Positions 1-64,000 of a stretch of DNA of 64,000 bases are shown here, one piece after another. Both the position numbers and the translations under genes were made by a program. The DNA is from Jiella sonneratiae. GTDB taxonomy: Bacteria > Pseudomonadota > Alphaproteobacteria > Rhizobiales > Rhizobiaceae. Location: assembly GCF_017353515.1 (NCBI RefSeq), contig NZ_JAFMPY010000022.1:1-64000 (forward strand), in the 5' to 3' direction. The notes below the pieces were generated by a model. It had not been told where the DNA came from. It made no database searches and saw nothing but the letters and a program-made list of their open reading frames with translations. The first letter of the stretch is position 1; each line of letters starts with the position of its first letter.

Positions 1-128
1 CGGGCGACAACGTGACGATGGACGTGACGCTGATCGTGCCGATCGCCATGGAGGAGCGCCTGCGCTTCGCCATCCGCGAAGGCGGCCGCACCGTCGGCGC
101 CGGCATCGTCGCCGCGATCGTCGAGTAA
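1..128 (+). CDS. tuf: Elongation factor Tu, C-terminal end (partial)
   Basis: This is the last 42 codons of EF-Tu, the GTPase that delivers aminoacyl-tRNA to the ribosome; the rest lies outside the window. Reading from base 3 gives [18 protein letters not shown] followed by [14 protein letters not shown] and a terminal IVE, which is the near-invariant end of domain III. The stop is TAA. A strong terminator follows, and next comes the converging end of a T6SS operon. The usual partners of tuf in this lineage (rpsJ after tufA, or tRNA-Trp and secE after tufB) are absent, so this is the last gene of its transcript here. Confidence 0.97.
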
Positions 129-184
129 AGACGATCGCCGGCGCGGATGCCGATCAGCGCCGATGGCAAGCAAGAATCGACGCG

Positions 185-209
185 ACGGGCCCTTCGGGGC
201 CCGTTTCGC
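185..209 (+). terminator. Rho-independent terminator after tuf
   Basis: Perfect 8-bp stem ACGGGCCC / GGGCCCGT closed by a TTCG tetraloop and followed by TTTCGC. It lies 56 bases after the tuf stop. It is nearly symmetric, so it could also stop readthrough from the converging tssH gene. Confidence 0.8.
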
Positions 210-260
210 GTGGCGGCGCCGGGGGGGCAGATGGGCGGTGCCTGTTCGCTCCGCTCCGCA

Positions 261-2999
261 TCATTCCACGGCGACGAGGAAGCCGCCGTCCTCGCCGAGC
301 CGGACATGGGCGCTGCGGGCGGGCTCGCCGCTCACCATCCTGGCGAGGAACATCCGCGACAGGTCCGGCAGCAGCGTCTGGGTGACGATGCGGTCGATCG
401 TCCGCCCGCCCGACTGCGGATCGCGGCAGCGCCGGACGATCTCCGCAACGACGGCGTCGTCGATCTGAAGCGTCGCGCGCTGGCTCTCCCTGACCCGCCC
501 GACCACCCGGGCAAGCTGCAGCCGGACGATCCCCTCCAGCATCTCCGCCGAGAGCGGCCGGTAGGGCACCGGCACCATCCGGCCGATCAGCGCCGGCGGA
601 AACACCGTCAACAGCTCCGGCCGCAGCATGGCGTCGAGCTCCTCGACGGCGACGGCCTCGGTGCCGTCGCCGGTCGCGCGCATGATCGCCGCGGTGCCGA
701 CATTCGAGGTCAGGATGATCAGCGTGTTGCGGAAATCGATCCGCCGGCCGTTGCCGTCCTCCATCCAGCCCTTGTCGAACACCTGGAAGAACAGCTCGTG
801 GACGTCGGGATGCGCCTTCTCGACCTCGTCGAGAAGCACCACCGCATAGGGCCGGCGCCGCACCGCCTCGGTGAGGCGGCCGCCCTCGCCATAGCCGACA
901 TAGCCCGGCGGCGCGCCCTTCAGCGCCGAGACCGTGTGCGCTTCCTGGAATTCCGACATGTTGATGGTGACGAGGTTCTGCTCGCCGCCATAGAGCGTTT
1001 CGGCGAGCGCCAGCGCCGTCTCGGTCTTGCCGACGCCGGAGGGCCCGCAGAGCAGGAAGACGCCGACCGGCTTGCCGGGATCGTCGAGGCCGGCGCGGCT
1101 GGTCTCGATCCGCCGGGCGATGGTTTCGAGCGCGTGGTCCTGGCCGACGACGCGGCGCTTCAGGAGCCCGGCGAGCGTCAGGACCGTCTCGACCTCGTCG
1201 CGCATCATCCGCCCGACGGGAATGCCGGTCCAGTCGGAGACGACCGCGGCGACGGCGTCGGCATCGACATGGGCGTGGATCATCCGCGCGTCCGGGTCGA
1301 TGGCGGCGAGGGCGGCCAGCGCCTCGGGCAGCGCCCCGGCGCCCGGGCCGCCGGTCTCTGCCGCGGCCTCGTCCGCCGCCGGCTGCGCGTCATCGGGGGT
1401 GCCGTCCGCCCCCTCCGATCGCAAGGCGGGGCTTTCGGTGTGCGGCCCGTCTTCGTCGACGGGCGGCGTGCAGGCGAGGATGGTCTCAATCACGGCCGCC
1501 TCGTGCCGGTGCGCCGCCTGAAGCGCGTCGAGCCGCGCGGTCTTCTCGGCGATCGAGGCGTCGATTTCCGCAAGACGCTCGCCGTCCGACGGCCGGAGGG
1601 CCGCCTCGCGCCGTCGTGCCCGGCCTTCGGTGCGGAGCGCCGCAATCGCGGCGTCGAGGTCGGCGATCGCCGCCGGGACCGTCGTCTGGCTGACCGCGAC
1701 CCGCGCCGCCGCGGTGTCGAGCAGGCTGACGGCCTTGTCGGGCAGCTGGCGTGCCGGAATGTAGCGGGCCGAGAGCGAGACGGCGGCGGTCACCGCCTCG
1801 TCGAGGATCCGGACGCCGTGATGGCGCTCCATCGGCCGGGCGAGACCGCGCAGCATGAGCGTCGCGCGGCCGAGATCCGGCTCACCGATCTCGATCGGCT
1901 GGAACCTTCTGGTCAGCGCCGGATCGCTTTCGATATGGGCGCGGTATTCGGCGAAGGTGGTGGCGCCGATGGTGCGCAGCGTCCCCCGGGCGAGGGCGGG
2001 CTTCAGGAGATTGGCCGCGTCGCCGGTGCCCTTGGCGCCGCCGGCACCGACGAGGGTGTGGATCTCGTCGATGAACAGGATGATCGGCTCCGGGCTCGCC
2101 TGCACCGCGTCGACGACGGCTCTCAGGCGCTGCTCGAACTCGCCCTTCACCGAGGCGCCGGCCTGCATCAGCCCGATGTCGAGGGCGCAGAGCCTGACGC
2201 CGCGAAGCGAGGGCGGGACGTCGCCGCTCGCCAGCCGCTGGGCGAAGCCCTCGACGACGGCGGTCTTGCCGACGCCGGCATCGCCGGTGAGGAGCGGATT
2301 GTTCTGGCGCCGGCGCAGGAGCACGTCGACGATCTGGCGGATCTCGTGATCGCGGCCGACCACCGGGTCCATCCGCCCCCCGGCCGCCTCCGCGGTGAGG
2401 TCGGTGGCAAAGCGCGCCAGCGGCGATCCTGCCGCGCCATCCGCCGCGCGGTCTGCAGTTCCGGGGCCAGGCGCGGCGTCGGGACGGGGCAGCGACGCAC
2501 CGTCGAGCGGTCCCTGCCGCTCTTCGGCGGAGCGTGCCCAGACGGCGCGGGCGGAATTTTCGACGCGTTCCGGATCAAGGCCCGCGAGGCTCTTCGAGGC
2601 GGCGGCGAGCGTCTTGCAGAGCTCCGCGTCGCGCAGCGCGCCGACGAGAATGTGGCCGCTGCGGATCGCCGCCGAACCGAAGAGCAGCGAGGCGTAGAGC
2701 CAGCCGCGGTCGAGGCTTTCGCCGAGCGGTTCGCCGATCGACGGCATTTCGGTGACGTTGCGCTTCGCCCGGCCGATCGTCTCGGCGAGTTCGGCGAGGA
2801 CGACGTCCGCCCGGGCGCCGAAATGTTCGAGCGTCGCGGCGACGTCCGAGCCGTCCGCCGCGGCGAGCTGATAGAGGAAATGCGCGAGCTCGACGTGGCG
2901 GTTGCCGGCCTCCTTGGCCTGCCAGAACGCCTTTCGGAAGGCCTCGTGGGCGAGCGGCGTCAGCTTGCCGGTGAGGATCTCGTAGCTGATGTCGGTCAT
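261..2999 (-). CDS. tssH: T6SS sheath-disassembly AAA+ ATPase ClpV (TssH)
   Basis: Hexameric cytoplasmic ClpB/Hsp100-type ATPase that extracts and recycles the contracted TssB/TssC sheath of a type VI secretion system. The 912-residue product has a Clp N-domain (residues 1-125), a first AAA module with Walker A GDAGVGKT near 240 and Walker B ILFIDEIHTLVGAGG near 310, and a second with GPSGVGKT near 650 and VVLLDEVEKAHPDV. A Pro/Ala/Gly-rich linker (about 160-195) and an acidic insert near 500-545 lie outside the core domains. The start MTDISYEILT is chosen because its ATG overlaps the tssG stop as ATGA; the frame stays open upstream but only as antisense to tssG. It is the last gene of the operon and converges on tuf. 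Confidence 0.95.
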   Translation of the reverse strand: MTDISYEILTGKLTPLAHEAFRKAFWQAKEAGNRHVELAHFLYQLAAADGSDVAATLEHFGARADVVLAELAETIGRAKRNVTEMPSIGEPLGESLDRGWLYASLLFGSAAIRSGHILVGALRDAELCKTLAAASKSLAGLDPERVENSARAVWARSAEERQGPLDGASLPRPDAAPGPGTADRAADGAAGSPLARFATDLTAEAAGGRMDPVVGRDHEIRQIVDVLLRRRQNNPLLTGDAGVGKTAVVEGFAQRLASGDVPPSLRGVRLCALDIGLMQAGASVKGEFEQRLRAVVDAVQASPEPIILFIDEIHTLVGAGGAKGTGDAANLLKPALARGTLRTIGATTFAEYRAHIESDPALTRRFQPIEIGEPDLGRATLMLRGLARPMERHHGVRILDEAVTAAVSLSARYIPARQLPDKAVSLLDTAAARVAVSQTTVPAAIADLDAAIAALRTEGRARRREAALRPSDGERLAEIDASIAEKTARLDALQAAHRHEAAVIETILACTPPVDEDGPHTESPALRSEGADGTPDDAQPAADEAAAETGGPGAGALPEALAALAAIDPDARMIHAHVDADAVAAVVSDWTGIPVGRMMRDEVETVLTLAGLLKRRVVGQDHALETIARRIETSRAGLDDPGKPVGVFLLCGPSGVGKTETALALAETLYGGEQNLVTINMSEFQEAHTVSALKGAPPGYVGYGEGGRLTEAVRRRPYAVVLLDEVEKAHPDVHELFFQVFDKGWMEDGNGRRIDFRNTLIILTSNVGTAAIMRATGDGTEAVAVEELDAMLRPELLTVFPPALIGRMVPVPYRPLSAEMLEGIVRLQLARVVGRVRESQRATLQIDDAVVAEIVRRCRDPQSGGRTIDRIVTQTLLPDLSRMFLARMVSGEPARSAHVRLGEDGGFLVAVE

Positions 3000-4159
3000 G
3001 ACATGGCCTCTTCGGCTGACGCGGCGCCCGGCGGTGTCGGCTCTGGCGGGGCGGGCCCGCACGGAACCGGCCCGGACAGGGCGGGATTTGGCAGGGCGGG
3101 ACCCGGCGGGCCGGGGACGAAGCGGGCGTCGAAGCGGCAGGCAGCCGCCGCCTCGCCGGGGTCCCTGTCGTCCGTCGCCCGGGGCTGGCCGATCCAGCCG
3201 GTCCAGCCGAGTTCTCCGGCCTTGCCGAGGCAGATCGGCGGGGCGAGATGCGCGGGAAGGCCGAGCCGGATCTCGGTCTCGACCCGGCGGCCGAGGGCGA
3301 GGAAGACGAGTTCGCCGAGAAGCCGTGCCCGGGCGCCGCGGGGAAGGAGCGCGCGATAGTCGGCGAGGCTCTTGGCGCGGATCTCGATCGCGATCTTGTC
3401 GGCGAGCGACAGGGCGCGCGACCCGAGCGCCGTATCCTCGCCGAGCCTCGAGCGGTTCACCCCGAGCGCCGTGCACTCGGCGGGTTCGAGCGTCAGCCTG
3501 AGCGGCACGCGCTCGACGATCCGCGCCCTGACGCCGAGGACGCCGGAAAGGATCTGCGACAGGACGGCCGGTCCCTTCACCCGCGCCGCTAGAAGGCCGG
3601 CATGGCCGGTTCGTGCCGCCGCGACCGGCCCCTGGCGGGTCCTTGCCGCCTCTTCCGAAAAGCCTGCGACGGCCCCGAGATAGCGGCAGAAGCGATCCGC
3701 CTCCGGCCGGTCGGCCTGGACGATCGCCCGGGCGTCGCCGAAGGCGCGGAAGAACAGCTGCAGGAAGCGGTTGGAGAAGATCTCGGTGAAGCGGAGGAAG
3801 GACTGGTCGCCCGCCTCCTGCCAGTCGATGGCGTCGAGGGTCGAAAGGAGCGGCAGGGCGCCCTGCGGCCCGAAATAGCCGAGGAAGCGGGTCGTGACGT
3901 GCAGCCGGCCGGCGCGGCGCGTGACGCCTGCGACGTTGCCGGACGGAAACGCCACGAAAGGCTCCTGGCCGAGCGTGACGCCGTCGTCGCGGGCGGCGCG
4001 GCTTTTGCCGATGCGGGGCCTTTCCGTTGCCCGGCGCTCGGCCTGCCTGAGCAGGACGAAGAGATCGATCGCCTGCGGATCCTCCGCGGCAAGCTTTCCC
4101 AGTTGCTCCCCGAGCATGACGGCCAGGAATGTGGGCGGCCCAACGAGCGGCGCGCTCAC
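2996..4159 (-). CDS. tssG: T6SS baseplate subunit TssG
   Basis: Baseplate wedge protein (VasB/ImpH family) that forms the TssE-TssF-TssG complex from which the sheath is polymerised. The 387-residue product begins MSAPLVGPPTFLAVML and contains the typical blocks FLGYFGPQGALPLL and DFLQLF-like FSNRFLQLFFRAFGDA. The C-terminal 70 residues are unusually rich in Pro, Gly and Ala with RAG/PARAG-like spacing and probably form a disordered tail. Both ends overlap neighbours by four bases, with tssF upstream and tssH downstream, so translation is likely coupled. Confidence 0.92.
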   Translation of the reverse strand: MSAPLVGPPTFLAVMLGEQLGKLAAEDPQAIDLFVLLRQAERRATERPRIGKSRAARDDGVTLGQEPFVAFPSGNVAGVTRRAGRLHVTTRFLGYFGPQGALPLLSTLDAIDWQEAGDQSFLRFTEIFSNRFLQLFFRAFGDARAIVQADRPEADRFCRYLGAVAGFSEEAARTRQGPVAAARTGHAGLLAARVKGPAVLSQILSGVLGVRARIVERVPLRLTLEPAECTALGVNRSRLGEDTALGSRALSLADKIAIEIRAKSLADYRALLPRGARARLLGELVFLALGRRVETEIRLGLPAHLAPPICLGKAGELGWTGWIGQPRATDDRDPGEAAAACRFDARFVPGPPGPALPNPALSGPVPCGPAPPEPTPPGAASAEEAMS

Positions 4160-6102
4160 AGCACCGGCCCCGTGCCGGAGCGCGGCGGCCAGCGTTTGAC
4201 GAGGCCGCGCGCCGGGGTCTCGATCACCGTTTCGGTGAAGGAGTTGACGCCGGAAAGATCGGCGAGAAAACGCTCCAGCACCGCGCCGAGCAGCATGACG
4301 CCCGCTCCCTCGAAGGCGGCGTCGTCGAGCGTGATCGTCACCTCGACGCCCCGTGCGCCGTAAAAGCCGTCGGGGCGCCGGAGCCGCCGTGTCACCGGCC
4401 GGCAGGCCAGCGCGAGGATGCCGCGCAGCCGCCGCTCCGTCGCGATGTCCGAAAGGTCTGAATAAAGAGACAGGACGGCGCGGAGCGCTTCGGCGCCGTC
4501 CTCCGGATCATGGCCGGCGAGGCCGGTATGGTTGAAGGAGAGAAAGCCGACCAGCCGCCAGAGGATCTCGCCGCGCTGCAGGTTTCCCGGAGGGTTCTTC
4601 CGGGCGACGACGGATTCCTGCGGCTCGCTCGGCCCGGCCACGGTTTCGAGTTCCAGTTCGCGGTTGCCGGGGAGGCGCATCCTGCCGCCGCCGGGAAGGC
4701 GGGCGAGTTCGCCGGCCAGATGCCGGTTGGAGCAGAGCGCCGTGACGGAGAGTTCGCGCGGTACGGCGTCATCGCCTTCCGCCACCGTCCCGCCGAGGCT
4801 GAGGAACAGATCGGTGCCGCGGTAGGCCGGGGCCGAACCGTGGCGGCGCTCGAGGTCGGTGGTGCGGCGGGGCAGGCGACGGGCGGTGTAGGTGAGGGCA
4901 TTGCCATGACCGCCGCCCATCGCTGCGATGGCCGCGGCGGGAGCGTGCAGCGGCAGGACGGGCATGCCCTTGGCGCGGCCCGAAAAGATCGCCGTGACGC
5001 CGAGGATCCGGTGCGGCTCGTAGCCGAGGAGTGCGCTGCGATCGGGCACGACCTGATGCTCGTGACGGCCGGTGGTGAGGCGGATGCGGTCGCAACTCTT
5101 CTCGAACAGGTTGACGGCCGGCGCGGCGAAAAGTCGGAAGCTCTTCGCCGAAACCCGCGCGGCGAGCGAGGGAGCCGTGTCCGTGAATTCGAAGACGAGG
5201 TCGACCGCGTCGGCCCGCAGGCCGTCGAGCGCTGCGCGAAGGCCGGTCAGCCGGAAGCCGAGATACTTGTCCGGAAAAGCGAAGAATTCGCGCAGCAGCG
5301 CAAAGCCCGGCGCAACCCGGTCGTCCGGCGGAAACAGCGCCTCGGCCGGCGCAAAGCCGATCTGCCCGATAGCCGAGGCGGGCAGCCTGGCAGCGCGGGG
5401 ATCGCGGTTCTCGTCGAGGTGGCGGACGGCGATCCCCGAGAGCCGGGCGAAGAGCTGTTCGTAGATCGCGTCCTGTTCGGCGCGTTGGCCGGCGAGGTGG
5501 ACGACGAGGTCGTCGAGTTTCAGCTCGCCGATCGGGCGGCTCCTTCCCTCCGGGCCGCCGGCGGGCCCAAGCCGCTTCAGCGTGATCTTCAGTCCGGCGA
5601 CGACGTCTGGCCCGGCGCCGACGCGCAGGGCCTGCATCGCCGCGGCCGAGGGCAGATATTCGGCGGCGGTGATCTCCACCGGAAAGAGCGCGATCGGGCT
5701 GGTCAGGCGGAACTGGCAGGCGACGCCGCTGGCGGCGTCGCGGTGGAGGCTCTCCACGATCGAGCCGGTGGGGACGAGGCGGGCCGCCGTGTCCGCGTCG
5801 CTCCCCGCCGACGGCTTGGCGGCGAGGAGGGCAAGCGAGGGCACCGGCTCCAGATGGCCGGGCAGGAGCTGGTCGAGGAATTCGGTGGTGAAGGTCGAGA
5901 ACTCGGCATCGAGCTGCAGTTGCACCCGCGCGGCCATGAAGGCCGCGCCTTCGAGAAGTGCCTTGATTCCGGGGTCGACCATGTCGCGCTTCAGGCCACC
6001 CAACCGCTCGGCAACGCCGGGAAAGTCGGCGGCGAACTCCTCGGCGCGCTCGTAGAGGATCGCGAGTTCTTCCTCGAAGGCGGCAAGCAGCGCGTGATTC
6101 AC
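4156..6102 (-). CDS. tssF: T6SS baseplate subunit TssF
   Basis: Largest baseplate wedge protein of the type VI machine (VasA/ImpG family). The 648-residue product is of usual length. It opens with a helical segment, LYERAEEFAADFPGVAERLG, then shows DPGIKALLEGAAFMAARVQ and LLPGHLEPVPSLALL, blocks well conserved in the family. It overlaps tssG by four bases and starts 8 bases after tssE. The order E-F-G with tight spacing fits stoichiometric production of the wedge. No anomalous feature was seen. Confidence 0.94.
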   Translation of the reverse strand: MNHALLAAFEEELAILYERAEEFAADFPGVAERLGGLKRDMVDPGIKALLEGAAFMAARVQLQLDAEFSTFTTEFLDQLLPGHLEPVPSLALLAAKPSAGSDADTAARLVPTGSIVESLHRDAASGVACQFRLTSPIALFPVEITAAEYLPSAAAMQALRVGAGPDVVAGLKITLKRLGPAGGPEGRSRPIGELKLDDLVVHLAGQRAEQDAIYEQLFARLSGIAVRHLDENRDPRAARLPASAIGQIGFAPAEALFPPDDRVAPGFALLREFFAFPDKYLGFRLTGLRAALDGLRADAVDLVFEFTDTAPSLAARVSAKSFRLFAAPAVNLFEKSCDRIRLTTGRHEHQVVPDRSALLGYEPHRILGVTAIFSGRAKGMPVLPLHAPAAAIAAMGGGHGNALTYTARRLPRRTTDLERRHGSAPAYRGTDLFLSLGGTVAEGDDAVPRELSVTALCSNRHLAGELARLPGGGRMRLPGNRELELETVAGPSEPQESVVARKNPPGNLQRGEILWRLVGFLSFNHTGLAGHDPEDGAEALRAVLSLYSDLSDIATERRLRGILALACRPVTRRLRRPDGFYGARGVEVTITLDDAAFEGAGVMLLGAVLERFLADLSGVNSFTETVIETPARGLVKRWPPRSGTGPVL

Positions 6103-6110
6103 GGCGGCGG

Positions 6111-6707
6111 TCAGGACGGGCCGGCGACGTCGATCTCGAGCTTGCCGGCGGCGACGTCGATTTCGGCGTGGAATTTGATGGGGATCGGCAGCGGCGCGAA
6201 GGCGAGATCGAGGGAAATCTCGAAGCGGAGTGACTGGCTCACCGCGTCGAAGCCGTGCCGATACGTCGCATCCTCGGCCGGCCCGATGGACAAGCTTCCC
6301 TCGACGATGCCGGGTTCGTGGCGTTCCAGGGCCCTGCTCAGGGCCGCGGGGAGATCGCCGAGGCCGTTCGGGTCGGCGATCATGCCGGTGACGTCCGGGC
6401 GGCCGTAGTTGAGGATCGAGGCGGCGACGCGCGGATGGGCGGACAGGTCGCAGGCCGCGGCGAGATCGATCGACGTCGAAAGTGCCTTCACCCGCTCTCT
6501 GAAGTCGTTCTCGATCGCCCTGCGTTTGCCGGCGCGGGCGGGGGCGCTCACCTCACGGACCTTGTCGACGGGCTCGTCACCCACTTCGTCCACGGGCTTG
6601 CGGAGGCTCTGCCGCCTTCGCAGTCGTTCCTCCTTCTCGCGATGCGGCCCGGAAAAGGCGAGCATCAGCGGTTCCTCGAAACGATCGGGAACGGGACGCG
6701 GCGGCAT
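6111..6707 (-). CDS. tssE: T6SS baseplate gp25-like protein TssE
   Basis: Homologue of phage T4 gp25, the baseplate component that initiates sheath assembly. The 198-residue product has the GPW/gp25 domain in its C-terminal two thirds: an arginine-rich lead-in (RERVKALSTSIDLAAAC), then SILNYGRPDVTGM, and a beta-rich end LRFEISLDLAFAPLPIPIKF. The N-terminal 70 residues are charged and unlike the core, longer than in many TssE proteins. It is separated from hcp upstream by 110 bases containing hairpins and from tssF by 8 bases. Confidence 0.9.
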   Translation of the reverse strand: MPPRPVPDRFEEPLMLAFSGPHREKEERLRRRQSLRKPVDEVGDEPVDKVREVSAPARAGKRRAIENDFRERVKALSTSIDLAAACDLSAHPRVAASILNYGRPDVTGMIADPNGLGDLPAALSRALERHEPGIVEGSLSIGPAEDATYRHGFDAVSQSLRFEISLDLAFAPLPIPIKFHAEIDVAAGKLEIDVAGPS

Positions 6708-6739
6708 GGCTCGCTCCGGCTACAGGCGGGGGGAAAGTT

Positions 6740-6796
6740 CGGTCAGCCGTGCGGCCGACCGAAGCGGGAACACGTCGGAGATGCACGCCTTCGTGC
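6740..6796 (-). other. Hairpins in the hcp-tssE intergenic space
   Basis: Two potential stem-loops on the operon transcript. One (6740-6761) pairs CGGTCaGCCG with CGGCcGACCG; the other (6783-6796) is GCACG-CCTT-CGTGC. Neither is followed by a T-tract, so they look less like terminators than like mRNA-stabilising or processing structures that could set hcp mRNA above the downstream baseplate genes. That role is inference. Confidence 0.4.
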
Positions 6797-6817
6797 CGGC
6801 ATGCACCCGACCCGGCT

Positions 6818-7306
6818 TCACGATCCGACGTTGGCGGCGATGTCCCAGGTGGCTTCGGTCGCCGCGCCGGCGGTGCCCTGCTGGGTCTGCTCGGTGTAGG
6901 TGACGGTGAATTTGCGGAAGTTCAGCGTCACCGTTTCCTGCAGCCGGTCGAGCCCGTCGGCCGAGCCGCCCGTCGCATAGGAGGAGACGATGAGGTCGGT
7001 CATCTGCAGCTTGAAATATTCGACCGGCGCCTCGCCGCCGGCCTTGCGGATGGTCAGGAGCGCCTGGGGGATGTGCTTGCCGTTCGAGCAGAACTTCAGG
7101 ATGTTGGTGGTCGCCTTGTCGCAGTATTTGGTGAAGGTGATGTCCTGGACGGCGACTTTGCCGGAACCGGCGCCGGGACCCATGTGGGTGGTGCCGCTCT
7201 GGGCGAGGCCCCAGCTCCAGGCGAGGATGTCGATCTCGGCCCGGTGCTTCTCGTCCTGGGCTTCGCCCTGGATGCCCTCGATCTTCAGAAAGATGTCGAC
7301 TGCCAT
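6818..7306 (-). CDS. hcp: T6SS inner tube protein Hcp (TssD)
   Basis: Hcp forms the hexameric rings that stack into the tube propelled by the sheath, and is itself secreted. The 162-residue product starts MAVDIFLKIEGIQGEAQD and contains HRAEIDILAWSWGLAQSG, VQDITFTKYCDKATTNIL and the C-terminal VTLNFRKFTVTYTEQTQQG, all family hallmarks. The start at 7306 is fixed by a strong GGAGAGG ribosome-binding site four bases upstream; the frame continues upstream but without family similarity. It lies in the same operon as its sheath partners, 131 bases after tssC. No effector-like C-terminal extension is present. Confidence 0.96.
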   Translation of the reverse strand: MAVDIFLKIEGIQGEAQDEKHRAEIDILAWSWGLAQSGTTHMGPGAGSGKVAVQDITFTKYCDKATTNILKFCSNGKHIPQALLTIRKAGGEAPVEYFKLQMTDLIVSSYATGGSADGLDRLQETVTLNFRKFTVTYTEQTQQGTAGAATEATWDIAANVGS

Positions 7307-7437
7307 GTCGCCTCTCCAGTGATGGCCGGACGGATGTTCCGGCCGCAACGAACGTCATCTGCGATGGCGGCTCCCGGACTTTCGCGCGGCGGCAGGGGAC
7401 GAAGCGCGCTGCCGCCGCGGCCGGCCCGGAGGCGGCG

Positions 7438-8982
7438 TCAGGCGGCCTCGCTCTTCGGCAGCTTCGAGACCAGGCTGAGGCCGATATCCATGCCTTCCAG
7501 CTGGAAGTGCGGGCGCAGGTGGAAGCGCGCGCCGTAATAGCCGGGGTTCTCCTCGTCGGGAAAAACCTCGACCTGCGCCGCCGCGAGCGGCCGCTTGGCC
7601 TTTGCCTCGTCCGACGAGTTCCGGGGGTCGCCGTCGACATACTGGTAGATCCAGGTCTGCAGCCAGTTCTGCAGCTTGTCGCGCTCCTTGTAGGTGCCGA
7701 TGTGGTCGCGGACCATCTGCTTGAGGTAATGGGCGAAGCGCGAGACCGCGAACATGTAGGTCAGCCGCGAGGACAGGTTGTCGGAGGCCGTCGCCTCGGC
7801 GTCGTCGTAGGCCTTCGGGCGATAGAGCGACTGGGCGCCGATGAAGGCCGCCTTGTCGGTGTTCTTGCGGTGGATCAGCGGCAGCAGGCCGGCCTTCGAC
7901 AGCTCCGCCTCGCGCCGGTCGGAGATTGCGATCTCGGTCGGGCATTTGAGGTCGATCATCTTGCCGGTGCCGGCGTCGGGATCGCTGGTCGAAAACGCGT
8001 GGGTCGGAAGGTCCGACACCTCGCCGCCGGAATTGACGCCGCGGATCTGCACCGTCCAGCCGTAGTCCTTGAAGGCGCGGTTGATGTTGGCCGCATAGGT
8101 GTAGGCGGCGTTCATCCAGGCGTATTTCTGCCCCGAATGGCCGTCGGTCTCCTCCTCGAAGCCGAATGCCTCGACCGGCACGGACTTCGCGCCATAGGGC
8201 TCGCGCGACAGGACGCGCGGCATGCAGAGGCCGAGATAGCGGGAGTTCTCCGAATCGCGCAGGCTCTTCCAGGCGGCGAAGTCCGGGGTGTCGAGAATGG
8301 TCGAGATGTCGCGCGGCTTCGACAGCTCGTTCCAGCTCTCCATGTCGAGCAGCGCCGGCCCGGCGGAGGCGACGAAGGGACAGTGCGAGGCGGCGGCGAT
8401 CTTGCCGAGATGCCGCAGCAGCGCGATGTCGGTGGGCGACTTCTCGAAATAGTAGTCGCCGATGAGGGCGCCGTAGGGCTGGCCGCCCAGCTGGCCGAAC
8501 TCGGCCTCGTAGATCTCCTTGAACAGCGGGCTCTGGTCCCAGCGTCCGCCGCGGTAGGTTTCGAGCTCGCGGTAGAGCTCGGTCTTGCCGACGTTCATCA
8601 CCTTGAGCTTCAGATTGGCGTCGGTCTCGGAATGGGTGACGAGATATTCGAGGCCGCGCCACGCGCTCTCGATCTCCTGGAAGGTCGGGTGGTGGATGAT
8701 GGCGTTGACCTGATCGGAGAGAACGGCGTCGATCCGCGTGATCATCGCGCCGAGGGTCTCGTAGACGTCGCTGCCGACGAGATCGGCATTTTCCAGCGCC
8801 TCGCCGATGAGCGTGTCGAAGGCCTTGTCGAGTTCGCTCGCCCGGGCCTCCGAGCGCGTCGGATTGATGCTCTGCTTGAGCAGTGCCGCGAAGGCGTCGG
8901 CCTCGCTCGCCTCGGCGGCGACCGCCTCGCGGCCGGTCACCTCGTGGTCGGCCTCGATGCCGGCAGATCGGATGTCACTCAT
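7438..8982 (-). CDS. tssC: T6SS contractile sheath large subunit TssC
   Basis: VipB/EvpB family; with TssB it builds the contractile sheath around the Hcp tube. The 514-residue product carries HPTFQEIESAWRGLEYLV, GALIGDYYFEKSPTDIALL, CMPRVLSREPYG and the C-terminal LVSKLPKSEAA, all diagnostic. The ATG at 8982 is preferred because GGGGAG lies 8 bases upstream; a TTG two codons earlier is possible. It follows tssB by 24 bases. Confidence 0.96.
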   Translation of the reverse strand: MSDIRSAGIEADHEVTGREAVAAEASEADAFAALLKQSINPTRSEARASELDKAFDTLIGEALENADLVGSDVYETLGAMITRIDAVLSDQVNAIIHHPTFQEIESAWRGLEYLVTHSETDANLKLKVMNVGKTELYRELETYRGGRWDQSPLFKEIYEAEFGQLGGQPYGALIGDYYFEKSPTDIALLRHLGKIAAASHCPFVASAGPALLDMESWNELSKPRDISTILDTPDFAAWKSLRDSENSRYLGLCMPRVLSREPYGAKSVPVEAFGFEEETDGHSGQKYAWMNAAYTYAANINRAFKDYGWTVQIRGVNSGGEVSDLPTHAFSTSDPDAGTGKMIDLKCPTEIAISDRREAELSKAGLLPLIHRKNTDKAAFIGAQSLYRPKAYDDAEATASDNLSSRLTYMFAVSRFAHYLKQMVRDHIGTYKERDKLQNWLQTWIYQYVDGDPRNSSDEAKAKRPLAAAQVEVFPDEENPGYYGARFHLRPHFQLEGMDIGLSLVSKLPKSEAA

Positions 8983-9006
8983 CGGCAATTCTCCCCTCCC
9001 GCCCGC

Positions 9007-9585
9007 TCAGGCGTCGTTCCGGCCGCTGTCAGGCCCATCGACACCGTCCGCCGCCGCGCCGTCCGCTGCCTCAAGGCCGTCCGTCCGCTGCCGGCGGTTG
9101 TCGCGGATCGCCGCCATCAGGGCCGGATCGGCGAGGAGCTTCTGCATCAGGTCTTCCGCCTGGACCCGGCCGGTCATGTAGCTCCTGAGATTGGAGAGTT
9201 GCCGACGCGCCTCGAGCAGCCGCCGCAGCGGCGGAACCTTGGCGGCGACGGCGCTCGGGCTGAAATCGTCCATCGAAAGGAAGTCGAGCTCGACGGAGAG
9301 CCTGTCGCTGTCGTTCTCCTTCAGCTTGCTCTCGACGGCGAAGCGCACGCCCGGCTTCACCCGGCCGATGAATTCGTCGAAGCTGTCCATGTCGACCTGT
9401 TCGAGACGCCGCTCGCCGACCGGCGGCTTCTCCGCGCCGGGCGCATTGCCCGAAAGGTCGGCCATCACCCCCATGACGAAGGGAAGCTCCACCCGCCGGT
9501 TCGCATCGTGCGGGTCCTCGTAGGAGATCTGCACGCGGGGCGGCCGGTTGCGTTTGAGGTAGCGCTGGCCGGAGTCGGAGGGCAT
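9007..9585 (-). CDS. tssB: T6SS contractile sheath small subunit TssB
   Basis: VipA family sheath subunit, co-assembling with TssC. The 192-residue product has NRPPRVQISYEDPHDAN, VELPFVMGVMADLSG and LDFLSMDDFSPSAVA, the standard N-terminal blocks. The last 25 residues, rich in Asp, Gly and Ala after RRQRTDG, extend beyond the usual end. A TAGGAG ribosome-binding site precedes the ATG. The 107-base AT-rich gap upstream is the widest early break in the operon and may hold a promoter. Confidence 0.95.
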   Translation of the reverse strand: MPSDSGQRYLKRNRPPRVQISYEDPHDANRRVELPFVMGVMADLSGNAPGAEKPPVGERRLEQVDMDSFDEFIGRVKPGVRFAVESKLKENDSDRLSVELDFLSMDDFSPSAVAAKVPPLRRLLEARRQLSNLRSYMTGRVQAEDLMQKLLADPALMAAIRDNRRQRTDGLEAADGAAADGVDGPDSGRNDA

Positions 9586-9630
9586 GGATCGCGTCTCCTA
9601 GGTGGTGCGATTTCGCGCAGCAAGCCAGAG

Positions 9631-9651
9631 TTGTTTAACAAAGTCAAACAA
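9631..9651 (-). promoter_or_regulatory. AT-rich inverted repeat upstream of tssB
   Basis: In the tssA-tssB gap the bases TTGTTT and AAACAA form a perfect 6-bp inverted repeat with a 9-base centre, in a stretch much richer in A and T than its surroundings. On the operon strand it includes TTGACT, a -35-like hexamer, but no good -10 lies 17 bases on. It is a candidate operator or internal promoter for tssB-C-hcp; evidence is only the composition and symmetry. Confidence 0.35.
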
Positions 9652-9692
9652 AACCTTTGCGAGAGTTTCTGCCCGCCGCGGCTGGCCGCTCA

Positions 9693-11042
9693 TCACCGGT
9701 TTTCCTGCCGCAGCGACGGAAACAGCTGGGGAAGCAGCGCCAGAAAATCCCGGCCGACGAGGCTGCGGGCGCGGGCGAGCAGCAGCGGCACCGGGCTCGA
9801 CGGTTCGCTCTTGTGGAAATACGCCTCGACGCTGGCGACCAGCGCAGTCGCCGCTTCGCGGGTCGACGCGGCGAAGGTGGTCTCCGCGGGCCGGGACGGC
9901 GGATCCTGCGACGATGCCGGGGACGCTCCGCAGGCGCCGGGCTGAAGCGCGGCCTCGCCGAGGCTGGCGAGCCGGCCGAGGTCGAGCGCGAAGCCGGCCG
10001 GCCCGCCGACGTCCAGCGAGGCGGAGACGGCGAGGTTCGGCGCCAGAACCTGCAACGCCTCGACCAGCGGCCGGCCGATCAGCGTGCGGGCCTGATGGAT
10101 CAGGAGAAGGGCCGGCGAGGAGGGTTCGACGCCGGCGAAATAGGCCTCCGCCGCCACGAGGGCCTCTGCGGCCTGACGGTGGTCGGCGATCGGGACCGTC
10201 GCGATCGCCGCGGCCGGCCGGAGCGCCGGATCCGGTGCGGCAATCCGTTCGGGGGCGGCCGGGTCGGTGTCCGAAGCGGCGCCGGCGGAAGGGGCGCTGC
10301 CCCGCGCCTCGTCGATCAGCGCGAGGATCCGCGCGACCGTCGCGAGAAAGGTCTTCATCTGCGGGGCAGCGCCGGCTTCGCCGTTCTCCGCGAAGGCCGC
10401 CCGCACCGCCCCGAAGGCGTCACGGGTCGCGGCGAGGGCGCCTCGCGCCGCGTCGACGGCGGCGGCGTTCGCGGCATCGGCCAAAGCGGAGCGGATGGTC
10501 GCTTCGTCCGGTGTGCGCTCGCCTTCCGGTCCGGCGGCCTCGCCGGTGGCGACGAGGAAGTCGCGGAAGCGGATGGCCCCGGCCCGCCGATCGCGGAGGA
10601 GCGGCACGAACTGCAGCGGGATCGATCCGGAAACCGGCGGCTCGAAACTTTCGAACTCGCCGCGGCGCTGCGCGACGTCGCGCGGGTGGGCGCTTCCCCA
10701 GCGCGTCGCGAGAAGTTCGGCGGAAAGGCCGATCGCCCCGGCGAGGCCCGGCAGGTCGCCGGCGAGGAGGCGCAGCCGGGCGTCGATCAGGAGAAAGCGC
10801 AGATCCCGCGAACGTTCGAGCAGGCGCGCGAGGGTCTTCGCCTCCTCCGCCGGCCGGATGTCGCGCGGCTCGAAGGGCTGGCCGTCCTCGCGCATCAGAC
10901 GGCCGCCCGCCATGCGGACGGGAAGGAGGCCCTCCAGCCGGTCGCGGAACGTCAGGAAGCCGGCGTCGTCCGCCGCGACCAGGTCGGGGCCGCAGGGCGC
11001 TTCGTCGGACAGCGGCTGCAGGATCAGGGTGCGATCGGCCAT
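9693..11042 (-). CDS. tssA: T6SS assembly protein TssA (ImpA_N domain)
   Basis: TssA proteins cap the growing sheath or organise the baseplate during assembly. The 449-residue product has an ImpA_N domain at residues 8-150 (PLSDEAPCGPDLVAADDAGF; LLIDARLRLL; LPLQF-like IPLQFVPLL). An Ala-rich helical middle follows. The C-terminal family motif, EAYF-x4-EPSSP-x4-L, occurs twice, at residues 289-336 and 395-442, about half identical. Most TssA proteins I recall of this type end in one such copy. It begins the sheath genes, 39 bases after the OmpA-domain gene. Confidence 0.9.
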   Translation of the reverse strand: MADRTLILQPLSDEAPCGPDLVAADDAGFLTFRDRLEGLLPVRMAGGRLMREDGQPFEPRDIRPAEEAKTLARLLERSRDLRFLLIDARLRLLAGDLPGLAGAIGLSAELLATRWGSAHPRDVAQRRGEFESFEPPVSGSIPLQFVPLLRDRRAGAIRFRDFLVATGEAAGPEGERTPDEATIRSALADAANAAAVDAARGALAATRDAFGAVRAAFAENGEAGAAPQMKTFLATVARILALIDEARGSAPSAGAASDTDPAAPERIAAPDPALRPAAAIATVPIADHRQAAEALVAAEAYFAGVEPSSPALLLIHQARTLIGRPLVEALQVLAPNLAVSASLDVGGPAGFALDLGRLASLGEAALQPGACGASPASSQDPPSRPAETTFAASTREAATALVASVEAYFHKSEPSSPVPLLLARARSLVGRDFLALLPQLFPSLRQENR

Positions 11043-11081
11043 GGCTCAGCCCGAGGCGGCGTCGACGATGCCCGCCCGCCG

Positions 11082-11648
11082 CTACTGCACGCTGACGCGC
11101 ATCTCGACCCGGCGGTTGACGGGATCGTAGGGATCGGAAACCCGCGGCACCCGCTCGCCGAGGCCGGCCGCCTCGATCTTGGCGGGATCGATGCCGAGTG
11201 CGAGGAGATAGGCCCGCACCGATTCGGCGCGCCGTCGCGACAGTTCCTCGTTGTACCAGTCGGTGCCGCGGGCGTCGGTGTGGCCCTCGACGACGAAGCG
11301 CATGGCGCTGAGCCGCCGGTCCGCCAGAGCCGCGGCCATCTCCCGCAGGTTGTCGCGCGCGGCAAGGCTCAGCGTCGCCGAATCGAGATCGAAGTTGATC
11401 AGCATGTCGAAACCCTTCGGCCGCGCCTTCGCCCGGCACTCGGATTCGAGGCCGACGCAGATGCCGCGGGTGTTGGCGAAGCGCATCGAGCGGGTCTTGC
11501 CGAGGGCGGGCCCGTCCCCGGCGGATTTGGCGAAGAAGTCGACGACCTCGCGGCGGTCATAGGCCGGATCGGCGGCCGCAGAACCCGCTGCTGCAAGGAC
11601 GATCGCCGCGACCAGAAGGCTGGTTGCCCGGAGCCAACGGAACGTCAT
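11082..11648 (-). CDS. OmpA-domain protein, first gene of the T6SS operon
   Basis: Predicted exported protein of 188 residues: a signal peptide (LRATSLLVAAIVLAAAGSAAA, cleavage after about residue 26), a short linker, then an OmpA/MotB-type peptidoglycan-binding domain with FDLDSATLS, VEGHTDARGTDWYNEELS and the closing NRRVEMRVS. OmpA-type domains in T6SS clusters anchor the machine to peptidoglycan, either fused to TssL or as a separate TagL/TagN-like protein; a periplasmic anchoring role is inferred. Its ATG follows a GGAGGGGG ribosome-binding site. It is transcribed first, from the duplicated promoter region immediately upstream. Confidence 0.85.
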   Translation of the reverse strand: MTFRWLRATSLLVAAIVLAAAGSAAADPAYDRREVVDFFAKSAGDGPALGKTRSMRFANTRGICVGLESECRAKARPKGFDMLINFDLDSATLSLAARDNLREMAAALADRRLSAMRFVVEGHTDARGTDWYNEELSRRRAESVRAYLLALGIDPAKIEAAGLGERVPRVSDPYDPVNRRVEMRVSVQ

Positions 11649-11683
11649 GACACCCCCTCCGTCGATGACGGAATTGCTCGGAA

Positions 11684-11723
11684 AGATTGCAGCAATCTAA
11701 TTCGACGCAATCAAAGGTGTCAA
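11684..11723 (-). promoter_or_regulatory. Proximal T6SS promoter with palindrome over the -10
   Basis: On the minus strand, TTGACA (11718-11723) is separated by exactly 17 bases from TTAGAT (11695-11700), a strong sigma70-like match. The palindrome AGATTGC-T-GCAATCT (11684-11698) overlaps the -10 and start region, a usual place for a repressor operator. The OmpA-domain gene starts about 47 bases downstream of the -10. Sequence match only. Confidence 0.7.
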
Positions 11724-11921
11724 CGACGGCGACGCCTGCAACCGCGCGGTCGAGCCGCTGCGGCAGGCGTGATCCGGCCGGCTGCCGGGGATAGGAGAGG
11801 GGAAACGAGACGCTGCCGGGCAGTTCGACCGTCCCGGCGCTCTCGTCAGGCCTGGCGCGGCCCGAGTTCGGCGTAGGCCGGGAACGTCTCCCCCCTCCGT
11901 CGATGACGGAATTGCTCGGAA

Positions 11922-11961
11922 AGATTGCAGCAATCTAATTCGACGCAATCAAAGGTGTCAA
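11922..11961 (-). promoter_or_regulatory. Distal, duplicated copy of the T6SS promoter and palindrome
   Basis: Identical copy of the proximal promoter, displaced by 238 bases: TTGACA at 11956-11961, TTAGAT at 11933-11938, and the same 7-bp-arm palindrome at 11922-11936. None of the five differences between the duplicate units falls in these elements, so both should be equally functional, giving two tandem promoters and two operator sites. Confidence 0.65.
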
Positions 11962-12083
11962 CGACGGCGACGCCTGCAACCGAGCGGTCGAGCCGCTGCG
12001 GCAGGCGTGGTCCGGCCGGCTGCCGGGGATAGCAGAGGGGAAACGAGACGCTGCCGGGCAGTTCGACCGGCCCGGCGCTCCCG

Positions 12084-12683
12084 TCAGGCCTGGCGCGGCC
12101 CGAGTTCGGCGTAGGCCGGGAACGTCTCGGCGAAGCTTTGCAGCCACGCCGCCAGAGCCGGGCGCTCGGCCTCGAGTTTGCCGGCGAAGCGGAAGGACAT
12201 CCAGCCGAGCAGCCCGGCGACGGCGAAATGCGCCGTCGTCGGTCCCTCGGGAAGATCTTCGATCTGGCCCTCGAGCACTTCCAGCCCGCGGTCCGCCTTG
12301 CGCATCTGCTTGTCGACCCAGGGCTGGTGCCGCCTGTCGGCGGGCCTGTAGCGCTCCTCGTAGAGGACGAGGATCAGCGCGTCGCCGATCCCGTCGGCGG
12401 TCGCTTCCGCGAGCTTGACCTTCGTCCAGTCCTCGAGGGTCTGGGGCACCAGCTGGCCGCCGGTCAGCTTGTCGAAATAATCGCAGATCGTCCTTGAATC
12501 GTAGAGCGCCGTGCCGTCGTCGAGGACCACGGCCGGGATCTTGCCGAGCGGGTTGCTGGCGAGGAGATCGGCCGGCTCGGCCTTGGTGTCGGTGTCGACG
12601 CTCTCGAGTTCGAGGCCGCAATGGCTCGCGGCCATGCGGACCTTCGCCGCGAAGGGGGAGGCGGGCGAATAGAAGATGCGCAT
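12084..12683 (-). CDS. Glutathione S-transferase family protein
   Basis: Cytosolic GST-fold enzyme, 199 residues. The N-terminal thioredoxin-like domain begins MRIFYSPASPFAAKVRMAA, has NPLGKIPAVVLDDG with the cis-proline loop and SRTICDYFD for glutathione contact; the helical C-domain follows to about residue 195. The substrate cannot be read from sequence. The ATG at 12683 fits the fold; upstream frame extension overlaps the next gene. Its last 15 codons are part of the 238-bp tandem duplication and occur again, detached, just downstream. Confidence 0.88.
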   Translation of the reverse strand: MRIFYSPASPFAAKVRMAASHCGLELESVDTDTKAEPADLLASNPLGKIPAVVLDDGTALYDSRTICDYFDKLTGGQLVPQTLEDWTKVKLAEATADGIGDALILVLYEERYRPADRRHQPWVDKQMRKADRGLEVLEGQIEDLPEGPTTAHFAVAGLLGWMSFRFAGKLEAERPALAAWLQSFAETFPAYAELGPRQA

Positions 12684-12705
12684 CGAGGCGATCCCGGCTG
12701 GAGGG

Positions 12706-13257
12706 TCAGTATTTCGAGACGTAGCCGGGGTAGGAACCCGTCGCCGCATCGGGCGGATAGCGGCGCAGCGACTGGCAGTTGGCGCCATAGACGTGCCACT
12801 CGTCGAGCCCGAGGACGCAGCCCTCGGCCTTCCACGCCTTCACCGGCGAGAACAGGCCGAGATAGTCGCCGGCGGCGGCGTATCCCATCGGATATTCGAC
12901 GACGTAGTAGACCGTGCGCCACTTCTGGTCGGAGATCAGCGCCTTGGCCTGGCAGTAGCGTCGTTCGATCGGGTTCGGCGCCGGATAGGGATCGTCGAGG
13001 AGCTGCGGCTGGTAAGCCTTTTCGAACATGCCGCGGAATTCGAGGATCGACAGTTCGGCTTCGAGCATGCGCGGCGCGCCGTATTCGAACTGGTCCTCGA
13101 CCTCGCCGAGAACCGCCGGATCGTCGCAGGCCGGAACCTTCGCGGGGATCGTCTCGGTGCGGTAGCTCTCCATGACGTCCGCGGCGCCGGCGGGTTGCGA
13201 GGCGAGGGCGGCGGAGGCGGCGCCAAGGGTCAGGACGATGGCCGAAAGCCGGTTCAT
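12706..13257 (-). CDS. Secreted protein of unknown function
   Basis: A 183-residue product with a clear signal peptide (MNRLSAIVLTLGAASAALAS, cleavage near residue 27 after AGA). The mature part is aromatic and acidic, with two or more cysteines (CDDPAVLG, RRYCQAKALI, GCVLGLDEW, GANCQSL) that could form disulphides in the periplasm, and the block WRTVYYVVEYPMGYAAAGDY. I do not recognise the family. It precedes the GST gene by 22 bases and could be cotranscribed. Confidence 0.75.
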   Translation of the reverse strand: MNRLSAIVLTLGAASAALASQPAGAADVMESYRTETIPAKVPACDDPAVLGEVEDQFEYGAPRMLEAELSILEFRGMFEKAYQPQLLDDPYPAPNPIERRYCQAKALISDQKWRTVYYVVEYPMGYAAAGDYLGLFSPVKAWKAEGCVLGLDEWHVYGANCQSLRRYPPDAATGSYPGYVSKY

Positions 13258-13327
13258 GGTGGCAAACTCCCGCACAACCAGATCACTCTTCGCGGCGACG
13301 CTAGCACCATTCGCCATCGCTTTGATG

Positions 13328-14173
13328 TCACGATGCCTTGCCGGGCCATTCTTTGACGGTGGTTGTTGCCCTGTTGCCGCGCCCGAGGACAGGCGCGAGC
13401 AGCGACAGGATCGCTTCCGCCTCTTCTGCGAAGACATAGGGCGGGTTGACCACGGCGAGCCCGCTGCCGACGAGGGTTTCGGCCGGCGTCGGCGGCTCGC
13501 GCAGGAATTCGGCGACGACGAGATCGCCGGGTGCGAGCGCCCGCAGACGCTCCTTCAAGGCCTCCACCATGGCGGCGCGCTTGACCGGATACCAGACGGC
13601 GAAGACGCCGCCGCGCCAGCGCGCCAGAGCCTTTTCGAGGGCGTCGCCGATGTCGTCCACCTCGCCCGGCTTCTCGAAGGGCGGGTCGACGAGGACGAGG
13701 CCGCGTTTTTCCTTCGGCGGCACGTGGGCGCCGAGCGCCAGCCAGCCGTCGAGGGCGATCGCCTTGACGGCCGGGTCGCCGGCGAAGAGGGCTTTGAGCT
13801 GCGCGGCGTCCTCGGGATGGAGTTCGTAGGCCGACAGCCGGTCCTGCGGCCGCAGCAGCTGCCGGGCGATCAGCGGCGAGCCGGGATAGCGGCGCTCGGA
13901 GAACTCGGCTGCGACGATCGACCAGTAGTCGCGAAACAGCGGGTGTTCACGGATCCTTTCGCCGGCCGAAGCCAGCGCCGATATGCCCGCGGCGTGCTCC
14001 ATCGTGCGCGTGGCGGCCTCGCCCGCCAGGTCGTAGAGACCCGGCCCGGCATGGGTGTCGTAGATGCGGATCGCGCCGTCCTTGCGCTGCAGGTAGCGCA
14101 CCAGCCGGCAGAACAGCGCGTGCTTGACGACGTCGGCGAAATTGCCGGCATGGAAGGCGTGGCGGTAGTTCAT
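13328..14173 (-). CDS. rlmJ: 23S rRNA (adenine2030-N6)-methyltransferase RlmJ
   Basis: SAM-dependent methyltransferase that modifies A2030 of 23S rRNA (YhiR family), 281 residues. The N-terminus MNYRHAFHAGNFADVVKHA is a family signature; YDTHAGPGLYDL is the SAM-binding loop and VLVDPPFEKPGE is the catalytic D-P-P-F motif of N6-adenine methyltransferases. Start ATG chosen on the family N-terminus. It is monocistronic or first of a minus-strand group with the secreted protein downstream. Confidence 0.94.
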   Translation of the reverse strand: MNYRHAFHAGNFADVVKHALFCRLVRYLQRKDGAIRIYDTHAGPGLYDLAGEAATRTMEHAAGISALASAGERIREHPLFRDYWSIVAAEFSERRYPGSPLIARQLLRPQDRLSAYELHPEDAAQLKALFAGDPAVKAIALDGWLALGAHVPPKEKRGLVLVDPPFEKPGEVDDIGDALEKALARWRGGVFAVWYPVKRAAMVEALKERLRALAPGDLVVAEFLREPPTPAETLVGSGLAVVNPPYVFAEEAEAILSLLAPVLGRGNRATTTVKEWPGKAS

Positions 14174-14388
14174 GCGGCGGCCGGTCCGGGCGAGGCGGCA
14201 GGAAGCCGGCCCGGCCCGCGATGCCGGGTCCGCGCGACCGGCGCCCGCGACCGGTCCGATCGTCGCCTGGAAACGAACGCTACGTTCATGGCGCTGTTCG
14301 GCCTGTTGCGCTGCACCACATTGAGGCACCGACATTGAAGTTCCGCGGCGCCGCATGCCGGCCCGCCTCGCGAAGGACATCCGCTACC

Positions 14389-15495
14389 ATGAAGCACGAG
14401 CATCTCCTACAGCCCTACGACCTCGGACCGATCGCGCTGAAGAACCGCATCGTCATGGCGCCGCTGACCCGCAGCCGCGCGACCAGCGACGGCGTGCCGA
14501 AGGACATCCACGTCGAATATTATCGCCAGCGCGCCTCGGCCGGGCTGATCGTCAGCGAGGCGACCAACATCTCGCCGGAGGGCCGCGGCTACGCCTGGAC
14601 GCCGGGCATCTTCAACGACGAACAGGTCGCGGCCTGGAAGAAGGTGACGCAGGCCGTCCACGGCGAGGGCGGCAAGATCGTGCTGCAGCTCTGGCATGTC
14701 GGCCGCGTCTCGCATCCGGACCTGCAGCCGGGCGGCGCCCTGCCGGTCGCCCCCTCGGCGATCGCGCCCGCGATGAAGGCCTTCACCGAGGGCGGCATGA
14801 AGGACGCGGTGGCGCCGCGGGCGCTCGAAGCGAGCGAACTGCCGCGGGTCGTCGCCGACTACGCCAAGGCGACGGAGAACGCCAAGGCGGCCGGCTTCGA
14901 CGGGGTCGAGATCCACTCGGCGAACGGCTATCTGCTCGACCAGTTCCTGCGCGACGGCGCCAACCGGCGTACCGACGAATTCGGCGGGTCGGTGGAAAAT
15001 CGCCTCAAGTTCCCGCTGATGGTCGTCGACGCCGTGTCGAAGGTCTTCGGGCCGGAGCGGACCGGCATCCGCATCTCGCCGGTGTCGCCGGCGAACGACC
15101 TGAAGGACAGCGATCCGGCGTCGGTCTTCACGGCCTATGTCGAGGCGCTTTCGGCCCGCAAACTGGCCTATCTCCACGTCGTCGAGGGCGCGACCCGCGG
15201 CGACCGCGACCCGCACGCCTTCAAGGCCTGGTCGCTGCGCCGGCATTTCGACGGCACCTATATGGGCAACAACAACTATACGCCCGATCTCGCGGAGGAG
15301 CGGCTTGCGGCGGGCGACATCGATCTCGCCTGCTTCGGCCGGCCGTTCATCTCGAACCCCGACCTCGTCGAGCGCATCCGGCTCGGCGCGCCGCTCGCCG
15401 AGTGGGACGAGGCGACCTTCTACGGCGGCGCCGAAGCCGGCTACACCGATTACCCGGCGCTGACGGAAGAAGAGCGCCGGCGCTACGCCGCCTGA
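14389..15495 (+). CDS. Old Yellow Enzyme family alkene/ene reductase
   Basis: FMN-dependent NAD(P)H oxidoreductase that reduces activated alkenes, nitro esters or N-ethylmaleimide-like electrophiles (NemA/XenA group). The 368-residue TIM barrel has KNRIVMAPLTRSRA near the FMN site, LQLWHVGRVSHP, substrate-binding His176 and Asn179 in EIHSANGYLLDQFLRDG with the proton-donor Tyr181, and LACFGRPFISNPDL at the phosphate end. A GST gene nearby on the other strand also fits electrophile defence, but the two are not in one operon. The ATG at 14389 matches the family N-terminus. Confidence 0.93.
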   Translation: MKHEHLLQPYDLGPIALKNRIVMAPLTRSRATSDGVPKDIHVEYYRQRASAGLIVSEATNISPEGRGYAWTPGIFNDEQVAAWKKVTQAVHGEGGKIVLQLWHVGRVSHPDLQPGGALPVAPSAIAPAMKAFTEGGMKDAVAPRALEASELPRVVADYAKATENAKAAGFDGVEIHSANGYLLDQFLRDGANRRTDEFGGSVENRLKFPLMVVDAVSKVFGPERTGIRISPVSPANDLKDSDPASVFTAYVEALSARKLAYLHVVEGATRGDRDPHAFKAWSLRRHFDGTYMGNNNYTPDLAEERLAAGDIDLACFGRPFISNPDLVERIRLGAPLAEWDEATFYGGAEAGYTDYPALTEEERRRYAA

Positions 15496-15504
15496 GCGGC
15501 CGGT

Positions 15505-15545
15505 CCCCGCGCGGCCGGTGCGATCCGGCTCGCGCGGGGTCTTTC
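15505..15545 (+). terminator. Terminator after the ene reductase
   Basis: Stem of 9 bp, CCCCGCGCG (15505-15513) with CGCGCGGGG (15531-15539), extended inside by GCCGG/CCGGC, followed by TCTTTC. It lies between converging genes and may also end the cysG transcript. Confidence 0.7.
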
Positions 15546-15611
15546 ATTCCTCGCATCGTGGAGCCAAACTGTCTCGATTGGCGGGAGGACGGGCAATGTC
15601 GCGTGACCGGC

Positions 15612-17159
15612 TCAAACGGCGAGCGCGGTCCGCCCGCCTTGTGCCCGATCGACCGCGTCCGCGTCCGAGGCTTCCGCCGCCTCGCCGAAGACGTTGCCGA
15701 CGCCGATGAGGATCGGCCGGTCGAGGCCGATCGCCTCGACGATCGCGGCGAGATCGGCGAGGTGGCCGGCGGCCCGCGTCTCGTCCTCGCGCGAGAGGTT
15801 CGCCGCGACGGCGACGGGCGTTCGCTCCGACAGGCCCTCGGCGATCAGCCGCGCGGCGATGCGGCCCGCCATGCGGCCGCCCATGTAGAAGATCGTGGTG
15901 GCGTTGGGTTTTGCCAGTGCCGGCCAGTCGACGTCCTCCGGCAGGCCGCCCTTCTTGGAATGCCCGGTGACGAAGCGCAGTTCCTGGGCGTGGTCGCGAT
16001 GGGTGAGCGAGACGTTGAAGGCGGCGGCGAGCGCCGAGGCGGCGGTGATGCCGGGGACGATCGCGACCGGGATGCCCTCGGCCTTCAGCTCCTTCAGCTC
16101 CTCGCCGGCGCGGCCGAACACCGAGACGTCGCCGGATTTCAGCCGCACGACCGACTTTCCGGCCTTGGCGAAGCGCACCATCAGGGCGTTGATGTCTTCC
16201 TGGCGGCAGCTCTCGCGGGCCGCCCGCTTGCCGACCAGCATCCGCTTGGCCTCGCGGCGCGCGAGTTCGAGGACGCCGTCCGAGACGAGGTCGTCGAACA
16301 GGATGACGTCGGCCGCCTGCAGGGCGCGCACCGCCTTCAAGGTCAGGAGTTCCGCCTCGCCGGGGCCGGCGCCGACCAGCGTCACCTTGCCGAGCCTCGC
16401 CCCGAGGGCCGGCTCCGGCGCCGCGGCGATCGCGTCGATCAGCCGGCTTGCGGCCGCCTCGTCGCCGGCTTCCGGCGCCCGGGTGAGGAAGGCGGCGTCG
16501 GTGAAGCGCTCCCAGAAGGTGCGGCGTTCCAGGCCCGGCGAGAGCTTCTCCATCGTCGCCTCGCGCAGCCTTGCGGCGAGCGCCGCCCAGCCGGCAAGGG
16601 CAGGCGGCAGCAGCGTCTCGATGCGCCGACGGATGGCCTGGCCGAGGATCGGCGCGGCACCGAAGGTCGAGATGCCGACGACGACCGGCGAGCGGTTGAC
16701 GATCGAGCCGAAGGCGAAGTCGCAGAAGGCCGGCTTGTCGACGACGTTGACCGGGATCGACGCCGCCCGCGCCGCACAGGCGAAAGCCTCGCCCTCGGCC
16801 TCGGACTCCGTGTCGAGGACGGCGAGGGCGAATCGCGGGGCGGTGCCGGTGAACAGGTCGAGCGACCAGGGCCGGTCGTGATGGCGGATGCGGCCGGGTG
16901 CGGGCGAATCGCTCGTGCCGATTTCGGCGACGAGCGCCGCCATCTCGGCGTCGCGTTCGGCGGCGGGGGCATAGAGCTCCACCCGCGCGCCCGCGGCCGC
17001 CAGAACCTCGGCCTTCCACGCCGCGGCCGCCGACCCGCCGGCCATCAGGACATGCCGCCCCTTCAGCGCGAAGAACACCGGCAGGACGGCGAGGTCGCCC
17101 ATCCGCTTGGGGCGGGCGGGGGTCGGCGTCCTGGCAGGCTGGGTCGGCGTCAGCGACAT
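15612..17159 (-). CDS. cysG: Siroheme synthase CysG (trifunctional)
   Basis: Makes siroheme from uroporphyrinogen III for sulfite/nitrite reductases. The 515-residue product has an N-terminal precorrin-2 dehydrogenase/ferrochelatase half with the NAD loop [15 protein letters not shown] (about 37-52) and [20 protein letters not shown], and a C-terminal uroporphyrinogen-III methyltransferase half with [19 protein letters not shown] (about 257-275) and [13 protein letters not shown]. The loop [12 protein letters not shown] replaces the more usual GDPFVFGRGGEE. The start is uncertain: ATGs at 17159, 17171 and 17180 are in frame; 17159 has AGAAGGA upstream. No sulfite reductase genes are adjacent. 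Confidence 0.93.
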
Positions 17160-17386
17160 GGCGGCGGTCATCCTTCTCATCCCGCCAGCATAGATCGGAA
17201 GCGGCGGCGGCGACGAGGGTGCATTTTTCGCAATTGCGAAGGAAATGGCAAGTTTCTCCTCACATGCGCTCTCTGCATGCTTTGCGGGCGCCACCGCCAT
17301 GCCGGCTTGCGCCGCGGCGAGGCGCCACGCTACAGCATCCGCGCGACCGCACCGGTCAGAGCCGAGCGAGGAGAGGCCCGTCCCCC

Positions 17387-17896
17387 ATGCCCGTCGATCC
17401 CCAGACGCTGCCCTATCGTCCCTGCGTCGGCATCATGGTCCTCAACCCCGCCGGACTCGTCTGGGCCGGGCGGCGCTTGGTCGAGGAAAAGGGCGAAATG
17501 ACCGGCGCCGAGAAGCTCTGGCAGATGCCGCAGGGCGGCATCGACGAGGGCGAGGACGCGCTCGAGGCGGCGCGGCGCGAGCTCTGGGAAGAGACCGGCA
17601 TGAAGACCGTCTCCTATCTCGCCGAAACCCCCGGCTGGATCACCTACGACCTGCCGCCGCATCTCGTCGGCGTCGCCTTCAAGGGCCGCTATCGCGGCCA
17701 GAAGCAGCGCTGGTTCGCCTTCCGCTTCGAGGGCGAGGAGGCGGAGATCGCGATCGACCCGCCGCCCGGTGGCCATGACGCCGAATTCGACCGCTGGGCC
17801 TGGAAGACGATGGACGAGCTTCTGGAGGCCATCGTGCCGTTCAAGCGGGGCGTCTATGAGGAAGTGGTGAAGGCTTTCCGTCACCTTCAGAAGTGA
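17387..17896 (+). CDS. rppH: RNA 5'-pyrophosphohydrolase RppH
   Basis: Nudix hydrolase that converts 5'-triphosphate to 5'-monophosphate on mRNA and so triggers RNase E-dependent decay. At 169 residues it has the family length. [11 protein letters not shown] starts the fold, the Nudix box reads [17 protein letters not shown] followed by EETG, and [10 protein letters not shown] and [10 protein letters not shown] are RppH-specific. A GAGGAGAGG ribosome-binding site precedes the ATG. It stands alone between cysG and the arsR gene. Confidence 0.95.
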
Positions 17897-18044
17897 CGCC
17901 GCCGCGTCGCGCCGCCCGGCTTCCGCGCGGGTCCATCAGCGATTTCGCCCGAATGTGCCGCCGTCACCCCCCCTGGCCGCGACAAGGCGCCGGTCAGAGG
18001 CTTGCCGCGAAAGCACGCGGTCGATCGCCGGTGCGCGGCCGCGA

Positions 18045-18356
18045 TCAGTCGGCAACCCGCAGAATATGATCGAGCAGGCCCGGGAAGCGCGAATCGAGGT
18101 CTTCGCGGCGCAGCGTGTTGATGTTTTCGACGCCGCGCTTGACCATGCGGATGACCCCGGCCTCCCGCAGCACCCGGAAGTGGTTCGACATGGTCGACTT
18201 GGCGAGGTCGGGGCAGGGCGCCGCCTGGCCGCAATTGATGCCGCAATCCGCCTGGTCGAGCCGTTTGACGATCGCGAGCCGCGTCGGCTCGCCGATCGCG
18301 GCGAGGACTGCGGTCAGGCTGATCGCCTCCGGTGCGGGATGAAAGAGTTCGGCCAT
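18045..18356 (-). CDS. ArsR-family winged-helix repressor
   Basis: Small dimeric DNA-binding protein of 103 residues: helix GEPTRLAIVKRLD, then a recognition region DLAKSTMSNHFRVLREAGVI and the wing VKRGVENINTLRRED. A cysteine-bearing loop, CGINCGQAAPC, precedes the recognition helix and could be a redox or metal sensor, though it does not match the classical ArsR CxC site. It is divergent from an SDR gene and very likely controls it and itself through the shared 87-bp region. Confidence 0.88.
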   Translation of the reverse strand: MAELFHPAPEAISLTAVLAAIGEPTRLAIVKRLDQADCGINCGQAAPCPDLAKSTMSNHFRVLREAGVIRMVKRGVENINTLRREDLDSRFPGLLDHILRVAD

Positions 18357-18376
18357 GGCCCGTCCTAGCAGAGGAA

Positions 18377-18427
18377 TTGACAGCCTCCAATAGTTCCATA
18401 TATCCGTAATTCGGAATTAACGAACTA
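18377..18427. promoter_or_regulatory. Divergent arsR/SDR control region
   Basis: On the plus strand TTGACA (18377-18382) is followed after 16 bases by TATATC (18399-18404), a plausible promoter for the SDR gene. A perfect inverted repeat TAGTTC (18391-18396) ... GAACTA (18422-18427) flanks the -10 region, with a smaller TCCG-N5-CGGA inside (18403-18415). The region is much richer in A and T than its surroundings. These are candidate binding sites for the adjacent ArsR-family repressor. Confidence 0.5.
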
Positions 18428-18443
18428 ATGGAAAGGACGCGTC

Positions 18444-19202
18444 ATGAGCGGACAGTTCGAGGGCAGGACCGTGGTGGTGACGGGCGGTTCCTCCGGCATC
18501 GGCCTTGCGGCGGCGAAGGCCTTCGCCGCGGCCGGCGCTCGGCGGATCTACATCACCGGACGGAGGCAAGCCGCGCTGGAGGCCGCGGCGGAAGAGATCG
18601 GGGCTTCGGCGCAGGCGGTACAGGCCGACGCCGGCGACGTCGCGGCGCTCGGCCGGCTCGAGAAGGCGATCACGGCGAACGGCGACCGGATCGACGTGCT
18701 CTTCGCCAATGCTGGCATCGCCGAGAAGAACCGCCTCGGCGAGACGAGCGAAGCGGATTTCGACCGGACCTTCGACGTCAACGTCAAGGGCGTGTTCTTC
18801 ACCGTCCAGAGCCTGCTGCCCGTCCTCGCCGACGGTGCCGCCGTGGTGCTCAACGCCTCGATCGTCTCCGGGAAGGGGATGCCCGACCTCAGCCTCTACA
18901 GCGCCTCCAAGGCAGCCGTGCGGTCGCTGGCGCGCTCCTTCGCCAGCGATCTCAGGGCGCGGCGCATCCGCGTCAACGCCGTCAGCCCCGGGGTCACGAA
19001 GACGCCGATTCTCGAAACCGGCCTGAAGATGTCGGCCGAGGAATTCGAAGGATTTTCGCAATATGTCGCCGAGGCGGCGCCGGCCGGCCGGGTCGCCGAT
19101 CCGATCGAGATCGCGGCCGCCGTGCTGTTTCTCGCGTCTCCGGCCGCGAGCTACGTCAATGGCGTCGAACTCGCCGTCGACGGCGGGCTGGCGCAGGTCT
19201 GA
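18444..19202 (+). CDS. Short-chain dehydrogenase/reductase
   Basis: NAD(P)-dependent oxidoreductase of the classical SDR family, 252 residues. The cofactor motif TGGSSGIG lies at residues 14-21, the FANAGIA motif near 90, the catalytic Ser in LNASIVSGKG and the Tyr/Lys pair in YSASKAAV. The ITGRRQ region after beta-2 suggests NADP(H) preference. The substrate is unknown. Its divergence from an ArsR-family gene suggests induction by the ligand sensed by that repressor, as in other arsR-SDR pairs. Confidence 0.92.
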   Translation: MSGQFEGRTVVVTGGSSGIGLAAAKAFAAAGARRIYITGRRQAALEAAAEEIGASAQAVQADAGDVAALGRLEKAITANGDRIDVLFANAGIAEKNRLGETSEADFDRTFDVNVKGVFFTVQSLLPVLADGAAVVLNASIVSGKGMPDLSLYSASKAAVRSLARSFASDLRARRIRVNAVSPGVTKTPILETGLKMSAEEFEGFSQYVAEAAPAGRVADPIEIAAAVLFLASPAASYVNGVELAVDGGLAQV

Positions 19203-19228
19203 GCAGAGGCCGGCTCGGAAATGAAATC

Positions 19229-19256
19229 GGCCCGGAACCGTCGCCGGTTCCGGGCC
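19229..19256. terminator. Bidirectional terminator between the SDR gene and atpC
   Basis: Perfect 12-bp stem GGCCCGGAACCG / CGGTTCCGGGCC with a TCGC loop, midway between two converging stop codons. The minus-strand side is followed by GATTTCATTT, so it probably ends the ATP synthase operon; the plus side lacks a clean T-tract. Confidence 0.75.
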
Positions 19257-19287
19257 GCATGAATTGGCCGGAAGTCGTCGCAGGCCA

Positions 19288-19692
19288 TCAGCCGGCAAGG
19301 CCGGCCCGCGCTTCCTTCAACTGGTCGAGCCTGTGCTGGGCTCTGGCCTTCACCTCCGGATCGGCGGCGTCGGCGACGTCCTCCTCGGCATCCTTGATGC
19401 TCTGGTCGAGGGCGGCCATGTCGACCTTGTCCGCCGGCTCGGCATGTTCGGCAAGCAGCGTCAGGCCGTTCTCGTTGACGTCGGCGAAGCCGCCGCGCAC
19501 GAAGATCCGTTCCTCGCCGCCGCCGTCCTTGGTCACCGTGACGATGCCCGGCTTGATGGTCGACATCACCGGCGCGTGCTTCGCCATCACGGTGAAGAAG
19601 CCTTCCGAGCCGGGGATCGAGACGGCGGTCACCGCCTCGGACATCAGGAGCTTTTCCGGCGAGACGAGTTCGAACTGGAAGCTATCGGCCAT
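19288..19692 (-). CDS. atpC: F1 ATP synthase epsilon subunit
   Basis: Central-stalk subunit that couples rotation to catalysis and inhibits ATP hydrolysis. The 134-residue product begins MADSFQFELVSPEKLLMSE and contains IPGSEGFFTVMAKHAPVMS and FVRGGFADVNENGLTLLAE, the N-terminal beta-sandwich; a short charged helical hairpin (residues 95-134) ends it. The ATG at 19692 lies inside the end of the preceding cysteine-protein gene, an 11-base overlap, so its translation is probably coupled to that of the small protein. Last gene of the operon. Confidence 0.95.
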   Translation of the reverse strand: MADSFQFELVSPEKLLMSEAVTAVSIPGSEGFFTVMAKHAPVMSTIKPGIVTVTKDGGGEERIFVRGGFADVNENGLTLLAEHAEPADKVDMAALDQSIKDAEEDVADAADPEVKARAQHRLDQLKEARAGLAG

Positions 19693-19884
19693 CGGTCTCT
19701 CGTTGCTTCGCGGCGGCTTCAAAATGCGCGATCGCCGCGGCGAACTTGTCGCGGCAGCCGGGATTGCAGAAGCCGACCACCGCGCCGTTGTACATCGTCA
19801 GGGAATCGTCCGCGATCGGCTTTCCCGACCACGGACAGGTCTCGTTGATCGCGTCCTCGATCAGAAGATCGCGATCGCCGCTCA

Positions 19885-19885
<1 letters not shown>
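19682..19885 (-). CDS. YHS/TRASH-like small cysteine protein inside the atp operon
   Basis: A 67-residue cytoplasmic protein. It has the spacing CPWSGKPIADDSLTMYNG then VVGFCNPGCRDKFAAA, resembling YHS/TRASH metal-binding modules (CPxCG ... Y-x-G ... FC-x3-C-x2-F), except that Ser replaces the second cysteine of the first pair. Metal or cofactor binding is inferred. Its start overlaps the atpD stop by one base (TGATG) and its end overlaps atpC by 11 bases, so the gene is embedded in the operon and translationally coupled. I recall similar small proteins in rhizobial genomes, but not a known function. Confidence 0.8.
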
Positions 19886-21339
<1,454 letters not shown>

Positions 21340-21350
21340 TCATTTTCGTG

Positions 21351-22235
21351 TCAGAGCGCCTCGGCGCCCGAAATGATTTCGACCAGTTCCGTCGTGATCT
21401 GCGCCTGGCGCTGGCGGTTGTAGGAGATCGACAGGCGGTCGATCATGTCGCCGGCGTTGCGGGTCGCATTGTCCATGGCGGTCATCCGCGCGCCCTGTTC
21501 GGACGCGGCGTTCTCCAGCATGGCGTGCAGGATCTGCACCTTGATGTTGCGCGGGATCAGGGCGTCGAGGATCGCCGCCGGGTCCGGCTCGTATTCGTAG
21601 ACCGCGGCGGCGCCGTTTCCGCCCGCGCCGGCCTCTGCTTCCTCCGACAGGTCGGCGGGAATGATCTGCTGGGCCGTCGGCACCTGGCTGATGACGTTCT
21701 GGAACTCCGAATAGAAGATCGTGCAGACGTCGAATTCGCCCTTGCCGAACAGTTCCATGATCTTCTCGCCCAGCATGTCGGCCTGTTCGAAGCCGACCTG
21801 CTTCACCTCCCGGAAGTCGACGCGGTCGACGATCTTGCCGGAGAGGTCGCGGCGCATCATGTCCCAGGCCTTCTTGCCGACGGCCAGGAACTTGACGGTC
21901 TTGCCGTCGGCCTCGAGCTGGCGCTGGCGCTGGCGCGCCAGCTTGACGATCGAGGCGTTGAACGCGCCGGCGAGGCCGCGCTCGGCGGTGAACACCACCA
22001 GAAGGTGGGTGTCGCTCTTGCCGGTGCCGACCATCAGCGGCGGGCCGTCGCCCTCGACGGCGCCGGCGATGTTGGCCAAAACGGCCGCCATGCGGTCGGC
22101 ATAGGGCCTTGCCGCGGCCGCCGCTTCCTCGGCCCGACGCAGTTTCGCCGCCGCGACCATCTGCATGGCCTTGGTGATCTTCTGCGTGGACTTGACCGAC
22201 GTGATGCGGTTTCGAAGGTCCTTCAGTGATGCCAT
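21351..22235 (-). CDS. atpG: F1 ATP synthase gamma subunit
   Basis: Central rotor shaft. The 294-residue product has the paired terminal helices of the family: [20 protein letters not shown] at the N-terminus and [20 protein letters not shown] at the C-terminus, with [15 protein letters not shown] between. An alphaproteobacterial-style insert around residues 190-210 ([20 protein letters not shown]) is present. It lies 78 bases after atpA. Confidence 0.97.
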
Positions 22236-22313
22236 GGTCTGGCGCAGTCTCCCGCTGGATCGGCCTCCCCCGGCGAAATCTGCCGGGCGAGGTCGCGAGC
22301 CGAATTGTTCAGA

Positions 22314-23843
22314 TCAGGCGAAGCTCTTGGCGAAGGAATCGATCGCCGCCTTCAGCTTCCCGCGGATGTCGTCCGTGAGAGCCTTTTCCTTGGCGATCTG
22401 GTCGAGCACCTCCTTGTGCTCGGTCCGCATGGCGGTGAGCAGGCCGTCCTCGAAGTCGCCGACCTGGTCGACCCGCAGCTTGTCGAGATAGCCCTGGGTG
22501 CCGGCGAAGATCACCGTCACCTGCTCCTCGGTCTTGAGCGGCGAGAACTGCGGCTGCTTGAGCAGCTCGGTGAGCCGCGCGCCGCGGTTGAGCAGCCGCT
22601 GCGTCGCCGCGTCGAGGTCGGAGCCGAACTGCGCGAAGGCGGCCATCTCGCGATACTGGGCGAGCTCGCCCTTGATCGAGCCGGCGACCTGCTTCATCGC
22701 CTTGATCTGCGCCGAGGAGCCGACGCGCGACACCGACAGGCCGACGTTCACCGCCGGGCGGATGCCCTGGTAGAACAGGGTGGTCTCGAGGAAGATCTGG
22801 CCGTCGGTGATCGAGATCACGTTGGTCGGGATGTAGGCCGAGACGTCGCCCGCCTGGGTCTCGATGACCGGCAGGGCGGTCAGCGAGCCGGCGCCGTGGG
22901 CGTCGCTCATCTTCGCGGCGCGCTCGAGCAGCCGCGAATGCAGATAGAAGACGTCGCCCGGATAGGCCTCGCGGCCCGGCGGGCGGCGCAGCAGCAGCGA
23001 CATCTGGCGGTAGGAGACGGCCTGCTTCGACAGGTCGTCGTAGCCGATCACGGCGTGCATGCCGTTGTCGCGGAAATATTCGCCCATGGCGCAGCCGGCG
23101 AAGGGCGCGATGAACTGCATCGGCGCCGGATCCGAGGCGGTCGCCGCGATGACGATCGAATACTGCATCGCGCCGCGCTCCTCGAGGGTGCGGACGAACT
23201 GCGCGACGGTCGAACGCTTCTGGCCGACGGCGACGTAGATGCAGTAGAGCTTGTCGGTCTCGCGGTTCTCGTCGTGAGCCGGCTTCTGGTTGAGGAAGGT
23301 GTCCAGAAGGATCGCGGTCTTGCCGGTCTGGCGGTCGCCGATGACCAGCTCGCGCTGGCCGCGGCCGATCGGGATCAGCGCGTCGATCGCCTTGAGGCCG
23401 GTCGACATCGGCTCATGCACCGACTTGCGCGGGATGATGCCCGGTGCTTTGACGTCGACGCGGCGGCGTTCCGCCGCATCGATCGGGCCCTTGCCGTCGA
23501 TCGGATTGCCGAGACCGTCGACGACGCGGCCGAGCAGGCCCTTGCCGACCGGCACTTCGACGATCGCGCCGGTGCGCTTGACCGTGTCGCCTTCCTTGAT
23601 CTCGCGGTCGGAGCCGAAGATCACGACGCCGACATTGTCGGCCTCGAGGTTCAGCGCCATGCCCTGGATGCCGCCGGGGAACTCGACCATCTCGCCGGCC
23701 TGGCAGTTGTCGAGACCGTAGATGCGGGCGATGCCGTCGCCGACCGACAGAACCTGGCCGACTTCGGAGACTTCCGCCTCGTTGCCGAAGTTCTTGATCT
23801 GGTTCTTCAGGATCGCGGAGATTTCCGCAGCGCGGATGTCCAT
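22314..23843 (-). CDS. atpA: F1 ATP synthase alpha subunit
   Basis: Non-catalytic nucleotide-binding subunit of F1, 509 residues. The N-terminus [20 protein letters not shown], the P-loop [10 protein letters not shown] (about 169-178), and the family signature [14 protein letters not shown] are all present, and the protein is full length. Its ATG shares one base with the atpH stop (TGATG). Confidence 0.98.
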
Positions 23844-24403
23844 CAGCCGACCTCTTTCAGTGCAAGCTTGAGCGAATTGAGTTTGGAGCGGAGCGAGGTG
23901 TCGATCTGCCGCGAGCCGATCTTGACGATCAAGCCGCCGAGGATGGCCGGGTCGACCTTCTCGCGCATCGTCACGGATTTGCCGGCATAGCTGCCGACCG
24001 CCTCGGCGAGCGCCCGGCGCTGGCCGTCGTCGAGCGGGTGGGCGCTCGTCACCTCGACCTCGACCTCGCCGCGATGCTCGGCGGCGAGCTGGCGGAACCG
24101 GCGGATCATGCCGGGCAGGACGAACAGCCGGCGGTTGGCCGCGACGACCTTGAGGAAGTTGCCGGTGAGCTGGCTCGGCCGGGTTTCGGCGACGATCGCC
24201 TCGATGGCGCGCAGCTGCGCGTCGGACGAGAAGGCCGGACTCTCGACCAGCCGGCGGAAGTCGGCGCTCTCGTCGATCAGCCGGCCGAAGGAGACCAGTT
24301 CGGATTCGACCGTCTCGATCGCGTTGTCGTCGCGTGCGAGTTCAAACAGGGACTGGGCGTAGCGGTCTGCGACCCCCGAAACGGGAGAGGATGATTGTGC
24401 CAC
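23843..24403 (-). CDS. atpH: F1 ATP synthase delta subunit
   Basis: Peripheral-stalk subunit that links F1 to the b subunits of Fo. The 186-residue product has the N-terminal helical domain ([18 protein letters not shown]) and the C-terminal [21 protein letters not shown], the usual delta/OSCP ending. The start codon is GTG. It is the first gene of the operon; as usual in alphaproteobacteria, Fo genes are not adjacent. Confidence 0.96.
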
Positions 24404-24545
24404 GGACGACCGTTTCTCTTTCGCTTTCCTTCAGGATCCGATGTGCGAGACCTTTTTCGTCACTCGCCGCAAGGCCCTGAAACCGTTGGTTGGATGCCAA
24501 GCGGACTGCCAACCTAGCGCCGGCCCTCCCCCTTGAGACTGGGTC

Positions 24546-24574
24546 CGTCTAGCATAGGGATTTCACCGCGACAA
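24546..24574 (-). promoter_or_regulatory. Candidate promoter of the atpHAGD operon
   Basis: On the minus strand TTGTCG (24569-24574) and TAGACG (24546-24551) are spaced by exactly 17 bases, about 140 bases upstream of the atpH GTG, in the only relatively AT-rich part of this gap. The match is moderate and the call is tentative. Confidence 0.4.
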
Positions 24575-24679
24575 CACGCTTGCCTCAGGCAATTCGCAGG
24601 CTTTCGCGGGTTATTCACGCAGGCTTTCGAAGAGGTGCCGCGCATATCCGCGCGGACGACGCCGGCGCCGAAGATCAGT

Positions 24680-25072
24680 TCAGGATGAAACGAAGCCGAA
24701 GGCCGGCGCGAGAGCGGCCGCGGCGAGGACGAGTTCGACGAGAAGATAGAAGATCCCGCGAAAGCTCGCCCCGTCGGTAAGAAGCGAGACGAGCCGCCCG
24801 AAGGCCGAGAACAGCCATCCCGCTCCGACGGCGAGTTCGACGAAGGGCTGGTCGTAGAGCGCCGCCCCGACGAGACCGACGCCGAGCCAGAAGCCGGCGA
24901 GCGAGGCCCGCGCCCCGGCCAGCGCGTCGATGCTGCCGGCGCTCGGCGCGAGGCCGATCGCCGAGAGCACGAGGCGCGGCGCGAACAGCGCGCCGAGGCC
25001 GAGCAGGGCGGCGACGACGGCCGCGGCGAAGGGCAGCCAGCCGGCCGGGTTCGTGGGAAGGGCGAAATCCAT
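24680..25072 (-). CDS. Small integral membrane protein (DUF4345-like)
   Basis: A 130-residue hydrophobic protein with four probable membrane spans: WLPFAAAVVAALLGLGALFA (about 11-30), a span around 52-70 (GFWLGVGLVGAALYD), one around 76-92 and the last VELVLAAAALAPAFGFV. Length and span pattern resemble the DUF4345 group; no catalytic residue stands out. A GGAGAGA ribosome-binding site lies six bases before the ATG. It is upstream of, and codirectional with, the atp operon but 276 bases away. Confidence 0.7.
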   Translation of the reverse strand: MDFALPTNPAGWLPFAAAVVAALLGLGALFAPRLVLSAIGLAPSAGSIDALAGARASLAGFWLGVGLVGAALYDQPFVELAVGAGWLFSAFGRLVSLLTDGASFRGIFYLLVELVLAAAALAPAFGFVSS

Positions 25073-25115
25073 GAGGTCTCTCCGTCGTCTCGCCGGACCG
25101 AAGCCGCCCGGCCTC

Positions 25116-25185
25116 GTGGTTCGATTCCGACATTTGCGTCCGGCTTGTACCGGTCTCGCGGCAAATGTCGGAATCAAAGAACCAC
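25116..25185. repeat. Palindromic element 1 (70 bp)
   Basis: Left arm GTGGTTC plus GATTCCGACATTTGC (25116-25137) pairs with GCAAATGTCGGAATC, a three-base AAA bulge, then GAACCAC (25161-25185). The 23-base centre contains CCGG on both sides. It shares its arm core, GACATTTG, and its overall plan with element 2, which lies 17 bases away in the opposite orientation. Confidence 0.9.
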
Positions 25186-25202
25186 TCGTGAACTTATTGT
25201 TT

Positions 25203-25280
25203 CTAGTGGAGCTTTCGAATTCGACATTTGATGCGAGGTCGACGTCGCATGGGACTCAAATGTCGAATTCGCTCCACTAG
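25203..25280. repeat. Palindromic element 2 (78 bp), inverted relative of element 1
   Basis: Left arm CTAGTGGAGC, a TTTC bulge, then GAATTCGACATTTGA (25203-25231) pairs with TCAAATGTCGAATTC and GCTCCACTAG (25256-25280). The centre extends the stem with TGCGA/TCGCA. Read on the other strand, element 1 has the same order: outer GTGG-C arm, T-rich bulge, GA-TTC-GACATTTG inner arm. Both sit in the 510-base gap between the membrane protein gene and the DUF4129 gene; 25281-25582 shows nothing else recognisable. Confidence 0.9.
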
Positions 25281-25582
25281 CCGCTGCAGACACCGGCAGG
25301 GGCCGCGAGGTCAAGCCATGGCGGCGCCACGCGTCGCGCCATGCCCCGGGGCGGGCGGCTCTGCGGCTTCCATGTTCGAGGGGCGACGCCGTGCGGCAGG
25401 CTCGCCTCAGGTGTCGCATCGGGGTGCTCATGCCGCTCCTGTCGCCCTGCCGCGGGCGGTGCGGGCGCGCGGCGACGGCGATTCGGCGCAAGGCGAATGC
25501 GGAGGGCAATTGTGATGGCGACGATTTCGGGTATGTCTCGTCGCGTCCGGGGTGTTTGTCGCTGGGGTGCCCATTGAGCCGA

Positions 25583-26308
25583 ATGACGCGCTTCGATCGC
25601 TGCCGGTGCCGGTTCGTCGCGGGCGCTGTCGCCGTCGTTCTGGCGGCCGTGCCCTGTGCCGCCCGGGCCGAGCCCAGCACCGGCGAGACGGACGCGGCGA
25701 AGCGGACCGCCGTCGGCGAGGCATATCTGAAATCGGTGGAAGGGCGACGCCTGCAGACGCCGATCGTCTATCTTTCGCCGGACTCCGACCTCGGCGCGGC
25801 AAAGCCCGGCGACCGCGGTCCCGATCCGCTGTCGGACACTCCCCCCCATACGCTCGAATGGGGCGGGACGGGCGTCCTCGTCGTCCTCGCTCTGGCGCTC
25901 GCCCTTTTCCTCTGGCTCGCCCGCGGCCAGCTCGCGGATCTCGCAGGGCCGCGCAATCGCGGCTTTGGGTCCGACGCGGCCCGCGGAGAGGCCTTCGCCG
26001 ACGCGGAACTCGACCGCGACCTCATCGCCGGCCTGCGACGCGAGAACGACCCGCGCAAGGGCCTGCGCATGGTGCTCGAGCGCTTCCTGCGGCTTGCGGC
26101 CGAGGACAACGCCATCGTCCTGAAGCGCTCGCTGACGACGCGCGAACTGATGCAGCGGCTGCCCGGCAGCTGGGCGCATCGCCGCCAGCTGGAGGTTCTC
26201 GCCCGGCAGACCGAACTGGTGCTCTTCGGCGGCCGCGACATCGGCGCCGCCGACTATCAGCGCTGCCTCGATCTCGCCGAGCCGTTCCTGAAGCGGACGG
26301 CCACATGA
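25583..26308 (+). CDS. DUF4129-domain membrane protein
   Basis: A 241-residue protein with a signal peptide or N-terminal anchor (FVAGAVAVVLAAVPCAARA), a short extracytoplasmic part, one membrane span (VLVVLALALALFLWLARG, about 98-115) and a C-terminal cytoplasmic DUF4129 region with LRMVLERFLRLAAEDN, TTRELMQRL and ELVLFGGRDIGAADYQRC. DUF4129 genes commonly accompany MoxR and DUF58 genes, as here. The ATG at 25583 is chosen because the signal peptide begins there. It overlaps the next gene by four bases. Confidence 0.85.
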   Translation: MTRFDRCRCRFVAGAVAVVLAAVPCAARAEPSTGETDAAKRTAVGEAYLKSVEGRRLQTPIVYLSPDSDLGAAKPGDRGPDPLSDTPPHTLEWGGTGVLVVLALALALFLWLARGQLADLAGPRNRGFGSDAARGEAFADAELDRDLIAGLRRENDPRKGLRMVLERFLRLAAEDNAIVLKRSLTTRELMQRLPGSWAHRRQLEVLARQTELVLFGGRDIGAADYQRCLDLAEPFLKRTAT

Positions 26309-27699
26309 CGGAGCGGGCCGCAAATCCATCTGCAAGCCCGGCGCCGGCGAGCCGCGCCGGCGGCGAATGGGCGAAGAGCCTGGCGATCCTCCTCGCGGTC
26401 TGTCTCGCCGTCGGCCTGTTCTATCTCCTCGGCGCCCGCCGCCCGATCGAACGCAGCGCCATCGGCCTCGCCGGCCTCGAACGCTGGCTGGAGACGAGCG
26501 GCGTTCCGACGGTGCCGGCCTTTCAGGGCGGTCCCGGCGCCCAGAGCTTCCGCATCCTGCCGGTCTACGATCCGAAGCTGCTCGGCGAGGGGGTCGAGCA
26601 GGCGGATGGCGGCGAGGACGAACGCGGCGCTCTGTCGCCGCAACCTCTCGCCAGGGCCGACTTCGTGGCGCGGGCGACGGCCGGCCCGATGTTGGCGGTG
26701 CTGCCGAAATGGCGCGGCGGCATGGTCGCGAGGGGCGCGGCGCATCCGGACCTCCTCGTTCCGCCGGGCGCCATGGACTTCTTCGGTGGCGAACCGGTCA
26801 GGCGCCTCGCCGAGAAAGGCCTCGCCACCTACAAGGTCTACGACAAGGAATTCGGCCAGCCGGTCTCCCGGCCGGCGACGCTCTATTCGGCGCAGGTGCT
26901 CGGGCAGGGACTCGAGGCGAAGTGCAACCCGGTTCTCGTGCTCGAGGACGACCGCGGCGATCCGCTCGGCACGCTGATGGCCGACTGTACCGGCAAGCTC
27001 TTCGAGGGATCGGGCAACACGTTGTTCGTCCTCTCCGATCCCGACGTTCTCGACAATGCCGGCCTCGCGCTCGGAGACAATGCCGGGCTGGCGCTGACCA
27101 TCGTCGAAGGCTTTGCGGGCAATTCGGCGATCTTCGTCGACGCCGACACGGCCAGCGAGGCCGTGCAGGGCGCGACGCAGCCCGAGGGCGGCGAGGATCG
27201 GCGCCAGCGCACCCTCGCCGACCTCGACCGCTTCTTCGTCTATCCCTTCTCTTGGTTCTGGATCGGCGTCGTGCTCGTCACCGGGCTGGCGCTCTGGCGG
27301 GGCAGCCGGCGCTTCGGCCGCCCGCAGGAGGAGGTCGAGGCGGCGGAAGCGTCCAAGCGCCGCACCATCGAGGCCTCGCGCCGCATCCTGCTTCTTTCAC
27401 GGGAAGACGAGCCGCTGGTCGCGCGCCACGTCGCCGACCGCATCGAGGCGCTGGCGAGCGCGCTCGTCGAGACGACGCGCCGGGACCGCAGCGGCGAATT
27501 GGCGGCGCTCTCGCGGCTTCTCGCCCGTCGCTCGCCCGAGCTTGCCTCGCGATTCCACAAGGCCCACGCGGCCGTGACCGCCACCGGCCTCAAGGAACGG
27601 GCGCGCTTCGACGCGCTCGCCGCCTTCGAGGCCGTGATTCAGGAGACGTGGCATGAATTTGGACGAGTTGCGGGCCCTGCGCGACCGGATCGCCGCTGA
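26305..27699 (+). CDS. DUF4350-type membrane protein
   Basis: A 464-residue protein with one span near the N-terminus ([19 protein letters not shown], about 25-43) and one in the last third ([18 protein letters not shown], near 345). The large periplasmic domain between them has the GATase-like layout of DUF4350 proteins, and the cytoplasmic tail is helical with many arginines. It overlaps DUF4129 upstream by four bases and moxR downstream by 47 bases. It probably belongs to the same complex as its neighbours; its biochemical role is not known to me. Confidence 0.75.
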
Positions 27700-28609
27700 G
27701 ATCGAAAAGGCCGTGCAGGGCCAGGCGGCGGTGGTCGAGCTGCTGCTCGTCTCGCTGTTCGCCCGCGGCCACTGCCTGATCGAGGGGCCGCCGGGAACCG
27801 CCAAGACGCTGCTCGCCCAGAGCCTCGCGGCGGCGGTGACGCTCGACTTCAAGCGCCTCCAGTTCACCCCCGACCTGATGCCGGGCGACGTCATCGGCTC
27901 GAACGTCTACGATTTCGGCTCGCGGCGATTCGAGCTGGTGAAGGGGCCGATCTTCACCGACATCCTGCTTTCCGACGAGATCAACCGCGCGCCGCCGAAG
28001 ACGCAGGCCGCGCTGCTGCAGGTGATGAACGAGCGGCGGGTGACGATCGACGGCGTCGATCATGCCGTCGGCAACGTGTTCTTCGTCGTCGCCACCCAGA
28101 ACCCGATCGAGCAGCAGGGCACCTATCCGCTGCCCGAGGCGCAGCTCGACCGCTTCCTGTTCAAGGTCGAGATCGCGTTTCCGGACGAGGAGGCGGAACT
28201 CTCGATCCTCAGGCGCCATGCCGGCCAGCCGCTCGACCACGACGCCCGCAAGGCCGCGATCGAGCCGGTCGCCGGGCTCGGCGAGATCCGTGCCGGCCAG
28301 GAACTGGTGGACGCCATCCGCCTCGACGACGAGATCCTGCGCTACGTGCTCGGCCTCTGCCGCGCCACCCGCGCCGACGTCGACATCGCCTATGGCGTCT
28401 CGACCCGCGCCGCCGACGCGCTGTGCGGCGCGGTGCGGGCGCGCGCCGCGCTCGACGGCCGCGACTACGCCATCCCCGACGACGTCAAATTGCTGTTCGG
28501 ACCGACGATGCGCCACCGTGTCGTGCTCTCGCCGACGGCGGAGATCGAGGGGCGGAGCCCCGATTCGGTTCTCGCGGCGCTCGTCGAGCAGATTCCGGCG
28601 CCGCGCTGA
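27653..28609 (+). CDS. moxR: MoxR-family AAA+ ATPase
   Basis: AAA+ chaperone-like ATPase of 318 residues. The Walker A motif is EGPPGTAKT (about 43-51), the Walker [21 protein letters not shown] (about 104-123), sensor 1 [20 protein letters not shown], and an arginine finger follows in LDRFLF. MoxR proteins act on DUF58/VWA partners in metal insertion, complex assembly or envelope stress; the target here is unknown. It starts within the DUF4350 gene and shares one base with the DUF58 gene (TGATG). Confidence 0.94.
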
Positions 28610-29922
28610 TGCGGCCTTCGCCCCGCCTCCTTCTCGTCGCCAGCCTGATCGCGCTCCTTTCGCTCGGCCTCGTGATCCTGCCGGAGGCGCCGGCGGAGCT
28701 GGTGCCGGCGGCCTGGGCGCTGCTGGCGCTCGCCGTCGTCGCCGACGCGCTCGCGACGCCGGGCGGCAAGCGCTTCGTCCTCGACGCGCCGCAGACCCGG
28801 GAGATGTTCGTCGGCGAGACGGCGGAGCTCGGCTTCGTGCTGCGGCCGGTTGCAGACGGCGGGCGCCTCCCCGGTTCGGCGATGGCGCGCCTCGCCTGGC
28901 CGCAGGAACTCGAAGGCCCGGCGCAGTTCGTTCTGAGCCCCGGCCCGGCCGGCGCCTCCGCCGGCATCACGGTGCGCGCCGCCGGCCGCGGCGACTTCAC
29001 GCTCGGGGAAATCGCGGTGCTGCGGGCGAGCCGGCTGAAGCTCGTCGACGTCGTCGCCGTCTATCCCTGTGCGACGCGGCTGGTGGTCGTCCCGAACATC
29101 CGGGCGGTCACTTCCGGCGAGATCGACGTCCAGATCGCCACCGAGGCCTTCGGCAGCCGGGCGGCGCTGATCCGCGGCGAGGGCTCGGAGTTCCATCAGC
29201 TGCGCGACTTCGTCGCCGGGATGGACAGCCGCACCATCGACTACAAGCGCTCGGCCCGCCACGGCACCCTCGTCGCCCGCGAGATGCGGGCCGAGAAGAA
29301 CCACAACATCGTGCTCGCTCTCGACAACGGCCATCTGATGCGCGAGACGATCGCCGGCCTGCCGAAGATCGACCACATGATCAACGCCGCGCTGGCGCTC
29401 GGCTGGGCCGGCGTCCAGGGCGGCGATCTCGTCGGCCTCTACGCCTTCGACGCCCGGCCGCGCCTCTATCTACCGCCGGGCGGCGGGCGCCGCGCCTTCG
29501 CGCAGCTGCGCTCCAGGGCGGCCGAGCTGCGCTACCGGGCGATCGAGACCAACCACACCCTTGCCATGACGCATCTCGGCCAGCGCCTGTCGCGGCGCTG
29601 CCTCGTCGTCGTGTTTTCCGACTTCGTCGACACCACCACCGCCGAGCTTCTGGTGGAAAACGTCGCGGTGCTGAACCGCCATCACGTCGTCGTCTTCGTC
29701 TCGATCCGCGATCCGCTGCTCGCCGGCTACCAGCGCCGCGCCGCCGGCGATCTCGGCGAGGTCGCCGCCGCCGTCGCCGCCGCGGGCCTGTGGCGCGAGC
29801 GCCGGCTGGTGCTCGAGCGGCTCGCCCGGCTCGGCGTCTTCGTCGTCGATGCCGATCCGGGCGGCATCACCGCGCGGCTCGTCTCCACCTATCTCACGAT
29901 CAAGGCGCGGGAACTGATATGA
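28609..29922 (+). CDS. DUF58 (VWA-like) membrane protein
   Basis: A 437-residue partner of MoxR. Two hydrophobic N-terminal spans (about 7-26 and 32-48) precede a beta-rich domain and a VWA-like C-terminal half, including the DUF58 hallmark [20 protein letters not shown] and [15 protein letters not shown] with a MIDAS-like DxxD. It is cotranslated with moxR (one-base overlap) and with the SpoIIM-like gene (four-base overlap). Confidence 0.9.
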
Positions 29923-30953
29923 GCGCCACCTCGGGCAGCATCCGCTCCACGCGCTTTCGCGACGAACGCGAGGCCGGCTGGAAGCGTCTCGCCGAGATCG
30001 TCGAGGCGGCGGAGAAGCGCGGCCTGTCGCGCCTGTCCTTCGACGACGCGCGCGACCTCGTGATGCTCTACCGCCAGGCCGTCAATTCGCTGTCCGTCGC
30101 CCGCGAGATCTCCCTCGACGCGGCGGTCGTGCGCTATCTCGAAAGCCTCTGCGCCCGCGCCTATCTCGTCGTCTACGCGCCGCGCGAGGGTCTGCGCGGC
30201 CTTCTCGCCCGCTTCTTCGCCCGCTCGGCGCCGCAGGCGGTGCGCCGCTCGTTCGTGCCGATCCTCGTGTCCTTCGCGCTGATGGGCCTCGGGGGGCTCG
30301 CGGCCTATCTTCTCACCAACGCCGATTCGACCTGGTTCTACGCCTTCGTGCCCGGCGACCTCGCCGCCGGCCGCGGCCCGGGCGCCAGCGCCGAGGCGCT
30401 GCGCCGCGTCATCTACGGCGAGGACCGCCAGCCGCTCGGCGAGCTCGGCGCCTTCGCCACCTATCTGTTCTCCCACAACACCAAGGTGGCGCTGTTCGCC
30501 TTCGCGCTCGGCGTCGTCTTCTGCGTTCCGAGCGTGCTGCTCCTCATCTACAACGGCGCGATGCTCGGAACCTTCGTCAGCGTCCATGCGGAAAAGGGCC
30601 TGGCGCTCGACTTCATGGGCTGGGTGACGATCCACGGCGTCACCGAGCTTTCGGCCATCGCGATCGCCAGCGCCGGCGGCCTGACCCTCGGCTATGCCAT
30701 GCTGTTTCCGGGCCTCAGGAGCCGCGCCGCGGCGCTGCGCCATGCCGGGCGGGACGCGGCGAAGCTCGCGGTCGTCGCCGCCGTCATGCTGGTTGCCGCC
30801 GGAATCCTCGAAGGCGTCGGGCGCCAGCTCGTCACCGACTTCTGGGCGCGCCTCGCGGTCGGCTGGGGCGCCGGCCTCGGCTGGCTCGGCTGGTTCGTGC
30901 TGGCCGGCCGCGGCGGCCCCGGGCCGGCGGGCGCCGGCGGAGCGGAGGCCTGA
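29919..30953 (+). CDS. Stage II sporulation protein M-like membrane protein
   Basis: SpoIIM/DUF95-family integral membrane protein, 344 residues. A cytoplasmic helical N-terminus with a DARDLVMLYRQAVNSLSVAR block is followed by about six spans; the conserved core is FSHNTKVALFAFALGVVF, LLIYNGAMLGTF and GWVTIHGVTELSAIAIASA. In non-sporulating bacteria such proteins occur beside MoxR/DUF58/RDD genes, exactly as here, and have no settled function. Four-base overlap with DUF58. Confidence 0.88.
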   Translation: MSATSGSIRSTRFRDEREAGWKRLAEIVEAAEKRGLSRLSFDDARDLVMLYRQAVNSLSVAREISLDAAVVRYLESLCARAYLVVYAPREGLRGLLARFFARSAPQAVRRSFVPILVSFALMGLGGLAAYLLTNADSTWFYAFVPGDLAAGRGPGASAEALRRVIYGEDRQPLGELGAFATYLFSHNTKVALFAFALGVVFCVPSVLLLIYNGAMLGTFVSVHAEKGLALDFMGWVTIHGVTELSAIAIASAGGLTLGYAMLFPGLRSRAAALRHAGRDAAKLAVVAAVMLVAAGILEGVGRQLVTDFWARLAVGWGAGLGWLGWFVLAGRGGPGPAGAGGAEA

Positions 30954-30955
30954 GG

Positions 30956-31906
30956 ATGGCGCGCTTCAGACGCAGGGACGACCGGAAGGCAAAGGCCGGC
31001 GGCCGCCGCAAGCGACTTTTCGCGGAGGAGGGCAAGCGCCTCGTCCTGACGCCGCCGGAAGGCGTGCCGCTGCACCTCGTCGTCGCCGGCCTCGGGGCGC
31101 GGCTCGGGGCGCAGATCGTCGACCTCGTCCTCACCACCTTCGCGACCTTCGCCATCATCCTCGCCTTGCTCTTCGCCGATCTCGTCGGCGAGGCGGCCTT
31201 CGGCGCGATCGCGACCTTCGTCATCCTGGCGCTCGGCACGCCTTTCTACATCGTCTGCGAGCTGCTGATGAACGGCCGCACGCCGGGCAAGAAGCTGCTC
31301 GGCCTCAGGGTGGTCTCGAACAACGGCTCCGGCCTCTCGACGCACCAGATCGTCGTGCGCAATCTGACCAAGGAGGTGGAGGTGTTCCTGCCCGCGGCCT
31401 TCCTCATCGGCGGCGGCGAGGAATCCTTCTGGTTCAACGGCATGATGCTGTTGTGGCTCGTCGTCGTCTGCGCCGTGCCGCTGCGCAGCGCCGCGAACCG
31501 GCGCATCGGCGACCTCGTCGCCGACACGGCCGTCGTGCTGGACCCGCGGCCGCTGCTCCTGCCGGACGTCGCGGATGCGGTCGGGCGGGCGGCACGGGAG
31601 CGCTTCGTCTTTTCGAGCGGCCAGCTCGACCTCTACGGCGCCTACGAGCTGCAGGTTCTCGAACGGCTGCTCCGCGGCGGCGAGGAGGCAAGGGACAGCC
31701 GCGAGCGCCAGAAGGGCCTCGCCCGCATCGGGGCACGCATCCGCGCCAAGATCGGCTATGCCGAGCGCATCTCGCCGCAGGAGGAGGAGGCGTTCCTGAA
31801 GAGCTTCTACGTCGCCCAGCGGGCCTATCTCGAACAGAAGAAGCTGATGGGCGAGGCGCGGGCCGACAAGTTCCACCGCGAGGAGACGACGGTCGAAAAT
31901 CCTTGA
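30956..31906 (+). CDS. RDD-family membrane protein
   Basis: A 316-residue protein with a basic N-terminus, three or four spans between residues 45 and 185 and a long soluble C-terminal tail. The family arginine-aspartate pattern is visible in GARLGAQIVDLVLTTFAT and the second block in NGRTPGKKLLGLRVVS and NRRIGDLVADTAVV. RDD proteins are small transport-like membrane proteins. It begins two bases after the SpoIIM-like gene with an AGG just before the ATG. Confidence 0.88.
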   Translation: MARFRRRDDRKAKAGGRRKRLFAEEGKRLVLTPPEGVPLHLVVAGLGARLGAQIVDLVLTTFATFAIILALLFADLVGEAAFGAIATFVILALGTPFYIVCELLMNGRTPGKKLLGLRVVSNNGSGLSTHQIVVRNLTKEVEVFLPAAFLIGGGEESFWFNGMMLLWLVVVCAVPLRSAANRRIGDLVADTAVVLDPRPLLLPDVADAVGRAARERFVFSSGQLDLYGAYELQVLERLLRGGEEARDSRERQKGLARIGARIRAKIGYAERISPQEEEAFLKSFYVAQRAYLEQKKLMGEARADKFHREETTVENP

Positions 31907-31985
31907 TATGACGTTGCGTCATGTGGCGATGCAATGCCACCATCGCCGTGGCAATCCCGCCGGCCACGCGACGAAAGGAAACGAA

Positions 31986-32774
31986 ATGACCGCAATCGAC
32001 ACCGCCGCCGGATTGCCGAAGCCGCGCTTCGGGGTGGGATCGCGGCTGAGCGACACCTTCCAGATCTTTTCGAGCCGCTTTGCCCTGTTCGGCCTCATCG
32101 GCGTGGTCGCCGGTTTCCTGATGCAGCTTCCGAGCTATCTCGTCGTCGGCGCCCAGACCTTCGATTCGGCGTCGCAGCAGGCGAGCCAGGCCTTCATCGG
32201 CGAGAACCCCTTCCTGTTCGTCGCGGTCGTCGTCGCCCTGCCGCTCCTCGTCTATTCGGTGCTGACCGCGGTGCTCGTCCTTGCCGCCTACGACGCCAAG
32301 GCAGGCCGCGACGCCAATGTCGGCGCCTATGTCGCCACCGCGCTGCGGGCCATGCTGCCGCTGATCGTGCTCAGCATCGTCGCCTGGATCCTGATCGGGC
32401 TCGGCTTTGCCGTCTTCGTCGTTCCGGGCCTCTGGCTGCTCGGCGTCCTGGCGGTCTACGTGCCGGCCATCGTCGTCGAGGGCGCAGGCTTCGGGGCGCT
32501 CGGCCGCAGCGCCCGCCTGACCAAGGGCTATCGCTGGCCGATCGTCGGCTTCGTCGTTCTCGTCTACGTGCTGTTCTATCTCGCCGGGATCGCCCTCGGC
32601 TTCGTCGGCGGCCGGGTGGTCGGCGTCTCGCCGGTCCTGTTCCTGCTGCTGCAGGGGATCGTGAGCGGGCTCTCGGCGGCCTTCGCCTCGATCGCGGTCG
32701 CCGTCGCCTATGCGCGGCTGCGCGAGATCAAGGACGGCGTCGGCTTTGCCGACCTCGCCGACGTCTTCGCCTGA
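31986..32774 (+). CDS. Multi-span membrane protein, last gene of the MoxR operon region
   Basis: A 262-residue hydrophobic protein with about six spans, starting MTAIDTAAGLPKPRFGVGSR followed by LSDTFQIFSSRFALFGLIG. The layout (amphipathic FxxF start, paired helices, FVVPGLWLLGVLAVYVPAIVVE with the GALGRSARLTKGYRW block) is that of glycerophosphodiester-phosphodiesterase-type or YciC-like membrane domains. The WLL-VP-VE block followed by RS-LT-G recurs in that family. It is 79 bases after the RDD gene; the gap contains short hairpins (TGACG-TTG-CGTCA). Function unknown. Confidence 0.75.
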   Translation: MTAIDTAAGLPKPRFGVGSRLSDTFQIFSSRFALFGLIGVVAGFLMQLPSYLVVGAQTFDSASQQASQAFIGENPFLFVAVVVALPLLVYSVLTAVLVLAAYDAKAGRDANVGAYVATALRAMLPLIVLSIVAWILIGLGFAVFVVPGLWLLGVLAVYVPAIVVEGAGFGALGRSARLTKGYRWPIVGFVVLVYVLFYLAGIALGFVGGRVVGVSPVLFLLLQGIVSGLSAAFASIAVAVAYARLREIKDGVGFADLADVFA

Positions 32775-32832
32775 GGGAAGGAGCCGGAGAATCGGACCGT
32801 CAAACGTCCGCCGCCGGCTTCGGGCGTGACCG

Positions 32833-32852
32833 CCGCGGGCGAAGGCCCGCGG
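32833..32852 (+). terminator. Hairpin after the MoxR operon region
   Basis: Perfect 8-bp stem CCGCGGGC / GCCCGCGG with a GAAG loop, about 60 bases after the last stop codon. No T-tract follows, so termination is uncertain. Confidence 0.45.
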
Positions 32853-32858
32853 ACGGGG

Positions 32859-32964
32859 TCATACGGTTTCCGGCAGATCACTTCGTGACGCCGGATACAA
32901 AGACGCTCATTTGCCGCGCGGGCTTGATACGCGCTCCGCTCTGATCGAACGGATCTCGTATCAG
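32859..32964. repeat. 106-bp two-palindrome intergenic element, copy A
   Basis: Runs from TCATACGG to CGTATCAG and matches the element at 48411-48516 over its full 106 bases with roughly ten substitutions and no gaps. The first palindrome is centred on CCGGCAGATCACTTCGTGAC, the second joins TGATACG with CGTATCA. Size and two-palindrome layout resemble the RIME elements of Rhizobium (about 108 bp); I did not compare sequences. The last four bases contain the rnhB stop codon. Confidence 0.85.
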
Positions 32965-33752
32965 AACGGCAGCACGGCCTGCCGCATCGGGCTGAAGCTC
33001 ATGCGGTGCAGCGGCGAGGGGCCGAGCAGCGCGATCGCCTCGAGATGGGCCGCCGTCGCATAGCCCATGTGCCGCGAGAAGCCGTAGCCGGGAAAGGCAA
33101 GGCAGGCGCGGCGCATCATCCGGTCGCGCACCACCTTGGCGACGATCGAGGCGGCCGCGATCGACAGGCAGGCGGCGTCGCCGCCGATCACGGCGGAGGC
33201 CTCGCACGGACAGCCGGGCGGTACGTCCCGGCCGTCGACGAGGGCGTGGTCGGGGGCGGCACCGAGTGCCGCGAGCGCCCGCCGCATGGCGATCAGCGTC
33301 GCGCCGCGGATGTTGAACCGGTCGATCTCCGCCGCGCTCGCACAGGCGCTCGCCACCGTCGCGGTCGCGAGGATCTTGACGAAGAGCGCCTCCCGCCGTT
33401 CGGCGGTGAGCGCCTTGGAATCGTCGAGGCCGTCCGGAATGTCGTTCGGGTCGAGGATTACCGCGGCCGCCGTCACCGGCCCGGCGAGCGGGCCGCGCCC
33501 GGCCTCGTCGATCCCGGCGACGAAGCGCCGGCCGAGACCCAGCAGATGCGCCTCGCGGGCGAAGTCGGGACCCGGGCGGGTGCGGCCTGCGGCGTCCGCC
33601 TTTCCGGCTCGTCCGGCGTCGGACTCCTTGCGGCCGGCTCCCGGCGCACCCGCCGCGGCGGCGGATCGCGGCCCCGGGGTTGCGGCTCGCCGCGCCCTGC
33701 GGGGCGCTGCGTTGTGGGGAGACGGGCGAGAATCGGAGGGATGCGCGGTCAT
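32961..33752 (-). CDS. rnhB: Ribonuclease HII
   Basis: Endonuclease that cuts the RNA strand of RNA-DNA hybrids and removes ribonucleotides misincorporated into DNA. The catalytic DEDD set is visible: [14 protein letters not shown] (Asp and Glu), [10 protein letters not shown] (Asp) and [11 protein letters not shown] (Asp). From ATG 33752 the product has 263 residues, of which the first 65 are a low-complexity Ala/Arg/Pro region not found in typical RNase HII; a start at 33791 is also possible. The stop codon TGA lies inside the 106-bp repeat that abuts the gene. Confidence 0.92.
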
Positions 33753-34033
33753 CGTGCGGCGGAGACTCGCGCATCCTCCGATCCCATGCAAGGCCCGCCG
33801 CGACCACGGGGGGCGTCGGGGAGGGCGGGCCTTTCCGGCGGCCTTGCGGCCACCGGTGCGCCGGACGGGTCGATGCGGCAGACCCGGCCGACTTCATGCC
33901 AGCGGTTGCGGGTGTTCCCGGCCGCCGAATGCGCCCGGAGCCCGGCCCTTCGGCGGGGCGTCGCCTCTCGGGCGGTCGTCGAGCCGCCGCCGGAGAGCCC
34001 GTCCGGACCGGCGGCGGGATCCGGCAGCTGTCG

Positions 34034-35191
34034 TCAGAGCAGCGCCAGCTGGACGCCGGCCGCCTTGGGCGGCGTGAACAGGTCGGTCCGCAGCTTCAGC
34101 CGGTCGTCGTTCAGGCCGAGGCGCCGTGCCGTCATCTCGAAGCGTCGGCGGATCTGGAAGGCATAGGGCCCCGAACCGCGCATCCGCTTGCCCCATTCGG
34201 CGTCGTAGTCCTTGCCGTCGCGCATCGAGCGCAGCAGCGACAGGACGTGCCGGTAGCGGTTCGGATAGTGCCGCAGCAGCCAGTCCTTGAACAGCGGCGC
34301 GACCTCCAGCGGCAGGCGCAGCAGCACGTATCCCGCCTCCTTCGCCCCGGCGGTGACGGCCGCTTCCAAAAGTCGCTCGATCTCGCTGTCGTTGAGGCCG
34401 GGAATGATCGGCGCGGTCATCACCATCGTCGGGACACCCGCCTCCGACAGTGCCTTGACCGCGTCGAGCCTTCTCGCCGGGGTGGCGGCGCGCGGCTCCA
34501 TCGCCCGCGCCAGCGTCCGGTCGAGCGTCGTCACCGACAGGGCGACCTTGGCGAGCCCCTTCGCCGCCATGCGCGCCAGGATGTCGATGTCCCGCGTCAC
34601 CAGCGCCGACTTCGTGACGATGCCGACCGGGTGGTTCGCCGCCTCCAGCACCTCGAGGATCTCGCGCATGATCCGCCGATCCTTCTCGATCGGCTGGTAG
34701 GGATCGGTGTTGGTGCCGATGGCGATCGACTTCACCTCGTAGCCCCGCCGGGCGAGTTCGCGCTCCAGAAGCTCGGCGGCATTCGGCTTGGCGAACAGCC
34801 GCGTCTCGAAGTCGAGGCCCGGGGACATGCCCATATAGGCGTGGGTCGGGCGGGCGAAGCAGTAGACGCAGCCGTGCTCGCAACCGCGATAGGGATTGAT
34901 CGACCGGTCGAAGGAGATGTCCGGCGAGGTGTTGCGGGTGATGATCGTCTTCGGCTTTTCGACCTGCACCTCGGTCTTCAGCGCCGGCAGGCTGCCGAGC
35001 GTGTCCCAGCCGTCGTCGAAGCTCGACCGCGAAAAGGGCTCGTAGCGGCCCGACGGGTTGATGCCGGCGCCGCGGCCGCGCCGCCGGTCGGCGGGAAGCC
35101 GCAGGTTGGCGCCGTCGACGATGCGGTTGGCGACGTCGACGCCGTCGGCGCGGGCGAAGGCCGCTCGGTCGGCCGCGGTGATCTGCTGCAT
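34034..35191 (-). CDS. PA0069-type radical SAM protein
   Basis: A 385-residue radical SAM enzyme of the SplB-like PA0069 group. The iron-sulfur motif CEHGCVYC (C-x3-C-x2-C) lies near residue 105 in NPYRGCEHGCVYCFARPTHA, followed by GTNTDPYQPIEKD and TKSALVTRDIDIL, typical of the group. The N-terminus contains RRGRGAGINPSGRYEP, also conserved. Substrate unknown; a role near DNA or nucleic-acid damage is only suggested by similarity to spore photoproduct lyase. It lies 281 bases from rnhB, in the same orientation. Confidence 0.9.
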   Translation of the reverse strand: MQQITAADRAAFARADGVDVANRIVDGANLRLPADRRRGRGAGINPSGRYEPFSRSSFDDGWDTLGSLPALKTEVQVEKPKTIITRNTSPDISFDRSINPYRGCEHGCVYCFARPTHAYMGMSPGLDFETRLFAKPNAAELLERELARRGYEVKSIAIGTNTDPYQPIEKDRRIMREILEVLEAANHPVGIVTKSALVTRDIDILARMAAKGLAKVALSVTTLDRTLARAMEPRAATPARRLDAVKALSEAGVPTMVMTAPIIPGLNDSEIERLLEAAVTAGAKEAGYVLLRLPLEVAPLFKDWLLRHYPNRYRHVLSLLRSMRDGKDYDAEWGKRMRGSGPYAFQIRRRFEMTARRLGLNDDRLKLRTDLFTPPKAAGVQLALL

Positions 35192-35316
35192 GGTCGGCCC
35201 TCCGTTCCGAGGCGTCTCGTTTCGTGAACAAACAGCTAACGCCAAAACGCGAACATTTCAAGAACAAAATCCGATCGGGGGTGGCGGCCGGCGCCGGCCT
35301 CGGGTAATCGTCCGGA

Positions 35317-35847
35317 ATGCTGAGCGTGTTCATGGATTGCGGACCGGACGACCGGAAGCTGGCTGCGACGCTGTCGAGCCTGGTGCCGGGGGCGGTGGAC
35401 GGCATCGTGCGGGAGGTCGTGCTGGTCGATCGCGCCATGGGCGTCGACGCGCGCAAGGTCGCCGAACATGCCGGCTGCCGGGTCGTGTCGGCGGAGGCGC
35501 TGGGGGAGGCGATCGGCCAGGCCCGGGGCGACTGGCTGCTGCTCCTCGAGCCCGGGGCGCGGCTGCAGCCCGGCTGGATCGCCGCCGTCGCCGATCACCT
35601 CGAGACGGCGGGCGGTGCCCACGCCGTGACGCCGGCCGCACGGTTCCGCCGCGCGGCGATCGACCGGCCGGGGTTCCTCGCCCGGCTGCGACGCAGGCCG
35701 GCGGCGCTTTCGCACGGCTTCCTGGTCCGGCGCAGCCATGCCGTCGGGCTGTTCGGCAAGGGCAGGACGGTGCGGCCGCTCGAGCATATCGCCAAGGGGG
35801 TGGCGGTGGTGCGCCTCGACGGCGAGATCCGCCCGGCGCAACCCTAG
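35317..35847 (+). CDS. Glycosyltransferase-2-like protein
   Basis: A 176-residue protein with a degenerate GT-A fold: a nucleotide-binding strand (VVLVDRAMGVD), the block ARGDWLLLLEPGARLQPGWI where the usual DxD is replaced by EPG, and a C-terminal SHGFLVRRSHAVGLFGKG. Absence of the DxD makes catalysis doubtful. It is short for the family, standing alone with AT-rich DNA upstream. Confidence 0.6.
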   Translation: MLSVFMDCGPDDRKLAATLSSLVPGAVDGIVREVVLVDRAMGVDARKVAEHAGCRVVSAEALGEAIGQARGDWLLLLEPGARLQPGWIAAVADHLETAGGAHAVTPAARFRRAAIDRPGFLARLRRRPAALSHGFLVRRSHAVGLFGKGRTVRPLEHIAKGVAVVRLDGEIRPAQP

Positions 35848-36089
35848 ATCCGAGTCGGAGCATCCCCGAAGCGGGAGGCGCCGCGCGCCTGCACCGACCA
35901 GCCGCATGCCCGGTTTTCTTCGGGATGGCACGGGGTCTGCGCGGGGCGCGCTGGCCGGCAGAGCGGCGCTGAAGCAGTTCGTAACCGTTCGTTACATTCG
36001 GTAACCGAAACCGCAAGGATCCGTTCAGGTCCGTCTGTCTAGGTGATCGTTGCAAGTCAATTCAACGTGACCGGGCCGAGAGGATTGTC

Positions 36090-36590
36090 ATGTCACTGAC
36101 CGTTGGATCGAGCAGCACGGCCGTCACCCTCGTTTCCGGCGATTCCTCGTCGACGAGTTCGACCGACGACGTCGCTGCGATCAAGGAAAAGCTGGCGGCT
36201 GCCGAAAAGGCGCTCGCCGAGGCCGAGCAGCAGGAAGATGCCGACGAAGCCGCCACGCAGCAGGCGCTCGTCGACAAGTATACCGCGCAGCTCGCCAAAG
36301 CCGAGAAGGCGAGCGAGGCGAGCGGATCGTCCGCCGCCGGCGCTGCGAGGCCGGCCGGCGAGGCTCAAGGCGCCGAAGCCGGCGAGGCCGCCAATCCGTA
36401 CAAGCCGACGATGCGGGCGGATCTGACGACGCTCGCCGCGGCCGGGGCCGACGAGGAGGCCTCGACGGGCGAAACCGACGCGGCCGGCGACGCCGGCACG
36501 ACGGCCGACGCCGACAGCCCGGCCGAGCGCGTCGAGAAGGAATACCGGGCCAACATGACCCAGCCCGGAGAGGACACGGTCGCCGCCTGA
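36090..36590 (+). CDS. Acidic coiled-coil protein of unknown function
   Basis: A 166-residue, highly acidic, Ala/Glu/Ser-rich protein. Residues 27-75 (IKEKLAAAEKALAEAEQQED onward) have strong coiled-coil character; the flanks are low-complexity and probably disordered. The end reads ERVEKEYRANMTQPG. I do not recognise a family; similar surface-associated or flagellar accessory proteins exist, but nothing nearby supports that. Base composition and codon use match the surroundings, and the reading frame uses G/C in third positions, supporting a real gene. Confidence 0.6.
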   Translation: MSLTVGSSSTAVTLVSGDSSSTSSTDDVAAIKEKLAAAEKALAEAEQQEDADEAATQQALVDKYTAQLAKAEKASEASGSSAAGAARPAGEAQGAEAGEAANPYKPTMRADLTTLAAAGADEEASTGETDAAGDAGTTADADSPAERVEKEYRANMTQPGEDTVAA

Positions 36591-36710
36591 CGCCGGAGCG
36601 GGACGAGGCGGCCCGCACCCGTCGTCCGGCTCCATCTTCCCGGGTCCGCGTGATCCTTTCCGAAAGCCGGTTCCGACTTCTCGGGATCAGCTCCGGCGGC
36701 GGCGCGCCGG

Positions 36711-36732
36711 CTCCGGGCGCGACCGCCCGGAG
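36711..36732 (-). terminator. Hairpin after fumC
   Basis: Perfect 9-bp stem CTCCGGGCG / CGCCCGGAG with a CGAC loop, ten bases beyond the fumC stop on the minus strand. No T-tract, so either a weak terminator or a 3'-end stabiliser. Confidence 0.5.
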
Positions 36733-36741
36733 CGTGCGGGG

Positions 36742-38130
<1,389 letters not shown>

Positions 38131-38262
38131 GGAGGTGCCCTTTCTCTGCGGCTGTCTCAGGCTGCACAGCCAATAGCGAGACGGCGCCGCGATCGGAAGA
38201 GCGGCGCCGGGCTAAAATCGGTTGAAAGCCGTGCCCGGCTTCGCGCGCGGTGACGGTGCGAC

Positions 38263-38311
38263 AGATTGGTCTCGTTTCAAAACCTTGTTGAGCGTTCGAC
38301 GCGACCAATCT
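38263..38311. promoter_or_regulatory. Inverted repeat between fumC and the lipoprotein gene
   Basis: AGATTGGTC (38263-38271) and GACCAATCT (38303-38311) form a perfect 9-bp inverted repeat spaced by 31 bases, 39 bases before the lipoprotein ATG. Candidate operator for one or both divergent genes; it could also be a long hairpin in the lipoprotein leader. Confidence 0.4.
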
Positions 38312-38349
38312 TCTCCGATCATGCGAAGCAATGTCGGGAAGGAACAGAC

Positions 38350-38565
38350 ATGAAGACCATCGGACGAACCGCCCTCATCCTCGGCCTCACCGCCGGGCTC
38401 GCCGTCTCCGCCGGCTGCAGCCGGACGCAGCGGACGCTCGCCGGCGCCGGCATCGGCGGCGCCAGCGGCGCGGTGATCGGCAATGCCGTCGGCGGCACGG
38501 GCGGGGCGATCGTCGGCGGCGTCGGCGGTGCGGTCGCGGGCGGCTACATCGGCCGCCACTACTGA
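38350..38565 (+). CDS. Glycine-zipper lipoprotein
   Basis: A 71-residue lipoprotein: signal peptide MKTIGRTALILGLTAGLAVS with lipobox SAGC (Cys23), followed almost entirely by a glycine-zipper segment (GIGGASGAVIGNAVGGTGG and the like) that packs membrane helices. Such proteins sit in the outer membrane or inner face and are often stress-related. It is transcribed alone and ends in a strong bidirectional terminator. Confidence 0.85.
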   Translation: MKTIGRTALILGLTAGLAVSAGCSRTQRTLAGAGIGGASGAVIGNAVGGTGGAIVGGVGGAVAGGYIGRHY

Positions 38566-38616
38566 TCCGAGCGGGGGAGGGTCTGCAGACCTTCAGGCCT
38601 GAACGAGGCCGAAACG

Positions 38617-38650
38617 AAAAGAGCCGGGCGTCGCCGCCCGGCTCTTTTTT
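38617..38650. terminator. Bidirectional rho-independent terminator
   Basis: Perfect 10-bp stem GAGCCGGGCG / CGCCCGGCTC with a TCGC loop, preceded by AAAA and followed by TTTTTT. It serves the lipoprotein gene on the plus strand and the OmpA-domain gene on the minus strand. Confidence 0.93.
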
Positions 38651-38697
38651 CACTGCCGCCGCGGAGGCGGCGTCAGGCTGGTCCGGCCGGCGTCGGC

Positions 38698-39360
38698 TCA
38701 GCCGGACGTCAGCGGCGAGATCGAGATCTCGACCCGGCGGTTCTGGGCGCGGCCCGCCTCCGTCGCGTTGGTGGCGACCGGGCGGCTCTCGCCGAAGCCC
38801 TGGGTGTTGAGCCGGCGCGGATCGACGCCCTGGCTCGCGAGATACTGGCTGACCGAGGAGGCGCGGTCCTGCGAAAGGCTCAGATTGTAGGCGTCGGAGC
38901 CCTGGCTGTCGGTGTGGCCGTAGACGTCGACGATCGACCGGTCGAACTCCTTCAGGACCAGCGCGACGGAATTCAGCGTCGGATAGAAGCCCGGCAGGAT
39001 CGAGGCCTGATCGGTCGGGAAGGTGATGTTCGACGGCATGTTGAGGATGATGCGGTCGCCGACGCGGGTGACCGAGACGCCGGTGCCGCGCAGCTGGGCG
39101 CGCAGCTTGGCCTCCTGATTGTCCATGTAGAGGCCGATGCCGCCGCCGGTCAGCGCGCCGATGCCGGCGCCGATCAGCGCGGCCTTGCCGCCGTCGTGAC
39201 CGGTGGCACGGCCGACGACATAGCCGCCGAGCGCCCCGACGCCGGCGCCGATGCCCGCGCCTCCGAGGGTGTTGGAGAGTTTCGACTCGCCGGTGTAGGG
39301 ATCGGTGGTGCAGCCGGCGAAGGCGGCGGTGAGGGTCAGTGCGAGGGCGAGTTTCTTCAT
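38698..39360 (-). CDS. OmpA-family lipoprotein (YiaD-like)
   Basis: A 220-residue outer-membrane lipoprotein: lipobox AFAGC (Cys17), a glycine-zipper region (GGAGIGAGVGALGGYVVG and IGAGIGALTGGGIG, residues 33-77), and a C-terminal OmpA peptidoglycan-binding domain with ITFPTDQASILPGF, VDVYGHTDSQGSDAYNLSLS and NRRVEISISPL. It tethers outer membrane to peptidoglycan. It converges on the small glycine-zipper lipoprotein, with which it shares a terminator and a similar N-terminal half. Confidence 0.92.
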   Translation of the reverse strand: MKKLALALTLTAAFAGCTTDPYTGESKLSNTLGGAGIGAGVGALGGYVVGRATGHDGGKAALIGAGIGALTGGGIGLYMDNQEAKLRAQLRGTGVSVTRVGDRIILNMPSNITFPTDQASILPGFYPTLNSVALVLKEFDRSIVDVYGHTDSQGSDAYNLSLSQDRASSVSQYLASQGVDPRRLNTQGFGESRPVATNATEAGRAQNRRVEISISPLTSG

Positions 39361-39615
39361 GGGTTTCCAGCCTGTCCTGGCGGGGGTCCGCCTTGGTCTC
39401 CTTCGAATGGGCGGATAGACAGCACAGACGGCTGGATTAGGGCTGGGCGGCGGGGCCGGCGATTTGTCGGCCGCTGTTGCGAAGGAGGCACGGTGGCGGC
39501 CTCTGCCGGGTTGTCTCCACCACAGGCGATTGACGCCGGCGCCGCCGCGGCGTGTCATCGTCCCGTCAGTCGGACGGGCGACAAGACGCCGTTCCCCTCA
39601 GCGGAGGCACGCAAC

Positions 39616-40716
39616 ATGGCACCGATGCACCCCCTCGTGCCGATCCTCGCCGGACTTCTCGCCGCGGCCTCCGCGGCGGATGCCCGGGCCGACGAGGCGC
39701 CGCTTCCCGCCCCGACCTATCGCGGCGAATTCGTCGTCCCGACCGGGCTGAAACTTTCCGGCAGCGAGTTCGGCGGCATTTCGGGCCTCGACTACGACCC
39801 CGAGAGCGAAACCTTCTACGCGATTTCCGACGACCGTTCGGAAAGGGCGCCGGCACGCTTCTACGCGCTGAAGCTGGCACTTTCCGAAAAAGGCATCGGA
39901 ACGCTCGACATCGCCGCGACCGAGACGCTGGAGAACGCCGACGGCAAGCCCTTCGCCGCCGGCGCGATCGATCCGGAGGCGATCCGCATCGATGCGAAGC
40001 GCCGGAAGATCTACTGGTCGAGCGAGGGCGACGGGGCGGGCCGGCCGCAGATCTTCGCAGCCGGCATGGACGGCAGGGCGGAGCGGAGCTTCGACCTGCC
40101 GGAGGCCTTCCTGCCGGATGCCGGCGGAACCCGCGGCATCCACGAAAACCTCGCCTTCGAGGGTTTGGCAATCTCGCCGGACGGCACGACGCTCTACGCC
40201 ATGACCGAGAACGCCCTCGTCCAGGACGGCGACAAGGCGACCTTCGAGGCGGGCAGCCGGTCGCGCCTGCTTGCCATCGACCTTCGGACCGGCAAGCCGG
40301 GCGCCGAATATGTCTACGAGACCGACAGGATTCCCTTCCGTCCCAAAGAGGAGGGCGGCAGCGCCGACAACGGCGTCAGCGAGATGACGGCGCTGCCGGA
40401 CGGCCGGCTCGTCACCGTCGAGCGGTCCTACGTCGCCGGGGTCGGCAACCACATCGCCTTCTACGTGGTCGATCCGAAGGCGGGCGAGGCGATCGGGGAG
40501 GGCACGGCGGCGGCCGATGTCGCGCCGCTGAAGAAGACGCAATGGTTCAAGATCGACGAGGGCGACTTCGGCGGCCTCGACATCGACAATATCGAGTGCC
40601 TGACCTTCGGCCCGGAGATCGCCGGCGAGCGCTCCATCGTCATCGCGTCGGACAACAATTTCAGCCGCCACCAGAAGACCCAGTTCGTGCTCTTCACCTT
40701 CAAGAAGGGCGACTGA
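39616..40716 (+). CDS. Secreted phytase-like esterase family protein
   Basis: A 366-residue exported protein with signal peptide MHPLVPILAGLLAAASAADA (cleavage near residue 25). The mature part is a beta-propeller of the 'esterase-like activity of phytase' family: FGGISGLDYDPESETFYAISD at the start, IDPEAIRIDAKRRKIYWSSE, NLAFEGLAISPDGTTLYAMTE and LDIDNIECLTFGPE, the calcium-bound E/D-rich loops of the fold. Substrate not predicted. Single gene; no partner nearby. Confidence 0.85.
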   Translation: MAPMHPLVPILAGLLAAASAADARADEAPLPAPTYRGEFVVPTGLKLSGSEFGGISGLDYDPESETFYAISDDRSERAPARFYALKLALSEKGIGTLDIAATETLENADGKPFAAGAIDPEAIRIDAKRRKIYWSSEGDGAGRPQIFAAGMDGRAERSFDLPEAFLPDAGGTRGIHENLAFEGLAISPDGTTLYAMTENALVQDGDKATFEAGSRSRLLAIDLRTGKPGAEYVYETDRIPFRPKEEGGSADNGVSEMTALPDGRLVTVERSYVAGVGNHIAFYVVDPKAGEAIGEGTAAADVAPLKKTQWFKIDEGDFGGLDIDNIECLTFGPEIAGERSIVIASDNNFSRHQKTQFVLFTFKKGD

Positions 40717-40794
40717 AGCCCGGCCTCCGCCGTCGAACGCGTGTCGGACGAGTCGACGGCTTCGGAAGGGCAGAACCCTTCTCGTCCGGCGCGC

Positions 40795-41469
40795 TTACGT
40801 CGCGATGTAGCGGTCGGTCCGGTGGTTGACGGCGAGAAAGCCGTTCAGCACCAGTGCCCCGACCAGCGAGAAGATCACCGCCTGGAACTCGACGACGAAC
40901 AGCGCGATGACGAGAATCGTCAGGTCGAAGGCGAGCTGCACCAGGCCGGCGCGGAAGCCGAAGCGGTCCTGCAGATAGATTGCCAGGATCCCCGCGCCGC
41001 CGAGGCTCGCGCGGTGCCGGAACAAGGCCAGCAGCGCGAAGCCGATCAGGAGCCCGCCGATCACCGCGCCGGCGAGCGGGTCGATATAGGCGACCTTGAA
41101 CACCAGCGGCAGCCACCAGGAGACCAGCGACAGGAGCGCGATCGCGACGAAGGTCTTCAGCGTGAAGGCGCGGCCCATGCGGCCGGCGGCGAGGGCGTAG
41201 AAGGGGATGTTGATGAGGAAGAAGGCGAGCCCGACATTGATGCCGAAGACATAGGAGACGATCAGCGCCAGCCCGGCGACGCCGCCGGTCAGAAACTTCA
41301 GATGGGCGAGGATCGACAGGCCGAGGGCGGCGAGCAGCACGCCGGTGAGAATCGCCTGGGCGTCCTCGGCCGGCGTGTGGTGGGTCGCCGTGGCGCTCCA
41401 GTCGCCGAAGCGGGAACGGCGCCGGTCTGCGGCGGTGCCGTGGTCCGGGGCTTCGGCGGGTCGGCTCAT
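40795..41469 (-). CDS. YitT-family membrane protein
   Basis: A 224-residue inner-membrane protein with five to six spans (DUF161/YitT type). Diagnostic blocks are FLTGGVAGLALIVSYVFGIN, GLAFFLINIPFYALAAGRMG and ASLGGAGILAIYLQDRFGF. The ATG at 41469 has GGAGA six bases upstream and is preferred over one two codons earlier. Its substrate is unknown. Confidence 0.85.
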   Translation of the reverse strand: MSRPAEAPDHGTAADRRRSRFGDWSATATHHTPAEDAQAILTGVLLAALGLSILAHLKFLTGGVAGLALIVSYVFGINVGLAFFLINIPFYALAAGRMGRAFTLKTFVAIALLSLVSWWLPLVFKVAYIDPLAGAVIGGLLIGFALLALFRHRASLGGAGILAIYLQDRFGFRAGLVQLAFDLTILVIALFVVEFQAVIFSLVGALVLNGFLAVNHRTDRYIAT

Positions 41470-41606
41470 CGGCATTCTCCGGGTCGTGCTGCAGTGCGGA
41501 ACCGGAACGCTAGCGCGGCCGCCCGCCGGAGGGAAGGGCGGCTTTTGCGGGCCGTGGCCGCGACCGGTAACGGCGCGCCGGGCGCTCCCGCCCTATCTTG
41601 CCCGGC

Positions 41607-42620
41607 ATGATCAAACCCGAAGACCTCCTGCGGCCGACGCCCGAGGGGCTCTACTGCCCGCCCGGCGACTTCTTCATCGATCCGGTCCGCCCGGTCGAGC
41701 GGGCGCTCGTCACCCACGGCCATGCCGACCATGCGCGGCCGGGCAATGCCAGGGTCATGGCGACCGAGGAGACCCTCGACATCATGGCGATCCGCTATGG
41801 CGAGGCCTTCGCCGGCGAGCGGCAGGTCGCAAGGCTCGGCGAGACGATGCGGATCGGCGACGTCGCCGTGTCCTTTCATCCGGCCGGCCACGTCCTCGGC
41901 TCGGCGCAGATCGCCGTCGAATGGCAGGGGCTGCGGATCGTCGCCTCGGGCGACTACAAGCGCCGCGCCGACCCGACCTGCCGCGGCTTCGAGCCGGTGC
42001 CCTGCGACGTCTTCATCACCGAGGCGACCTTCGCCCTGCCGGTCTTCCGCCATCCCGACACGGCCGCGGAGATCGGCAAGCTTCTCGATTCGCTGAGGCA
42101 TTTTCCCGAGCGGGCGCATCTCGTCGGCGCCTACGCGCTGGGCAAGGCGCAGCGGGTGATCCGCCACCTGCGCGAGGCGGGCTACGACCGGCCGATCTAC
42201 ATCCACGGGGCCCTGAAGAAGCTCTGCGACTACTACCAGAGCCGGGGGATCGATCTCGGGCGTCTGGAGCCGGCAACCGTCGAAGGCGGCAAGAAGGGCG
42301 ATTTCGCCGGGGCGGTGATCGTCGGGCCGCCGTCGGCCTTCGCCGACAAGTGGGCGCGGCGCTTTCCCGATCCCGTGGCGAGCTTCGCCTCGGGCTGGAT
42401 GCGGGTCCGCCAGCGGGCGCGCCAGCGCGGTGTCGAACTGCCGCTGATCGTCTCCGACCACTGCGACTGGGACGAGCTGACCGAGACGGTCGACGAGCTG
42501 CGGCCGCAGGAATTGTGGGTGACGCACGGCCGCGAGGAGGCGCTGCTGCGCTGGTGCGAACTGCGCCAGATGCGGGCGCGGCCGCTGCATCTCGTCGGCT
42601 ACGAGGACGAGGCGGAGTAA
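41607..42620 (+). CDS. Ligase-associated DNA exonuclease (metallo-beta-lactamase fold)
   Basis: A 337-residue member of the MBL/beta-CASP-like group annotated as ligase-associated DNA exonuclease. The metal-binding motif THGHADHARPG (HxHxDH) lies near residue 37, with FHPAGHVLGSAQIAVEW, ASGDYKRRADPTC and VTHGREEALLRWC further on. The usual partners (ATP-dependent DNA ligase and Lhr-type helicase) are not adjacent. The ATG at 41607 is preferred to a TTG at 41598. Confidence 0.9.
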   Translation: MIKPEDLLRPTPEGLYCPPGDFFIDPVRPVERALVTHGHADHARPGNARVMATEETLDIMAIRYGEAFAGERQVARLGETMRIGDVAVSFHPAGHVLGSAQIAVEWQGLRIVASGDYKRRADPTCRGFEPVPCDVFITEATFALPVFRHPDTAAEIGKLLDSLRHFPERAHLVGAYALGKAQRVIRHLREAGYDRPIYIHGALKKLCDYYQSRGIDLGRLEPATVEGGKKGDFAGAVIVGPPSAFADKWARRFPDPVASFASGWMRVRQRARQRGVELPLIVSDHCDWDELTETVDELRPQELWVTHGREEALLRWCELRQMRARPLHLVGYEDEAE

Positions 42621-42668
42621 CGCACCGGCGATCAGGAAACCAGGCAGATCCGAGTTGCGGGTCAATTC

Positions 42669-42692
42669 ATAACGGATTATATAACGGATTAT
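42669..42692. promoter_or_regulatory. Tandem 12-bp repeat upstream of marR
   Basis: ATAACGGATTAT occurs twice, back to back (42669-42680 and 42681-42692). Each copy is a short palindrome ATAA-N4-TTAT in AT-rich DNA 18 bases before the marR ATG. MarR proteins usually repress their own operon by binding palindromes of this kind, so this is a candidate autoregulatory operator. Confidence 0.55.
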
Positions 42693-42710
42693 GTAAACGG
42701 AGCGGGTCGC

Positions 42711-43202
42711 ATGACGGAAGACGTGGTCCGGGCGCTTGGCCTGTTGTGCCTCGGCACGCATCTGAAGCGTCTCGGCGAGAGGCTGCAGAGCGAGACCGAC
42801 ACGGTGATCGCCGCGCGGGGCCTGGCGATCAGCGCCAGCCAGTATCCCTATCTCGCCTGCCTCGACCGGCTCGGACCCCTGACACTCGGCGAACTGGCCG
42901 AGGCGGTCGGGGTCAGTCAGCCCGGTGCGACCCGGACGGTGAACGCCCTTGTCGGGCAGGGCGTCCTGGCCGCCGAGCCGGCGCCGGACGACCAGCGGCG
43001 CAAGATCGTCGCGCTCTCGGCCGAAGGGCGGCGCCTGGTGGCGATCGGCCGGGCGGAGATCTGGCCGCGCATCGCCGCGGCGGTCGGCGATCTCTGCGCC
43101 GACCTCGACGGCCCGATCCTCGACCAGCTGAACGCCATCGAAGACCGGCTGCGGCAAAAGCCGCTTGCGGAGCGGGCCCCGCCGCCCTCGGGAAAGGATT
43201 GA
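42711..43202 (+). CDS. MarR-family transcriptional regulator
   Basis: A 163-residue winged-helix regulator. The recognition region LTLGELAEAVGVSQPGATRT is followed by the wing VNALVGQGVLAAEPAPDDQRRKI and the usual LSAEGRRLV helix. It is followed after six bases by a GNAT acetyltransferase gene, and a tandem palindrome lies just upstream. The ligand and further targets are unknown. Confidence 0.9.
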   Translation: MTEDVVRALGLLCLGTHLKRLGERLQSETDTVIAARGLAISASQYPYLACLDRLGPLTLGELAEAVGVSQPGATRTVNALVGQGVLAAEPAPDDQRRKIVALSAEGRRLVAIGRAEIWPRIAAAVGDLCADLDGPILDQLNAIEDRLRQKPLAERAPPPSGKD

Positions 43203-43208
43203 TATGAC

Positions 43209-43892
43209 ATGTTCGATGCCCTCGATCGTCCGATCTGGACCGCCCTCACCACCCGCCAGTCTCATCTCGCCCTCGGCGGCGCCGATGCACGGCGCTACCC
43301 GCCCGCGGTGAGCCCGTTCGCGGCAAGCCGCGACGACGGCGAGGCAAGCCTCGCGGCCCTCGCCGCACTCGCCCGGCCGGGCGAGGCGATGCTGTTCCTC
43401 CAGCAGTCTCCGGCGGTCCTGCCGCCGGGGCTCGTCGCGACAAGGACCGCCGATGCCGTGCAGATGGTCGCCGCCGGACCGTTCGAAGCCGTCGACGATC
43501 CGCGCATCGAGCGTCTCGGGCCGGGGGACGCCGCGGCGATGCTGACGCTCGCCGAACTGACGAAGCCGGGGCCGTTCACGCTGAAGGCGCAGAGCTTCGG
43601 CGCGTTCTTTGGCGTAAAGGAGAACGGCCGGCTGGTCGCGATGGCCGGCGAGCGGCTGAAGCTTCCCGGCATGACGGAGCTGAGCGGCCTCGCCACGCAT
43701 CCGGACTTCCAGGGGCGGGGGCTCGGCCGGCTGCTCTTCCGCCACGTCGCCGGCGCGATCTCTGCCCGCGGGGAGGCGGTCTTCCTGCACGCCTACGCCT
43801 CGAACGAAAAGGCGATCCGGCTCTACGAGCGGCTCGGCTTCACCCTGCGCAGCGAGATGTCGGTGGTCTTCGCCGAAATTCCCGCGGCGTGA
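43209..43892 (+). CDS. GNAT-family N-acetyltransferase
   Basis: A 227-residue protein. Residues 1-90 are a family-specific N-terminal part; the C-terminal half is a GNAT domain with ELSGLATHPDFQGRGLGRLL (acetyl-CoA pyrophosphate loop QGRGLG) and ASNEKAIRLYERLGFTLRSE at the end. The substrate is unknown. It is translated with the MarR regulator (six-base gap) and is probably its regulated target. Confidence 0.9.
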   Translation: MFDALDRPIWTALTTRQSHLALGGADARRYPPAVSPFAASRDDGEASLAALAALARPGEAMLFLQQSPAVLPPGLVATRTADAVQMVAAGPFEAVDDPRIERLGPGDAAAMLTLAELTKPGPFTLKAQSFGAFFGVKENGRLVAMAGERLKLPGMTELSGLATHPDFQGRGLGRLLFRHVAGAISARGEAVFLHAYASNEKAIRLYERLGFTLRSEMSVVFAEIPAA

Positions 43893-44046
43893 GAGAGGGC
43901 GGCCCCGGCGGGACACGGATCCCGGCGGTGACGGCCGGCAGGGGCTTGCGCCACCGCAGCCGCCGCGGCCAATCCTATGTCTTGGAGGCGAGCGCGCCGC
44001 GGGGAGCTGCGGGCGCCGGCGACAAGGACCATGGGAGGAACGGACG

Positions 44047-44835
44047 ATGGATCTCGGATTGAAGGGCAGGCTCGCGGTGATCACCGGCGGCTCGGTCGGC
44101 ATCGGTCTGGCGGTGGCGGAAGGACTTGCGGCGGAAGGGGCGCGGATCCTCATCGCCGCCCGTGGCGGCGAGCGCGCCGGGGCAGAAGCCGCGCGCATTG
44201 CCTCCACCTTCGGGGTAGAGGCGGCCGGCGTCGCCGCCGACGTCGCGACGGCCGAGGGCTGCGCGGCGGTGATTGCGGCGGCGGGCGATCGCGGCGGCGC
44301 CGACATCTTGATCAACAATGCCGGCACCGGCTCGAACGAGACGATCATGCAGGCGCCGGACGAGAAGTGGCAGTCCTACTGGGATCTCCACGTCATGGCG
44401 GCGGTGCGGCTCGCCCGCGGCCTCGTTCCGCAGATGCGCGGCAAGGGCGGCGGCGTCGTGCTCAACAACGCCTCGATCTGCGCCGTCCAGCCGCTTTCCT
44501 ACGAGCCGATCTACAACGTCACCAAGGCGGCCTTGATGATGTTCTCGAAGAATCTCGCGACCGAGGTGATCGGCGACGGCATCAGGGTCAACTGCATCAA
44601 TCCGGGGCTGGTGCTGACGCCCGACTGGGTGAAGACGGCCAAGCAGCTGACCGCCGGGTCAGGCGGCGACTGGCAGGGGCACCTCCAGGGCGTTGCCGAG
44701 GAACATGCCGACATCAGGCGCTTCGCCTCGCCGGAAGAGGTCGCGCATTTCTTCGTCTTCCTGTGCTCCGACAAGGCGAGCTACTCCGTCGGCTCGACCT
44801 ATTTCGTCGACGGCGGCATGCTGAAGACCGCGTGA
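44047..44835 (+). CDS. Short-chain dehydrogenase/reductase
   Basis: Classical SDR of 262 residues: TGGSVGIG cofactor loop at 13-20, INNAGTGSNE, catalytic Ser in LNNASICAVQ, Tyr and Lys in YNVTKAAL. An unusually long loop (TAKQLTAGSGGDWQGHLQGV) around residues 200-220 shapes the substrate pocket, as in SDRs acting on larger acyl or aromatic substrates; no better prediction is possible. Single gene. The 154 bases before it show nothing notable. Confidence 0.9.
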   Translation: MDLGLKGRLAVITGGSVGIGLAVAEGLAAEGARILIAARGGERAGAEAARIASTFGVEAAGVAADVATAEGCAAVIAAAGDRGGADILINNAGTGSNETIMQAPDEKWQSYWDLHVMAAVRLARGLVPQMRGKGGGVVLNNASICAVQPLSYEPIYNVTKAALMMFSKNLATEVIGDGIRVNCINPGLVLTPDWVKTAKQLTAGSGGDWQGHLQGVAEEHADIRRFASPEEVAHFFVFLCSDKASYSVGSTYFVDGGMLKTA

Positions 44836-44953
44836 GCGAGGTTTCGTCGGAACTGCCGCCGCTTCGTCGAAACGTCACGGAACGCTGCGCCGCGCGAGGC
44901 GTTCGCCCTTCAAATCCATGCAGGGCGATCCTGCGACGAAGGGAGACGAAGCA

Positions 44954-45154
44954 ATGAACTGGGACCAGATCGAAGGCCAGTGGAAGCAGCTGCGCGGCAA
45001 TGCCAAGCAGCAGTGGGGCAAGCTCACCGACGACGACCTCGACCAGATCGACGGCAACAAGGACATCCTCGCCGGCAAGCTGCAGGAGCAGTACGGCATC
45101 GAAAAGGAAGAGGCGCAGCGCCAGATCGACGACTGGATCAAGGGGCGCCAGTAG
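44954..45154 (+). CDS. CsbD-family stress protein
   Basis: A 66-residue soluble protein of the CsbD family (general stress response). It begins MNWDQIEGQWKQLRGNAKQQ, with WGKLTDDDLDQIDGNKD and a C-terminal EEAQRQIDDWIKGRQ, all standard. The biochemical function is unknown. GGGAGAC lies before the ATG and a terminator directly after the gene. Confidence 0.95.
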   Translation: MNWDQIEGQWKQLRGNAKQQWGKLTDDDLDQIDGNKDILAGKLQEQYGIEKEEAQRQIDDWIKGRQ

Positions 45155-45182
45155 CCCCGGACCGAAACGTCCCGACGCCTTC

Positions 45183-45209
45183 GGCCCGCACCCTGGTGCG
45201 GGCCGTTTT
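45183..45209 (+). terminator. Terminator after the csbD-family gene
   Basis: Perfect 10-bp stem GGCCCGCACC / GGTGCGGGCC with a two-base centre (effective loop CCTG after fraying), followed by GTTTTC, 28 bases after the stop. Confidence 0.8.
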
Positions 45210-45222
45210 CATGTCGGCCGCC

Positions 45223-46566
45223 TCATCGGGCGGCCCGATGCTCCGTGCTGCCACCCGCCTCGGACGGAAGCGCCGCGAGGGCTTCGAGATTGCGCCGTCC
45301 GGCGGCGCTTCCCCGCATGGCCGCGAGGCTGAAATAGCGCCGCGCCGCGGCCGGGTCCCGCGGCATGCCGTCTCCTGCAAGATGCATCGTGCCGAGGAAA
45401 TTCGCCGCCTCGCCGTTTCCCGCCTCGGCGGCAAGCGCCAGCCAGCGGGCGGCGAGGGCAGGGTCGCGCGCGGTGCCTTCGCCGTCGCGATGGGCCTCGC
45501 CGAGCATCAGCAGCGCCGGCGTGGCGCCGCCCTTGGCGGCCGTTTCGAACCAGGCAAGGGCCTCTCCCCTGTCGGCGGCGACGCCCTCGCCGTGCCAGAG
45601 ATCGAAGCCGTAATTGGCGGCACCGACGGCAAGCCCGTTTTCGGCCGCGGCAAGGTGCAGCGCCGCCGCCCGGGGGAGATCCGGCCGGTCGGCGAATTTC
45701 AGGAGATTGGCGAGATTGTTCATCGCCAGCGGGTCGCCGGCGCCTGCCGCGGCCTCGTACCAGCGGCGCGCTTCGCCGAGGTCCCGCTGGATGCCCGATC
45801 CGATCTCGTAGGCGAGGCCGAGCCGGGTCGCGGCCGTCGCCTCGCCGGCACTTGCCGCGACTTTCAGCCATCGAACCGCCTCCGCCCGGTCCGCGGGGGT
45901 CCCGGCGGCCTGCCAGAGCAGCAGCCCGAGATTGCCGGCGGCGACGGCAAGGCCGGCCTCCGCCGCCCGGCGGTAGAGTTCTTCGGCGCGGGCCGGCTGG
46001 CGCGGCACGCCGTCGCCCGTCGCATAGCGGAGCGCGAGATCGTTGAGGGCAAGCGTGTTGCCCTGTGCGGCGGCCTCGCGGAGGCCGGCAAGCGGGTCGA
46101 GCGCCGCGACCTGCCGCCCGTCCGCGGTGACGACGAGCCCCCAGCCGGAGGCGTCGACGACGACGTTTCGAACGCCGGACAGCCGGGTCTTCGCGCCGTC
46201 GAGGCTGAGGGCGTCGGGCAGGATGACGAGGCGGTGGCTGCCGATCGAGACGAGGGCTCCGTCGCCGGCCGTCTGCAGGCAGCCGGCATCGGCGCCGAGC
46301 AGCGTCACCGTCACGCCGGCGGCAGTCGTCGCCTGCGCCGCGGCCGGTTCAGGGGCCGGCTTTCCGGCGGGGGCCGCCCCGGCGATGGCGGGATGCGCGG
46401 GAAGCAGCGCGGCGAGGACGATGAGAGCGGCAAGACCGCCAAAACCGGCAAGGCGTCGCCGCCACGGCGAGGCCGGAAGCCGCGCCCGCCCGTCACGGGA
46501 CGGCCGCGCCGCGGCGCTTCCGCAACGCCGGACGCCCGGTCTTTGCCGATGCGGGCCTTTCGTCAT
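45223..46566 (-). CDS. Sel1-repeat envelope protein
   Basis: A 447-residue protein. Basic residues 1-37 precede a hydrophobic segment (LAGFGGLAALIVLAALLPA) that acts as signal or anchor. From about residue 165 there are seven Sel1/TPR-like repeats of roughly 36 residues, marked by GxGxxxDxxxAxxWxxxAAxxG patterns (ATGDGVPRQPARAEELYRRA, GEGVAADRGEALAWFETAAK, GDGMPRDPAAARRYFSLAAM). Sel1 repeats mediate protein contacts, often in envelope or signalling roles. Start ATG preceded by AAGGAG. Confidence 0.88.
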   Translation of the reverse strand: MTKGPHRQRPGVRRCGSAAARPSRDGRARLPASPWRRRLAGFGGLAALIVLAALLPAHPAIAGAAPAGKPAPEPAAAQATTAAGVTVTLLGADAGCLQTAGDGALVSIGSHRLVILPDALSLDGAKTRLSGVRNVVVDASGWGLVVTADGRQVAALDPLAGLREAAAQGNTLALNDLALRYATGDGVPRQPARAEELYRRAAEAGLAVAAGNLGLLLWQAAGTPADRAEAVRWLKVAASAGEATAATRLGLAYEIGSGIQRDLGEARRWYEAAAGAGDPLAMNNLANLLKFADRPDLPRAAALHLAAAENGLAVGAANYGFDLWHGEGVAADRGEALAWFETAAKGGATPALLMLGEAHRDGEGTARDPALAARWLALAAEAGNGEAANFLGTMHLAGDGMPRDPAAARRYFSLAAMRGSAAGRRNLEALAALPSEAGGSTEHRAAR

Positions 46567-46751
46567 CTCCTCCGCGCTCCTTCTCCGGTTGACGCGAATT
46601 TTTCACGAAATCGGTGAAGGGAGGCCTAAGCGGCGGGACCTTTCGCGAGTTCGGGCCGCGCCGGCCGGCGCCGGCCGGCGGCGATGGACAGGGTCCGCAC
46701 GATCCGGCAGTAGGGTGACCGAGGCACCAGCAGCGACCGGAGGGCGCGCCC

Positions 46752-47708
46752 ATGACCAAGATCGTCTTTCTCGACCGCGAGACCTTCGGGCCGAATGTCG
46801 AACTGACCCGGCCGTCGGCCGGCCACGAATGGGTCGAACATCCGGCGACGCGGCCGGATGAGGTGGTGGAGAGGCTCGAGGGCGCGACGATCGCGGTGAC
46901 CAACAAGGTGCCGATCCGGCGCGACAGCCTCGACCGTTTGCCGGATCTGAAATTCGTCACCGTCGCCGCGACCGGCTACGACGTGATCGACGTCGAGGCC
47001 TGCCGCGAGCGGGGCATCTCCGTCTCCAACGTCCGAGGCTATGCGGAAAACACCGTCCCCGACCACGCGATGGCCTTGATCCTCGCGCTCTCCCGCTCGA
47101 TCCCCGGCTATCGCCAGGACGTGATCGACGGCGCGTGGCAGAAGGCCGGCCAGTTCTGCTTCTTCAACCATCCGATCTTCGATCTCGCCGGCCGCCGGAT
47201 CGGCATCATCGGCGAGGGCGTCATCGGCAAGGGCGTCGCGCGGCGCGCCGAGGCCTTCGGCATGACGGTGATGTTCGCCGCCCACAAGGGCGTCGCGGGC
47301 CTCGGGCCGCTCTATACGCCCTTCGACGAAGTGATCGAGACCGCCGACGTCATCACCCTGCACGCGCCGCTGACGCCGGCGACCCGCGGCGTTCTCGCCA
47401 TGCCGGAGTTCCGGCGGATGAAGAGGAAGCCGCTGATCGTCAACACCTCCCGCGGCGGCCTCGTCGACGAGGCGGATCTCGTCCGGGCGCTGGAGGAGGG
47501 GCTGATCGCGGGCTTCGGCTTCGACGTCCTCACCCAGGAGCCGCCGGCGCCGGACAATCCGCTGCTGAAGGTGCTCGATCGGCCGAACGTCATCGTCACG
47601 CCGCATGTCGCCTGGGCGAGCGACGAGGCGCAGACGGAGGTCTGGCGGCAGGTGGTCGAGAGCATCGACGCGTTCGCCGCCGGGGAACCGGTGCGCCGCG
47701 TGGTGTGA
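46752..47708 (+). CDS. D-2-hydroxyacid dehydrogenase (glycerate dehydrogenase-like)
   Basis: NAD-dependent enzyme of the D-isomer 2-hydroxyacid family, 318 residues. The Rossmann loop GEGVIGKG lies near 155, the catalytic Arg in NTSRGGLVDEADL, Glu in TQEPPAPDNPLL and His in TPHVAWASDEAQ. Closest in pattern to glycerate dehydrogenase/hydroxypyruvate reductase, which in serine-cycle or glyoxylate metabolism interconverts hydroxypyruvate and glycerate; exact substrate not certain. A single gene. Confidence 0.9.
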   Translation: MTKIVFLDRETFGPNVELTRPSAGHEWVEHPATRPDEVVERLEGATIAVTNKVPIRRDSLDRLPDLKFVTVAATGYDVIDVEACRERGISVSNVRGYAENTVPDHAMALILALSRSIPGYRQDVIDGAWQKAGQFCFFNHPIFDLAGRRIGIIGEGVIGKGVARRAEAFGMTVMFAAHKGVAGLGPLYTPFDEVIETADVITLHAPLTPATRGVLAMPEFRRMKRKPLIVNTSRGGLVDEADLVRALEEGLIAGFGFDVLTQEPPAPDNPLLKVLDRPNVIVTPHVAWASDEAQTEVWRQVVESIDAFAAGEPVRRVV

Positions 47709-47832
47709 TCTCTGCCGGGCGCGGGGACGCTTTCGAAGCGCGGAAGGGCAGCGGGTGTTGCCGCCGTCGCCACACCTCATCGGCGCGCCGCACATTTCTC
47801 CCTCACGGATCCGCCAGGACGGAAGAAGCGCC

Positions 47833-48321
47833 CTATTCCGGCCGCTTGTGGATCGGGTCGACCCAGTAGACCTCCTCCGGCTTTTCGACCGGGTCGACGT
47901 CGGTGATGTTTACCACCACCGCCTCGTTGTCGGAGCGCACCAGCACGCATTCGAGCGGTGCGCCGGGATCGGCGTTGATCTCCTGATGCGGCACGAAGGG
48001 CGGCACGAAGATGAAGTCGCCGGGCTCGGCCTCGGCGACGAATTCCAGCCGCTCGCCCCAGCGCATCCGCGCCTTGCCGCGAAGCACGAAGATGACGCTT
48101 TCCAGTTCGCCGTGATGGTGGACGCCGGTCTTGGCGTCCGGCTCGATGGTCACCGTCCCCGCCCAGATCTTCTGCGCCCCGACACGGGCATGGTTGATCG
48201 CCGCCTGGCGGAACATGCCGGGGGTCTGGGCGGTGTTGGGGTCGAGCATGTCGCCCTTGATGACCCGCACGCCGTCGTGCTTCCAGCGGGGTTCGGTGGC
48301 GTCGTGGCTGTGCTCGGTCAT
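47833..48321 (-). CDS. Cupin-domain protein
   Basis: Small beta-barrel of the cupin superfamily, 162 residues, unfused. Metal ligands appear in TGVHHHGELESVIFVLRG (His, His, Glu) and a second block PGDFIFVPPFVPHQEIN. The ending VYWVDPIHKRPE is distinctive. Enzymatic activity or ligand binding cannot be predicted. A second cupin lies 0.6 kb upstream, not in the same operon. Confidence 0.87.
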   Translation of the reverse strand: MTEHSHDATEPRWKHDGVRVIKGDMLDPNTAQTPGMFRQAAINHARVGAQKIWAGTVTIEPDAKTGVHHHGELESVIFVLRGKARMRWGERLEFVAEAEPGDFIFVPPFVPHQEINADPGAPLECVLVRSDNEAVVVNITDVDPVEKPEEVYWVDPIHKRPE

Positions 48322-48410
48322 CGCGGCTTCCTCCCTGCGGTTTCAGGCGATGGTATCTGCAGGCCGGCCGCGGCAAAAGCCGTGCGGCTCGCCGCGGGCG
48401 GAGCACCTCC

Positions 48411-48516
48411 TCATACGGCTTCCGGCAGATCACTTCGTGATGCCGGAAACAACGACGCTCATTCGCCGCGCGGGCTTGATACGAGCCCCGCTCTGATCGA
48501 GCGGATCTCGTATCAG
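48411..48516. repeat. 106-bp two-palindrome intergenic element, copy B
   Basis: Same length and order as the copy at 32859-32964. The first palindrome pairs CCGGCA (48422-48427) with TGCCGG (48441-48446) around an inner TCAC/GTGA; the second is perfect, TGATACGAG (48477-48485) with CTCGTATCA (48507-48515) and an inner CCGCTC/GAGCGG. This copy has intact stems where copy A has mismatches. The end supplies the stop codon of the adjacent minus-strand gene. Confidence 0.9.
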
Positions 48517-48740
48517 TCGCCGCCGCCTCCATCCCCGCCGCCGCAGTCGCTGCCGCCGTCCGGGCCGCAGGCGTCGCCGCTCGCGGCGAACCACCCGCCG
48601 TCGCCCGCAATGCCGGCACTCGTCGTGTCGCCGCCGCGGGCGAGCCGCCGCTTCCGGCCGCGCGGCCGCAGGAAGCCGGCGAGGATCGTCCCGAACACCA
48701 AAGCGAGGGCCGAAAGGCCGAAAATCTGACCAGGCGACAT
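48513..48740 (-). CDS. Small membrane protein with Gly/Asp/Cys-rich tail
   Basis: A 75-residue protein: an N-terminal span (IFGLSALALVFGTILAGFL, residues 6-24), a basic stop-transfer stretch RPRGRKRRL, then a flexible tail ending GGSDCGGGDGGGGD. Tails of this repetitive Gly/Asp kind occur at the C-termini of small membrane proteins in many bacteria; metal binding is possible but unproven. The TGA stop lies within the first bases of the 106-bp repeat, so the present C-terminus may be a product of repeat insertion. Confidence 0.65.
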   Translation of the reverse strand: MSPGQIFGLSALALVFGTILAGFLRPRGRKRRLARGGDTTSAGIAGDGGWFAASGDACGPDGGSDCGGGDGGGGD

Positions 48741-48905
48741 GCGCGTCTTCCCCGAAAGCGTCGACCGACGATGCGTCCTGCCGGGCCGCCCGGTCTGTCC
48801 CTGCCCGTCATCCGGCGCGTGCCGGGCCCCGCGACGCGGCCCTTTGCCTTGTTTCCCCCGTCCTGGCCGCTCTTTTCTTGGCCCGCGGGTCTCGCTCCGT
48901 GCCGT

Positions 48906-49349
48906 TCAGGCGGCGGGCGGCGTCGCCGGAACCTTCGCCTCGAGATCCGGACGCAGCACCACGCTTTCCTGCTCGTTCGGATCGGTCCGGGCGATCACCG
49001 CGACGCAGGGCTCCGTCCCGGCATTGTAGGGAAGGTGCGGCATGCCGGCCGGGATGTAGAAGAGGTCGCCGGCGGCGACCACGGCGTGGCGTTCGAGATC
49101 CTTGCCGTACCAGGTTCCCGAGACGCCGCTGATCACGTAGATCGCCGTCTCGTGGCTCTCGTGGAGATGCGCCTTCGCCCGGCCGCCCGGTGGGATCGTC
49201 AGCAGATGCATGCAGATGCCGGTCGAGCCGGCGGTCTGCCTGGCGATCCCCTCGAAATAGCTGAAGCCCTGCTTGCCGTCATAGGTCGAAGCGGGCCTTA
49301 TGAGCCGGCAGTCGGCCTCGGCATTCGAAGGATTTGAGGATGCGTCCAT
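48906..49349 (-). CDS. Cupin-domain protein
   Basis: Cupin of 147 residues, with HLHESHETAIYVISGVSG as the first metal block and GDLFYIPAGMPHLPYN as the second. ATG 49349 has GGGAGA seven bases upstream; an in-frame ATG five codons earlier (49364) is less well placed. It is divergent from an ABC ATPase gene with about 45 bases between the starts, so the two may share a promoter region. Function unknown. Confidence 0.85.
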   Translation of the reverse strand: MDASSNPSNAEADCRLIRPASTYDGKQGFSYFEGIARQTAGSTGICMHLLTIPPGGRAKAHLHESHETAIYVISGVSGTWYGKDLERHAVVAAGDLFYIPAGMPHLPYNAGTEPCVAVIARTDPNEQESVVLRPDLEAKVPATPPAA

Positions 49350-49393
49350 CGAAAAGTCTCCCATCGTCGTCCCGGGAAGCGTCGCTTTCTCCC

Positions 49394-50206
49394 ATGATGG
49401 AGGATAGCACGCGCCGGGATGCCGCAGGAGGGTCGCCGGTCATCGAGGCGAGGGGGCTGAACCTCGTCTTTTCCACCGCCGACGCGCCGGTCCACGCGCT
49501 GAAGGACGTCGACCTTTCGATTCGCCGCGGCGAGTTCGTCTCGCTGATCGGCCCGTCCGGCTGCGGCAAGACGACGCTTTTGCGCGTCGTCGCCGATCTC
49601 GAACGGCCGACCGGCGGGACGATCACCGTCAACGGCATGTCGCCGGACGCGGCGCGGCGCGCCCGCGCCTATGGCTACGTGTTCCAGGCGGCGGCGCTCT
49701 ATCCCTGGCGGAGCATCGAGAAGAACATCGCCCTGCCGCTGGAGATCATGGGCGTCGACGCGGCCGAGCGGCGGCGCCGCGTCGAAGCCGGGCTCGACCT
49801 CGTCGGGCTTTCCGGCTTCGGCAGGAAGTTTCCCTGGCAGCTCTCCGGCGGCATGCAGCAGCGCGCCTCGATCGCCAGGGCCCTCAGCTTCGATCCCGAC
49901 CTCCTCCTGATGGACGAGCCCTTCGGCGCGCTCGACGAGATCGTCCGCGACCATCTCAACGAGGAACTCCTGAAGCTCTGGGCAAAGACCGACAAGACCA
50001 TCGTCTTCGTCACCCATTCGATCCCCGAGGCGGTGTTCTTGTCGACGCGCATCGTGGTGATGAGCCCGCGGCCCGGCCGCATCCACGAGATCATCGACTG
50101 CGACCTCGGGCCGGACCGCCCGCTCGACATCCGCGACACGCCGCAATTCCTGCAGATCGCCCACCGGGTGCGCGAGGGCCTGCGGGCCGGCCACGGCTAC
50201 GACTGA
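49394..50206 (+). CDS. NitT/TauT-type ABC transporter ATPase
   Basis: Cytoplasmic ATPase of a nitrate/sulfonate/taurine/pyrimidine-precursor-type importer, 270 residues. Walker A is GPSGCGKTT near residue 56, the Q-loop YVFQAAALYPWRSIEKN, the signature QLSGGMQQRASIARAL, Walker B LLLMDEPFGALDE and the switch His in VTHSIPEAV. FQ-AALYPW-SI-KN is typical of this subfamily. No permease or substrate-binding protein is adjacent, so the substrate cannot be inferred. The start is uncertain between ATG 49394 and 49397. Confidence 0.92.
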   Translation: MMEDSTRRDAAGGSPVIEARGLNLVFSTADAPVHALKDVDLSIRRGEFVSLIGPSGCGKTTLLRVVADLERPTGGTITVNGMSPDAARRARAYGYVFQAAALYPWRSIEKNIALPLEIMGVDAAERRRRVEAGLDLVGLSGFGRKFPWQLSGGMQQRASIARALSFDPDLLLMDEPFGALDEIVRDHLNEELLKLWAKTDKTIVFVTHSIPEAVFLSTRIVVMSPRPGRIHEIIDCDLGPDRPLDIRDTPQFLQIAHRVREGLRAGHGYD

Positions 50207-50288
50207 CCGGGCGGCGGGCCGAAGCGGCGGGCGGGGGGAGGCTGCCGAAGCTTCGCCGGCGGACCTTGTCGAAAAGCGGATCGCCCGC

Positions 50289-50807
50289 TCAGCGGGCGGC
50301 GAGGTCGGTGTCTGGCGCCCGGGGCGCATCCATATCGCCGAGCTTCGCGCCGCTGCACCAGTCGCGCCGCCTGCCGCCGCGATAGGGGGCGACGAGCCCC
50401 TCCTTCAGGAGCGTGCGCGAGAGGTCGTCGTTGCCGCGGACCGAAAGCCGCGCCAGGACGCGGCCGAAATACTTGTCGCCGGAAATTTCCGAAAGAAACA
50501 CCTCGCCGCCTTCGACGAGCTGGCCGAGCCGCGCCGTGGCGCGGGCGGCCGCGGCCTTTTCGGCCTCGCAATGCCCGCGTTTTTCCGGCGCGTCGATGTC
50601 GCGCAGGCGCACCGCCACATGGACGCTCTGCATCGGCCAGACGAAGGCCTCGACCTCGACCGTGTCGCCGTCGCGCACCTTGACGACGCTGGCGGCCACC
50701 GGCCCGTCGATGGCGCGCTGATAGTCCTCCTCGCCCGCCGCGGCCGGCCTCGCGGCGGCGGCGCAGGCGATGCAGCCGATGAGTGCAGAGATGGCGAGGC
50801 CGCGCAA
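50289..50807 (-). CDS. Exported thermonuclease-family (SNase) protein
   Basis: A 172-residue protein with signal peptide (MRGLAISALIGCIACAAAAR) and a staphylococcal-nuclease fold: KVRDGDTVEVEAFVWP, the catalytic VRLRDIDAPEKRG (Arg and Glu/Asp), RTLLKEGLVAPYRGG and a closing RDWC. Many such proteins are calcium-dependent nucleases, but several rhizobial ones lack shown activity. No ATG is available in frame; a TTG with CGGAG ten bases upstream is taken as the start. Confidence 0.82.
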   Translation of the reverse strand: MRGLAISALIGCIACAAAARPAAAGEEDYQRAIDGPVAASVVKVRDGDTVEVEAFVWPMQSVHVAVRLRDIDAPEKRGHCEAEKAAAARATARLGQLVEGGEVFLSEISGDKYFGRVLARLSVRGNDDLSRTLLKEGLVAPYRGGRRRDWCSGAKLGDMDAPRAPDTDLAAR

Positions 50808-51012
50808 CGGATTGATGCTCCGACTATGAACATCTTCCTATGTACGGAAAGTGGATCACTCCGGCAAGCCGCGACGATTCACGGCTTCGGGAGCGGAGCC
50901 GGCGAAGCGATCATGGAAGGGGTCGGGAAGCGGGCGGCGGGAATCGCTGTCGTTTTAGGATCATGCGCCTACAAGAAATGGTTGCATGGCGCTGCTCTCG
51001 GATTGCCGGCGC

Positions 51013-51294
51013 TCAGAAGTCCGAGATGATGCCGTTCTTCTCCCAGTCGCCGTAGCGGATCGGCTCCGGCCCGTCGCGGCCGTTGACCTCGCGCGGCAGG
51101 TCGCCGGGACGGATCGTTTCGGCGCCGCGCTGCCGCCGCCGTTCCTCGGCCTCGGCGAGGGCGCGTTCGGCGGCGGGCGTCAGGGCACGCCCGACCCGGC
51201 CGGCCGGCTGCGCCGACGACAGCCGCATCGCCGCCTTCCCGCCGCCGGGGGCCGGCGCCGGGTCGTTCCGGCCGGTCTGGTCATTGCTGCTCAT
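51013..51294 (-). CDS. SDHAF4-family protein (DUF1674)
   Basis: A 93-residue protein with a low-complexity N-terminus, a charged helix (ALAEAEERRRQRGAE) and the invariant ending REVNGRDGPEPIRYGDWEKN followed by DF. The family includes the mitochondrial succinate dehydrogenase assembly factor 4, which helps mature the flavoprotein. sdh genes are not in the window. ATG 51294 starts the family domain; the frame upstream is unsupported. Confidence 0.88.
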   Translation of the reverse strand: MSSNDQTGRNDPAPAPGGGKAAMRLSSAQPAGRVGRALTPAAERALAEAEERRRQRGAETIRPGDLPREVNGRDGPEPIRYGDWEKNGIISDF

Positions 51295-51428
51295 CCTGCG
51301 CCTCGCCCTTCGTATCTTCGATCCGCCATGCCCCAAGATAGGCGGTGTCGGCCGCGGGCCAAAGGGCGGGGCGGAGCTTGCCCGTCGCCGGTGCCGGTGC
51401 CGCCCGCGCACCCCCGTGCGCCGGAGCG

Positions 51429-51704
51429 TCAGGGCACGAGCTCGCCCCAGCGCGGGTCCCAGTCGACGCCGACCTCCATCTCGACCAGCACCTCGGTGTC
51501 GCCGAGCATTTCGCGCTGGTTCTCGACGGTACGGAAGGCCTGTTCCGGGTCCATCTCCTCGCTGGGGAAGATCGTCGGCTCGGCGATGTCGCCGGTCGCC
51601 TCGTGGCCGATGATCAGGGCCTTCACCATGTCGCCCTCCTTCACCAGCCGGACGACGATCTGGCCTTCCTCGCGCTTGCCCTCGAGGCGTCGATAGCGTG
51701 CCAT
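51429..51704 (-). CDS. Conserved-looking hypothetical protein
   Basis: A 91-residue, acidic, soluble protein with no recognised family: MARYRRLEGKREEGQIVVRL, HEATGDIAEPTIFPSEEMDP and the ending DWDPRWGELVP. No signal peptide, span or cysteine. Codon use matches neighbours. The 263 bases to htpX contain no gene I can support. Confidence 0.6.
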   Translation of the reverse strand: MARYRRLEGKREEGQIVVRLVKEGDMVKALIIGHEATGDIAEPTIFPSEEMDPEQAFRTVENQREMLGDTEVLVEMEVGVDWDPRWGELVP

Positions 51705-51967
51705 GGGCGGGTGCTCCTTCGATGCGGGACGCGGCGCGCCGGAAAAAAGCGGCGCGGCGTGAGACCGAACAACTCGCCGGCGCGCCCGAGGCTCCGGCGG
51801 CTGCCCGGCGATGTTTCGAGCCGCGACGCGATCGGCCGGTTTTCGCCGCCTGCCGCGGCGCCGCGCCGGGCGCTCGGGCAGGACATTGAAGCGCGGCCGG
51901 CAAGGCCCCAGATTTCAGGCGATCGGGCGGGCTCGGCCCCGCTGTTGGAGTTTCCTTCGAGGCCCCC

Positions 51968-53071
51968 ATGAACATGATCAAGACGGCGATGCTGATCGCC
52001 TTCCTCACCGCGCTCTTCATGGGCGTCGGCCTGTTGATCGGCGGGCGCGGCGGCATGCTGATCGCGCTCGTCTTCGCCCTCGGCATGAATCTCTTCGCCT
52101 ATTGGAACGGCGACAAGATGGTGCTCAGGATGTACGGCGCGCGACAGGTCGACGCGCGCACCGCGCCGGAATTCTACCGGATCGTCGAGGGGCTCGCAGC
52201 GCGGGCCGGCCTGCCGATGCCGCGGGTCTTCGTCATCGACAGCGAGCAGCCGAACGCCTTCGCCACCGGCCGCAACCCCGAAAACGCCGCCGTCGCGGCG
52301 AGCACCGGCCTTCTCCAGAGTCTTTCGCCCGAGGAGGTCGCCGGCGTCATGGCGCACGAACTCGCCCATGTCGAACATCGCGACACCCTGACCATGACGA
52401 TCACCGCGACGCTCGCCGGGGCGATCTCGATGCTGGCGAATTTCGGCTTCTTCTTCGGCGGCAATCGCGACAACAACAACCCGCTCGGCTTCGTCGGCGT
52501 GCTCCTCGCCATCATCGTCGCGCCGCTCGCCGCGATGATGGTGCAGATGGCGGTGAGCCGGACGCGGGAATACGAGGCTGACCGGCGCGGCGCCGAGATC
52601 TGCGGCGCGCCGTTGTGGCTCGCCTCGGCGCTCGGCAAGATCGCCGGCGCGGCGCGGCGGCTGCCGAATTACGGCGCCGAGCGCAATCCCGCCACCGCCC
52701 ACATGTTCATCGTCAATCCGCTGAGCGGCCAGCGCATGGACAATCTCTTCTCCACCCATCCGGCGACCGAGAACCGCATTGCGGCGCTGCGCGAGCTTGC
52801 CGGCGAGACCGGCGCGGTAACGCTCGGCGACCGGCGGCCGGAACGCATCGGCGATGCGGCGCCCGGCGGTGCGGCTGGACGCGAGGTCCGCTCCGCCGAT
52901 GCCGGCCTCCGGTCGGCGGACGGCAGGCTAAGCCGCGGCAGGGCAGGGCCCTGGGACGGGCGGCCCTACGACCCCGACGAGGACGAGGCGGCCGGCGGGG
53001 GCGACCGGCGCGGCCCCTTCGGCGGGACCGGCGGCGGGCGCCGGCCGACGCGCCGCGGACCGTGGGGTTGA
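51968..53071 (+). CDS. htpX: Membrane zinc metalloprotease HtpX
   Basis: Inner-membrane M48 protease that degrades misfolded membrane proteins. The 367-residue product has two N-terminal spans ([20 protein letters not shown] and [18 protein letters not shown]), the zinc motif HELAH (about 129-133) with the third ligand in EYEADR, and further spans. The last 80 residues, rich in Gly, Arg, Asp and Pro ([20 protein letters not shown]), form an extended tail longer than in most homologues. It overlaps rsmB by about ten bases. Confidence 0.95.
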
Positions 53072-54540
53072 GCGGGCCGAAGCCGCCCCGGCCGCAGCAG
53101 GGCCGGGCCGCGGGTGAGCACAAGAGCCGGGCGAGGCCGACCGGCAAGGGCGGCGGGGAAGGCGCGGGCGGCCGGCCGGCCGGCGACGAGCGCCCCGGCC
53201 TCTTCGCCCGCCAGGTCGCCGCGCGGCTGCTGTCGGCGGTCGTCTCCAGCCGGACCTCGCTCGACGGCCTGACCGATGCTTCGACCGGCCATCCGCATTT
53301 CCGCCAGCTTCCGCCGCGCGACCAGGCGCTGGTCAAGGCGATCCTGACGGCGGCCTTCAGGTTTCGCGGCAGCATCGAGGCCGAGATCGCCGGCCGGCTC
53401 GAGCGGCCGCTGCCGCCCAATGCCGCCGCGTTGCGGCACGTCCTGCATGTCGGCGCCGCGCAGATCCTCTGCCTCGACGTGCCGGATTCCGCGGCCGTCG
53501 ACCTCGCCGTCGCCAGCGCCGCCGCCGATCCGCGCTCGGCCCGCTTCGCCGGTCTCGTCAATGCGGTGCTGCGGCGGATCGCCCGCGAGGCCGGGCGCCT
53601 GCCGAAGGCCGGAGCGGACGAGGCGGCGGAGGCAGGCGAGGCGGCGGACGCCCGGCGCGACTGCCCGGACTGGCTCTTCAAGCGGCTCAGCGAACAGTAT
53701 GGCGCGGCACGGGCCGGGCGGATCGCCGCCGCCCATCTCGTCCGTGCCCCCGTCGACCTTACGACGAAGGCTGACGCCGCCGGCTGGGCGGCGCGGCTCG
53801 GCGGCCGGGCCATCGGTCCCCGCACGGTCCGGCTCGGGGAGGTCGAGGGGCCGATCTCGGCGCTTGCCGGCTTCGAGGAGGGCGCCTGGTGGGTCCAGGA
53901 CGTCGCCGCGACGCTTCCGGTGCAGCTGTTCGGCGACGTCTCGGGCCGGCGCGTCGCCGATCTCTGCGCCGCGCCGGGCGGCAAGACGGCGCAGCTCGCC
54001 GCGGCCGGGGCGTTGGTGACGGCGCTGGAGAAGTCGGCCTCGCGCATGAAGCGGCTCAGGGAGAATCTCGACCGGCTGAAGCTTTCCGCCGAGACGGTCG
54101 CCGGCGATCTTATGGACTTCGCGCCCGAGGCGCCCTTCGACGCGGTGCTTCTCGACGCCCCGTGCTCCTCGACCGGCACCATCCGGCGCCACCCGGACGT
54201 CGCCTACACCAAGGACGACGCCGAGATCGAAAAGCTCGCCGCCCTGCAGCTGTCGCTCCTGACGAAGGCGGCGGCGTGCGTCGCGCCGGGCGGCTGCCTG
54301 GTCTTTGCCAACTGCTCGATCGACCGGCGCGAGGGCGAGGAGGTCGCGGCGTCCTTCCTCGCCGCCAGGGAGGGGTTCAGGCTGGAGCCGGTGGCCCCCG
54401 CCGAGCTGCCTGACTTCGCATTCGCCGTCTCTGAGGAAGGCTTTCTTCGTACCACGCCGGAGATGCTTTCCGGTGACAGTGGGCGGGGCGGCGGGCTCGA
54501 CGGCTTCTTCGCGGCGCGGTTCCGTCGCGAAAACGCTTGA
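53062..54540 (+). CDS. rsmB: RsmB-family rRNA cytosine-C5 methyltransferase
   Basis: Methylates 16S rRNA (m5C967 in E. coli) or a related site. The 492-residue product has a low-complexity lead, an N-terminal NusB-like domain (residues 60-165) and a SAM-dependent Rossmann domain with [16 protein letters not shown] and [11 protein letters not shown], the last two carrying the catalytic cysteines. Start uncertain: GTG at 53062 or TTG at 53068; no ATG is available near the domain start. Overlap with htpX indicates cotranscription. Confidence 0.92.
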
Positions 54541-54719
54541 TTTCCGAAAGGATTCGACCGCACATTCCGCAACGTCATTCCGGGTGAAAGGATTTATTTA
54601 CCCTGTTGACGGAAACTTGGCGATGACGAAGCCGCGGCCGAACCCGCGGCGACGGGGCGGACGGGCCATGCGACGGAGCCCGGGCCAGCCTGTCGACGAG
54701 GGAGTGAGCGGGAGTGTCG

Positions 54720-56414
54720 ATGTCCTTGGCGGACAAGCCGCAGATTGCGGTCCTGACGATGCAGGAGGCCTGGCGCCGGCTTCGCCGGAGGCTGCGCAAT
54801 GGCCCGATCCATCGTCTGCGCTTCGCCGGCACGGCTCCCGAGCGTCTCGCCGTCGTGCCGCCGACCCTCCTGCAGGGCGATCCCTTCACCGCCGAGGCGA
54901 TCTATGGCGGCCGCTTCCTCCTCGCCGGCCGCCTCGTCGAGGCCGGCCGTGCCTCGATCTTCCAGGTACCGCCGCCGACGCCGGAATTTTCCGCCGAACT
55001 GCACGGCTTTTCCTGGCTCTGCCACCACGCTGCCGTCGGCGACGCGCTGGCCGCGCGCAACGCCCGGGCGCTCGTCGCCGACTGGCTGCGCTTTGCCTCC
55101 GGCCGCCTCGGCGGCCCGGCCTTCGAGCCCGAGGTCGCCGCCCGGCGGCTGATCTCCTGGCTCTGCCATGCCGAACTGCTGCTCGGCTCGGCCGAATACG
55201 ACTTCTACCGCCGCATCCTGAAGAGCCTGACCTCCCAGACCCGCTATCTGCGGTCGATCGCCCAGGAAGCCCCGGCCGGCCTGCCGCGGCTGACGGTGCG
55301 CGTCGCGCTGGCGCTGGCGAGCCTCAGCCTGCCGGGGCCGGCGAGCCGGGCCCGCGCCGCGGCCCAGCACCTCGCCGACGAACTCGACCGGCAGATCCTG
55401 CCCGACGGCGGCCATGTCAGCCGCAACCCGGCGGCGCTGGCGGCGATCCTCGCCGATCTGCTGCCGGTCCGCGAAACGCTGCTCGCCCAGGGCCAGCCGG
55501 TGCCGAAGGGCATCTATTCGGCCATCGACCGCATGCTGCCGGCGCTGCGCTTCTTCCGCCATGCCGACGGCACGCTGGCACTGTTCAACGGCACCGGCGC
55601 CTCGGACATGGCTCTGACGGCGGCGCTGATGCGCTTCGACGAGACGCTCGGCGAACCGCTCGCCAACGCCCGCCACTCCGGCTACCACCGGCTGGCGGCC
55701 GGGGGCGCGGTGGTGATCGCCGACACCGGCTGTCCGCCGGCGGTGGCGCTGTCGCGCAACGCCCATGCCGGGACGCTCGCCTTCGAACTGTCCTGCGAGG
55801 CGACCCGCATCGTGGTCAATTGCGGCGCCCCGCAGCCCGGCCGGATCGAACTGCGGCGGCTGTCCCGCTCGACCGCCGCCCATTCCACCGTCACCGTCGC
55901 CGACCGGTCGTCCTCGCGCTTCGCCGGCCAGCCGCATCTCGACCGTTTCCTCGGCTCGCCGCTGGTGCCCGGCCCGACCGAGGTGCTGACCGAGGACGTC
56001 GAGGCGGACGAGGCCGGCGGGCGGATCCTCGGCTTCGAGGCGACCCACAACGGCTATGAGCGCGATTTCGGCCTCCTCCACACGCGGCGGCTCGAACTGC
56101 GCGACGGCGGCCGGCAACTCGCCGGCACCGACAGGCTGGTTTCGACCCGCCGCAGCCGCGGACAGGAGGATGCCGGCGCGGCGACCATCCGCTTCCATCT
56201 CCATCCGCAGGTGAGCGTCGAGACGCTCGGCGGTTTCGCCCGCCTGACGATGCGCGGCCAGACCTGGCGCTTTTCGGCCGACCGGCCCTTCGTCGTCGAG
56301 GATTCGATCCTCTTTGCCGACAGCGCCGGCCCCCGCCGGACGCTGCAGATCGTCGTCGCCGTCGATCCGGGGCTGACGCCCGAGGTTTCGTGGAGCTTCG
56401 AGCGCCTCGCCTGA
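54720..56414 (+). CDS. Heparinase II/III family protein
   Basis: A 564-residue protein with an alpha/alpha toroid N-terminal half (WLCHHAAVGDALAARNARAL, WLCHAELLLGSAEYDFYRR) and a beta-sandwich C-terminal half (ATRIVVNCGAP, LGFEATHNGYERDFGLLHTRRLELRDGG), as in polysaccharide lyases of this group. Several intracellular rhizobial members lie between rsmB and purH, as here, and the substrate is unknown. No clear signal peptide. The ATG at 54720 has GGGAG five bases upstream. It is separated from rsmB by 179 bases. Confidence 0.88.
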   Translation: MSLADKPQIAVLTMQEAWRRLRRRLRNGPIHRLRFAGTAPERLAVVPPTLLQGDPFTAEAIYGGRFLLAGRLVEAGRASIFQVPPPTPEFSAELHGFSWLCHHAAVGDALAARNARALVADWLRFASGRLGGPAFEPEVAARRLISWLCHAELLLGSAEYDFYRRILKSLTSQTRYLRSIAQEAPAGLPRLTVRVALALASLSLPGPASRARAAAQHLADELDRQILPDGGHVSRNPAALAAILADLLPVRETLLAQGQPVPKGIYSAIDRMLPALRFFRHADGTLALFNGTGASDMALTAALMRFDETLGEPLANARHSGYHRLAAGGAVVIADTGCPPAVALSRNAHAGTLAFELSCEATRIVVNCGAPQPGRIELRRLSRSTAAHSTVTVADRSSSRFAGQPHLDRFLGSPLVPGPTEVLTEDVEADEAGGRILGFEATHNGYERDFGLLHTRRLELRDGGRQLAGTDRLVSTRRSRGQEDAGAATIRFHLHPQVSVETLGGFARLTMRGQTWRFSADRPFVVEDSILFADSAGPRRTLQIVVAVDPGLTPEVSWSFERLA

Positions 56415-56476
56415 GACGGGTCCGGCAGCCGGCGGCATGCCTCGAATTCGCCATGCGGCGGGCCGAGGGAGGGCCG

Positions 56477-56668
56477 ATGGTCCGACGGCGTTGCGCATTT
56501 TTCATCCTCATCGCAGCCGCGCTGATCCTCTCGGCCTGCGGCGGGATGAACCGGGCGGTGACGACCCTGCCGCGGACTTTCGACGATCTCGGCGCCAAAA
56601 CCGCCCCGCTGCGCGGCGAACGTGACCAGCGGCCCGAGCAGGACGAGGCACCGCGGACGTCGCCCTGA
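56477..56668 (+). CDS. Small lipoprotein
   Basis: A 63-residue lipoprotein: signal peptide MVRRRCAFFILIAAALIL with lipobox LSAC (Cys21), then a short charged tail GGMNRAVTTLPRTFDDLG. GAGGGAGGG precedes the ATG. It follows the heparinase gene by 62 bases and is probably cotranscribed with it. Confidence 0.65.
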   Translation: MVRRRCAFFILIAAALILSACGGMNRAVTTLPRTFDDLGAKTAPLRGERDQRPEQDEAPRTSP

Positions 56669-57176
56669 ACGCCTCGAGCCGCGTGGGACGGGGCAGGCTG
56701 GCGCCGCCGCGCCGCCGGCCGGCCTTTGCTGCCGGCCGGCCTTTGCTGCCGGCAAGTCGTCTCGACCGGACAGGCGTCGCCGCCAAATGGACGGTCCGTT
56801 TACTTTTCGTAAACCGCCGTCGGCGCGGCGTTTCGGTCGGCACGCGGTTGCCCGGCCGGAAACGCTCCCTTAATCGCGATCGCCGAAAGCTTCGCGGAGC
56901 CCTGCAAGGTGGCAGGCGCCGTTACGTGAACCTTATGCATTGGCGGACATTCTAGCCCTCGTATCACGGCTTTCGGATCACTAGATCCGCGCAACGAAAG
57001 GGTATATCGACGCCGCGCGCCGACAGGACGGCGCCCGCGGCTGGGCGTCTGCCAGCGATCTGCCGGAATGCCGCTTTCGCGCAACTCACCGAACCATCGA
57101 CCAACAAGCAAGTTCGGGCCGAACGCCCCGTCGCCGTTCGCCCTGTAACGGAGTGCGGCCATTCGGCCGTTCGATC
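56669..57176. other. 508-base gap before kup, with a 17-bp tandem repeat
   Basis: Contains GCCGGCCGGCCTTTGCT twice in tandem (56714-56730, 56731-56747) plus six bases of a third copy. The remainder has no coding potential or RNA structure I can support. It must include the kup promoter; no strong match was found. Confidence 0.6.
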
Positions 57177-59093
57177 ATGATCGACACCCCCATAGACCTG
57201 TCCGACGCCGGAACGCGTCCGCGGTCGCACCACCGGACGACCCCCGACCTCGCCCTGACCGTCGGCGCCCTCGGCGTCGTCTTCGGCGACATCGGGACGA
57301 GCCCGCTCTACGCCTTCAAGGTCGCGCTGGACGCGACGGGCAGCGCCAGCCAGACGGCCGTCTTCGGCGTCCTCTCGCTGATCTTCTGGGCCCTCGTCCT
57401 CGTCGTGACGGCGAAATACCTGTTCTGGATCCTGCGCGTCGACAATGCCGGCGAAGGCGGCATCCTGGCGCTGGCGGCGCTGCTGCGGCTCGACCGACGG
57501 CACGGCATGAAACCCTACACGCTCTTCCTCCTGGCGATCGCCATCGCCGGCGGGGCGCTTCTCTTCGGCGACGCCGTGCTGACGCCGGCGATCTCCGTGC
57601 TTTCGGCGGTCGAGGGCCTCGGCGAGATCACCTCCAGCCTCGATCACTTCATCGTCCCCGTCGCCCTCGTCATCATCGTCGGCCTGTTCGCCGCGCAGTT
57701 TCTCGGCGCCGGGCGGATCGGCAAGGCCTTCGGGCCGATCATGCTGGCCTGGTTCGCCATGCTGGCGATCTCCGGCGCGGTGCAGATCGCGCGGATGCCG
57801 CAGGTGCTGCTGGCGGTCTCGCCGCATTATGCAATCGTCTATCTCGTCGAGCATCCGGCGATCGCCTCGGCGATTTCCGGCGCCGTGTTCCTCGCCGTCA
57901 CCGGCGGCGAGGCGCTCTATGCCGATCTCGGCCAGTTCGGCCGCCGCGCCATCACCCAGGCATGGCTGCTCGTCGCCTTTCCGGCGCTGGTGATCAACTA
58001 TTTCGGCCAGGGCGCCCTGGTTCTCGGCGGCCAGTTTGGAGGCAGCACCTTCTACAGCCTGTTCCACGGCTTCCTGCTGCCCTTCGCGGTGGTGCTCGCG
58101 ACGCTCGCCTCGATCATCGCCTCGCAGGCGGTGATCACCGGCATCGCCAGCCTCGCCGGCCAGTCGATGCGTCTCGACTTCCTGCCCTCGATGCGGATCC
58201 AGTATTTCTCCCACTCCAATCCGCACGATCTCATCGCACCGGCGGTGAACACCGTCGTCGGCGTCTGCACGGCTCTCGTCGTCCTGTCATTCCGTTCCTC
58301 CGACGCTCTGTCGAACGCCTACGGCATCGCCGTCGCCGGCGCGATGCTGAGCACCACCGCGCTTTTTCTCGCCTATAAGGTCAGGGAAAAGGCCGGGGGC
58401 GCGTGGCGCAGCGTCTCGCTGGCCGTCACCGTCCTCTTCCTCTGTCTCGATCTCGCCTTCGTCGCCGCCAATCTCGGCAAGCTCGAAGCCGGCGGCCTGC
58501 TGCCGATCGGTCTCGCCGCCGCCGTGGTCTTCCTCGCCGTCTCCTGGCGAGTCGGCCAGATGCGCATGGCCGAGCTGCAGGAGGGCGAGGAGCAGGGCCT
58601 GCGCGACTATCTGAAGGCCTGTGCGAACCGCCCGCCGACGACGCAGCGCTCCGCGGTGTTCCTTGTCAGGCGCGGCGCCAGCGTGCCGCGGGCCCTCGTC
58701 GAACTCACCGATCTCGCCGAAACCCGCTTCGCCCGGACGATTCTCGTCTCGGTCCGGACCTGGGCGATCCCGCGGGTGCCGCAGGAGGACCGGATCCAGC
58801 GCACCGAGATCCGCGAGGGGCTGACGCGCATCGTCGTCAGCGTCGGCTACATGCAGCGCATCAACCTGCCCTCGCTGATCGCCGGCGAGCTGCAGAGCCT
58901 CGGCTGCGATCCCGACGAGACCGTCTACATCACCGGCCTCGAGCGGCCGGTCTCGCCGTCGATCTTCGCCAAGCCCGCGGGGATCATCCTGTCGACCTAC
59001 GCGACCATGGCGCGCCTTGCCCTGCGCCCGCCGGACCGGTTCATGCTGCCGCCGTCGCGCACCATGGAAGTCGGCATGCCGCGCTATCTCTGA
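57177..59093 (+). CDS. kup: Potassium uptake protein Kup
   Basis: Low-affinity K+ / H+ symporter of the KUP/HAK family, 638 residues. About twelve spans; GALGVVFGDIGTSPLYAFK at the first span and VDNAGEGGILALAALL are signatures. The C-terminal cytoplasmic part (from about 470) has the LVRRGASVPRALVE domain. The ATG at 57177 fits the family; GTG at 57153 is an alternative. Its position between the heparinase/lipoprotein pair and purH breaks the order I know from related genomes. Confidence 0.95.
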   Translation: MIDTPIDLSDAGTRPRSHHRTTPDLALTVGALGVVFGDIGTSPLYAFKVALDATGSASQTAVFGVLSLIFWALVLVVTAKYLFWILRVDNAGEGGILALAALLRLDRRHGMKPYTLFLLAIAIAGGALLFGDAVLTPAISVLSAVEGLGEITSSLDHFIVPVALVIIVGLFAAQFLGAGRIGKAFGPIMLAWFAMLAISGAVQIARMPQVLLAVSPHYAIVYLVEHPAIASAISGAVFLAVTGGEALYADLGQFGRRAITQAWLLVAFPALVINYFGQGALVLGGQFGGSTFYSLFHGFLLPFAVVLATLASIIASQAVITGIASLAGQSMRLDFLPSMRIQYFSHSNPHDLIAPAVNTVVGVCTALVVLSFRSSDALSNAYGIAVAGAMLSTTALFLAYKVREKAGGAWRSVSLAVTVLFLCLDLAFVAANLGKLEAGGLLPIGLAAAVVFLAVSWRVGQMRMAELQEGEEQGLRDYLKACANRPPTTQRSAVFLVRRGASVPRALVELTDLAETRFARTILVSVRTWAIPRVPQEDRIQRTEIREGLTRIVVSVGYMQRINLPSLIAGELQSLGCDPDETVYITGLERPVSPSIFAKPAGIILSTYATMARLALRPPDRFMLPPSRTMEVGMPRYL

Positions 59094-59098
59094 GCGCC

Positions 59099-59122
59099 CC
59101 GCGCCGCGACGCCGCGGCGCGG
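59099..59122 (+). terminator. Hairpin after kup
   Basis: Perfect 10-bp stem CCGCGCCGCG / CGCGGCGCGG with an ACGC loop, seven bases after the kup stop. No T-tract follows. Confidence 0.55.
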
Positions 59123-59240
59123 CCATTGCCCCGGGCGGTGCGGCCGACTATCAGGGGCGCGACCGGCCGCGCGGCCGGCCCGGCGGGCGAAGCCGCCCGC
59201 TTCAGGGGCGGGCGGCGCGGACGGCGATCGAGCGCCGAGG

Positions 59241-60869
59241 ATGAAGTCCGCCATGTCCGTCAAAGCCAACGCAACGCCGCTGCCCGACCGCGTCAAGCTC
59301 CGGCGCGCGCTGATCTCGGTCTCCGACAAGACCGGGCTGATCGATTTCGCCAAGGGGCTCGGCGAGCTCGGCGTCGAGCTGGTCTCGACCGGCGGCACGG
59401 CGAAAGCGCTCGCCGAGGCGGGGCTTTCCGTCCGCGACGTGAGCGACCTGACCGGCTTTCCGGAGATCATGGACGGCCGGGTGAAGACCCTGCATCCGGG
59501 CGTCCACGGCGGCCTTCTGGCGATCCGCGACGACGCGGCCCATGCGGCGGCGATGCGCCAGCACGCCATCGCGGCGATCGACCTCCTCGTCGTCAACCTC
59601 TATCCCTTCGAGGCGACCCGCGCTTCCGGCGCCTCGCCCGAGACCATCGTCGAGAACATCGACATCGGCGGTCCGGCGATGATCCGGGCCGGGGCGAAGA
59701 ACCACGGCTACGTGACCGTCGTCGTCGACCCTGCCGATTATGCTGCGGTGCTCGCCGGGCTGCGGGCGACCGGCGGCGAGACCTCGCTCGACGAGCGCCG
59801 GCAGCTTGCGGCGCGTGCCTTCGCCCGCACGGCCGCCTACGACGCGGCGGTATCCGGCTGGTTCGCCGAGAGCCTCGGCGAGACGGCGCCCCGGCGCGTG
59901 GCGATCGCCGGCGAGCTCGCCGAGGAGCTGCGCTACGGCGAGAACCCGCATCAGTCGGCCGGCTTCTACCGCACCGGCGAGGGGCGGCCGGGGGTCGCCA
60001 CCGCACGCCAGGTCCAGGGCAAGGCGCTCTCCTACAACAACATCAACGACACCGACGCCGCCTTCGAACTCGTCGCCGAGTTCGATCCGGCGCGCACCGC
60101 GGCGGTGGCGATCATCAAGCACGCCAATCCCTGCGGCGTCGCCGAGGCCGGCGACCTCGCCGGCGCCTATCACGCGGCGCTCGCCTGCGACCCTGTCTCG
60201 GCCTTCGGCGGCATCGTCGCGCTCAACCGGCGTCTCGACGCCGCAGCAGCAGGCGAGATCGTCAAGGTGTTCACCGAGGTCATCATCGCGCCGGAGGCCG
60301 ACGACGAGGCGATCGCCATCGTCGCGAAGAAGAAGAACCTGCGCCTGCTTCTGACGGGCGGGCTGCCGGACCCGCGCGCCGCAGGCCGGACCTTCCGGTC
60401 GGTCGCCGGCGGCTTTCTCATGCAGTCGCGCGATGCCGGGGTGGTCGAGGATCTCGATCTCAAGGTGGTCACGAAGCGGGCGCCGAACGAGGCGGAACTT
60501 GCGGACATGCGCTTTGCCTTCCGGGTCGCCAAGCACGTGAAGTCGAACACCATCGTCTATGCCAAGGGCGGGGCGACGGTCGGCATCGGCGCCGGACAGA
60601 TGAGCCGGGTCGATTCGGCCCGCATCGCGGCGCGCAAGGCTGAGGACGCCGCACAGGCGGCCGGGGCGGACCGCTCCGCGACGATCGGCTCGGTGGTCGC
60701 CTCCGACGCCTTCTTCCCCTTTGCCGACGGGCTGCTCTCGGCCGTCGAGGCCGGCGCCACGGCGGTGATCCAGCCGGGCGGCTCGATGCGCGACGACGAG
60801 GTGATCGCCGCGGCGGACGCGCACGGCATCGCCATGGTCCTCACCGGCATGCGTCATTTCCGGCACTGA
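59241..60869 (+). CDS. purH: Bifunctional AICAR formyltransferase / IMP cyclohydrolase PurH
   Basis: Catalyses the last two steps of de novo IMP synthesis. The 542-residue product has the N-terminal cyclohydrolase (MGS-like) domain with [16 protein letters not shown] and [13 protein letters not shown], and the C-terminal formyltransferase domain with [27 protein letters not shown] and [15 protein letters not shown]. Full length. Start ATG 59241; ATG 59253 (MSVKANA) is equally plausible. Confidence 0.97.
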
Positions 60870-60996
60870 GTGCCGGCGGCGGCCCGTCAAAGATCGCCGA
60901 GGTCCTGCAAAGATACAAGTATGTGGTAAATTGGCACGCCGGGAGACGGCCTTCGGCCTATGGGCGGCTGCAGCCGTTCATGAGTGTCGCTGAATA

Positions 60997-61266
60997 TCAA
61001 TCGTCGGCACTCAGAGGGCGGACATGCCACAATCGGCTGGGAGCGAGCGCTTCCACAGGTGTCGGCTCGATTGTCCTGCTCTTTTGAAGCATCCTTCTCT
61101 TGATGGGGTCCGGTTCCCGAAGGTCGGGTCTTCCGGTCATTCCCAATCGAGCCAAGGCAAGATCTGCCGCTTTGATGAAGGCTGGGTCGTCGCCGGCCGG
61201 CGGAATGCGGTCGAGAAGTTCGGCGTTGCGCCGTGCCTCGCTGATCGTCCTGTAGCGCTCGTTCAT
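60997..61266 (-). CDS. Unknown 89-residue protein, second gene of an AT-richer module
   Basis: A short basic, arginine-rich soluble protein: MNERYRTISEARRNAELLDR, then a helix around LALARLGMTGRPDL and a tail REPDPIKRRMLQKSRTI. No recognised family. Its ATG overlaps the stop of the GNAT-like gene by four bases (ATGA), so the two are translated together. Base composition of the pair is clearly lower in GC than the surrounding housekeeping genes. Confidence 0.65.
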   Translation of the reverse strand: MNERYRTISEARRNAELLDRIPPAGDDPAFIKAADLALARLGMTGRPDLREPDPIKRRMLQKSRTIEPTPVEALAPSRLWHVRPLSADD

Positions 61267-62063
61267 CTTTGCAGCGTCCTTCGCGCGTAATTTTCGTAGA
61301 TCTCGAGAGAAGTAGGGTCTCTCAGGTCGAAACTCCCGCACCAATCCGCCAGGATCTCGAGGAGGAGGACGCGGCCAAGCGGGCGCAAGATCGCTTCGCC
61401 TCCGCTCGTCCGCTCCCTGCTCGGAACCGGCTCTTCCCAGGACGCGATTTCGCGGACGATCTTCGGATCGTCGGAGTCGAGGGCCGCTTCGTAATATCTG
61501 TAGTTTTCGTCGGACAGGGAGGAGCGGGCCTTGGCAAGGCGATCACGGATTTCCGGCCTCAGCCGATAGCGCCACCCGGTGTTGTCGGGAAGGAACCCGG
61601 CCCTGATCCATGCGTATCTGCCGATGTCTTGAGCTTCGATATCGATGCGTTCGATGCGCATTCGCAGCGCCATGTCGAACAGGTCGCCCATCAGATGGCG
61701 GCCGATACCCTGACCTTGGGACCTTTCGGGAATCACCATCTCCCGCGCATGAAAGGCTTTGCCTCGAAGATCCAGGCCACGCTCCGTCCACCAGGCCTCA
61801 CCGGGATCACCGAGCGAACCCACGACCTTGACGACGAAGCTGTCGCTTTCGGGAGAGATCCCGAAATAGGTCACGGATCGGTCGCCGTGGACACTTTTCG
61901 TCAGAACGTCCGCAAACTCGTCAGGGTAGAGGCCGTGGGGTTCGAAGATGTGCTCGCGCCACCAGTCCTTGGCTTCGTCGGACCATTGCGGAACGAATGT
62001 CAGCCTGTTGTCGCCCTTGAATCTGTCGACGTCGAAGTCCCGCTCGGGGTTCCATCTGCTCAT
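61263..62063 (-). CDS. GNAT-like protein with unknown C-terminal region, AT-richer module
   Basis: A 266-residue soluble protein. Residues 95-170 show a GNAT acetyltransferase core: HAREMVIPERSQGQGIGRHL (acetyl-CoA loop QGQGIG) and IEAQDIGRYAWIRAGF. The first 90 residues and last 90 (SSLSDENYRYYEAALDSDDP onward) match no family I know. Substrate unknown; GNAT folds also occur in toxins that modify aminoacyl-tRNA, but those are shorter and paired with DNA-binding antitoxins, which the 89-residue partner does not resemble. Lower GC suggests acquisition. Confidence 0.7.
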   Translation of the reverse strand: MSRWNPERDFDVDRFKGDNRLTFVPQWSDEAKDWWREHIFEPHGLYPDEFADVLTKSVHGDRSVTYFGISPESDSFVVKVVGSLGDPGEAWWTERGLDLRGKAFHAREMVIPERSQGQGIGRHLMGDLFDMALRMRIERIDIEAQDIGRYAWIRAGFLPDNTGWRYRLRPEIRDRLAKARSSLSDENYRYYEAALDSDDPKIVREIASWEEPVPSRERTSGGEAILRPLGRVLLLEILADWCGSFDLRDPTSLEIYENYARRTLQR

Positions 62064-62410
62064 ATGGCGTCATGGACCTCTGCAGCCACCGGTTACGCCG
62101 GCCACTCTTATGCGCATTTGGGCATGAAACGACAGAATGCGGAAGCCTCGTCGCCGGACCGTGACGATGGGACCGCGCCGGCAAGGACGAACAGACGAGG
62201 AGGTTTTCCGGCCCTTATTCGCGCAGGCCTCGGATCTTTGGTGTCCGGTTGTGCGGGTTCGGGCGACCGGCGGATTTGAGGGCGGCAGGGGGGACCGGTG
62301 ATCGCCCGGTGCGGGCTGCCCGGCAAGACGACGGGGGAGCAACGTCCAGAAACGGGCCGCAAGGCCAGTTCAGGGTTTCGGTGATTTCGGTGGCGGTCCG
62401 GCTGCCGGTA
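62064..62410. other. 347-base gap with no supported gene
   Basis: Lies between the start of the GNAT-like gene and the end of the receiver gene. It should hold the promoter of the AT-richer module. Composition rises from AT-rich to GC-rich around 62260. No convincing ORF, RNA gene or repeat was seen. Confidence 0.6.
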
Positions 62411-62791
62411 TCAGGCGAGGATCGTCTCCGGCTCGAGATAACGCGCGAGGCTCGCCTCGAGGGCGGCGCGGTCGAAGGGCTTGTAGACGTAGCTTTCGAA
62501 GCCGGCCCGCTTCAGCCGGGTCATCAGGCCGAGATTGGCCTCGACGATCATCGCGACGACGTGCATGGCGCTGCCGCAGCGTTCGCGGATCGCCTTGATC
62601 TCGTCGACGATCGTCTTGTCCTGGGCGCTGACGCCGACGACCATGAGGTCCGGCGCGCCGTGACTGTCGATCCAGTCGAGGACCTGCGAGGGCTTTTCCA
62701 GCGTGTCGACGTCGACGCCCTCGCGACTGAGCAGCCTGAAGGCGATCTTGCGGATCACCGGGGCCTCGTCGATGACCAGACAGGTCTTCAT
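62411..62791 (-). CDS. Degenerate single-domain receiver (pseudo-receiver)
   Basis: A 126-residue stand-alone CheY-like fold: strand 1 CLVIDEAPVIRKIAFRLL (acidic pair D8-E9), strand 3 PDLMVVGVSAQDKT where Gly53 replaces the phosphoacceptor Asp, strand 4 VVAMIVEANLGL lacking the usual Thr/Ser, and strand 5 SYVYKPFD with the conserved Lys. It therefore should not be phosphorylated normally. It lies 230 bases downstream of chpT on the same strand; whether it modulates the CtrA relay is unknown. Confidence 0.88.
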   Translation of the reverse strand: MKTCLVIDEAPVIRKIAFRLLSREGVDVDTLEKPSQVLDWIDSHGAPDLMVVGVSAQDKTIVDEIKAIRERCGSAMHVVAMIVEANLGLMTRLKRAGFESYVYKPFDRAALEASLARYLEPETILA

Positions 62792-63021
62792 GGGTTCTGC
62801 CTTTCGATTCGGCTTCGGCGGTCGACGTCCTGCGGAAAAACGGGCCGCGGCAACGCGCCGGGCCGGCGCCTTGGCGGCCCCGTCGTGGCCAAAGCCCACG
62901 ACGCCGCGGTCGCCTTGCAACGCAACGTAACGTAACGACCCTGTCGAAAGGTTGAGAAAATTGGTCAATCGCCGGTAAATCCGGCCGCAGCCGCCGGCGG
63001 GCGGCCCGTCGCCCCGGCCGT

Positions 63022-63684
63022 TCAGCCGGCAGCTTCCGCGGGCCCTTCCGCAGGCTTCGGCGCGATCTTGAAGACGACCCGTTCGGCGGTCTTCTCGTAG
63101 GTGACGGAAAGGCCGGATTCCTCGGCGAGGAACAGCGTGTAGTAGGGCTGGATCGCCTGGGCGTCCAACGCCTCCTCGCCATTGGTGCCGTCGAGCATCG
63201 CGACGAGGCGCGCCTGCAGGCGGATCCGCTCGCCCGTCGCCGAGATGCTGGCGGAGAACGGTTCGATCTTCTCGATGACGACCTTCACCTCGCCGCCGCG
63301 ACTGATCGAGGCGCTGGCCATGACCACGAGATTGAGGACGATCTTGGCGCAGTTCTTCGGCACGAAGCCCGGCTCGCCCTCCCAGACGAGGCTCGGCTTC
63401 TCGTGCTCCATGTAGCCGGCCGCGACGGTCTTGGCGTCGTTGAGGTCGATCGCCGCGGTCTGCGAGCCGGCGGCGCCGAAGGCGATGCGGGCGAACTGCA
63501 GCTTGGCGACGGCCGATTTCAGCGACGAGCGCACCAGCTCCATCGATTCCTTGTCGCCTGGCATGTCGTCGAGGAGTTCCAGCCCGCTCTGGATGCCGAA
63601 GACCGGCGAGATGATGTCGTGGCAGAGGCGGCTCGCCAGGAGCGCCGCGAGGTCCGCGGCTGAAATCGAGGGCAGGCTGGTCAT
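63022..63684 (-). CDS. chpT: Histidine phosphotransferase ChpT
   Basis: Dimeric phosphotransferase that relays phosphate from the hybrid kinase CckA to CtrA and CpdR in the alphaproteobacterial cell-cycle pathway. The 220-residue product has the His site in LASRLCHDIISPVFGIQSGL (residues 17-36; His22) followed by ELLDD, and a degenerate ATPase-like C-domain (CAKIVLNLVVMASASISRGG) that no longer needs ATP binding. Family length. Its neighbour downstream is the pseudo-receiver; ctrA is not in the window. Confidence 0.93.
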   Translation of the reverse strand: MTSLPSISAADLAALLASRLCHDIISPVFGIQSGLELLDDMPGDKESMELVRSSLKSAVAKLQFARIAFGAAGSQTAAIDLNDAKTVAAGYMEHEKPSLVWEGEPGFVPKNCAKIVLNLVVMASASISRGGEVKVVIEKIEPFSASISATGERIRLQARLVAMLDGTNGEEALDAQAIQPYYTLFLAEESGLSVTYEKTAERVVFKIAPKPAEGPAEAAG

Positions 63685-63989
63685 GGTCGAACCGTCCGCG
63701 CGCTGGTCGTCTGTTCTGGTCGAGGCGAATCATCGCCCGGTTTTCGCGTCGACCATGATTCCTGGGGGACGGGCCGTCAACCGACTGGAGCGGCGCGTCG
63801 TCCCGGGCAAGCCGGGCGCCGCGCCCGGCGGGGCGCTGCGACCGCCCGGGGCGAAGCCTGGCGGAAAAGCGCGCCGTCTCCGCCCGTCATTAGGCTTTCG
63901 GAAACCACGATCGGATCAAATTGCGCACAAGCGCGAAATTTGACCGCGTTTGTCGCCGAAACGATCACTCCTCGCGAAAGGAATGGATC
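63685..63989. other. 305-base gap upstream of chpT
   Basis: Holds the chpT promoter and the leader of a divergent gene at the window edge. An imperfect palindrome, TCAAATT-GCGC ... GCGC-AATTTGA (63916-63943), is the only notable structure. No TTAA-N7-TTAA CtrA box was seen. Confidence 0.5.
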
Positions 63990-64000
63990 ATGCGCCCGAT
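63990..64000 (+). CDS. Possible start of a divergent gene (cut by window edge)
   Basis: ATGCGCCCGAT preceded by AAAGGA at seven bases. Only three codons are visible (Met-Arg-Pro), so identity cannot be given and the start is a guess. Confidence 0.3.

Follow-up and report, generated by a model that had tools for sequence, protein, structure and literature searches.

Tandem duplication of a 238-bp unit carrying a putative promoter upstream of a type VI secretion operon in Jiella sonneratiae

A preliminary description of a Jiella sonneratiae contig had reported a 238-bp unit present twice, head to tail and with five substitutions, in front of a type VI secretion system (T6SS) operon. This locus raises the question of whether the operon has acquired a regulatory device, such as a reversible copy-number switch, or is preceded by an ordinary duplication of little consequence. 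The window analyzed here is the whole stretch of 64,000 nucleotides formed by positions 1 to 64,000 of contig NZ_JAFMPY010000022.1, and coordinates given without a further label refer to it.

Structure of the duplicated region

A repeat search of the window identified one repeat family, consisting of a unit of 238 nt in two copies with a spacing of 238 and an identity of 98%. The same array was reported by TRF (11653–12128; period 238, 2.0 copies, 97% match, 0% indel, score 917), with the second-best score among its 13 rows for the window being 87. Alignment of the copies gave five substitutions (11745/11983, 11772/12010, 11795/12033, 11832/12070 and 11843/12081) and no indels, a divergence of 2.1%, with a longest identical run of 92 bp. 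The duplication is real and is confirmed at the sequence level, in the form first reported; with two adjacent copies in the same orientation it is a simple tandem duplication, and the unit was found at a single place in the 5.15-Mb genome. Read on the minus strand, the unit opens with the final 45 bp of the GST gene and ends in the ribosome-binding site that serves the OmpA-family gene, with the following features:

11082–11648, minus strand: first gene of the operon, OmpA-family protein of 188 aa (PF00691, E 2.3e-19)
11653–11660, minus strand: ribosome-binding site GGAGGGGG of the OmpA-family gene (by inspection)
11653–11890, minus strand: copy 1, proximal to the T6SS operon, with SD, promoter, spacer and GST 3'-end relic (repeat search, TRF, copy alignment)
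11846–11890, minus strand: relic of the GST 3' end, 45 bp, a copy of 12084–12128 (sequence, copy alignment)
11891–11898, minus strand: duplicate ribosome-binding site, an orphan with no start codon after it (start-codon scan)
11891–12128, minus strand: copy 2, distal, repeating the unit of copy 1 and holding the real GST 3' end (repeat search, TRF, copy alignment)
12084–12683, minus strand: GST gene, 199 aa, intact (PF13409 and PF13417)

The position of the unit directly upstream of a T6SS operon was borne out by Pfam, which identified OmpA, ImpA_N (TssA), VipA (TssB), VipB (TssC), Hcp, gp25 (TssE) and TssF, with TssG and a ClpB/ClpV-type AAA+ ATPase as further members. The gene order on the minus strand is the OmpA-family gene followed by tssA, tssB, tssC, hcp, tssE, tssF, tssG and a clpV-like gene. 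On the other side the GST gene is unharmed, as had been proposed, its reading frame ending undamaged within copy 2.

An assembly artefact concealing a true state of one copy would be in keeping with the draft status of the source assembly (76 contigs, 5.15 Mb in total). However, five substitutions set the copies apart, so that reads or k-mers longer than 92 bp resolve them, and a collapse error gives fewer copies rather than two different ones. Given the five differences and the lack of a shared run longer than 92 bp, an assembly error is unlikely, and a true single copy is hardly to be expected.

A duplicated structured RNA element (riboswitch or sRNA) was rejected as the nature of the unit, since Rfam gave no match inside 11653–12128, its sole match (E 0.11) lying outside the repeat and far under the gathering score. 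When folding was compared with shuffles, the two GST-end stretches did somewhat better than these (z-scores of −2.20 and −2.05) and the two promoter-leader stretches less so (−1.48 and −1.27).

Comparison with related loci

Nine other Jiella genomes were sampled, and the OmpA-family gene was found at E ≤ 1e-30 in seven of the ten, that of J. sonneratiae included; the closest named loci are those of Jiella pacifica, J. avicenniae and J. pelagia. A search of the family matched 39 of 394 genomes, with the best 30 of these 39 taken as loci. The 32 other rows so obtained represent 31 distinct loci, as L035 (Mesorhizobium alhagi) and L046 have the same sequence over 1300 bp, and the 32 orthologous loci used below comprise the one under study, six from other Jiella, one from the same order and 24 from the family, the comparison being one genome per species.

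An ungapped self-similarity scan of about 700 bp upstream of the gene, with shifts of 20–379 bp, detected the 238-bp repeat only in J. sonneratiae and in none of the 31 distinct other loci. The comparison of the junction in relatives, which the preliminary description had called for, therefore showed the duplication to be absent from all six other Jiella loci, and a single copy in the 31 other loci is what is expected if the doubled state is derived. Polarizing the five substitutions by means of these relatives failed because the spacer aligns poorly with them.

A counterpart of the GST protein with 78–79% identity lies in the same place in Jiella genomes G001, G003 and G006. It was also observed that the region upstream of the operon occurs in two arrangements: the GST gene and a gene for a 243-aa protein are found there in J. 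sonneratiae, G001, G003 and G006, and a different stretch, mutually similar, coding-looking by eye and without a GST match, is found in G004, G005 and G007.

Promoter prediction

Each copy of the unit contains, as had been proposed, a promoter sequence on the minus strand that reads toward the T6SS operon:

11695–11723, minus strand (read from 11723 to 11695): proximal promoter TTGACA-N17-TTAGAT, with TTGACA-N18-TAGATT (11694–11723) as an alternative (sequence, consensus scan, genus conservation)
11933–11961, minus strand (read from 11961 to 11933): distal promoter, identical in sequence to the proximal one (sequence, consensus scan)

A consensus scan of 11000–12800 detected two TTGACA-N18-TAGATT sites against 0.2 expected from shuffles. 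The heptamer TTGACAC lies upstream of the OmpA-family gene in all seven Jiella loci that have the gene, and an ungapped comparison of these seven promoters showed no variation at columns 0–6 (TTGACAC), at three columns of the −10 region (24, T; 27, A; 28, T) or at three of the spacer (11, G; 14, T; 15, G). Alignment with the three relatives sharing the GST gene is poor over most of the stretch from the GST stop to the promoter. Beyond the genus, TTGACA was present within the 315-bp upstream stretch in 21 of the 32 orthologous loci and absent in 11; 200 mononucleotide shuffles gave a mean of 1.8 and a maximum of 7, and the opposite strand gave 1 of 32. In 19 of the 32 the hexamer was accompanied by a T....T hexamer at 16–18 nt. 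On these comparisons the promoter is credible and is conserved across the genus.

Two promoter sequences reading into one operon constitute a tandem promoter at the level of sequence, and a scan of 11000–12800 found no intrinsic terminator (0.9 expected in shuffles). Both promoters would read into the operon, the leader measuring about 40 nt from the proximal one and about 238 nt more from the distal one. The distal transcript would start in copy 2 and reach the same operon after traversing the orphan SD, the relic of GST and the proximal promoter with its operator candidate. Over the 191 nt that follow the distal −10 region there is no ATG, GTG or TTG. A new upstream reading frame was considered and rejected, the later TTG and GTG frames being at most 21 codons long and lying within the leader. 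Most likely the second promoter, being under the same regulator, would alter T6SS expression additively and to a modest extent; that both promoters fire, where transcription starts and how large the effect is are what we infer from the sequence.

The operator candidate

The preliminary description had also noted a palindrome overlapping the promoter. Two nested inverted repeats were located in each copy:

11685–11712, no strand: operator candidate, dyad GATTGC-N16-GCAATC over the −10 region, copy 1 (exact-match search)
11923–11950, no strand: the same dyad, copy 2 (exact-match search)
11684–11698, no strand: short palindrome AGATTGC-T-GCAATCT, copy 1 (genome search)
11922–11936, no strand: the same palindrome, copy 2 (genome search)

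Both copies thus contain the short palindrome, and a search of the 5.15-Mb genome that allowed one mismatch gave no further site; even the looser form ATTGC-N0-3-GCAAT was missing from eight other loci (L003–L010). As a conserved operator the short palindrome was rejected, as it was not found in the other loci scanned and the wider dyad is the common one. GATTGC-N16-GCAATC is exact in three of the seven Jiella loci (J. sonneratiae, G001 and G003) and, by inspection, has one mismatch in G006; of its halves, the left is exact in G004 and has one mismatch in G005, and neither was seen in G007. In J. sonneratiae (both copies), G001 and G003 the exact dyad is confined to the T6SS promoter. Single exact matches in G005, G006 and G007 do not share a contig with the operon, and one further match occurs in G009, which is without an OmpA-family gene at E ≤ 1e-30; these stray matches look like chance.

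The best inverted repeat of each promoter was compared with mononucleotide shuffles. It exceeded them in G001 (0 of 500), in G003 (0.002) and also in J. sonneratiae (0.026), there with the short palindrome and not with the wide dyad. It was no better than shuffles in G004 (0.138), G005 (0.96), G006 (0.454) and G007 (0.436). In the G007 promoter (locus L007) GCGTG-N17-CACGC stands in place of the GATTGC/GCAATC dyad, a possible case of altered operator specificity that is not significant alone (the 0.436 above).

Overlapping the −10 region, the dyad GATTGC-N16-GCAATC is a specific and testable candidate for the operator of this T6SS operon in part of the genus; a regulator would presumably bind it. 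It is conceivable that two such operators 238 bp apart act by looping, by cooperative binding or by titration of the regulator, and the dyad is indeed specific to the T6SS promoter in its own genome, and doubled. However, at 10.5 bp per turn the spacing of 238 bp corresponds to about 22.7 turns, which would put the sites on different faces of the helix and hence disfavors looping, and two sites are a small dose for titration. A function of this kind is regarded as very improbable.

Other tandem arrays in the genome

The survey of arrays covered 2.43 of the 5.15 Mb (the window and 120 stretches, including 1,827 N bases), with the ends of the 20-kb stretches being places where arrays may be hidden. 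TRF returned 19 rows with a period of at least 60, six of them inside reading frames predicted by a simple GC3 test. Five other arrays lie in spacers of the J. sonneratiae genome:

L087, 13608–14067: spacer array
L091, 13521–13778: spacer array
L094, 8763–8960: spacer array
L108, 13849–14205: spacer array
L134, 13692–14393: spacer array

Of the other eight rows one is the window array; the remaining seven (L089, L095, L111, L129, L160 twice and L176) are less alike, unclear or placed at a contig end. The five spacer arrays resemble the window array in the size of their units (111–250 bp, in 1.8–2.8 copies with 91–97% match). They differ in their position, all five coming after the 3' end of a gene and four of them being flanked by convergent genes, in that all have REP-like palindromes, and in the lack of a promoter-like site. 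Counted with six REP-like words picked by eye, the palindromes number 2–5 in each of the five and none in the window array, and interpretation of the latter as a REP-type spacer duplication was rejected, its unit being without them.

By the consensus rule of the promoter scan above, the window array has two promoter-like sites, and the other 12 non-coding or unclear arrays have none. Such sites are rare (0.07 per kb over 2.37 Mb of stretches), so that most arrays are expected to lack a promoter by chance. From the five other spacer arrays it follows that duplication of such size is routine in this genome, which seems prone to duplicating spacers; the doubled promoter is the unusual part, and the kind of mutation is ordinary.

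Further repeats were seen in the course of this survey. L089 has at 1–2004, the start of contig C19, a 716-bp unit in 2.8 tandem copies with 94% match, beginning at the contig end. A 141-bp unit repeated 5.7 times in L171 (11295–12097) lies within a 751-codon reading frame and is probably an in-frame protein repeat. In the window, an AT-rich 12-bp unit ATAACGGATTAT is repeated 2.7 times at 42669–42701 and could be an operator array, and a perfect 17-bp repeat GCCGGCCGGCCTTTGCT occurs 2.4 times at 56714–56753.

Origin, persistence and constraint

The array is exactly 2 × 238 bp long; the bases preceding the two copies differ (A, C), as do those following them (C, G). A comparison of the bases flanking both copies found no microhomology left at the junction, which therefore points to an origin by illegitimate joining and not by homologous recombination. 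It is proposed that a single illegitimate tandem duplication in this one Jiella lineage joined the ribosome-binding site of the operon to the GST 3' end, and in doing so would have copied the evident promoter of the operon together with the operator candidate.

It had been suggested that the repeat is a reversible copy-number switch. Tandem repeats do gain and lose units by recombination (PMC12607827), and recombination could remove one unit here. However, the junction is without microhomology, so the step from one copy to two is not readily repeated; with no shared bases at the breakpoints it would take another illegitimate joining. The longest identical run is 92 bp. To judge from the five substitutions, the copies have probably persisted as a pair, which would not have passed through a one-copy state since these substitutions arose. 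The junction homology and near-identical copies that would mark a switch easily reversible in both directions were not found, and the suggestion was abandoned as extremely unlikely.

In engineered tandem duplications of Pseudomonas aeruginosa, shorter repeats are lost more slowly, the rate being about 1e-4 per generation at 2.6 kb, the shortest length tested (PMC12607827). If this trend extends to 238 bp, the persistence of the pair would be explained by the slow loss and small cost of a short repeat whose copies have diverged slightly.

A further explanation is that the duplication was selected since two promoters raise T6SS expression by dosage. The promoter blocks are identical between the copies and the middle has drifted, and this array is the sole one with promoter-like sites among the 13 scanned. 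However, with five substitutions placed uniformly on 238 bp, the probability that none falls in the 92-bp block of SD and promoter is 0.087, and for the 40-bp core of promoter and dyad it is 0.40, so that identical promoter blocks argue only weakly for selection. The genome also has similar arrays without promoter-like sites, and the repeat is in none of the 31 other loci. Selection for dosage is accordingly judged unlikely, with some weight left to it. All five substitutions fall within a central segment of 99 bp (0.012 if placed uniformly, a post hoc value). This confinement, the best hint of constraint, could mean that both ends are constrained, but partial conversion or chance could also account for it. 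A broader proposal is that the doubled promoter and its dedicated operator form a selected regulatory innovation of this one Jiella lineage that resets expression or the response to a repressor, with selection on both promoter blocks and the rest drifting; this is thought quite unlikely.

The preferred reading is a near-neutral tandem duplication with two usable promoters and a modest dosage effect, to which a probability of roughly two in three is given. The locus looks like a chance duplication of an ordinary kind, which may slightly change expression, and not like a special switch.

Comparison with known systems

In Mycobacterium, intergenic repeats of the VNTR/MIRU type lie near promoters, vary in copy number among strains and form dispersed families. 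The Jiella array is similar in being a tandem unit between genes and differs in that its unit is found at a single place. The rsmX-2 gene of Pseudomonas brassicacearum arose by duplication of rsmX-1 (PMC7911923). That case is likewise a lineage-specific duplication of a short expressed region, but there an sRNA gene was doubled, whereas in Jiella only a promoter, a leader and a 45-bp gene relic were.

Judged by titles and the beginnings of abstracts, none of the open-licence PMC papers retrieved on tandem or promoter duplication describes a duplicated T6SS promoter, and nothing was found there on Jiella together with type VI secretion. The present locus provides a clean natural duplication of a promoter ahead of an operon for a costly antagonistic function, and six sister genomes supply orthologs with a single copy for comparison. 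In a review of the Agrobacterium tumefaciens T6SS (PMC10482370), the terms "tandem" and "duplicat" are absent. The same source describes control of that system by ExoR-ChvG/ChvI, and the likeness lies in an alphaproteobacterial T6SS under transcriptional control. By analogy, ChvI is one candidate type of regulator for the Jiella dyad.
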